Assembly (NCBI GenBank): GCA_001885315.1
Contig: MLPZ01000002.1
Span: forward strand, 139,365 to 173,645
DNA: 34,281 nt
DNA from: Treponema sp. CETP13
GTDB lineage: Bacteria > Spirochaetota > Spirochaetia > Treponematales > Treponemataceae
Direction: 5' to 3'
Part shown: piece by piece, positions 1 through 34,281 of the stretch
Layout of the letters: each line of letters begins with the position of its first letter
How positions within the stretch are numbered: the first letter of the stretch is position 1
Program-made: the position numbers and the translations under genes
The notes under the pieces: generated by a model
The model's database searches: none
What the model saw: the letters and a program-made list of their open reading frames with translations, nothing else
Told to the model about the DNA's origin: nothing

Positions 1-1007
1 GCAAGAATATAATCTAAAAACTCATAACCAAAATCTTCTTGTGTTGCAGGAATAATATCTGTGTTTTTTGTTGCTTCATTTTGAGAAGATACTGCAGCTT
101 TTTTTGCAATAAGTAGCGTTTGTTCATCGCATCTAAGTTGAGCTCTGCCAAGAAAAGTTTCTACAAGAACTGGAATAAAACTGTTAATAATGTCTTTATG
201 CACAAGAAGCGTTTCTATTGCATTACAGACTCCAGGACGTTGTAATTTTGCGTTTTCAGCAATTTTTACTGCAGATTCAATATCGGCTGTTTTGTCAACA
301 TAAAGATGGCAAACTCCACTTCCTGTTTCTATTACAGGGACTCGTGCTTTATCCAATACAGTTTGGATAAGTCGCTTGCTACCTCGAGGAAGAACAAGAT
401 CTATTTTTCCCCGTGCAGTAACAATTTCATCTACTTCACTATGATCTATGCTAGGGGCAAGTTCTAATGCTTCAGGAATTCCTACTTTGAGTGAATTAGG
501 GTTCCTAGAGGTAGAGAGGCCTTCTTTTATAGCTTTAACAATTGCTTTATTAGAATTTATTGCAGAAGAACTACCTCTAAGTAATATTGAATTTCCACTT
601 TTATATGCAAGAGCAAAGGCATCTATAGTAACATTTGGTCGTGATTCATAAATAATTGCTGTGACTCCAATTGGAACTCTTACCTGCTCAATTTTAAGCC
701 CATTTGGGGTAGTCCATCCGTCAACAACTTTACCAATTGGAGAAGGTTGTGCTATAACACTGTTTAAGCTATTAATAATGGCGGTTAATCTTTCTTCCGA
801 AAGCGAGAGCCGATCGATAAGGCTTTCTTTTGTGCCTTTTTGTCTTTCTCTTTCTATATCATGCCTATTTGCTTCGAGAATAAGTTTTTTTTGTTTTTCT
901 AGAGATATTGCTACATTTTTTAATGCGTTATTTATTTCTTCTTCACTACATGTAGCTAACTTTCTAGAGGCTATTCGAAGTGTTGAGTATGTAGTTTCAG
1001 GAATCAT
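1..1007 (-). CDS. proA: Glutamate-5-semialdehyde dehydrogenase (gamma-glutamyl phosphate reductase), 3' end cut by window edge
   Basis: The minus-strand frame is open from an ATG at 1007-1005 to the left edge (335 codons), so the C-terminus is missing; the family is usually about 415-420 residues, so roughly 80 are off the window. ProA reduces gamma-glutamyl phosphate to glutamate-5-semialdehyde with NADPH, the second step of proline synthesis, in the cytoplasm. The catalytic cysteine motif QRPGVCNAIETLL is readable near base 230, the 'IYESRPNVT' substrate-loop motif near 640, and the 'DFGYEFLDYIL' block at the very edge. It begins 16 bases after the stop of the unknown gene 1024-1581 and is probably cotranscribed with it. 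The ribosome site (AAGAG) is weak. No proB is visible; it may lie further left. Confidence 0.95.
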   Translation of the reverse strand, partial: MIPETTYSTLRIASRKLATCSEEEINNALKNVAISLEKQKKLILEANRHDIERERQKGTKESLIDRLSLSEERLTAIINSLNSVIAQPSPIGKVVDGWTTPNGLKIEQVRVPIGVTAIIYESRPNVTIDAFALAYKSGNSILLRGSSSAINSNKAIVKAIKEGLSTSRNPNSLKVGIPEALELAPSIDHSEVDEIVTARGKIDLVLPRGSKRLIQTVLDKARVPVIETGSGVCHLYVDKTADIESAVKIAENAKLQRPGVCNAIETLLVHKDIINSFIPVLVETFLGRAQLRCDEQTLLIAKKAAVSSQNEATKNTDIIPATQEDFGYEFLDYIL

Positions 1008-1023
1008 AAAATAAACTCTTATA

Positions 1024-1581
1024 TTAGTAATTTGCCAAAAATGTCATTGAGACTAATTGATAGACACGGCAAAACTCATCTTTGTTTAATTCTTGTTGTT
1101 TTATGTTTTGTAAAAAACACCAAAAAACACCAAATTCAGGATCAATACGCATTGCATATTCTCCAAAATCGTAACTTTTACTTTGAGCTCCAAACATGAG
1201 GTAAACGATACTATCTAAACAATCAACAAATTCTGCATAAGAATTATAGTATTTTTTATGCAGTAGAGAGTCACAAATCTCTTCTAATTGAAGAAGAATT
1301 TTCTCTTTTAATGTTTCATCTGCTTTTTCTATCCAAGTTTTTTGAACAAGAAGTTGAGTGTTATTATGAAAACTAGTAATTAGTTTTTTTTCGTCTTCGT
1401 TTCCAGCGTTAGAAGCTATGGCTCTACTGTTCTCGGAATTACCAAAAATAGAGGCAAGTTTTACTGCACTTTCCTGGAATACGGTATTGTTCTCTAAATT
1501 AAGTATTCCTTTAAACGCAGAAATGGTTTCTTTTAATGCATATTTTTCAACAATTGAGTTTACAGTTTCTAAAGTTTTCAT
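1024..1581 (-). CDS. Hypothetical protein, 185 residues, upstream of proA
   Basis: I do not recognise this protein. It is predicted soluble and mostly helical, with no signal peptide or membrane segment. It has a Lys/Glu-rich middle (about 60-105) and an aromatic-rich C-terminal third (YNSYAEFVDCLDS, FGVFWCFLQN). No catalytic motif is evident. It is the first gene of the minus-strand pair with proA, 16 bases apart, so it may be expressed with proline synthesis, but the sequence gives no functional link. A TTGACA element lies at 1612-1617 on the minus strand and a GATAAT element at 1586-1591, only four bases before the ATG. There is no Shine-Dalgarno sequence, so the mRNA may have almost no leader. 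The gene is real judging by length, codon use and the empty divergent region behind it. Confidence 0.7.
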   Translation of the reverse strand: MKTLETVNSIVEKYALKETISAFKGILNLENNTVFQESAVKLASIFGNSENSRAIASNAGNEDEKKLITSFHNNTQLLVQKTWIEKADETLKEKILLQLEEICDSLLHKKYYNSYAEFVDCLDSIVYLMFGAQSKSYDFGEYAMRIDPEFGVFWCFLQNIKQQELNKDEFCRVYQLVSMTFLANY

Positions 1582-1637
1582 GAGAATTATCGTGCCTTTT
1601 TATAGCACTTTTGTCAAGGTGTGAAAATATACTCTTA

Positions 1638-1664
1638 TTGACCTAAAAGGATGTTTTGTATACC
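1638..1664 (+). promoter_or_regulatory. Candidate promoter for the def operon
   Basis: TTGACC at 1638-1643 is followed after 15 bases by TATACC at 1659-1664; the ATG of def is at 1676 with no ribosome-binding site. Transcription would start close to or at the ATG. The -10 is imperfect and the spacer is short. The region also carries the divergent minus-strand promoter of the 1024-1581 gene. Confidence 0.4.
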
Positions 1665-1675
1665 TTATATATATT

Positions 1676-2245
1676 ATGAGAATAACAATATTAGGTGAAG
1701 AAGTTTTACGCCAAAAAGCAAAACCTGTAGAGAATATCGATGATGATTTTAGGGCTATGTTAGATGAAATGTATAAGCTCATGAAAGATACTAATGGAAT
1801 CGGTTTAGCAGGTCCGCAAATAGATGATTCTCGACGTTTTTTTATTATCGAAGTAGAAGATGGTATTCGCCGTGTTTTTATAAATCCTCAAATTATGGAA
1901 ATGTCAAAAGAGACATGTCCTTATGAAGAAGGCTGCCTTTCTATTCCTGGCGAATATGAAGAAATTATTCGCCCAGAGAAAGTTAAAATTCAAGCTTTAG
2001 ATGAAAACGGAAAATCATTTGTTCTAGAAGCGGATGGAATCCTTGCTCGTGCAGTTCAACATGAAAACGATCATCTTGATGGTATTTTATATATAGATCG
2101 TGGTGATGAAAAATTTCGAGAAAAAATAATCAAAAAATTTGAGTTACGAGCTATACGGCATGCAGAAAAAAAAGCAGCTAAAGAGGCTAAAGCAAAAAGG
2201 ATTGCAGCAAAAATAGCTGCTGCTAAGCAAAAAGCAAATAGTTAA
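1676..2245 (+). CDS. def: Peptide deformylase
   Basis: The enzyme removes the formyl group from the N-terminal methionine of nascent proteins. All three metal and active-site motifs are visible: GIGLAGPQ (residues 41-48; the usual form is GxGLAAPQ), EGCLS with metal ligand Cys87, and QHENDH with His129, Glu130 and His133. The 189-residue protein is slightly longer than usual because of a basic tail from about residue 162 made mainly of Ala and Lys. It starts a plus-strand operon with fmt 16 bases downstream, the classical def-fmt pairing that couples removal and addition of formyl groups. No Shine-Dalgarno sequence precedes the ATG. Confidence 0.96.
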   Translation: MRITILGEEVLRQKAKPVENIDDDFRAMLDEMYKLMKDTNGIGLAGPQIDDSRRFFIIEVEDGIRRVFINPQIMEMSKETCPYEEGCLSIPGEYEEIIRPEKVKIQALDENGKSFVLEADGILARAVQHENDHLDGILYIDRGDEKFREKIIKKFELRAIRHAEKKAAKEAKAKRIAAKIAAAKQKANS

Positions 2246-2261
2246 ACAAAAGGTGTGTTGA

Positions 2262-3245
2262 GTGCTAAAAGTGATTTATGCTGGAAGCCCTGAAATTTCA
2301 GCGACTGTATTAAAATATTTAGCAAGTGTTTCGAGTATCGAAATTGTAGGAGTTCTTACAAATCCTCCTTCTGCAAAAGGTAGGCATAAAAAACTAACCC
2401 CTACTCCTACTGCTCAAATGGCTACTTCTCTTAATCTTACTGTTTTAGAGCCCGAATACTTACGAGCCTCAGCGAGAGAATTAATTAGTGCTTTAAATCC
2501 AGATATCTTAGTTTGTTTTTCGTATGGTAAAATATTTGGTCCAAAATTTATGGAACTTTTCCCTAAGGGTGGGATTAATTTACATCCTTCGTTGTTACCA
2601 AGGTGGAGAGGGTGTGCTCCTGTTGCTGCGGCTATTCTTGCGCAAGATACAGAGACTGGTATAAGCGTTCAGCGAGTTGCACAAGAAATGGATACGGGTG
2701 ATATTCTTTTACAGACGAGATTCCCTCTTTTAGGAACAGAAACAGCTGCTTCTTTGTTAGAAGACACAGCTCAAAAGGGTGGTCCAATGTTAGCCTCTGT
2801 TTTAGAACAAATAGAAGCCGGAACTGAGAAATCTTTTCGGCAAAGTTCAAGTGGTTCGACGTATAGTGAAATGTTAAAAAAAGAAGATGGGGCTATTGAT
2901 TGGAAAAAAAGTGCTTCTGAAATAAGTGCAAAGATTCGAGCCTTTAACCCATGGCCAGGAGCTTTTACGTGTATAAATGGTAAAATGTTGCGCATGCATT
3001 ATGCACAAGTCTTTAATGGTAATATATGCGAAGTGTGTGAAAATTTACTGCAAGATGCCACCCCTGGAACTGTTCTTTGTGCAAATAAAAAAAATGGAAT
3101 ACTTATTCAATGTGGACGAGGTATTCTTTCTGTGACATCATTGCAATGGCAGTCGAAGAAAGCTATGAGTTGGAAAGAATTTTTAAATGGTGCGCATAAT
3201 TTTGCTGGAAGCTGTTGTTGTGAAATCGAAAAGGATAAAAAATGA
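2262..3245 (+). CDS. fmt: Methionyl-tRNA formyltransferase
   Basis: Formylates initiator Met-tRNA using 10-formyl-tetrahydrofolate. The N-terminal domain carries the family block NLHPSLLPRWRG with the catalytic Asn and His, then 'EMDTGDIL' with the catalytic Asp region. The C-terminal domain begins near 'INPWPGA'-like FNPWPGAFT. Length 327 is normal. The start is GTG at 2262, chosen because AAAGGTG at 2249-2255 is a good ribosome site six bases upstream and the translation MLKVIYAGSPE matches the family N-terminus. The stop overlaps the next gene by four bases (ATGA), implying translational coupling. Confidence 0.96.
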   Translation: MLKVIYAGSPEISATVLKYLASVSSIEIVGVLTNPPSAKGRHKKLTPTPTAQMATSLNLTVLEPEYLRASARELISALNPDILVCFSYGKIFGPKFMELFPKGGINLHPSLLPRWRGCAPVAAAILAQDTETGISVQRVAQEMDTGDILLQTRFPLLGTETAASLLEDTAQKGGPMLASVLEQIEAGTEKSFRQSSSGSTYSEMLKKEDGAIDWKKSASEISAKIRAFNPWPGAFTCINGKMLRMHYAQVFNGNICEVCENLLQDATPGTVLCANKKNGILIQCGRGILSVTSLQWQSKKAMSWKEFLNGAHNFAGSCCCEIEKDKK

Positions 3246-4264
3246 ATCTTAGTCAATTTGGTGTAAATTTTGAAAAAATTAATGAGTCAATAAAAAACAA
3301 TTGGAAATTAATGCTTTCAACGGTTATTGTAATGCTTGTAGTGTTAGCAATAATTTGTTTTGCAACTTTTTTTATGGTTGTAAAAAGTCCAGAAAAAGTA
3401 ATGGTTCCCGATATTGTAGGAGAACCCCTTACTGATGCTTTGCAGGAGATGCAAGCAAAAGAGTTGTATCCTAAAATTACGTTGCGTTTTTCTGAATCTC
3501 CAGATACAAAGGGAGATGTGCTAGAACAAAATCCTATAGGCGGTGCAATTGTAAAAGCTGGCCGTCGCATAGAGTTAGTTGTCAGTAATGGAGCTGTCCT
3601 AGACCAAGTCGAAGATTATGTTGGTCAAAGTCTCGATGAAGTTCGAGCCCATATGCAAACGTTATTTGCATCGACTTCTCGTCCTATGATTTCATTGCCT
3701 GATGTTCCTGTGTATCAAGAGGATGAGGCCGAAGCTGGTATTATTCTCTCGCAAAATCCTCCTCCAGGAACAGATTTAGTTGAACCTATTACGCTAGATT
3801 TAATTGTTTCTTCGGGTCCAGGAAACAAAAAAGTTACTATACCGTATTTAGTTGGTATGACATTGGCTGATGTTCATGTAAGGATGTCACGCACAAAACT
3901 TATCTTTCAATTTACAGGGGAAATTCCAGATGAGGATACAACTCCAGGAAGTGTTATTTCACAAAAATGGCCAGAAGAAGGAGAATTAGAACTTCCTTTA
4001 TATTCAACTGTTTCTGTTGTGTTGGCTATTCCAGAAGAACCTGTTGATGATATGATTTACGGAATATATGAAGAGACGCTGCCTCCTTATCCTTATGCTC
4101 TTGACGTGTCATTAGATGCGACTACAGAAGATGGTGAAACGTATAATGTTGTTGAATTTAAACATCCTGGGGGTGAAATAACTATTCCATATTCTGTTAC
4201 AAGTGGAACAAAACTTGTCTTATCTGTTCTTGGAAAACAAGTATCTAAAAAAACGGTCGAATAA
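3242..4264 (+). CDS. PASTA-domain membrane protein without a kinase domain
   Basis: A cytoplasmic N-terminus (about 1-23) is followed by one membrane segment (about 24-47) and then a periplasmic part. Three PASTA repeats follow: about 55-118 (VPDIVGEPLTDAL ... LVVSNG), 120-193 (DYVGQSLDEV ... LIVSSG) and 197-265 (VTIPYLVGMTLADV ... VVLA). An unassigned tail of about 75 residues ends the protein. PASTA repeats usually bind peptidoglycan fragments in Ser/Thr kinases and penicillin-binding proteins; here there is no kinase or transpeptidase domain, so the protein may be a cell-wall sensor or scaffold. It overlaps fmt by ATGA and is followed by aroDE after three bases, so it is expressed with translation and shikimate genes. 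Confidence 0.88.
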   Translation: MNLSQFGVNFEKINESIKNNWKLMLSTVIVMLVVLAIICFATFFMVVKSPEKVMVPDIVGEPLTDALQEMQAKELYPKITLRFSESPDTKGDVLEQNPIGGAIVKAGRRIELVVSNGAVLDQVEDYVGQSLDEVRAHMQTLFASTSRPMISLPDVPVYQEDEAEAGIILSQNPPPGTDLVEPITLDLIVSSGPGNKKVTIPYLVGMTLADVHVRMSRTKLIFQFTGEIPDEDTTPGSVISQKWPEEGELELPLYSTVSVVLAIPEEPVDDMIYGIYEETLPPYPYALDVSLDATTEDGETYNVVEFKHPGGEITIPYSVTSGTKLVLSVLGKQVSKKTVE

Positions 4265-4267
4265 AAT

Positions 4268-5761
4268 ATGATACATCCTAAAGTTTGTTTATGTTTAACC
4301 TGTGAAACGATTGAAGAAGATTTAAAAATGATAGAAAAATACCGCAATTGGATTGATATGGTTGAGTTGCGTGTAGATTATCTTTCTCCTGATGAACGAT
4401 TGCATATAAGAAAATTTCCCTCTCTTGCCGGACTTCCTGCTATTCTTACAATTCGGCGACAAGTAGATGGTGGAAATTTTATAGAAGGGGAAGCAACACG
4501 GACTATCTTGTTTTCAAGAGCTCTCGCTTTTGCTTACCAAGATATAAGTAAAAATTTTGCTTATATAGATTTAGAGGAAGACTTTCATGTTCCGGGCTTA
4601 CAAGATGCTGCATTTGCATTTGGTACCCGTATTATTCGCAGTTATCACAATATGAAAGATCCTATTCAAGATATTGCAAAAAAAATGGATTCGATGAGAA
4701 CAACTGGGTATGAAATTCCTAAAATTGCGTGCATGCCACATTCTCTTAGAGATGTTACGTCTATGTTCGAACAATCTAAATTAATAGATTATGAACATAT
4801 TTTATTAGCAATGGGTCCTTTCGGTGTTCCGTCTCGTATTTTGGCACAAAGACTCGGTTCGTTCCTTTCATATTCTTCACCTTCAGAAACAAGGGGAAAT
4901 TTATGTGTGTTAAATCATCTTGATCCTAGGACTCTAGTTGAGACATATAATTTTCGATTAATTGATGACGATACAAAAATATTTGGTGTTACAGGATCCC
5001 CACTTATTGCAACTTCTAGTCCTCTCATTCATAACGCAGGGTATAGGGCTCATGGTATGAATGCTGTTTATATTCCTGTAAGGTCAGATACTCCCGAAGA
5101 AGCAATAGAATTTGCAAACCAGCTTAATATAAAAGGTTTGTCAGTAACTTTTCCTCATAAACAAGCAATTATTAAGGAATTAAAACAAATTTCTGAAAAA
5201 ACGGGCGCGATTGGAGCCTGTAATACTGTTGTGCGTCGCGAAGATGGTTGGTACGGATATAATACAGATTCTTACGGACTAAAAAAAGCTCTTATGGAGT
5301 TTACTGGCTTACAAAATTTTAAACACAAAAAAGTTGCTATCATTGGTGCGGGCGGGGCAGCTCGTGCAGCAGCAAATGTTGTAAAAGAACTTAATGGTAA
5401 ATGCTGCATATTTAATAGAACTGTTTCAAAAGCTCGATATATAGCAGAACTATACAGGTTTAAGTACGCAGCTCTTTCACCGGATTCAGTCGATATGTTA
5501 GATTTGTATTCTGATATAATTATTCAAACAACTTCAGTAGGGATGGTAAACACAGAAAAAAAACAGAATCTAATAGATCCAATTTTCTTTTACGATTTTA
5601 ATGGCCACGAATTTGTCTATGATATTGTGTATGAGCCTAAAAAAACACCCTTACTTCGAAGAGCAGAGGCTGCGGGATGCCATATTCAAAATGGATATTC
5701 AATGTTAAAAAATCAGGGTTATGAACAGTTCAGTTTATTTACAGGGGAAAGTTATGAGTAG
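4268..5761 (+). CDS. aroDE: Bifunctional 3-dehydroquinate dehydratase (type I) / shikimate 5-dehydrogenase
   Basis: A fusion of two consecutive shikimate-pathway enzymes. Residues about 1-220 are a type I dehydroquinate dehydratase: the general base His127 is in RSYHNMKD and the Schiff-base Lys152 in IPKIACMP. Residues about 240-497 are shikimate dehydrogenase: substrate-binding serines in GSPLIATSSPLIH (from 243), catalytic Lys298 in SVTFPHK and Asp334 in NTDSYG, the NADP loop GAGGAARA near 361, and the family end motif MLKNQGYEQFSLFTG. It would convert 3-dehydroquinate to shikimate through dehydroshikimate in one polypeptide. It starts three bases after the PASTA stop and overlaps rpiA by eight bases. 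Confidence 0.95.
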   Translation: MIHPKVCLCLTCETIEEDLKMIEKYRNWIDMVELRVDYLSPDERLHIRKFPSLAGLPAILTIRRQVDGGNFIEGEATRTILFSRALAFAYQDISKNFAYIDLEEDFHVPGLQDAAFAFGTRIIRSYHNMKDPIQDIAKKMDSMRTTGYEIPKIACMPHSLRDVTSMFEQSKLIDYEHILLAMGPFGVPSRILAQRLGSFLSYSSPSETRGNLCVLNHLDPRTLVETYNFRLIDDDTKIFGVTGSPLIATSSPLIHNAGYRAHGMNAVYIPVRSDTPEEAIEFANQLNIKGLSVTFPHKQAIIKELKQISEKTGAIGACNTVVRREDGWYGYNTDSYGLKKALMEFTGLQNFKHKKVAIIGAGGAARAAANVVKELNGKCCIFNRTVSKARYIAELYRFKYAALSPDSVDMLDLYSDIIIQTTSVGMVNTEKKQNLIDPIFFYDFNGHEFVYDIVYEPKKTPLLRRAEAAGCHIQNGYSMLKNQGYEQFSLFTGESYE

Positions 5762-6476
5762 TTTAACTCAAAAGGAACAAAAAAAACTTGTTGGAAAAGT
5801 TGCTATAGATACATTAATTGAGAAGAAACTTATTTTTTCAGGAATGAAAATAGGTTTAGGAACTGGTTCAACTGCTATGACAGCAGTTACTCGACTAGCT
5901 GAAAGAATCAGTGATGGTACTTTACGAGATATTAAGGCTGTATCGACTAGTTTTCAGACTGCTAATGCCTGTGAAGAATATGGAATCCCTGTATTTACGC
6001 TCAATTCAAAACTTATTAATGGAAAGTTAGATTTAGCAATAGATGGAGCTGATGAGATTTCTCCAGAAAAGCACCTTATTAAAGGTGGTGGGGCAGCACA
6101 TGTAAAGGAAAAAATAATAGAATACAGTTCTAATCAATTGGTTATTATTGCAGACGAGAGCAAACTTGTAGCAACTCTTGGTACAAAATTTGCGCTTCCT
6201 GTAGAAGTTATTGCAGATGCACGTGTTCCGGTAACGCAGGCACTCGAAAAACTTGGTGCAAAGTGTGTTTTACGAGAAGGCGTAAGAAAGTGTGGGCCTG
6301 TAATCACAGACAATGGTAATCAGATAATTGATTGTACATGGGAGCAGCCTGTAAACGCTGTAAAGTTAGAAGATAAAATTAATTCTATTACTGGTGTTGT
6401 TGAAAATGGTTTTTTTACAAAAAAAAATCCGATAGTCTTTATTGCAAATGCAGATGGCAGCGTTCAAGAATTATAA
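5754..6476 (+). CDS. rpiA: Ribose-5-phosphate isomerase A
   Basis: Interconverts ribose 5-phosphate and ribulose 5-phosphate in the pentose phosphate pathway. Motifs: phosphate loop GLGTGSTA, active-site DGADEI, and KGGGAAHVKEKI with the catalytic Glu and Lys, then ADESKLV. An ATG at 5721 is also in frame, but the ATG at 5754 is preferred: AGGGGAA lies five bases upstream and MSSLTQKEQ is the expected short N-terminus, giving 240 residues. It overlaps the last eight bases of aroDE and appears to be the last gene of the def operon; no clear terminator follows. Confidence 0.95.
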   Translation: MSSLTQKEQKKLVGKVAIDTLIEKKLIFSGMKIGLGTGSTAMTAVTRLAERISDGTLRDIKAVSTSFQTANACEEYGIPVFTLNSKLINGKLDLAIDGADEISPEKHLIKGGGAAHVKEKIIEYSSNQLVIIADESKLVATLGTKFALPVEVIADARVPVTQALEKLGAKCVLREGVRKCGPVITDNGNQIIDCTWEQPVNAVKLEDKINSITGVVENGFFTKKNPIVFIANADGSVQEL

Positions 6477-6536
6477 GAAAGAGTCATGTTTATTTAAATA
6501 ATTTTAAACTATGCCCCAAAAACACGAAATGTATTG

Positions 6537-6542
6537 TATACT
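6537..6542 (+). promoter_or_regulatory. -10 element (TATACT) placed for a leaderless mRNA
   Basis: TATACT ends eight bases before the ATG at 6551, with no Shine-Dalgarno sequence between. The -35 region (around 6514) is poor. Transcription should begin within two bases of the start codon. Confidence 0.55.
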
Positions 6543-6550
6543 AATTTTAT

Positions 6551-7876
6551 ATGCCCAAATTATTATTAATAAGTTTTGATGCTGTTGGAAGTGATGAACT
6601 TTCAATCTTATCTCAACAACCAAATTTTCAAAAACTTATGAAAGATGGAACAGTTTTTAAAGATATGAAAACTGTTTTTGTTTCAAATACCTATCCTATT
6701 CATTGTTCTGTAGCAACGGGTGTGGATCCTTGCTATCATGGACTGTGTTCTAACACTCTCGTAAATCCTGCAAAATCAACTTTTTGGAATTATGATAGTA
6801 GAATATTAAAGCATAAAACTCTTTGGAAAGCAGCTGCAGAAAAAGGGTTGTCAGTTGGAAACGTTCTTTGGCCAGTGACTGGGAGTTGCGCATCTATAAA
6901 ATGGAATATCCCCGAGATTGCTGTTCCAAGAGGTGAAAGTCAATTAAAAGCTAATTTAAAAAGTGGGTCTGTTTGGCTCCAGATTATAGAATTTCTACGA
7001 CATAAAAAACTTCTTGATGGTGTTAATCAACCTCAACTTGATAGTTTTGCCATACATTGTGCTCAAGATATAATTTCAAAAAAGAATCCCGATTTGTTTA
7101 TTATTCATCTAACTATTTATGATTCCATGTGTCATAAATATGGTCGTTTAAGTGATGAGTCGAAATTTGCTCTTCATTTTTTAGATGATTGTCTTGGAGT
7201 TCTTATTAAAGAGTGTCAAAAAATAAACAAAAAAGTTGGAGATCCTGAAGATAGTACTCAGTTTGTTATCTTTTCTGATCATGCACAGCTCGATGTTAGC
7301 AAAAATATAAATCCAAACAAAATTTTGGCAGATAAAGGGTTCCTTTCAATGCATCCTGTAGAAAATACTACATTTGGAAATAGTGCAAGCAGAATAAATA
7401 ATTGGAGATGTTTTTTCCAATATTCTGGAGGAAGTGCTTTCTTTTTTACTGCTCCAACAAAAGGCGAAAAAAGATCTGAAGAAAAAGGTGATAAATCAGA
7501 AAACTATAGGATAGGTCTTTCATCTTCTGAATTACGAAATCTTCAAGATGAAATTTTATCTTTGGAAGGTGTTGAACGATTATTAACTGAAGATGAATTA
7601 AAGGAATCTGGTTTTGCAGATTGCCCTTTTTGTGGTGGTGCCAAATTTGGGATTGCTGCAAAAGAGGGGTGGTATTTTGATGAACAGCACTGGGAGAAAG
7701 CAACTCATGGTTATACAACGATGGTTCCCTCAAACAACTCGTTTACAGATTTTATACCTCGACCTCATTATGGGACATTTTGTGCTGTAAATAAAAAAGA
7801 TGTAACAATCCAATGCAAAAGAGTGACAGATGTAACTAAGCTTGTGGCAAGTTTACTTGATTTAAAAATGAATTAA
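6551..7876 (+). CDS. Type I phosphodiesterase / nucleotide pyrophosphatase family hydrolase (alkaline phosphatase superfamily)
   Basis: The fold and metal residues match the nucleotide pyrophosphatase/phosphodiesterase family (PF01663). Asp10 is in LLISFDAVG, the nucleophile Thr47 in VSNTYPIHCSVATG, Asp191 and His195 in IYDSMCHKYG, Asp243-His244 in FSDHAQ, and a late His406 in RPHYGTF. Two zinc ions would be bound. There is no signal peptide, so it acts in the cytoplasm on an unknown phosphodiester or phosphomonoester. A CxxC pair (DCPFCGG) sits near residue 360. It stands alone, 74 bases after rpiA, with its own leaderless-type promoter. Confidence 0.85.
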   Translation: MPKLLLISFDAVGSDELSILSQQPNFQKLMKDGTVFKDMKTVFVSNTYPIHCSVATGVDPCYHGLCSNTLVNPAKSTFWNYDSRILKHKTLWKAAAEKGLSVGNVLWPVTGSCASIKWNIPEIAVPRGESQLKANLKSGSVWLQIIEFLRHKKLLDGVNQPQLDSFAIHCAQDIISKKNPDLFIIHLTIYDSMCHKYGRLSDESKFALHFLDDCLGVLIKECQKINKKVGDPEDSTQFVIFSDHAQLDVSKNINPNKILADKGFLSMHPVENTTFGNSASRINNWRCFFQYSGGSAFFFTAPTKGEKRSEEKGDKSENYRIGLSSSELRNLQDEILSLEGVERLLTEDELKESGFADCPFCGGAKFGIAAKEGWYFDEQHWEKATHGYTTMVPSNNSFTDFIPRPHYGTFCAVNKKDVTIQCKRVTDVTKLVASLLDLKMN

Positions 7877-7890
7877 AATTTCATCAAGAA

Positions 7891-7920
7891 ATGACTAAAA
7901 ATTAATATAAAGCGAATACT
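7891..7920 (+). promoter_or_regulatory. Candidate promoter for the 56-residue membrane mini-gene
   Basis: ATGACT at 7891-7896 and AATACT at 7915-7920 are separated by 18 bases. A good ribosome site (AAGGAG, 7954-7959) and ATG (7965) follow. The -35 is imperfect. Confidence 0.35.
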
Positions 7921-7964
7921 ATTAATTATATAAGTTAAATGGGTGAAATTTATAAGGAGTTTAA

Positions 7965-8135
7965 ATGAAATTTGCAGCAGTTATAGGACCAGCTTTATAT
8001 GCTTTAATAGTAGGAGTGTCTGGCAGAACTTCTTATGGAATCTTTGCCTTTATTGTTTTATTCTTAATAGGGTTAATTATTCTTACCGTTGGAAGAGGCA
8101 CTTTAATTTCTGCAGAGCAAAAAGATAGAGGGTAA
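7965..8135 (+). CDS. 56-residue membrane protein resembling the C-terminal end of an MFS (UMF1/Atg22-like) permease
   Basis: The ATG at 7965 follows AAGGAG by five bases, so translation is well supported. The product has two hydrophobic segments (about 5-19 and 26-43) joined by VSGRTSYG and ends with a charged tail (AEQKDRG). 'FAAVIGPALYALI' and the RTSYGIFA turn resemble the last two helices of UMF1-type MFS permeases as I remember them. Nothing upstream (7877-7964) encodes the rest of such a permease. It may be a decayed permease whose tail is still translated, or a small membrane gene that arose from one. Convergent with era. Confidence 0.6.
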   Translation: MKFAAVIGPALYALIVGVSGRTSYGIFAFIVLFLIGLIILTVGRGTLISAEQKDRG

Positions 8136-8172
8136 AAATTGCACGCTATCTTTTATAATCTAGTGTTTTAAG

Positions 8173-9099
8173 CTATTTGAGTATTTTTCTTAGTATTGTC
8201 TCATTTTGACGCCAATTTTTATTGACTTTTACTTGTAAATCAATATCAACTTTATAATCGAATATTTTTCTGCATTGTTTTATCGATTCTACTCGAATGT
8301 TTTTTATCATGCTTGCGCCCTTGCCTATAACCATCCCCTTTTGGCTGTCTCTTTCTACAACAAGAAAGGCTCTTACCCAAAGTTTTTTGCCTTCGTTGCG
8401 CCATTCCATGTCAGCAATATCAATGTAAAGTGCATGGGGGATTTCATCTCGTAATCTGCTTATAGCTTGTTCTCGAATAATTTCGGCTATACGGAAATCA
8501 ACTTCTTGGTCTGTATAATATTCTTCTGGGTATAATTTTTCACCAATGGGAGCCAGTTTGTAAAGAGCTTTTAAAACTTCGTTTATACCATCATCTTTTT
8601 CTGCAGAAATTTCAAAGACTTGATTACTAGAAAGGTCTTTAAACGTGTTAGCAAGAAAAAGTCGGCTCGCTGCAGCATTACTTGCAGGTAAATCTGTTTT
8701 GTTAATGGCTATGATAGTTTTTTGTAAATAGGGAAGAACAATGTTAGCCGTTAATGCTTCTTCTTCACCTGCTTTTCGTGTGCTATCAATCATATATAAG
8801 AGCGCATCTGCTGCATTTAATTGTTCTTGGGTAATTGATTTAAGTTTTAAATTAAGTTTCTTTTCTGATTCATGATATCCTGGTGTATCTATAAAAACCA
8901 GTTGCCCTAATGAAGTGTTAACAATTCCTTTAACTGCATTGCGTGTTGTTTGAGGAATAGGCGATACAATCGAAATTTTTTCTTGACTTGCAGTGTTTAA
9001 GAAAGTTGATTTTCCTGTTGAAGGGCGACCGATAATTGCTACAATAGCGATTTTTTTGCCATCTGTTTGCTTATTTTCTTTAGAAGAAAGTTCATTCAT
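8173..9099 (-). CDS. era: GTPase Era
   Basis: Essential GTPase that binds the 3' end of 16S rRNA during small-subunit assembly. The 308 residues contain G1 GRPSTGKS (24-31), G2 'TTRNAVKG', G3 DTPGYH, G4 NKTD and a G5-like SAEKDDGI. A C-terminal KH domain has MVIGKGASMIKNI. The length is close to the usual 300. There is no Shine-Dalgarno sequence; an extended -10 (TGA-TATACT, hexamer 9106-9111) ends six bases before the ATG, so the mRNA is probably leaderless. Transcribed divergently from glgX. Confidence 0.96.
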   Translation of the reverse strand: MNELSSKENKQTDGKKIAIVAIIGRPSTGKSTFLNTASQEKISIVSPIPQTTRNAVKGIVNTSLGQLVFIDTPGYHESEKKLNLKLKSITQEQLNAADALLYMIDSTRKAGEEEALTANIVLPYLQKTIIAINKTDLPASNAAASRLFLANTFKDLSSNQVFEISAEKDDGINEVLKALYKLAPIGEKLYPEEYYTDQEVDFRIAEIIREQAISRLRDEIPHALYIDIADMEWRNEGKKLWVRAFLVVERDSQKGMVIGKGASMIKNIRVESIKQCRKIFDYKVDIDLQVKVNKNWRQNETILRKILK

Positions 9100-9105
9100 G
9101 TCGTG

Positions 9106-9111
9106 AGTATA
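9106..9111 (-). promoter_or_regulatory. Extended -10 element for leaderless era mRNA
   Basis: Read on the minus strand: TG, one base, then TATACT, then six bases (CACGAC) and the era ATG at 9099. The TGn extension compensates for a poor -35. Predicted +1 is the A of the ATG. Confidence 0.65.
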
Positions 9112-9179
9112 TCATGAAATAATAATAATTTATAGCGATTTTATTGAATTCACATTCTTTTTATGATAGGTTGTAAGAT

Positions 9180-11327
9180 ATGAATAATTATTCGTTTGAG
9201 GTAGGTGACCCCCTACCGTTTGGAACTCAAGTTCGTACACATGGGGTTAATTTTAATTTGTTTTCAAGAAATGCGACAAGTGTTACACTTGATATTTTTG
9301 CAACAGAAAATGATTCTGAACCAGCAATATCATATTGCCTTGATCCTGTAAAAAACCGGACTGGTGATATTTGGCATGTTTATGTTAGAGGGCTAAAAGC
9401 GAATGCACTGTATTTGTATCGAGTTGATGGCCCTTTTAATCCTAAAAAGGGTCATAGGTTTAATAAAAATACCTATCTATTAGATCCGTATGCAAAAGAG
9501 CTTACTGTGGCCTCTATTTTTGAAAATATTCCTTATGGGTATGCAGCGCCTCAGGATAAAATGGATGTAATGCTTTCGAAACTTCCAGATGCAAAAAACT
9601 TTCCTAAATGTGTTGTAATAGATGATAACGATTTTGATTGGCAAGGTGATAAATCCTTAAATTATCCGTTGCGTCAAAGTGTATTATATGAAGCACATCT
9701 AAAAGGGTTTACTCAAAGTGAAACTTCTGGGGTAAAAAATCCAGGAACTTATGATGGCCTAATAGAAAAAATTCCTTATTTAAAAGAACTTGGGGTTACA
9801 AGTCTTGAATTAATGCCAATCCAAGAGTTTGACGAATATGAAAATTCCAATATAAACGCTAAAAACGGAGAACGTCTTAAAAACTTTTGGGGATATAGTA
9901 CAATTAGTTTTTTTGCACCCAAAGCAACATTTGCCTCTGATAAAAGTGCAGGAGGTGCTGTTCGTGAATTTAAGCGAATGGTAAGAGAACTACATAAAAA
10001 TAAGATAGAACTAATACTTGATATTGTTTTTAATCATACAGCGGAAGGAAATGAAAACGGAGTGACCATAAATTTTCGTGGTTTAGAAAACTCTGTATAT
10101 TATATTTTAGAAGATACAGTAAAAGAGTATTACAAAAATTATTCAGGTTGTGGAAACACAATGAATTGTAATCATCCTGTTGTAAGAACACTTATTATTG
10201 ATTGTTTACGATACTGGGTTACTGAAATGCACGTAGATGGTTTTAGATTTGATTTAGGATCCATTTTAGGGCGAGATCAAAATGGAAATCTTATGGAAAA
10301 CCCTCCGGTTCTTGAAAGAATTGCTGAGGATCCAGTTCTTCGAAATACTAAAATCATTGCAGAGGCATGGGATGCTGGTGGGGCATATCAAGTAGGTTGG
10401 TTTCCTGGGGGGCGATGGGCCGAATGGAATGATCGTTATAGAGATGATGTAAGAAGATTTATCAGAGGAGATGACTTTTTTGCAACAGCAGCGGCTACCC
10501 GCATTACAGGTTCTTCAGATTTATATTTGCGTGATGGACGGAAACCCTTTCATTCTGTAAACTTTATCACTAGTCATGATGGTTTTACTTTAAATGATTT
10601 GGTTTCTTATAATACAAAACACAATGAAAATAACGGTGAAGAGAATCGAGATGGATCTAATAACAATTACAGCTATAATTATGGATATGAAGGTCAAACA
10701 TCTAATCCCAAGATAGAAAAACTACGAAACAAGCAAATAAAGAATATGTTTTTATTTTTGGTAGTATCACAAGGTACTCCAATGATTCTTGCTGGAGACG
10801 AATTTAGACGAACATTATTTGGTAATAATAATGCTTATTGTCAAGATAATGAAATAAATTGGATAAATTGGAATAATCGAAATACATATTCTGAAATATT
10901 TAGGTTTGTGCAAAAAGCAATTGCTTTTCGATTAAGACACCCAGCGTTTAGAAGACCAGAATTTTTTTGTGGGCAAGATCTTTCTTACAATAGTCTTCCT
11001 GATATTGCTTGGTTTGATGAGAATGGAAAAATACCGGATTGGACAAAATTAAATCATTTTTTAGCCTGTCGTCTTGATGGAAGCCATGCAGAAATATTGA
11101 ATGATATAGATGACAACGATTTTTACATAATGTTTAATACTTCAGAAAAAGATATTACTGTAAAACTACCAGAACCTGGATTTAGCAAAAATTGGTATAG
11201 AGTAGTAGATACATCTCTATCATGTCCGTTAGATTTTCTTTTAGAGGGAGAAGAGGAAATGTTACAACCTCAAGATACATATGTTTTACCTACTCGTTCT
11301 TGTGCATTACTCTTGTCGAAAAGTTAA
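9180..11327 (+). CDS. glgX: Glycogen debranching enzyme (GlgX/isoamylase type, GH13)
   Basis: Hydrolyses alpha-1,6 branches of limit dextrin left by glycogen phosphorylase. The N-terminal CBM48-like domain (about 1-130) begins with GDPLPFGTQV and is followed by the GH13 barrel. Catalytic residues: nucleophile Asp358 in GFRFDLGS, acid/base Glu395 in IIAEAWDAGG, and Asp467 in TSHDGFTL. Conserved DIVFNHTAEG lies before them. Length 715 is typical. An AGG at 9168-9170 may serve as a weak ribosome site. glgP follows 56 bases downstream on the same strand, so the two make a glycogen-degradation operon. Confidence 0.95.
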   Translation: MNNYSFEVGDPLPFGTQVRTHGVNFNLFSRNATSVTLDIFATENDSEPAISYCLDPVKNRTGDIWHVYVRGLKANALYLYRVDGPFNPKKGHRFNKNTYLLDPYAKELTVASIFENIPYGYAAPQDKMDVMLSKLPDAKNFPKCVVIDDNDFDWQGDKSLNYPLRQSVLYEAHLKGFTQSETSGVKNPGTYDGLIEKIPYLKELGVTSLELMPIQEFDEYENSNINAKNGERLKNFWGYSTISFFAPKATFASDKSAGGAVREFKRMVRELHKNKIELILDIVFNHTAEGNENGVTINFRGLENSVYYILEDTVKEYYKNYSGCGNTMNCNHPVVRTLIIDCLRYWVTEMHVDGFRFDLGSILGRDQNGNLMENPPVLERIAEDPVLRNTKIIAEAWDAGGAYQVGWFPGGRWAEWNDRYRDDVRRFIRGDDFFATAAATRITGSSDLYLRDGRKPFHSVNFITSHDGFTLNDLVSYNTKHNENNGEENRDGSNNNYSYNYGYEGQTSNPKIEKLRNKQIKNMFLFLVVSQGTPMILAGDEFRRTLFGNNNAYCQDNEINWINWNNRNTYSEIFRFVQKAIAFRLRHPAFRRPEFFCGQDLSYNSLPDIAWFDENGKIPDWTKLNHFLACRLDGSHAEILNDIDDNDFYIMFNTSEKDITVKLPEPGFSKNWYRVVDTSLSCPLDFLLEGEEEMLQPQDTYVLPTRSCALLLSKS

Positions 11328-11345
11328 AAATAGAGTATTATATAT

Positions 11346-11368
11346 AAATCGGTTTAGTAAACCGATTT
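11346..11368 (+). promoter_or_regulatory. Perfect inverted repeat between glgX and glgP, just before the glgP ribosome site
   Basis: The left arm AAATCGGTTTA (11346-11356) and its exact complement (11358-11368) flank a single base. As RNA it would form a stem of about nine base pairs with a five-base loop, ending five bases before AAGGAG of glgP. No T-run follows, so it is not a simple terminator. It could be an mRNA processing or stability hairpin, or a DNA operator for a sugar-responsive repressor. Confidence 0.6.
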
Positions 11369-11383
11369 ACCTAAGGAGACACT

Positions 11384-13825
11384 ATGAAATTTGATTCACA
11401 GGCTTTTAAAATCAATTTAGCCGAGCGTCTTAAAAAGCAATACGGCAAGGATATTTCCCAGGCTACAAAACACGATTTATATGATGCAGTTTCTGCTTCA
11501 GCTATGGAAATTATCATGGAAAACTGGATGGCTACCCGCCGCGAACAACAACCAGTTAAACAACTATCTTATCTTTCTGCAGAGTTCCTTATGGGACGAG
11601 CAATGAGTAATAATTTAATAAATACTCTTATAAAAGATGACGTCACCGCTGTTTTAAAAGAAATGGGGGTTAGTTACTCTGATATTGAAGATCAAGAACC
11701 TGATGCAGCTCTTGGAAACGGTGGACTTGGTCGCCTTGCAGCATGTTTTCTAGATTCGTTAGCTACACTTGATTATCCAGGAAATGGATATGGTATTCGC
11801 TATGAATATGGTATGTTTGAGCAACATATTGAAAATGGTTATCAAGTTGAATATCCAGATAACTGGCTTATACATCGAGATCCATGGGAAATTAAAAGAA
11901 CTGACCAAGCTGTAAATGTTCAATTTTACGGAAATGTTAATGTACGCAAAGGTCCAAATGGAGCAGATCAATTTTTTGTAGAGAATGCTGAATCTGTTAC
12001 CGCAACCCCGTATGATATGCCAATTGTTGGATATGATACAAAAACTGTAAATACTTTACGATTATGGGAAGCTTCTTCTCCTAATGGATTTGATTTACAG
12101 CTTTTTAATGATATGCATTATAACCGCGCTGTCGAAAGACAAAATAGTGCAGAAAATGTAAGTCGTGTATTGTATCCTAATGATGCAGGTCCTTCAGGAA
12201 AAGCTCTTCGACTAAAACAACAATATTTCTTTAGTTCAGCATCTTTACAGGATTTGTTACGTAAGTTTATTGCTAATCATGGAACAAACTTTGCAGATTT
12301 CCCTAAATATAATGTTATTCAATTAAATGATACACATCCTGTAGTTGCTATTCCAGAATTAATGCGATTGCTTATGGATGAACATGGTGTTGGTTGGGAT
12401 GATGCATGGGCTATTGTTACAAAAACCTTTGCATATACTAATCACACAATTTTGGCAGAAGCTTTGGAAAAATGGCCTATTGATATTTTCCAGGGATTGC
12501 TTCCTCGTATTTATCAGATTGTTGAAGAAATTAACCGCCGTTTTATTATATCTCTTCGGGAAAAATATCCAGAAGATTATGAGAAACAAAACCGCATGTC
12601 AATTATTCAAAATGGTAAAATTTATATGGCATGGCTTGCCATTCATGCAGGTTTTAGCGTAAATGGTGTTGCTGCTCTTCATACAGAATTGTTAAAGACA
12701 CAAGAACTTAAAGATTGGGCAGAGTTATATCCTGAAAAGTTTAATAACAAAACAAATGGCGTTACTCAAAGACGTTGGTTGTTATTAGCAAATCCTCGTC
12801 TTGCCGAATTTATTACTGATAAAATAGGACATGGTTGGGAAAAAGATTTATCACAGCTTAAGAAATTTGAAAAATTTGCAGATGACAAAGCAGTTCTAAA
12901 AAAACTTTTGGAAATTAAACAAGAGAACAAAGTAGAGCTTGCTGATTATTTAAAAGAAACTCAAAATGAGTTTTTAGATCCAGATGCTATTTTTGACGTT
13001 CAAATAAAACGTTTGCATGAGTATAAACGACAACTTATGAATATTCTTCATATTATGTATGAGTATAATAGAATCTTGGATGATTCTAATTACGATCCTC
13101 CTGCAAAAGTGTATATTTTCGGTGCTAAAGCGGCTTCTGGTTATCGACGAGCAAAAATGATAATAAAATTAATTAATACGGTAGCAGAGCGTATTAATAA
13201 TGATCGTAGAGTTCGAGGAAAATTACGAGTATTGTTTGTCGAAAACTATCGTGTATCTGTAGCAGAAAAACTTTTCCCTGCTGCTGACTTGTCAGAACAG
13301 ATTTCTACTGCTGGTTTAGAAGCTTCTGGAACAGGAAATATGAAATTTATGCTTAATGGTGCTCCAACTATTGGAACGCTTGATGGTGCAAATATAGAGA
13401 TTGTTGAAGAAGCGGGTAAAGAAAACGAATTTATTTTTGGATTGAGTGCCGCAGAAATTCATGAGATTGAAACTGCCCATACTTATAATCCTCAAAAATA
13501 TTTAGATCGCAATCCGGCTCTTGCAAAGGTTGTTAATCAACTTATTGATGGAACATATGATCCAACGCATCAGTTGTTTAAAGAGTTGTATGATTCTTTG
13601 GTACATGGTGTTGATGGTAATAGACCAGATGTATATTATGTTCTAGCTGATTTTGATGATTATTGTCGTGCACAGGAAGAAGCGTCTAATGCTTATAAAG
13701 ATCGTATGGCTTGGGCAAAGAAAATGATTATGAATATATCAAATTCAGGTAAATTTTCTTCTGACCGTACAATTGAAGATTATGTAGATGATATTTGGAA
13801 ACTTCAAAAAGTCGTTGTAAAATAA
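11384..13825 (+). CDS. glgP: Glycogen (alpha-glucan) phosphorylase
   Basis: Releases glucose-1-phosphate from glycogen or maltodextrin using pyridoxal phosphate. The PLP lysine is Lys654 in TGNMKFMLNGAPTIGT. Other family blocks are visible: LSAEFLMGR, ALGNGGLGRLAACF, IQLNDTHPV and FDVQIKRLHEYKRQ. Length 813 is normal for bacterial enzymes. A strong ribosome site AAGGAG precedes the ATG by seven bases. It follows glgX and is closed by a strong terminator at 13878-13908. Together the pair gives complete glycogen breakdown. Confidence 0.97.
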   Translation: MKFDSQAFKINLAERLKKQYGKDISQATKHDLYDAVSASAMEIIMENWMATRREQQPVKQLSYLSAEFLMGRAMSNNLINTLIKDDVTAVLKEMGVSYSDIEDQEPDAALGNGGLGRLAACFLDSLATLDYPGNGYGIRYEYGMFEQHIENGYQVEYPDNWLIHRDPWEIKRTDQAVNVQFYGNVNVRKGPNGADQFFVENAESVTATPYDMPIVGYDTKTVNTLRLWEASSPNGFDLQLFNDMHYNRAVERQNSAENVSRVLYPNDAGPSGKALRLKQQYFFSSASLQDLLRKFIANHGTNFADFPKYNVIQLNDTHPVVAIPELMRLLMDEHGVGWDDAWAIVTKTFAYTNHTILAEALEKWPIDIFQGLLPRIYQIVEEINRRFIISLREKYPEDYEKQNRMSIIQNGKIYMAWLAIHAGFSVNGVAALHTELLKTQELKDWAELYPEKFNNKTNGVTQRRWLLLANPRLAEFITDKIGHGWEKDLSQLKKFEKFADDKAVLKKLLEIKQENKVELADYLKETQNEFLDPDAIFDVQIKRLHEYKRQLMNILHIMYEYNRILDDSNYDPPAKVYIFGAKAASGYRRAKMIIKLINTVAERINNDRRVRGKLRVLFVENYRVSVAEKLFPAADLSEQISTAGLEASGTGNMKFMLNGAPTIGTLDGANIEIVEEAGKENEFIFGLSAAEIHEIETAHTYNPQKYLDRNPALAKVVNQLIDGTYDPTHQLFKELYDSLVHGVDGNRPDVYYVLADFDDYCRAQEEASNAYKDRMAWAKKMIMNISNSGKFSSDRTIEDYVDDIWKLQKVVVK

Positions 13826-13877
13826 TTACCTAGTAATTAACAATGTATTTAAATTGTATTATGTAAGTTTCTTATTG

Positions 13878-13908
13878 ACTGGCTCATATTTTTGAGCCAG
13901 TTTTTTTT
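13878..13908 (+). terminator. Rho-independent terminator of the glgX-glgP operon
   Basis: A 9-bp stem ACTGGCTCA (13878-13886) pairs with 13893-13901 across a six-base loop and runs directly into eight T residues (13901-13908). It is relatively GC-rich for this genome and lies 50 bases after the glgP stop. Confidence 0.92.
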
Positions 13909-13985
13909 CATTTGTTGGTAAACTCAAATTTTAAGAAAAAATATGCAGAAAAGTTTATTTTATTGCATAAATATACATATAGTGA

Positions 13986-14015
13986 TTGACATTCGAAAAA
14001 TTAATACGATATACT
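13986..14015 (+). promoter_or_regulatory. Strong promoter of the amino-acid ABC transporter operon
   Basis: Consensus TTGACA (13986-13991), 18-base spacer, TATACT (14010-14015). The predicted start is near 14021-14022, where a 9-bp hairpin begins. Confidence 0.85.
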
Positions 14016-14020
14016 CATTT

Positions 14021-14041
14021 GATAGCAAATATTTTGCTATC
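14021..14041 (+). promoter_or_regulatory. Hairpin at the predicted 5' end of the ABC-transporter mRNA
   Basis: GATAGCAAA (14021-14029) pairs perfectly with 14033-14041 around a three-base loop (TAT). It would sit at or within a base or two of the transcript 5' end and stops two bases before GGAGGT (14044-14049). A 5'-terminal stem of this kind commonly protects mRNA from decay; it could also be an operator at the start site. Confidence 0.6.
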
Positions 14042-14055
14042 ATGGAGGTATATAA

Positions 14056-14829
14056 ATGAAAAAAGGTTTAACCGCTCTTGCGGTAGTATGTTTTATGGTA
14101 ACTTCTGTTTTTGCAGGTGGTGCAAAAGAAACAGTTGTAATTAATTCTGCAGCAGATTTAGATGGTTTAAAAATTGGTGTTGTCAGTGGATACACAGGAG
14201 AGGCTTGGTGCCAAGATAATTTACCTAATGCTAAACTCTCATCTTTTAAAACAGGAGTTGATGCTGCTCTTGATCTTAAAAACGGTGCAGTTGATGCAGT
14301 TGTTCTAGATGAACTTCCTGCACAAAAAATTGTTGATCAGAATAGCGATTTAACAATTGTTAAAGATAATTTTGCAACAGAGGAATATTCAATTGCTGTT
14401 GCAAAAGGCAATACAGAATTGCTTGATACTATAAATGCAACAATCAATGATATGAAATCTAATGGTGAGTATGAAGCCCTTGTAAATGCTTTTATGCCTG
14501 TCGATGGAAATATTGTTATTCCAGAAACAATACCAACTTCTGGTGAAGTATTAAAAATGGGAACGAATGCAGCTTTTGCTCCTTTTGAATATATTGAAGG
14601 TACTAAAAAAGTTGGATTTGACATTACAATGAGTGAAAATATTGCTCAAGATGCTGGAATGAAGCTCGAAGTTATAGATATGGCTTTTGATAGTCTTATT
14701 GGTGCATTGCAGGCAGGACAAATTGATTTTATTGCTGCAGGTATGAGTGTTACACCAGAGAGACAGAAAAATGTTGATTTTTCTCAACCATATTATTCAT
14801 CAAATCAAGTAATAATAGTTCGAAAATAA
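14056..14829 (+). CDS. Polar amino-acid ABC transporter substrate-binding protein, circularly permuted
   Basis: A secreted binding protein with a signal peptide (about 1-20, cleavage after VFA, no lipobox Cys). The SBP_bac_3 halves are in reversed order. Residues about 31-146 (AADLDGLKIGVVSGYTGE ... NGEYEALVNAF) match the usual C-terminal half. A linker of about 20 residues (147-165) follows, and then 166-257 (LKMGTNAAFAPFEY ... YYSSNQVIIVRK) matches the usual N-terminal half. Expected ligand residues are kept: Arg236 in TPERQ for the carboxylate, Asp85 in VVLDELPA for the amino group, and Thr47 in SGYTGE. The mature length (about 237) equals the normal family, so nothing is missing, only reordered. 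It has a strong promoter and ribosome site (GGAGGT, six bases from the ATG), then the permease 21 bases downstream. Confidence 0.92.
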   Translation: MKKGLTALAVVCFMVTSVFAGGAKETVVINSAADLDGLKIGVVSGYTGEAWCQDNLPNAKLSSFKTGVDAALDLKNGAVDAVVLDELPAQKIVDQNSDLTIVKDNFATEEYSIAVAKGNTELLDTINATINDMKSNGEYEALVNAFMPVDGNIVIPETIPTSGEVLKMGTNAAFAPFEYIEGTKKVGFDITMSENIAQDAGMKLEVIDMAFDSLIGALQAGQIDFIAAGMSVTPERQKNVDFSQPYYSSNQVIIVRK

Positions 14830-14850
14830 ACTACAAATAAGGGAGAATAT

Positions 14851-15519
14851 ATGTTCCAGTCATTTTACGATACCATGATTACAAATAGTCGTTGGATTTT
14901 AATTGTTCAAGGGCTTGGTATAACTATTGTAATTGCAATTTTTGCTATTATAATTGGTACGTTACTGGGGGGTGTGTTTGCCCTTATGAAAATTTCTCAA
15001 AATAAAATCTTTAGGGGATTAGCAGTTTTATATACAACTGTAATCCGCGGAATTCCAATGGCAACTCAATTAATGATTTTTTATTTTGTTGTATTTGCCC
15101 CACTCGGCATAAATCGTTTATTGGTTGCTATCATAGCTTATGGAATTAACTCTGGTGCCTATTGTACCGAGATATTCCGAGGAGGAATTCAAGGTGTCGA
15201 TTTTGGGCAAACAGAAGCGGGGAGATCTTTAGGTCTAAGTCGCTGGCAAACCATGAAGAAGATTGTACTTCCCCAAGCAGCAAAGGCGTCATTGCCTACG
15301 TATACAAGCGAATTTATTGCATTAATAAAAGAAACTTCTATAGCAAGTTTTATAGCCGTAACAGATTTGACTAAGGCTGGAGATAATATTAGAAACATCA
15401 CATATAATGCATGGATTCCACTTTTAACGTGTGCAGTTATATATTTAGCTCTCACTTTAGGATTGACAAAAATTTTCTCTATATTTGAAACAAGGATGGC
15501 ACGAAGTGATAGAAACTAA
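14851..15519 (+). CDS. Polar amino-acid ABC transporter permease
   Basis: A HisM/GlnP-type inner-membrane subunit of 222 residues with about five membrane helices. The ATPase-coupling EAA loop is clear: [19 protein letters not shown]. The pattern '[15 protein letters not shown]' is a family hallmark (usually RGTPLLVQ). GGGAG precedes the ATG. It sits between the permuted binding protein and the ATPase, forming a complete importer with a probable permease homodimer. Specificity (basic, polar or Gln-type) cannot be told from the sequence. Confidence 0.93.
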
Positions 15520-16228
15520 AAACCTTATAAAAAACTTTGGTGATGTTCAGGTTTTAAAGGGAGTAAATGAATCTATAGAAAAAGGCGAGAAAGTTGTTAT
15601 CATAGGGCCTTCTGGTTCTGGGAAAAGTACCTTTTTACGCTGTCTTAATCTTTTAGAAACACCTTCTGATGGACAAATATTTTTTGAAAAAGTCGATATT
15701 ACTGATTCAAAAAACGATATTGATGTTTTACGGCAAAAAATGGGGATGGTTTTTCAACATTTTAATCTTTTCCCTCATTTAACGGTATTAGAAAATATAA
15801 CTCTTGCTCCAATTACATTAAAAATTATGCCAAAAGCACAGGCAGATAAAAAAGGTATGGAGTTATTGGAACGAATTGGTCTTACGGATAAGGCAGATGT
15901 GTATCCATCAACATTATCTGGTGGTCAAAAACAACGAATTGCAATAGTTCGTGCACTTGCAATGAATCCAGATGTTATGCTTTTTGATGAACCTACTTCG
16001 GCACTTGATCCAGAAATGGTAGGGGAAGTTTTGCAAGTAATGAAAGAGCTTGCAAATGAAGGGATGACAATGGTTCTTGTTACTCATGAAATGGGTTTCG
16101 CGCGAGAAGTTGCTGACCGAGTATTATTTATGGATGATGGAATAATAGCAGAAAAAGGTACTCCGCAAGAATTGTTTGATAATCCCAAAAATCCCAGATT
16201 GCAACAGTTTTTAAAGAGTATACTGTGA
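15506..16228 (+). CDS. glnQ: Polar amino-acid ABC transporter ATP-binding protein (GlnQ/HisP type)
   Basis: The nucleotide-binding subunit of the importer. Walker [10 protein letters not shown]-loop [10 protein letters not shown], signature LSGGQKQR, Walker [14 protein letters not shown] and H-loop VTHEMGFA are all intact. I choose the GTG at 15506 rather than the in-frame TTG at 15485: it gives [12 protein letters not shown], 240 residues (the usual family length), with AAGGA nine bases upstream. The gene overlaps the permease end by 14 bases and its own stop overlaps the next gene (GTGA), so the four genes are translationally coupled. Confidence 0.92.
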
Positions 16229-17478
16229 GTAATGAAAGAAAAAGTCTGCAATTTACTATTTTACATGACAAACAAATAAAGAAATTTTCTGTATATGGAT
16301 TTTTAAAAGATTTAAAGTTTTTTGAACCATATCTACTTATATTTCTAATGAGTAATGACATTTCTTTACTTGAAATAGGTTTTTTATTTTCTATTCGTGA
16401 AGTTATTATTAATGTTTTTGAAGTTCCCTCCGGTCTAATCGCTGATTATTTTGGTCGAAAAAAAGAACTCTGTGCTTGCTTTGTATTTTATATCCTTTCT
16501 TTTATATTATTCTTTTTTAGTAAAAACTTTTTTATAGCTGCTATAGCAATGTCTTTTTTTGGAATGGGAGAAGCTCTTCGTTCTGGGACTCACAAAGCTA
16601 TGATTTTTACATATCTAGAAAAAATGAATTGGCAATCAGAAAAGTCTTTTGTTTATGGAAAGACTCGCTCTTCATCACTTATAGGGAGCGCATTAAGTTC
16701 TCTAATAGGTATTTTAATTATATTAAAAATTCCAAGTTCAAGTTATATTTTTCTTGCTTCTACAATTCCGTACATATTAGATTTTGTTCTCATTCTCTCC
16801 TATCCATCTTTTTTGGATGTAAAAATGGTTAAAGAGAATATACCTATAACACAAATGTTTGTTATTCTTGGTAAAAGCTTAAAAAAAAATAAAAACTTAC
16901 GACACATACTTGCCAATGAAGGATTATTTGAAGGGGTAATAAGCACTATCAAAGATTTAATACAACCATTATTACAAGTGATTATTATTGGTTCGGGTTT
17001 CTTACTGGTAGCAACTGTAAGTGCAGAAGATAATTTAAATATCATTTTAGGATTAGTGTATTGTGTTATAAATATTGTTTGTGCAACAGCTAGTCGAAAT
17101 GCTTATCGCTTAAAAAAATGGAATACTGGGATTTTTTGGATTAATGTATTTACAATTTTACTTGCAGTTTTTTTAGCTATATTTGGATTGCCTACACAAG
17201 GTGTTGTACTTACAATAGTTCTTTTCTTATTAATACGAATCATGCAAAATTTTCGAAAACCTCTGTATGTAGATCAATTGGATGAATATATGGAAAAAAG
17301 TGAGAGAGCTACAATGTTGAGTATTGCTTCTCAATTAAAATCCATAGTAGTAATTTTTCTAGCTCCAATAGTAGGATATATAGCAGATGATAAAGGAATA
17401 AGTATGGCAATGTTTTTTCTTGCAATATTGGTTCTTGTTCTTTTACCATTTACTCTTCTTTCTGAAAAAAATAAATAA
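16225..17478 (+). CDS. Major facilitator superfamily transporter
   Basis: 417 residues with about 12 hydrophobic segments. The MFS motif A between helices 2 and 3 reads [13 protein letters not shown], and a second loop '[13 protein letters not shown]' resembles motifs of drug and sugar-efflux MFS proteins. The start GTG at 16225 overlaps the glnQ stop by four bases. Substrate unknown. Its placement at the end of an amino-acid importer operon suggests exchange or efflux of a related compound, but this is only contextual. No terminator is visible after it; the next gene has its own promoter. Confidence 0.85.
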
Positions 17479-17490
17479 GTATTGTGATTA

Positions 17491-17519
17491 TTGACTTACT
17501 TGTGGTTAGTATGTATATT
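17491..17519 (+). promoter_or_regulatory. Promoter of the FMN-binding-domain lipoprotein gene
   Basis: TTGACT (17491-17496), 17-base spacer, TATATT (17514-17519). The predicted start is near 17526, giving a leader of about 58 bases with AGGAG before the ATG at 17584. Confidence 0.8.
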
Positions 17520-17583
17520 ATTTTATAGATATGTTATTAATAAATGACTTTTCATTTCTGATAACTAAATATAGGAGAATGCT

Positions 17584-18009
17584 ATGAAAAAGATTAGTAT
17601 GTTACTAATTGCTTTGGCTTTGGTTTTGGGTTTTACTGCTTGTTCTGCAATGAAAGATGGTACTTATACTGCAAAAGCAGCTGATTTTGATGAACATGGT
17701 TATATGGAGCAGGTAACTGTTACTATTGATAGCGGAAAAATTACTGATGTAAGTATTGATGCTATGACCGCTGATGGTGAAAAAAAATCAGAGGCATCAA
17801 AAGAAGGAACTTACGATATGTCAATTGCTGGTGCACAATGGCCTTGGCACGAACAAGTTGAAAAATTAGAAGCTTATTTGGTTGCTAATCAAGGTTCTAA
17901 GATTGAATCATTTGAAGGTGGCAAGACAGATGCCATTTCTGGTTGTACAATAGCTGTACAAGAAGATATTGAACTTTTTAATGAAGCTGTTGCTCAGGCA
18001 TCAAAATAA
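17584..18009 (+). CDS. Lipoprotein with an FMN-binding-type domain
   Basis: A lipoprotein signal ends at Cys20 (GFTAC, a relaxed spirochaete-type lipobox). The mature part fits the FMN_bind family (PF04205): DGTYTAKAADFDEHG, VTVTIDSGKITDVSID and a C-terminal DAISGCTIAVQ. Families covalently flavinylated by ApbE usually have SGA(T/S)xT; here Ala/Ser is replaced by Cys and the last position is Ala, so covalent FMN attachment is uncertain. It would sit on the periplasmic face of a membrane. It is a single gene with its own promoter and a strong terminator, suggesting high expression. Confidence 0.85.
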   Translation: MKKISMLLIALALVLGFTACSAMKDGTYTAKAADFDEHGYMEQVTVTIDSGKITDVSIDAMTADGEKKSEASKEGTYDMSIAGAQWPWHEQVEKLEAYLVANQGSKIESFEGGKTDAISGCTIAVQEDIELFNEAVAQASK

Positions 18010-18035
18010 GTTAGTGTATTTCTAATTGCATATAA

Positions 18036-18080
18036 AAACCAATTCAAGAAGATAGTTATGTTCTTGAATTGGTTTTTTTT
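18036..18080. terminator. Bidirectional terminator between the FMN-binding lipoprotein and the ABC-F gene
   Basis: A 15-bp stem AAACCAATTCAAGAA (18036-18050) pairs with 18061-18075 around a ten-base loop, followed by T residues to 18080. On the minus strand the same stem is followed by TTTTT. It therefore stops both convergent genes and ends two bases from the minus-strand stop codon. Confidence 0.92.
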
Positions 18081-18081
18081 G

Positions 18082-20061
18082 TTAGTTGTGTTTTAAATTT
18101 CCCAGCTCTTCCCATCTTGCATACTGTGTTTCAAGTTCTGAAGTGAGTTTTCCATATTCTTTACTTAATTCTCTTAATTTATTAGGATCTATTTCTCTTC
18201 CACTCATAAGTTTTTCGAGTTCTTCTTTTCTATCTTCAGCTTCAAAAATTGTTTCCTCGAGTTTTTCAAACTCACGTTCTTCTTTAAATGTTCTTCGTCT
18301 TTGTTCAATAGTATTTTTTGTAGCTTCAATTTCATTTTCTGATATCTGATGTTTAATTTCTTGTTCTTTTTGTATTGCTTGCTTTTCTTTTTGTGCTAAG
18401 AGAGCTTCTTTTTTTTGTTCTTTACGAAATTCAAGATATTCCGAGCATTTTCCAACATATTTGCTAACTGTTCCATCATCTTCCAATATAAACAATGTCT
18501 CTGCAACCTTATCCATAAAGAAACGGTCATGACTAACAATAAGCAAGCATCCTTTGTATCCTGTTAAAAAACTTTCAAGAATGTTCATAGTAAAAATATC
18601 AAAATCGTTAGTGGGTTCATCTAATACCAAAAAATTAGGATTGCTCATTAATAGTTTTATAAGATAGACTCTTTTTCGTTCTCCGCCAGATAAACTTACT
18701 AATGGAGAATACAGTATTTTGCCTACAAATCCAAAACGTTCTAACATTCGAGGAGCCCCAATTGTTTTTCCGTCGCTCATAGTTATATTCTCTGCAGTTT
18801 CTTGAATATATTCTAAAACACTCAGGTTTAAATCCTTAAAAGTCGGATTTTGCTCATAGTAAGCAATCTTTGTATTTTTTCCCATTATAATTTCACCATT
18901 ATCAGCGTCCAGTTTCCCGCAGATAATATTTAAAAGCGTTGATTTTCCTGTTCCGTTATCTCCAAAAATTCCAATCTTTTCACCTTTGGTAAATGTGTAT
19001 GTAAAATCTTTAAGAACATGAGCTTTTGTGTCTCCATTTCCTTTTATGTAAGATTTTGCTATGTTTTTTATTTCAAGAACTTTTCCACCTAGACGGCGGC
19101 CATTAACTTCAAACTCAAATTTTTCAGTATCTTTAAATTTCTCATGTTCCATCATTCCGTGAATTTTATCGATACGAGATCGAGATTTTCCTGCACGTGC
19201 ACAAGGGCCTCGTAAAAGCCATTCTCTTTCAGTCCGTAAAACTGATTCAATCCTGCGATCGGTGTTTTGTGCAATTTCATTTTCTATTTCTTTTTTTTCA
19301 AGGTAAGTAGAATAATTGCCAACATATAAATTAATTTTTTTGTTTTCTAATTCATAGATGTGATTGCAAACAGCGTCTAAAAAATACCGATCATGAGTTA
19401 CCATTAAAACAGATCTTTTTGTGTTTGCAAGATATTCTTGAAGCCAGTTTATAGTTGTAATATCCAAATGATTAGTAGGTTCATCAAGTAACAAGAGTTT
19501 TGAATCTTCTACAAGAACTTGTGCAAGAGCAACTTTTTTTTTCATTCCTCCAGAAAGTTCTTTCATTTTTCGATTTAAGTCAAATATACCAAGTGTGTGT
19601 AATATGGCGGCAACTTCACTTTCATAATTCCATAAATCTTTTTCGGTCATTATTTCACTTAATGCGTTTAGGCGTGCTTCATTTTGGGCTTGTAATTTGT
19701 TATTTGTTTTACTTGTATCTGCAACTAATGTACAAGCTTCTTCGTAGTCACGAATAATGTCTAATTTAGGACTGTCAGAGGAAAAGATATGTTCTTTTAT
19801 AGTATTAGTTGGAACGTATTCTGGAGTCTGAGGCAAAAATGAAAAAAGTTTGCCATTTTCTACTTCGCTTTTATTTAAAACTACGTTGCCATTGTCGGGA
19901 GCAAGGGTTCCTGCAATACAATTAAGCAGGGTTGATTTTCCGGTACCATTTTGTCCAATTAAGGCTACTTTATCGCCGTCATCTAGTCCAAATGTAATGT
20001 TTTCAAATAATGGAGCTTCTCGCCCCATTTTAGTAAGGTTTTTGACTGAAAGGTAATTCAT
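18082..20061 (-). CDS. uup: ABC-F family ATPase, Uup-like
   Basis: Two nucleotide-binding domains in one 659-residue soluble chain, without membrane segments. Walker A motifs are GQNGTGKS and GDNGTGKS; signatures LSGGMKKK and LSGGERKR; Walker B regions LLLLDEPTNHLD and FLVLDEPTNDFD. The linker between domains (LRGPCARAGKSRSRIDK) is like that of Uup, and a long charged coiled coil fills about residues 560-650, as in Uup. ABC-F proteins act on ribosomes or DNA intermediates; the exact target is not shown. No ribosome site is present: an extended -10 (TGA-TACACT, 20068-20073) ends six bases before the ATG. Confidence 0.9.
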   Translation of the reverse strand: MNYLSVKNLTKMGREAPLFENITFGLDDGDKVALIGQNGTGKSTLLNCIAGTLAPDNGNVVLNKSEVENGKLFSFLPQTPEYVPTNTIKEHIFSSDSPKLDIIRDYEEACTLVADTSKTNNKLQAQNEARLNALSEIMTEKDLWNYESEVAAILHTLGIFDLNRKMKELSGGMKKKVALAQVLVEDSKLLLLDEPTNHLDITTINWLQEYLANTKRSVLMVTHDRYFLDAVCNHIYELENKKINLYVGNYSTYLEKKEIENEIAQNTDRRIESVLRTEREWLLRGPCARAGKSRSRIDKIHGMMEHEKFKDTEKFEFEVNGRRLGGKVLEIKNIAKSYIKGNGDTKAHVLKDFTYTFTKGEKIGIFGDNGTGKSTLLNIICGKLDADNGEIIMGKNTKIAYYEQNPTFKDLNLSVLEYIQETAENITMSDGKTIGAPRMLERFGFVGKILYSPLVSLSGGERKRVYLIKLLMSNPNFLVLDEPTNDFDIFTMNILESFLTGYKGCLLIVSHDRFFMDKVAETLFILEDDGTVSKYVGKCSEYLEFRKEQKKEALLAQKEKQAIQKEQEIKHQISENEIEATKNTIEQRRRTFKEEREFEKLEETIFEAEDRKEELEKLMSGREIDPNKLRELSKEYGKLTSELETQYARWEELGNLKHN

Positions 20062-20067
20062 AAGGCG

Positions 20068-20073
20068 AGTGTA
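20068..20073 (-). promoter_or_regulatory. Extended -10 element for leaderless ABC-F mRNA
   Basis: On the minus strand, TG, one base, TACACT, six bases (CTCGCC-type, no purine-rich site), then ATG at 20061. The geometry is the same as at era. Confidence 0.55.
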
Positions 20074-20168
20074 TCATGTAATGAAAAAAAATTCTTGTGT
20101 ATAAAGCCCTGCCGGTTTTTTATATTGTGTGATATATTTAAAGAGTATTTTAGTCTTTGGAGGGGTAA

Positions 20169-20591
20169 ATGAAAAGATGGTTGATTTTTTTATTTATGAT
20201 TGTTGGTTTTACAGGTATCTTATGGGGTGAATCATGTTCTGTAAAACTTACAATTTCAAATATTACTGTAGAGAAAGGTACGTTGTATATTTCTGTATAC
20301 AATTCGAAAGAATCTTTTAAAAAAAAGGATTTTTTTGTATTAAAAAAAATACTTGCAACTGCAGAAACGCAGAATATAACAATTGAAGTTCCTTATGGAG
20401 AGTATGTTTTTTCTTTGTTTCAAGATGAAAATAGTAATGGAAAATTAGATACAAAAATTTTTGGGATTCCAAAAGAAAAAGTTGGTATAAGCAATTACAA
20501 CGGTAAAGGAATACCAGGTGGATTTGATAGTTTAAAATTAGCTATCAATACTCCTTTTGTAACTATTCCGATTAAATTAACTGAGATTTAA
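20169..20591 (+). CDS. Secreted DUF2141 family protein
   Basis: A signal peptide (about 1-20, ending near LWGES) precedes a beta-rich domain of the DUF2141 type (PF09912). The diagnostic blocks are GTLYISVYNSKESF, the central FQDENSNGKLDTKIFGIPKE and the later YNGKGIPGGFDS. The DxNxNGxLD stretch looks like a calcium-binding loop. Function is unknown; it is predicted in the periplasm or outer envelope. GGAGGGG precedes the ATG by a few bases. Length 140 is normal. Confidence 0.88.
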   Translation: MKRWLIFLFMIVGFTGILWGESCSVKLTISNITVEKGTLYISVYNSKESFKKKDFFVLKKILATAETQNITIEVPYGEYVFSLFQDENSNGKLDTKIFGIPKEKVGISNYNGKGIPGGFDSLKLAINTPFVTIPIKLTEI

Positions 20592-20623
20592 AAGCTCCTC
20601 TTTTATAATTATCTGAAAAAAAT

Positions 20624-20629
20624 TATACT
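20624..20629 (+). promoter_or_regulatory. -10 element (TATACT) for leaderless dCMP deaminase mRNA
   Basis: TATACT ends seven bases before the ATG at 20637 with no ribosome site. The -35 region is weak. Confidence 0.6.
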
Positions 20630-20636
20630 TTAACAT

Positions 20637-21125
20637 ATGGAAAGACGTGATAAAAATAATTACTATTTAGATTTGGCAGAACAGGTATTACAACGAGGTA
20701 CTTGTCTTAGACGTAGCTATGGTGCTGTGATTGTAAATAATGATGAAGTGGTATCAACTGGTTATAATGGAGCCCCACGTGGTCGCAAAAATTGTATTGA
20801 TCTTGGATATTGCCGTCGTCAAAAACTCAACGTTCCTCGAGGTCAAATGTATGAACTTTGTCGCTCTGTTCATGCGGAGCAAAATGCAATTATAAGTGCA
20901 TCAAGAAAAGATATGATGGGAGCAACTTTATATCTGGTTGGAACTGAACGTGCCTCTGGTGAATATGTAAAAGATGCTAATTGTTGCACTATTTGTAAAC
21001 GAATGGTAATCAATGCAGGAATAGAAACCGTGTATGTTCGTGATGATAAAGACAATTTTAGAAAAATTGCAGTTCAAGACTGGATAGATGATGATGATAC
21101 ATTATCAGATGAACTAGGTTATTAA
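20637..21125 (+). CDS. Deoxycytidylate (dCMP) deaminase family protein
   Basis: A zinc-dependent cytidine-deaminase-fold enzyme converting dCMP to dUMP for thymidylate synthesis. The catalytic HAE is in SVHAEQNAI, and the two zinc cysteines in NCCTICKRM. The early zinc-region block LRRSYGAVIVNNDEVVSTGYNG and GAPRGRKNC are typical of dCMP deaminases, as in ComEB. Length 162 is usual. Single gene with its own promoter; the next gene begins 105 bases later. Confidence 0.9.
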   Translation: MERRDKNNYYLDLAEQVLQRGTCLRRSYGAVIVNNDEVVSTGYNGAPRGRKNCIDLGYCRRQKLNVPRGQMYELCRSVHAEQNAIISASRKDMMGATLYLVGTERASGEYVKDANCCTICKRMVINAGIETVYVRDDKDNFRKIAVQDWIDDDDTLSDELGY

Positions 21126-21218
21126 GAAGAACAAAGTAAACTAAATAATACACAGAAAATATGAAATTTGTTATATTTTTGCGTACTTTTAGTTCTTTTC
21201 TGTTGTAAAGTTGTGTAC

Positions 21219-21224
21219 TATACT
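21219..21224 (+). promoter_or_regulatory. -10 element (TATACT) for leaderless GH13 gene
   Basis: TATACT ends six bases (ACTTTT) before the ATG at 21231, with no Shine-Dalgarno sequence. It supports the 21231 start over the in-frame start at 21168, which would place the promoter inside the gene. Confidence 0.65.
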
Positions 21225-21230
21225 ACTTTT

Positions 21231-23102
21231 ATGAATTTTAGCGCAATTGAACATATTCCCTATGATAATTATTGTTATCCACTTAATACTAGTGATCTTG
21301 TTATTAATATAAAAACAGGGAAAGACATTTCTAAGGTTTTTTTAATAGAAGGAGATCCTTTTACTGGTGGCATAATGGGGGGAAATTGGAAATGGACCGG
21401 TACACGAACCCAAATAGTAGAGAAAACTGAATTACAACGACATTTTTGGTGGTCGATTATTATAAAACCCGAATTTAAAAGGGTGAAATACTATTTTGAA
21501 ATTCATGGTAATAAAGATACTTCAAGTAATAATGAAAACGTTTATTATTATCTCGAAGGAGGTTTTTATTCTAAAGATGAATTTAATGCAATTAAGGGGA
21601 TGCAACCTTTTTTCTTTTTCCCGTGGATGAATCCTGCTGATATAAATACAACGCCCGACTGGCCTAATGAGACGGTATGGTATCAGATCTTTCCTGAGAG
21701 ATTTTGTAATGGAAATCCTAAAATTAATTCATCAAAGGTTATTCCTTGGGCAAAACCCGATCAAAAAGTAGAGAATAACCAAGATTTTGGTGGAGATCTA
21801 CAAGGGATAATAAATAAATTAGATTATCTAAAAGATTTAGGTATTGGTGGTTTATATCTAAATCCTATTAATTATGCTCGCAGCAAACACAAATACGATA
21901 CGATTGATTATCTAAAAATTGATCCTTTTTTTGGTGACGAGTCAAAAATGAAAGAGCTCTGTGACGAAGCTCATAAACGTAATATAAAAATAATGTTAGA
22001 CGGTGTGTTTAATCATTCAGGTTGGGAATTTTTTGCATGGCAAGATGTTCTTAAAAATGGTGAAAAATCAAAATACGCTCACTGGTTTATGGTTAATGAC
22101 TATAGTTTTACAAAAGAAATTACAAAGAAAAATGAAGATGGAATGTTAATACCTTCTCGTTTTCCCTCAATAAAAAGAAAAGGTTATGCCCAAAAAAATA
22201 AATATTATGCATTTGCTTTTGCAGATTTTATGCCAAAACTGAATACAAATAATCCAGAGGTTATAAAATATCTTTTATATGTTTGTGAAACATGGGTAAA
22301 ACAATATGACATAGATGCTCTAAGGTTAGATGTTGCAAATGAGATTTCTCATAAATTTTGTAAAGAGCTACAAACAAAGATGCGTGAACTTAAGAGTGAC
22401 TTTTATATTGTTGGAGAGATCTGGCATAATTCCTTACCTTGGTTACGAGGGGATGAATTTGATTCTGTGATGAATTATCCACTTACACAAGGTATAAAAA
22501 GTTTTTGGGAGCAAAATGAGCTTTCTGTAGTTGATTTAGAGTATTCTATAAATCGTTGTTACACGATGTATATGAAACAAACAAATAAAGTTTTGTTTAA
22601 TTTAATGGATTCGCATGATACAGCTCGTTTGGTTACAGAGTGTGGTAGTCGTGAAAAAGCGCTTCAGCAATTTGCATTTATGTTTGGCATGAATGGATCA
22701 GCCTGTATTTATTATGGAACAGAATGTTTACTTGAAGGGGGGCATGATCCTGACTGTCGCCGTTGTATGCCTTGGAATGAATTAGAGGCTGGTAAATATG
22801 ATGAAATAATTGCTTTTTTTAAGAAAATTATAGAACTGCGTTTAACCTATTCTGCTATGAGAAATGGAAAGTTACAGTTTGTGAAACATAAAGGATTTCC
22901 GCGACTTGTGCATATTCGTAAAATTGCAAAAACATCGGATTCTATCGAAATAAAACGAGATACAGGTGAAATACTTGATTTGTATTTTAACTGTGGAGAC
23001 TCTCCTTTTGAGGTCAATCTTGGAAGTTCACAAATAGTACTTCAAAGAGGGTATAATTTTCCTAATTTAAAAATAAATGGATTGATTATTGCAAAAGAAT
23101 AA
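21231..23102 (+). CDS. GH13 maltodextrin hydrolase (cyclomaltodextrinase/neopullulanase-like)
   Basis: A cytoplasmic alpha-glucan hydrolase, 623 residues from the 21231 ATG. An N-terminal beta domain (about 1-135) precedes the barrel, which opens with WYQIFPERFCNG, the signature of the GH13_20 neopullulanase/cyclomaltodextrinase group. Catalytic residues: Asp367 in LRLDVANE, Glu396 in IVGEIWHN and Asp463 in MDSHDTAR; also LDGVFNHSG. An upstream in-frame start (21168) would add a hydrophobic stretch resembling a signal anchor, but this overlaps the promoter and lacks a ribosome site. It probably processes imported maltodextrins and complements glgX-glgP. Confidence 0.9.
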   Translation: MNFSAIEHIPYDNYCYPLNTSDLVINIKTGKDISKVFLIEGDPFTGGIMGGNWKWTGTRTQIVEKTELQRHFWWSIIIKPEFKRVKYYFEIHGNKDTSSNNENVYYYLEGGFYSKDEFNAIKGMQPFFFFPWMNPADINTTPDWPNETVWYQIFPERFCNGNPKINSSKVIPWAKPDQKVENNQDFGGDLQGIINKLDYLKDLGIGGLYLNPINYARSKHKYDTIDYLKIDPFFGDESKMKELCDEAHKRNIKIMLDGVFNHSGWEFFAWQDVLKNGEKSKYAHWFMVNDYSFTKEITKKNEDGMLIPSRFPSIKRKGYAQKNKYYAFAFADFMPKLNTNNPEVIKYLLYVCETWVKQYDIDALRLDVANEISHKFCKELQTKMRELKSDFYIVGEIWHNSLPWLRGDEFDSVMNYPLTQGIKSFWEQNELSVVDLEYSINRCYTMYMKQTNKVLFNLMDSHDTARLVTECGSREKALQQFAFMFGMNGSACIYYGTECLLEGGHDPDCRRCMPWNELEAGKYDEIIAFFKKIIELRLTYSAMRNGKLQFVKHKGFPRLVHIRKIAKTSDSIEIKRDTGEILDLYFNCGDSPFEVNLGSSQIVLQRGYNFPNLKINGLIIAKE

Positions 23103-23140
23103 AAACAGATTCGCTTGAGCAAATTACATTTTTCAGTAAA

Positions 23141-23533
23141 ATGTTTTGCATGTATAAATTCTTTTTTATTTTTTGCTTTGGTGGGTTAGGATGTTTGAGT
23201 CGTTATAGTCTCTCGTCGTTTATTAGTAAAGTTTTTGGAGATGGTTTCCCTTGGGGAACACTAGTAGTAAATGTCCTTGGAGCCTTTATAATTGGTTTTT
23301 TTATGGAAATTACAGCTCAGAATGAACTTATTTCTTCAGATTTACGTTCAGGCCTGACAACTGGATTTCTTGGAGGTCTTACTACGTTTTCTACTTTTAG
23401 TCTTGAGACTTTTTTATTGTTTGACAGTGGTCGCTATGGTGCAGGAATTGCAAATGCAAGTTTAAATGTCGTAATCTGTGTTGTTTTTGCTGGAATTGGT
23501 GTATTTTTAGCACGAAGCCTAAAGAGAGGGTAG
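23141..23533 (+). CDS. crcB: Fluoride channel CrcB/Fluc
   Basis: A four-helix membrane protein of 130 residues that exports fluoride as a dual-topology dimer. Family motifs are present: GGLGCLSRYSLS near the N-terminus (usually GGxxGAxxRY), WGTLVVNVLGAFIIGF, and GFLGGLTTFSTFSLET in helix 3. An alternative ATG at 23150 would remove three residues; neither has a clear ribosome site. No fluoride riboswitch was recognised in the short upstream gap. The HAD phosphatase starts one base after its stop. Confidence 0.92.
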   Translation: MFCMYKFFFIFCFGGLGCLSRYSLSSFISKVFGDGFPWGTLVVNVLGAFIIGFFMEITAQNELISSDLRSGLTTGFLGGLTTFSTFSLETFLLFDSGRYGAGIANASLNVVICVVFAGIGVFLARSLKRG

Positions 23534-23534
23534 T

Positions 23535-24377
23535 ATGACAAAAAAAACAGAGATAGTTATGCCTAAAATAAAACTTTTGTGTTCAGACATAGACGGGACG
23601 CTTCTAAACTCAGAGCATAAAATAAATATTGAAGATAAGCAGACGATTCAGCGAGCATGGAATGAATATCATATTCCTTTTGCTCTTGTGTCGGGACGTT
23701 TTAGATCAGGGGTTACATTTATACAAAAGGAACTTGACATCCCTTGCATTTATTCTTGTTTCAATGGTAATTATGTAGAATGGGAAGGAAAAGTAATAAA
23801 TGATGTTCCCATAAATATTCAAATTATAAAAGATCTTATTCCAATTATTGAAAAAGCGGGATTGGTTCCTGTTGTTTTTGATAAAGATTCTTATTATTTT
23901 AGCGAGCATACTGACTGGTATGATTTACAAGTAAGTGTTTTTAAAACCGAGGGGCACATCAAGCCATGGAAACAGTTTTATACGGAATGGGAAGAAAAAA
24001 AACATTCGGTGTATAAAATATTAGCAAAAGATCACAACCCTCAAAAAATTATAGATTTCGAAAAACAACTAAAATTACTACAGTATCCTGGCATAGAGGT
24101 TGTTCGTTCTTCTCCTTCCATTCTAGAAATTTTACCAGCTGGGACTAGTAAGGCTTCGACACTTTCTCATTTATCTAAATATTTTAATATAAGTACTGAT
24201 TCTATAATGAGTTTTGGTGATTTTATGAATGATTATGAGATGATTAAAGATTGTCCACATGGAGTTGCTATGGGAAATGCTCTTAAAGAATTAAAAGATG
24301 TTGCTTGGTATGTTACAAAATCAAATGATGAAGGTGGTATTGCTCATGCACTTAATAAGTTTGTTTTTTTTGCTTGA
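23535..24377 (+). CDS. Cof-type HAD-superfamily phosphatase
   Basis: A cytoplasmic phosphatase of the HAD IIB (Cof) group, 280 residues. Motif I is CSDIDGTLLNS with nucleophile and acid Asp; motif II VSGR; motif IV GDFMNDYEM. The end AMGNALKELKDVAWYVTKSNDEGG is typical of the family. Substrates are usually sugar phosphates or nucleotides, not predictable here. GAGAGGG (23524-23530) ribosome site supports the 23535 ATG. It follows crcB with a one-base gap, and its stop lies inside the -35 of hprK. Confidence 0.92.
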   Translation: MTKKTEIVMPKIKLLCSDIDGTLLNSEHKINIEDKQTIQRAWNEYHIPFALVSGRFRSGVTFIQKELDIPCIYSCFNGNYVEWEGKVINDVPINIQIIKDLIPIIEKAGLVPVVFDKDSYYFSEHTDWYDLQVSVFKTEGHIKPWKQFYTEWEEKKHSVYKILAKDHNPQKIIDFEKQLKLLQYPGIEVVRSSPSILEILPAGTSKASTLSHLSKYFNISTDSIMSFGDFMNDYEMIKDCPHGVAMGNALKELKDVAWYVTKSNDEGGIAHALNKFVFFA

Positions 24378-24402
24378 AGATAATCCTTGTTGCGTGTATA
24401 GT
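24374..24402 (+). promoter_or_regulatory. Promoter of the hprK operon, predicted leaderless
   Basis: TTGAAG (24374-24379) overlaps the stop codon of the HAD phosphatase gene; after exactly 17 bases comes TATAGT (24397-24402), ending seven bases before the hprK ATG at 24410. No ribosome site is present. Confidence 0.7.
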
Positions 24403-24409
24403 ATTTGAT

Positions 24410-25399
24410 ATGGCAAGTAAAAGTTTTACTGTTCTTGATTTACTAGACCTTGAGCTAAAAGGGCATAACTCTCTTAACCTAAAATGTGTTAGTGGTCGAA
24501 GAGGGCTGTCGCGAAAAATAACTATCCCTGATGTCAATCGGCCAGGTTTAGCATTGTCGGGATTTTATGATTCTTTTGCACATCAGAGAGTCCAACTTTT
24601 TGGGCGTGGTGAAAATGCTTATTTATCTAAAATTATAAAAGAAAAGAATTTAGACACTATTAGACAATTATTTTCGTATTCTATTCCTTGTTGCGTTTTT
24701 ACACATGGGTTTATTCCTCCTAGTGAATTTATCAGTATTTCTGAAGATTCGGGATGCCCAGTATTATTAACAGATTTAGAATCTACAGAGTTCTCAACAC
24801 GTCTTCTACGAGCTTTTTCAGATATTTTTGCACTTAGAAAGAGCATGCATGGTGTTTTTGTCGAAGTATACGGTCTCGGAATTTTAATTTTAGGGAGCTC
24901 TGGTGTTGGTAAAAGCGAGACAGCTCTAGAACTTATAGAGCGAGGTCATCGTTTAGTTGCTGATGATATTGTAGAAATAAGATGTGTAAATGGTAATATG
25001 GTACTAGGTCAAGGACCTAATAAAATGATTAGTCATCATATGGAAATTCGTGGTTTAGGAATTATTAATATTCAACAGCTATATGGTGTAGGAGCTATTA
25101 GAGAACAAAAGCAGGTCCAACTTGTTGTAAAACTTGAAGAATGGGATGCACAAAAGGTTTATGATCGATTAGGAACAGAAGAAAATACCATGGATTTATT
25201 GGGAGTAAAAATTCCAATGTTGGAAATTCCTGTAAAACCAGGAAGAAATATTCCTATTATTCTTGAAACAGCTGCAATGAATGAGAGATTAAAAACAATG
25301 GGTTATTTTTCTGCTAGAGAATTTAACCAGAATGTTTTAAAATGGATAGAAAGTACAGAAGCGGAATCTACCTATTACGGTAATGATGATATATATTGA
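24410..25399 (+). CDS. hprK: HPr kinase/phosphorylase
   Basis: Phosphorylates and dephosphorylates HPr on Ser46, the regulatory site. The N-terminal domain (about 1-130) precedes the kinase domain with P-loop GSSGVGKS (162-169), LIERGHRLVADDIVEI and the HprK signature EIRGLGIINIQQLYG. Starting at 24410 (MASKSFTVLDLLDLEL) gives 329 residues, the family size; the TTG start at 24374 would lie in the -35 box. ptsH follows 34 bases later, so the kinase and its target are cotranscribed. Confidence 0.95.
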   Translation: MASKSFTVLDLLDLELKGHNSLNLKCVSGRRGLSRKITIPDVNRPGLALSGFYDSFAHQRVQLFGRGENAYLSKIIKEKNLDTIRQLFSYSIPCCVFTHGFIPPSEFISISEDSGCPVLLTDLESTEFSTRLLRAFSDIFALRKSMHGVFVEVYGLGILILGSSGVGKSETALELIERGHRLVADDIVEIRCVNGNMVLGQGPNKMISHHMEIRGLGIINIQQLYGVGAIREQKQVQLVVKLEEWDAQKVYDRLGTEENTMDLLGVKIPMLEIPVKPGRNIPIILETAAMNERLKTMGYFSAREFNQNVLKWIESTEAESTYYGNDDIY

Positions 25400-25417
25400 T
25401 AACCGGTGAATCCGGGA

Positions 25418-25433
25418 GTAAGGAGTAACTTAC
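25418..25433 (+). promoter_or_regulatory. Small hairpin enclosing the ptsH ribosome-binding site
   Basis: GTAAG (25418-25422) can pair with CTTAC (25429-25433). The loop and 5' arm contain AAGGAG (25420-25425), and the 3' arm ends at the base before the GTG start. The stem is only five pairs, so any control of ribosome access would be mild. Confidence 0.35.
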
Positions 25434-25700
25434 GTGGCAGAAAAACTTTTAACGGTAAAAAATAGAGCAGGAATTCATGCAAGGCCTGCTGCTTTAATTG
25501 CGCAAACTGCAAATAAATTTGCATCAGAAATACTTCTTGAAAAAGATGATGTAACAGTTAATGCAAAGTCTATTATGGGTGTTATTACTATGGCCGCTGG
25601 CTACAACACCACTCTTACTCTACGAGTGGAAGGGTCAGATGAAAGTGATGCAATTGCTGCAATAAGTGAGTTGTTTGAAAATAAATTTGAGGAAGAGTAA
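25434..25700 (+). CDS. ptsH: Phosphocarrier protein HPr
   Basis: The 88-residue HPr has its phosphorylation sites at canonical numbers: His15 in AGIHARPA and Ser46 in NAKSIMGV, the target of HprK. The start is GTG at 25434 with AAGGAG at 25420-25425. No EI or EII genes are in view, so HPr could serve in regulation rather than sugar transport, but PTS genes could be elsewhere. It lies between hprK and lexA (two-base gap). Confidence 0.96.
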   Translation: MAEKLLTVKNRAGIHARPAALIAQTANKFASEILLEKDDVTVNAKSIMGVITMAAGYNTTLTLRVEGSDESDAIAAISELFENKFEEE

Positions 25701-25702
25701 AA

Positions 25703-26317
25703 ATGAAAGGGTTAACAGATCGCCAACGTGAAGTTCTGAACTTTATCAGTAATTTTACTGAAGAAAATTCATGTCCTCCTACTGTTAGAGAAACTGCATC
25801 CCATTTTTCTATATCCCCAAAAGCCGTTCAAGATCATTTTACCGCATTACGAAAAAAAGGGTATTTATCAGAGGCAAATAATCGTTCTCGTGCATTGCGA
25901 GTTTTAGTCGAAGATCCAACAAATTCTCGACGTAAAAAACTTACCGAAATACCTGTTCTAGGTGTAGTGGCTGCAGGTAAACCTCTTTTTGCAGAAGAAA
26001 ACTTTCAAGAGACTGTTTTTCTTCCGGATACTATGATTCATGGAGTTAACGGTCGGTTTTTTGCTTTGTATGTTCGTGGTGACAGTATGATTGACGCAGG
26101 TATTCTTAATGGTGATTTAGCAGTTATAAAGCAACAAGAGGTTGCAAATAATGGTGAAATTATTGTTGCCCTTATTGAAGATTCTGTGACTTTAAAGCGT
26201 TTTTATCGTGAGAATTCTCGTATACGCCTTCAACCTGAAAATAAAAATTATAATCCTATATACTGCCAAGATATTCGTATTCTTGGTGTGTTATCAAATA
26301 TTATTAGGACTTACTAA
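25703..26317 (+). CDS. lexA: LexA repressor of the SOS response
   Basis: The N-terminal winged helix (about 1-70) has TDRQREVLNFI and the recognition helix region SPKAVQDHFTALRKKGYL. The C-terminal protease part has the Ala91-Gly92 cleavage bond in VVAAGKP, catalytic Ser128 in RGDSMIDAG, and Lys165 in TLKRFYRE. Length 204 is typical. It follows ptsH by two bases with a GAGGA site inside the end of ptsH, and its stop shares a base with the holA ATG (TAATG). It therefore seems to be transcribed from the hprK promoter; no separate promoter or SOS box was recognised. Confidence 0.95.
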   Translation: MKGLTDRQREVLNFISNFTEENSCPPTVRETASHFSISPKAVQDHFTALRKKGYLSEANNRSRALRVLVEDPTNSRRKKLTEIPVLGVVAAGKPLFAEENFQETVFLPDTMIHGVNGRFFALYVRGDSMIDAGILNGDLAVIKQQEVANNGEIIVALIEDSVTLKRFYRENSRIRLQPENKNYNPIYCQDIRILGVLSNIIRTY

Positions 26318-27333
26318 TGAATTTTTCTCCCATTTATCTTTATTTAGGGACTGAGCTCGGTGAAAAAAAAGATACAATTGAAAAATTACGAAAGAATATT
26401 AAAAATGCATTTGGGCAAATCGATAGTTATGTATATTATGCTTCAGAAGATTCTTTGGCCTCAGTAATCTCTGTTCTTGAAAATGGGGCATTATTCTCTA
26501 CGGCACGATTTGTTGTAATCAGAAATGCTGAATTAATTAAAAAGAAAGACGATATACAGCATCTTAATGACTGGATAGAAACAGCAAAGAAATTAGGAGC
26601 ACAGAATGATGCTTTTCTTGTTTTAGATTCTGATAAAAATAGTGTCGATAATAAACTTGATAAACTAATTGCAAAAGAACATAAAAAAATATTTTGGGAA
26701 ATGTTTGAAAATCGTAAAGAACAATGGCTTTCTTCTTGGTTTTCAAAAAACAATCTTACAATTACTCCAGATGCAATAGAGACTATTTTAGAATTAGTAG
26801 AAAATAATACAGAGGCATTAAGGAATGAATGTTCACGTTTTCCACTGTGTTTTGATCAAGGACATTGTGTTACAGCCGAAGATGTAGAAAATGTTCTTTC
26901 TCATAATAGGGAAGAGTCTGCCTTTACTTTATTTAATGCTCTTGCGGACAATGAAAAAACAACTAAGGATCGTTTATCTGTATCTTTATCTATATTGCAA
27001 AAGCTTCGACAAGTAAAATCTGCAAATGGGATTCAAATAATTGCTGGTTTGACATATTGCTATAGAAAGCTTAGGACTTGGCAACTCCTTCACGAAAATG
27101 CTAATCCTTCACCTTTTGATTTAAAAATTAATGGTTTCTCTAGCAAAAAAGCACAGTCACAGTATAGAGGAGCCTCATATATTTGGAACCAGTCAGATAT
27201 TGTTGCAATTTTGGCTTTACTTTCTTCTACAGATATGTCACTTAGATCTGGTGGTGCTAGAGTTGAGGATAATGTTCTTCAAACTATGCTTTATTGCATT
27301 GTTATGAAAAAAGGGCTCCCTATAGAAAACTAA
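26317..27333 (+). CDS. holA: DNA polymerase III subunit delta
   Basis: The clamp-loader subunit that opens the sliding clamp. 338 residues with the family arrangement: N-terminal P-loop-less ATPase-like domain starting 'IYLYLGTE', the WLSSWFSKNNLTITPDAIETILELV segment and NNTEALRNEC, then a helical C-terminal collar domain. The start overlaps the lexA stop (TAATG) so the two are translationally coupled. It ends convergently with the PC4-like gene, two bases apart. Confidence 0.88.
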   Translation: MNFSPIYLYLGTELGEKKDTIEKLRKNIKNAFGQIDSYVYYASEDSLASVISVLENGALFSTARFVVIRNAELIKKKDDIQHLNDWIETAKKLGAQNDAFLVLDSDKNSVDNKLDKLIAKEHKKIFWEMFENRKEQWLSSWFSKNNLTITPDAIETILELVENNTEALRNECSRFPLCFDQGHCVTAEDVENVLSHNREESAFTLFNALADNEKTTKDRLSVSLSILQKLRQVKSANGIQIIAGLTYCYRKLRTWQLLHENANPSPFDLKINGFSSKKAQSQYRGASYIWNQSDIVAILALLSSTDMSLRSGGARVEDNVLQTMLYCIVMKKGLPIEN

Positions 27334-27335
27334 AC

Positions 27336-27560
27336 TTAAAGTTCTAAGGAATTTAAAATTTGTTTTAGTTGAAGCACTTCTTCTTTTTTTAATGTAATAC
27401 CTTTACCCATTTTTTCATGATTGGGATCCCATGTGCGAATGTCATATTTTGGCTCCCTTTCATTCCATGAAACCATATTTAATTCTAATGCCCACCCTTT
27501 TGAATTTGTTGAAATAATACCAAGCCCTTTTGTTATTTTGAAGGTAAAATTGTCTGCCAT
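27336..27560 (-). CDS. PC4/YdbC-type ssDNA-binding protein
   Basis: 74 residues matching the bacterial YdbC branch of the transcriptional coactivator p15 (PC4) family. The conserved core SKGWALELNMVSWNEREPKY, DIRTWDPNHEKMGKGITL and a C-terminal helix are plain. Such proteins bind single-stranded DNA or RNA as dimers; the role in this organism is unknown. AAGGAG lies upstream of the ATG. It is transcribed divergently from the envelope operon at 27697 and convergently with holA. Confidence 0.88.
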   Translation of the reverse strand: MADNFTFKITKGLGIISTNSKGWALELNMVSWNEREPKYDIRTWDPNHEKMGKGITLKKEEVLQLKQILNSLEL

Positions 27561-27636
27561 TTTGTAAAAATCTCCTTTGAAACTAAATAATTATACTATA
27601 ATACTTAACCAATTTTAAAGTATATTGATTTAAAAG

Positions 27637-27665
27637 TTGAGTATTTTTAAAAATCAGTGTATTCT
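27637..27665 (+). promoter_or_regulatory. Candidate promoter of the lipoprotein-LysM operon
   Basis: TTGAGT (27637-27642), 17-base spacer, TATTCT (27660-27665). The start would be near 27672, 15 bases before GGAGG. Confidence 0.5.
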
Positions 27666-27696
27666 ATAGTTAATTTGGAAAATAATGGAGGATAAA

Positions 27697-28686
27697 ATGC
27701 GAAAAAGTTGGCTATTTCTTTTTGTACTGATGAGTATTTCTCTTTTGGACTTTCTTGGATGTAAATCAACTCCTGAAGAAGAATCTGTTCCATCAGAATC
27801 GGTTGTAGAAGCTCCGCAACCAGAGCCAGAGCCAGAGGCAGAGCTTGAGCCAGTCCCAGAGCCTGCAGAGCCAGTGTATGACTGGACATCTGACAATGAA
27901 AGCTTGATTGCAAAAATAACAGAAGCACGTGTAAAGGCTATTGCAGCTGGTGCCGAGTTATACCTACCTGAAGAATTAGGGGTAATTGATAGCGATTCAA
28001 ATAAGATACAATCGGCGTATGCTGAAGGTGGTGATCCAGAGGAATTTAATACAAGCGGACAAAATATAGTTTTGTTATATGAGGCTTTGGAACAATCTTC
28101 TATTGCGTCAGTAAGGTACGAACGTATTAATGGATTTGATTTTGCATCATATGATCAAGACAGTTATGATGAAGGTGTTTCTGCAGCTGCAAAAGCTAGG
28201 GATCTTTTAGCGAATAATGGTACAGGAGCAGAAATTCTAGAAGCTTCAACTTTGGCAGCAAATTCTTATGATAAAGTTTTAAATACGGCATTTACTCAAA
28301 AAGCAAATGACAAACGTTTGGAAGTTTTAGATATAAAGAAGCTTGCTGATTCTATAAAAGCTAATGTTGCTCAAAAAGAACAATATGAAAATGCAATTGG
28401 ATTTTTTTCAAATGGAAATAAATTACTACAAGAAGGAGACTCAGAGGAAGCTTATAATTCATTTAGTAAGAGTCTTGAGGATCTAACAATTGTGTATAAT
28501 AATGTTTTAGAGAAACGAGAAGCTGCTCAAGCAGCAATTGAAAAAGCAAAAAAACGAATTGAACAATCACAAATAAAAGCTTCCGATGCGGATTCTGTTG
28601 CTCCTATAAATGAAGCTGATCCAGAACAGGCTGCGGCTCAAGATATGGAAGAAGAAACCTTAAATCTTGAAAAGGATGGTGAGTAA
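27697..28686 (+). CDS. Acidic periplasmic lipoprotein with a Pro/Glu-rich linker and helical repeats
   Basis: I do not recognise a named family. The start ATG 27697 is chosen because GGAGG (27687-27691) lies six bases before it; an in-frame ATG at 27685 overlaps that site. A lipoprotein signal ends at Cys22 (DFLGC). Next comes an acidic linker rich in PE repeats (about residues 40-60) that could span the periplasm, then helical segments, including ANSYDKVLNTAF and GDSEEAYNSFSKSLEDL, which look like tetratricopeptide-type repeats. The C-terminus is Gln/Glu-rich. Its stop overlaps the ATG of the next gene (TAATG), so the two probably act together at the envelope. Confidence 0.8.
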   Translation: MRKSWLFLFVLMSISLLDFLGCKSTPEEESVPSESVVEAPQPEPEPEAELEPVPEPAEPVYDWTSDNESLIAKITEARVKAIAAGAELYLPEELGVIDSDSNKIQSAYAEGGDPEEFNTSGQNIVLLYEALEQSSIASVRYERINGFDFASYDQDSYDEGVSAAAKARDLLANNGTGAEILEASTLAANSYDKVLNTAFTQKANDKRLEVLDIKKLADSIKANVAQKEQYENAIGFFSNGNKLLQEGDSEEAYNSFSKSLEDLTIVYNNVLEKREAAQAAIEKAKKRIEQSQIKASDADSVAPINEADPEQAAAQDMEEETLNLEKDGE

Positions 28687-29381
28687 TGAAAAAGATATAT
28701 ACCGTTATACTGATTATTTTGTGTTCTGTTTCTGTTTTTGCAGCAAGTTATACTAACAATCCTTATCAAAAATTAGCCAGAGAATATAATGCAAAATCGG
28801 AACAAGCTTTCGATGAAGGGAATTATGATGCTTCTGTAGAGTATGCTGAACTTGCAGAACAAAATGCGGCGTTATCAGAGAATTATACAGAAATGATGGT
28901 TGCTAAGTATTCAGCGAATACGAGGCTTAAGTATGCGGCAAATCGTTTAGCTTGGGCTGATTCTATAAAAGCTTCTGTATTTTATCCAATGGCATATACA
29001 GCTAGTAAGACGGCGTATGAGAATGGACAAACAGCTTTTAGTGAAGAATCGTATGCACAAGCAGAGGATTTTGCTAATCAATCTATACAGGCGCTTGCCG
29101 ATGTAAAAGAAGTAATCCCTCTTCCTGAGTATTATGTTGTAAAACCTTGGGAAAGTGATAAAGATTGTTTTTGGAATATTTCTGGTCGATCATATATATA
29201 TAATAATCCCCTTCTTTGGGAAAATTTATATGAGGCAAATAAAGATAATATACCAGAATCAGATAATCCTGATCTTATATACCCTGGTATGAAAATGAAG
29301 ATTCCTAGTATTAGTGGTGAATATCGTGAAGGTATTTATTCTTCTACTAAGGACTATGAGGCATTTTCAAGTAACAAATAA
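28686..29381 (+). CDS. Secreted protein with helical repeats and a C-terminal LysM-like domain
   Basis: A signal peptide (1-19, cleavage after VFA) precedes a helical region with two similar hairpins: EQAFDEGNYDASVEYAELAEQ and 'GQTAFSEESYAQAEDFANQS', TPR-like. The C-terminal part (about 148-215), YYVVKPWESDKDCFWNISG ... WENLYEANKD ... LIYPGMKMKIP, has the LysM pattern, although the middle is longer than usual. LysM binds peptidoglycan. It is coupled to the preceding lipoprotein (one-base overlap), and both carry helical repeats, suggesting a paired periplasmic complex near the cell wall. No clear terminator follows. Confidence 0.82.
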   Translation: MKKIYTVILIILCSVSVFAASYTNNPYQKLAREYNAKSEQAFDEGNYDASVEYAELAEQNAALSENYTEMMVAKYSANTRLKYAANRLAWADSIKASVFYPMAYTASKTAYENGQTAFSEESYAQAEDFANQSIQALADVKEVIPLPEYYVVKPWESDKDCFWNISGRSYIYNNPLLWENLYEANKDNIPESDNPDLIYPGMKMKIPSISGEYREGIYSSTKDYEAFSSNK

Positions 29382-29413
29382 TGATGTATTAAATGATTTG
29401 TTACTTTATAGTA

Positions 29414-29980
29414 TTAGTTTTTGTCCAGATGTTGTTTGTAACTAAATAAAGCTGCACACATTAGTCCATGTGAATAAGAGCCTGTCCCCATCGACGAATA
29501 TACTTCTTCGACGGGGATTTTTTTTATTTGAATAAATTCATCTTCATCCAAATGTTGTGTATTTGTATTTTTAAGTGATGTCGTTGTATAAAAATGAATT
29601 GTATTTGAGAATAGTGCAGGATTAGGACTCATAGAAGCTAAATGTATTAATTTTTCAGCTTTATACCCTGTCTCTTCAAGTAATTCTCTTTTGCCTGCTT
29701 TTTCGGGATCTTCGCCTTTATCAACGACTCCACCAGGAAATTCGATGCTTATAGATTTTGATGCGTGTCGCCATTGTTCAACCATTATAAAATATTTTTT
29801 CCCATTGCTAGAAATGGTTGGAACTACTACAACCCAATCGTTGGCATTCATTACTATATATTTCCCTGGGTTTCCTTCTGGAGATACTGTTTGTTGTTCT
29901 GTAAGCGTCATTACTACAGTGTCAAGTAGTTTTTTTTCTCCAGTTATTTGCCACCCAAAATTATTTCTTTTTGTAATCAT
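29414..29980 (-). CDS. Nudix hydrolase, ADP-ribose pyrophosphatase-like
   Basis: The Nudix box is complete: GGVVDKGEDPEKAGKRELLE followed by ETGY. The EFPGG block before it and 'SPNPALFSN' after it are like ADP-ribose/ADP-sugar pyrophosphatases. The start ATG at 29980 is chosen because AAAGGA lies seven bases upstream; a TTG at 29998 would place this site inside the gene. That gives 188 residues. The enzyme probably cleaves ADP-ribose or a related nucleotide sugar in the cytoplasm. It is a single minus-strand gene between plus-strand operons. Confidence 0.9.
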   Translation of the reverse strand: MITKRNNFGWQITGEKKLLDTVVMTLTEQQTVSPEGNPGKYIVMNANDWVVVVPTISSNGKKYFIMVEQWRHASKSISIEFPGGVVDKGEDPEKAGKRELLEETGYKAEKLIHLASMSPNPALFSNTIHFYTTTSLKNTNTQHLDEDEFIQIKKIPVEEVYSSMGTGSYSHGLMCAALFSYKQHLDKN

Positions 29981-30080
29981 CAGTATTTCCTTTGACAATA
30001 TGTCTGTTTCATTTTATTCTATAGATGTTAGCACAACTATTTTTTTGTGTTAAGAGGTCTGTTTGTGGGGAGGAACAAAA

Positions 30081-30902
30081 ATGGCAATTATTGCTATATC
30101 CAGAGAAGTAGCTGCATTGGGTGATGAGATTTCTGTGTCTTTGGTTGATAAACTTGGGTACACCTTTTTTGATAGACACATGATAGAGAAAAAAATTATA
30201 AGTCTTGGCTTTTCAGAAGAAAAGTTAAAGAAATATGATGAAAAAAAACCTGGATTTTTTGCTTCGTTAGCAAAAGATAGGGATGAATATTTTGATTATT
30301 TGCAGTTGGCTGTTTTAGAGGCAGCTAACGAAGGAAACTGTATTTTAATAGGGCGAGGTTCTTACCTTATTTTGGAGAATATCCCTAATGTTGTTTCTGT
30401 AAGATTTGTTGCTAATGATGCTATTAGAAAAAAACGGCTGATGACCGAATTTGCTTGGGATGAAAAACAAGCAATGCAAAGAATCGAAGAAAGTGACGCA
30501 AATCGGATTGGCTTTCATAAAAGTTTTTTTAATATAGATCTTGCTAATGAAGCACGATTTCACATGGTCCTAAATACAGGTATCATAGACATTGATAGTT
30601 GTTCAACAATTGTTGCCGATTTGTGCAAAACTCTTGTAAATCCAGTACAAGAAGAAACTGGTAAGAAAAAAATAGCAGAGATGCTCGAAGCTCAACGGCT
30701 CGTAAATAAATTAATATTCGAATATAAATTAAATATTAATTTCTTGCATGCAGTTGTAAAAGACGATGTCATGATACTTCAAGGGGTTGCCGATTCAGTC
30801 GCATTGTCTGAACGTGCTGTAAATATAGCATCTGAGTTAATTCCTAATAGAAAAGTTACTTCAGCTATTTCGGTTGTACAAGACTTTAAGGCCTATCCAT
30901 AA
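30081..30902 (+). CDS. Cytidylate-kinase-like protein with a C-terminal BON-type domain
   Basis: Residues about 1-190 fit the cytidylate kinase-like family (PF13189): IIAISREVAALGDEIS, then LGYTFFDRHMIEK, ILIGRGSYLIL, and 'VRFVANDAIRKKRLM'. The nucleotide loop, normally Gly-rich (YGSGGREI), here reads VAALGDEI with one Gly, so kinase activity is doubtful. Residues about 205-273 (VVKDDVMILQGVADSVALSE ... ISVVQDF) look like a BON domain, usually membrane- or ligand-associated. GGGGAGG precedes the ATG 30081; a TTG at 30063 would include that site. 273 residues. The unknown membrane gene follows 27 bases later. Confidence 0.8.
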   Translation: MAIIAISREVAALGDEISVSLVDKLGYTFFDRHMIEKKIISLGFSEEKLKKYDEKKPGFFASLAKDRDEYFDYLQLAVLEAANEGNCILIGRGSYLILENIPNVVSVRFVANDAIRKKRLMTEFAWDEKQAMQRIEESDANRIGFHKSFFNIDLANEARFHMVLNTGIIDIDSCSTIVADLCKTLVNPVQEETGKKKIAEMLEAQRLVNKLIFEYKLNINFLHAVVKDDVMILQGVADSVALSERAVNIASELIPNRKVTSAISVVQDFKAYP

Positions 30903-30929
30903 TTGATGTTTAATTTTTAAAAGCCAGAT

Positions 30930-31655
30930 ATGAATAGTATAGTGACCACTCAAACTCTTTTTATTATTGGAGCTTTGTGTTTAGCGGGTTCCATTGCTTC
31001 CCTTATGTCTTTACTTGTAACCTTACTTGTAAAAAAGATTTACAAGAAGCAATTATTTGTTTTGGGGAATAATAATTTAATTTGGTTATGTGTACTGCTT
31101 AGTGGATTTCTTATTTGTATGTCTCTTTTTTTGTGTACAAGTACTTGGAAGCAATTTTTATCTAACATATTTGACGACAACCTTTCCTTTTATATCATTG
31201 TTATGATTGTTAGTTTTGTAATAGTGATATTTAGGCGATATCTATTTATTCCTGTGTGTATTTGCTATGTTTTATATTCAGGTATAGCATATTTTGTATT
31301 TTATTCTGAATGTATGAATGCTGATACATCGTTTACGGTATTAGCAACACAAAAAGAAGATAGTATTCCTGTGCAAATCAATATAGAGTATGTAAATGTA
31401 TCTCCGAAATTACTGTTGCCTTTTTCTCAAACATGGATTACCAGTGTTAAGTCAACAGTTATTTCTGGGATTGACTTTGACAAAAGACAATCTGTTTTTA
31501 TAATTAATTTGTTTTCTAATTTTCTTTTTTCTCATGTGACTCAAAAGACAGTACAAGTTACAATCCCTATACCGAAAATCCCTCCTGAGTCATGGGAAAT
31601 CATATTGTCTGCACATAATAGAGTTTTACAATCAGATTTAAAACGGATTTTTTAA
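30930..31655 (+). CDS. Hypothetical membrane protein, 241 residues
   Basis: Not recognised. About four hydrophobic helices fill residues 10-34, 48-70, 84-100 and 104-125; the remaining 115 residues form a soluble domain with alternating hydrophobic strands (VQINIEYVNVSPKLLLPF, KTVQVTIPIPKIP). No catalytic motif is seen. It follows the cytidylate-kinase-like gene by 27 bases and may be cotranscribed; the ATG lacks an obvious ribosome site. It ends convergently with the aminopeptidase gene, 13 bases away. Confidence 0.7.
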   Translation: MNSIVTTQTLFIIGALCLAGSIASLMSLLVTLLVKKIYKKQLFVLGNNNLIWLCVLLSGFLICMSLFLCTSTWKQFLSNIFDDNLSFYIIVMIVSFVIVIFRRYLFIPVCICYVLYSGIAYFVFYSECMNADTSFTVLATQKEDSIPVQINIEYVNVSPKLLLPFSQTWITSVKSTVISGIDFDKRQSVFIINLFSNFLFSHVTQKTVQVTIPIPKIPPESWEIILSAHNRVLQSDLKRIF

Positions 31656-31668
31656 ATACATTATCTTG

Positions 31669-32970
31669 TTATAATTCAGAATCTGTATAAAAACCTTCAA
31701 ATAAACTTTGTATATTTTTAACATCAGACATTCCTGCTGTCTCACAAATACTATGCATGGCCCAAATTGGAACCCCAATATCAATACATGGGATAGAACT
31801 CTGAGAAGAAAGCATTGGTCCAACAGTTGAACCGCAAGGTAAATCGGAATGAATAATAAACTTTTGTAAAGGTATCCCGTTTTTTGTAGCTAAAAGTCTT
31901 AAAAGCGCCTCTGTTTCTGGAGTTGTGGCATAACGATTGTTTTCATCTATTTTTATAACAGGTCCTTCATTTAATACACATTTGTATGATGGATCAAATT
32001 TTTCTGGATAATTAGAGTTCCATGCGTGGGCAACGTCAGCAGACAAAATGAGCGATTTTGCTCGTGCTCTCAATTGATTTTCTCGTGATTGGGTTTGAGA
32101 AATTGAAATCCTTTCTAATAGATGTTCAATAAAAGAGGATTTTGCTCCTCCCATTGATAGACTCCCTGTTTCTTCACTATCAAAAAAAATTGCAACTTGT
32201 GTAGTTTCTGTCAAATTATGTGCACTATTAATTAGAGCTTTTGCTGTTGTTATGCAATGAATTTGATTGTCAATTCGGGGTGAAAAAAGTAATGGTTTAT
32301 CAGAGTTAGTTAGTTGCGGCTTATTTGGCAGGTATAGTTCCAATTCGATAGAAAGAATTAAATCTTTTTGAATTTTCAATTTTTTTGCAATATACTCTTC
32401 TAAGGTTCCTTGTATATCAAATATAAATTGTAATTGCTGTTGAGGTTTTACTTCCCCCTTTTTATTGATTTCTCTATTTAAATGGATTGGTAAGTTAGGA
32501 ATAATCCCAATTGGTTTTTCAGAATCAAAAAGCAATTGTTTTGGTTTATTTGTTTTTTTATCTTTAATATATACAACCCCAGCAGAGGCTAAGGGTCTGT
32601 CAAGCCATGTGTTAAGTATGGCTCCTCCGTAAACTGAAGTTCTGACTTTTTTTAGAGTATTTTTATGTGTGCTGTCTGTAGTAAAAGAATCTGTTTTTAT
32701 TCTTAGGTGTGGACTGTCGGTATGTGTGGCTATGATTTTATAGCTTGGAAGAGATTTCTTTCCTACAGTAAAAGCTGCCATTGATCGATGGTTTCTAATA
32801 ACAAAATATGATTTTCCAGGAAGTAATTTCCATGATTTTTCTTCATTTAATTCAATAAATCCTCTGTTTATAAATAATGATTTTAATGCTTGTATACTAT
32901 GCCATGCAGTAATAGAACTTTCTAAATAGTTAGTAATAGAAAAGTCGTTGTTTGATTGTTGTGTATCCAT
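31669..32970 (-). CDS. apeB: M18 family aminopeptidase
   Basis: A cytosolic zinc aminopeptidase with aspartyl-aminopeptidase architecture, 433 residues. Metal and catalytic blocks: ATHTDSPHL with His83, 'SVYGGAILNTWLDRPL', RIDNQ, FFDSEETGSLS, LSADVAHAWN and AMHSICETAG. The middle LNEGPVIK and IHSDLPCGSTVGPM are also family hallmarks. It removes N-terminal residues, often acidic, from peptides. A GAGG site precedes the ATG on the minus strand. It is divergent from pgsA, with 118 AT-rich bases between. Confidence 0.93.
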   Translation of the reverse strand: MDTQQSNNDFSITNYLESSITAWHSIQALKSLFINRGFIELNEEKSWKLLPGKSYFVIRNHRSMAAFTVGKKSLPSYKIIATHTDSPHLRIKTDSFTTDSTHKNTLKKVRTSVYGGAILNTWLDRPLASAGVVYIKDKKTNKPKQLLFDSEKPIGIIPNLPIHLNREINKKGEVKPQQQLQFIFDIQGTLEEYIAKKLKIQKDLILSIELELYLPNKPQLTNSDKPLLFSPRIDNQIHCITTAKALINSAHNLTETTQVAIFFDSEETGSLSMGGAKSSFIEHLLERISISQTQSRENQLRARAKSLILSADVAHAWNSNYPEKFDPSYKCVLNEGPVIKIDENNRYATTPETEALLRLLATKNGIPLQKFIIHSDLPCGSTVGPMLSSQSSIPCIDIGVPIWAMHSICETAGMSDVKNIQSLFEGFYTDSEL

Positions 32971-33053
32971 TTTTGCCTCATAATAAGATTTATTATTTAT
33001 AATAACACAATTAAATAACTATTTATATATTTAAAACGGGTTAGTAAAAACTC

Positions 33054-33082
33054 TTGACAATACTCGATTCAAATATGATACT
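33054..33082 (+). promoter_or_regulatory. Promoter of pgsA, predicted leaderless
   Basis: TTGACA (33054-33059), 17-base spacer, GATACT (33077-33082), then six bases (AATCAA) and the ATG at 33089. No ribosome site is present. Confidence 0.75.
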
Positions 33083-33088
33083 AATCAA

Positions 33089-33700
33089 ATGAAAACAGCA
33101 AATGCTTATTCCTTTTCGCGCATAATTATAGCGCCTCTTTATTTTATTTTATATTTTTTACCTCAATGGCTTGGAATGATAAATCCTGATTTGGTTCATC
33201 CTTTTAATCTTATTTCAGTATGTATTATGATTCCACTTATTGGTTTTGCGGAGTTTACAGATTATTTAGATGGTCATTATGCCCGCAAAAACAATGAAGT
33301 AAGTGATTTTGGTAAATTATTTGATCCATTTTGTGATGTTATTTTGCACATGATTGCTTTTGTTTGTTACATGCAATCTGGTTATATGCCAGCAATTATA
33401 TTTGTCTTTATTTTCATTCGTGAATATGGAATGCTTTTTATTCGTTTAATGGCAATAAAGAATGGAGTTACTATTGCTGCACGTAAAGGTGGAAAATTAA
33501 AAACTGTAATTTACATTTTTTCAGGAATGTATTCTTTGTTATTAGAAAGTGCTAGTCGTCTAGGATTTGCTAGTTCTTGGAATCTCGATTTATTAAAGAC
33601 AATAGGGGTTGGCTTTTATATTTTATGCCTTGTGTTGTGTTATGTTTCTTTTATTGATTATTTGAAGAATTTTGGTGCAATTGTGAAGAAAACACTTTAA
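33089..33700 (+). CDS. pgsA: CDP-alcohol phosphatidyltransferase (PgsA-like)
   Basis: An integral membrane enzyme of phospholipid synthesis, 203 residues with about five to six helices. The family motif DGxxAR(x8)Gx3Dx3D is complete: Asp61, Gly62, Ala65, Arg66, Gly75, Asp79, Asp83. This chemistry joins CDP-diacylglycerol to an alcohol; glycerol-3-phosphate is the likely substrate by similarity to PgsA, though the related phosphatidylserine or inositol enzymes share the motif. Single gene with its own consensus promoter. A run of A8-CAG-T8 at 33704-33722 follows and may act as a weak terminator. Confidence 0.82.
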   Translation: MKTANAYSFSRIIIAPLYFILYFLPQWLGMINPDLVHPFNLISVCIMIPLIGFAEFTDYLDGHYARKNNEVSDFGKLFDPFCDVILHMIAFVCYMQSGYMPAIIFVFIFIREYGMLFIRLMAIKNGVTIAARKGGKLKTVIYIFSGMYSLLLESASRLGFASSWNLDLLKTIGVGFYILCLVLCYVSFIDYLKNFGAIVKKTL

Positions 33701-33703
33701 TAC

Positions 33704-33722
33704 AAAAAAAACAGTTTTTTTT
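33704..33722 (+). terminator. Possible weak terminator after pgsA (A8/T8 hairpin)
   Basis: Eight A residues (33704-33711), CAG, then eight T residues (33715-33722) four bases after the pgsA stop. The stem is purely A-T, so efficiency is uncertain, though the T-run is suited to termination. Confidence 0.4.
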
Positions 33723-33743
33723 ATTAAAAACGCGTTTTGGTTA

Positions 33744-33772
33744 TTGACGAGTTCTAAAGTATCATGTATATT
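33744..33772 (+). promoter_or_regulatory. Promoter P1 of the right-end leader
   Basis: TTGACG (33744-33749), 17-base spacer, TATATT (33767-33772). The start should be near 33779. A 12-base palindrome AAAACGCGTTTT (33727-33738) lies just upstream of the -35. Confidence 0.75.
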
Positions 33773-33778
33773 AATCAA

Positions 33779-33838
33779 ACGTCGCTGATACAGCAATGCT
33801 AAAACATTGCAAACGGTGACAAGCAATATAGTTTTTTT
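33779..33838 (+). ncRNA. Candidate attenuator or short RNA after P1
   Basis: The first bases after P1 can fold in two exclusive ways. GCAATG (33793-33798) can pair with CATTGC (33805-33810) inside an outer stem GTCGC (33781-33785)/GTGAC (33816-33820). Alternatively ATTGC (33806-33810) pairs with GCAAT (33823-33827), four bases before seven T residues (33832-33838). The second form looks like a terminator, and the first would prevent it. Stems are short (5-6 pairs), so this is a prediction only. It matches no riboswitch class I recognise. Confidence 0.35.
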
Positions 33839-33891
33839 GAAAAGCTTCATATAGCTTAGAAAAAAAATAAAAAAAAATTGAGATTAAATAC

Positions 33892-33919
33892 TTGACTAAA
33901 TAAGTTAAAATATGATACT
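33892..33919 (+). promoter_or_regulatory. Promoter P2 of the right-end leader
   Basis: TTGACT (33892-33897), 16-base spacer, GATACT (33914-33919); the same TATGATACT string occurs in the pgsA promoter. The start should be near 33926, giving about 335 bases of leader before the TTG at 34260. Confidence 0.7.
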
Positions 33920-33925
33920 CTCAAT

Positions 33926-34259
33926 TCACTCGCCGCTAAGGTTGAGTAACAAAAAACTTACTTGTAAAGAGTAAAACTATAATGACAAAAGCTTGCTTTT
34001 GTCGAGAAAAAACTTGTTTTTTTCTCCAAGTTCTTTGAAAAATAAATAGGGAAGGAAAGATAATGGAATTTTTTACTTAGGTAAAAAATTCTGACAAAGT
34101 GCAAACAGGTTCGGGAGACTGAAATATCAGTCGAGCGAAAAGAAATAAATGAACACAGTGAATGATTTATTATTCACGACCCGGTTAGCTGTCAAAAGCT
34201 AACATATATCGCAGTTTGATATGATGAAACTATAGTATCTACTATAGAGGAGTATTGAA
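33926..34259 (+). ncRNA. Structured 5' leader with boxA-like motif and a chain of hairpins
   Basis: No gene is found in this stretch. Two abutting hairpins come first: GACAAAAG (33984-33991)/33996-34003 and GAGAAAAAA (34004-34012)/34018-34026, each with a CTTG loop. A boxA-like AGTTCTTTGAAAAA follows at 34029-34042, resembling rRNA antitermination sites. Further stems: 34066-34076/34081-34091 (11 bp); 34117-34122/34127-34132 (6 bp, AATA loop); alternative stems 34144-34150/34165-34171 or 34158-34163/34172-34177; 34184-34190/34197-34203 (7 bp); 34206-34210/34218-34222; and 34230-34237/34240-34247 (8 bp), which ends at the ribosome site. It may be an rRNA-type leader, an attenuated leader of a gene off the edge, or an unrecognised regulatory RNA. 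Confidence 0.5.
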
Positions 34260-34281
34260 TTGCGAGTTCCTTTAAATAACA
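34260..34281 (+). CDS. Possible start of a gene running off the right edge
   Basis: AGAGGAG (34246-34252) is seven bases before TTG at 34260, ideal spacing, and the frame is open to the edge, reading MRVPLNN. The other two TTG/ATT choices nearby meet stops within seven codons. Too short to identify. If the boxA-like motif marks an rRNA operon, this would be a chance ORF. Confidence 0.4.

Follow-up and report, generated by a model that had tools for sequence, protein, structure and literature searches.

Natural circular permutation is already known among the binding proteins of ABC importers. OpuAC of Bacillus subtilis (2B4L), a type II binding protein, is related to ProX and ModA by a natural circular permutation that was recognised from structures (PMC2395249). 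In Treponema pallidum, Tp0684 (TpMglB-2) is a permuted ABC-importer binding protein, found in treponemes and in gut Gram-positive bacteria, for which both ligand binding and conformational change have been measured, so that a permuted binding protein is capable of both (PMC4990184). A permutant has also been engineered. In the lysine sensor cpLAO-BP, one of the two crossovers between the lobes was removed and the old ends were linked; the permutant still binds, with a sensor affinity about 36-fold below the value of the native protein (PMC5087393).

The window analysed here, a stretch of 34,281 nucleotides from Treponema sp. CETP13 (contig MLPZ01000002.1), contains an uninterrupted ORF of 257 codons (14056–14829, + strand, as are all features given below). 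Profile and sequence searches identify its product as a permuted homologue of the SBP_bac_3 (PF00497) family. The window protein has two stretches that match PF00497 (126.6 bits, E 6.7e-37, curated cut-off 26.4). The best stretch aligns residues 166–257 with positions 1–92 of the 132-position profile, and a six-frame genome search aligned the N-terminal part with positions 97–130; residues 31–150 correspond to the end of the profile and residues 166–257 to its start. A phmmer search of the PDB also returned swapped pairs, with residues 165–257 matching AncQR residues 11–104 and residues 29–143 matching AncQR residues 109–227. When the window residues were rotated into the canonical order, the two stretches merged into a single PF00497 match covering profile positions 1–130, with a score of 137.5 instead of 126.6 bits. 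The original prediction, according to which the two halves of the protein are swapped relative to PF00497, is borne out: the HMM coordinates come out in reversed order, and a full-length match in normal order is obtained only after rotation. The window protein had no match to the OpuAC profile PF04069 at E 0.01. Pfam matches comprise PF00497 and its relatives, and the structural matches are of type II; no type I protein is among the matches listed, a listing that does not amount to a test for type I. Among the best 60 PDB chains, no single-domain chain is collinear with the permuted profile, the tandem 6H30 being the only collinear case.

The chain of the window protein would run from lobe 2 to the C-terminal part of lobe 1, then through a linker of about 18 residues to the N-terminal part of lobe 1. 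A putative N-terminal signal sequence (residues ~1–21, MKK...SVFAGG; 14056–14118), recognised from the sequence and its relatives, precedes lobe 2 (residues ~31–105; 14146–14370), the approximate limits of which were set by matches to AncQR and TmArgBP. Lobe 2 holds Thr47 and Asp85 and comes first in the window chain, but in the middle when the order is normal. The C-terminal part of lobe 1 (residues ~106–146; 14371–14493), placed by PF00497, phmmer and the predicted model, is the last segment of a normal chain. The linker between the former C- and N-termini (residues ~147–164, MPVDGNIVIPETIPTSGE and neighbours; 14494–14547) was delimited by alignment and by the model, in which it is flanked by a helix ending at residue 146 and a strand starting at residue 164. 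The N-terminal part of lobe 1 (residues ~165–257; 14548–14826), which holds Arg236, is the first segment of a normal chain according to PF00497, phmmer and structural alignment, and terminates at the hinge strand QVIIVRK. The new ends, predicted to fall at the hinge between the lobes, do lie at the first hinge. Thr47, Asp85 and Arg236, three ligand residues said to be kept, are present and, together with Glu86 and Ser243, form a set of ligand-site positions that does not vary among 114 permuted and 16 normal-order relatives from treponemes. A lipobox cysteine is absent from the window protein and from some close relatives and present in most relatives, which suggests that anchored and probably soluble versions coexist within one family.

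A model of the window protein, built from an alignment of 38 permuted relatives, is confident (pLDDT 92.4, pTM 0.80). In comparisons with the PDB, in which the permuted model was aligned sequentially, residues 27–108 (lobe 2) superpose on TmArgBP residues 126–206 with an rmsd of 1.4, and residues 162–250 on TmArgBP domain 1, also with an rmsd of 1.4, i.e., with the halves in swapped order. The top full-length match of the permuted model is OpuAC (Z 11.7 over 203 residues). As a control, the model of a normal-order relative from the same operon type, although less confident (pLDDT 77), matches dozens of amino-acid-binding proteins with Z scores of 22–25 over ~220 residues (best Z 24.9 over 217). 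As modelled, the window protein is a circular permutant of a type II binding protein, with the same fold and rotated segments.

The binding-protein gene is followed by a permease gene (14851–15519), the product of which matches PF00528 and, above cut-off, the TIGR01726 HEQRo 3-TM domain, and by an ATPase gene (15509–16228) encoding a PF00005 protein that is GlnQ-like but falls under the NCBI GlnQ cut-off. These profile matches are those of an amino-acid ABC transporter of the polar-amino-acid-uptake type, and both genes are intact, as predicted. The strong promoter claimed for the operon fared less well. A promoter-like site (TTGACA-18-TATACT, 13986–14015) matches the consensus at 11 of 12 bases, but such sites are not in excess in the region (16, versus 22.4 in shuffled sequence), and the consensus match is weak evidence. 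A Shine-Dalgarno-like GGAGG (14044–14048) lies upstream of the start codon, and a terminator-like hairpin 3' of glgP (13877–13902) sets glgP apart from the transporter operon; both were recognised in the sequence. The ATPase gene overlaps at its end with an MFS transporter gene (16225–17478), which is followed by a gene for a small FMN_bind-domain protein (17584–18009). From family membership, we infer that the substrate is an amino acid.

Full-length relatives collinear with the window protein, i.e., with the same swapped order, were found in 125 of 274 genomes of the Treponema family; in one more genome, a contig end truncates the relative. They are 48–70% identical to the window protein and are mostly accompanied by permease and ATPase genes. 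Carriers include Treponema bryantii, T. socranskii, T. porcinum, T. lecithinolyticum and a MAG labelled T. brennaborense. No full-length permuted match was found in a sample of the other families of the same taxonomic order, while a sample of the phylum yielded three further genomes from two other families. In Clostridia, three relatives reach 60–63% identity, and the carriers include Anaerotruncus massiliensis and Merdimmobilis hominis. Full-length matches occur in ~30 of 345 Oscillospirales genomes and in 18–19 of 341 genomes of a Clostridia sample. Tandem multi-domain ORFs of 500–1200 residues may mimic a permuted match, and were excluded by HMM mapping at the Oscillospirales loci. The spread over Clostridia and treponemes implies horizontal transfer. 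In the binding-protein (SBP) tree, the window protein groups with the clostridial loci L137 and L208, which lie outside the treponemes in the permease tree; it is possible that the binding-protein gene alone was exchanged.

In 16 treponeme genomes (L041–L056), the binding protein has the normal order, D1-D2. These genes are 66–73% and 50–59% identical to the two halves of the window protein, and usually lie directly 5' of the same permease gene. At L043, homologues of glgP and glgX are found close by, as in the window. At L043, L044, L047–L049 and L053–L056, there is no ATPase gene within 3.5 kb 3' of the permease gene. No leftover D1 or D2 copies were seen beside the normal-order genes at L043 and L046. 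In the RpoB tree, the genomes carrying normal-order genes are scattered (at least four changes), and their union in a single clade is rejected (p 4e-8), a distribution which implies either that the operon moves horizontally between species or that some of the bins are mixed. The species tree is unfit as an arbiter of the direction of change, because this scatter means that the operon is not simply inherited vertically.

Other cuts occur in the same family, in Clostridia. In L258, L261, L264 and one L257 gene, the C-terminal part of lobe 1 is followed by the N-terminal part of lobe 1 and then by lobe 2, the cut being at the second hinge. In L255, L256, L257, L259, L260, L262, L263 and L265, the cut lies some residues past hinge 1, leaving the hinge helix at the C-terminus. 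L257 carries two neighbouring genes (3988–4854 and 4901–5770), the former cut at the second hinge and the latter just past the first, with one permease gene after them. L267 features two adjoining permuted binding-protein genes (2873–3775 and 3949–4797) of a distant subfamily cut at hinge 1. Joining L267 with the other hinge-1 permutants is rejected (p-AU 8e-7), so that this cut appears to have arisen separately in L267.

In-frame fusions of a permuted binding protein to a permease are found in Clostridia (L220, 1450–2979, and L225, 793–2382), and L234 (1489–3372) combines two permuted copies in tandem and a permease in one frame. In-frame tandems of the D1-D2-D1-D2-permease and D2-D1-D2-D1-permease types also occur in Clostridia. 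L226, L227 and L228 each have a long ORF encoding two nearly identical normal-order domains. Within a protein, each copy has the other as its nearest or near-nearest relative, which suggests a recent duplication or gene conversion. The order changes probably arose when a gene was duplicated in tandem and in frame and the outer parts were then lost. The original prediction had proposed this route, which is plausible since in-frame tandems exist in the same region of the tree; it is unproven, no direct intermediate of the window lineage having been found.

Trees were inferred with FastTree and, for smaller sets, with iqtree, and the groups tested were named post hoc from the trees. The normal-order treponeme genes are nested among permuted ones in the SBP, permease and ATPase trees, and the permease subclade containing genes of both orders has a support of 99.9/100. 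A subgroup of treponemes has most likely gone back to the normal order, with the first half of the former linker left as a tail at the C-terminus. All 16 normal-order proteins end in such a tail (for instance, SYMPVDGEVKILKAADLQ), which corresponds to the start of the permuted linker (AFMPVDGNIVIPETIPTSGEV in the window protein). The C-terminus of the L046 protein, YMPLEGEIRIPVIEGLE, is close to the linkers FMPLEGEITIPVIEAIGSDG (L092) and FMPVDGEIKIPAVKGLDVKE (L066), whereas other normal-order binding proteins stop just past the last helix. The shared tail could in principle be older than the permutation and have later turned into a linker. With all data, AU tests rejected a clade of the permuted treponeme genes without the normal ones (p-AU 0.015), as well as the same clade enlarged by L160, L208 and L137 (p 0.0225). 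In a wider set, a clade of the hinge-1 permutants (without L267) excluding the treponeme normal genes was also rejected (p 1e-7). It is unlikely that the order of the normal treponeme genes is the ancestral one, and that the permuted treponeme and clostridial genes go back to several forward permutations that occurred independently at the same hinge. Such a permutation did apparently occur at least one more time, in L267, and the SBP data alone place the normal genes loosely: their position just outside the permutants of treponemes, L160, L208 and L137 is not rejected (p 0.40), and the combined permease and ATPase data alone give p values of 0.06 to 0.13; neither of these data sets reaches 0.05 or decides for the reversal by itself. 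Yet within the focal clade, by parsimony, forward changes alone would cost 6 events as opposed to 1 reversal in the SBP tree, and 11 as opposed to 2 in the permease tree, and the linker-like tail sets the normal-order treponeme proteins apart. The best tree contains at least eight order changes, an inexact count given the weak deep branches and the post hoc groups. A return to the normal order in treponemes fits what we regard as a likely general picture, in which one family reorders repeatedly and in both directions, by several permutations at hinge 1, by others at hinge 2 or a few residues further along, and by the treponeme return with its linker tail, so that orthologues of opposite order would serve the same transporter.

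The window protein itself very probably functions as the substrate-binding protein of an ABC importer for polar amino acids, with a chain permuted at hinge 1; its transport function is inferred from its family and operon. It would adopt the usual Venus-flytrap fold, binding an amino acid between the lobes and passing it to the permease. The lobes would be joined by one covalent crossover rather than two, lobe 1 would form one uninterrupted stretch of sequence, and the end carrying the N-terminal anchor or signal would now be on lobe 2. A tandem repeat misjoined in a draft assembly might also yield swapped halves, and a decaying gene might be fused from two pieces; such an artefact of assembly or annotation can be virtually dismissed, since the same order recurs, with intact frames and invariant ligand residues, in the 125 independent genomes, isolates included, at the divergence given above. 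The number of genomes, the confident fold and the invariant ligand-site residues sustain the earlier argument that the protein is functional. Binding proteins can also act as ligands of chemoreceptors, and the permuted protein might fold and, having lost transport, serve as a partner of a sensor or chemoreceptor. This is improbable, as the permuted gene regularly has its own permease and ATPase genes downstream and as the clostridial proteins of L220 and L225 are fused to permeases.

To our knowledge, natural circular permutants are usually distant pairs known only from structures. The present family offers permuted and normal orthologues that are ~67% identical over one part and 54% over the other, and that have the same permease downstream. 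With such natural pairs, it becomes possible to test directly how chain order affects folding, hinge mechanics, ligand affinity and membrane anchoring. They also call for caution, as domain annotation and normal alignment conceal order changes of this kind. Our search of the open-access literature uncovered no description of a permuted PF00497 protein, of a family with several registers or of a case of reversal, and a recent preprint (CIRPIN) does not mention binding proteins. That the family is undescribed holds within that literature; it does not extend to natural permutation as such, which has been published for other binding proteins.

OpuAC resembles the window protein in being a natural type II permutant, and is the top full-length match of its model. 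It belongs, however, to the glycine-betaine family, the permuted partners share less than 24% identity, and the relevant section of the report describes neither an orthologous operon that holds genes of both orders nor a reversal (PMC2395249). Tp0684 is a type I (cluster B) glucose-binding protein of an unrelated family, in which the first three strands of the N-lobe have become C-terminal and a fourth crossover is present (PMC4990184). In the GlnPQ tandem SBD1-SBD2 (6H30), the D2-linker-D1 stretch is collinear with residues 29–253 of the window protein, but 6H30 is a complete tandem of normal domains, whereas the window protein is a single permuted domain. cpLAO-BP is a PF00497 relative permuted by design; the window family is a natural version of such an arrangement, and provides a natural counterpart for permuted sensor proteins made in the laboratory.
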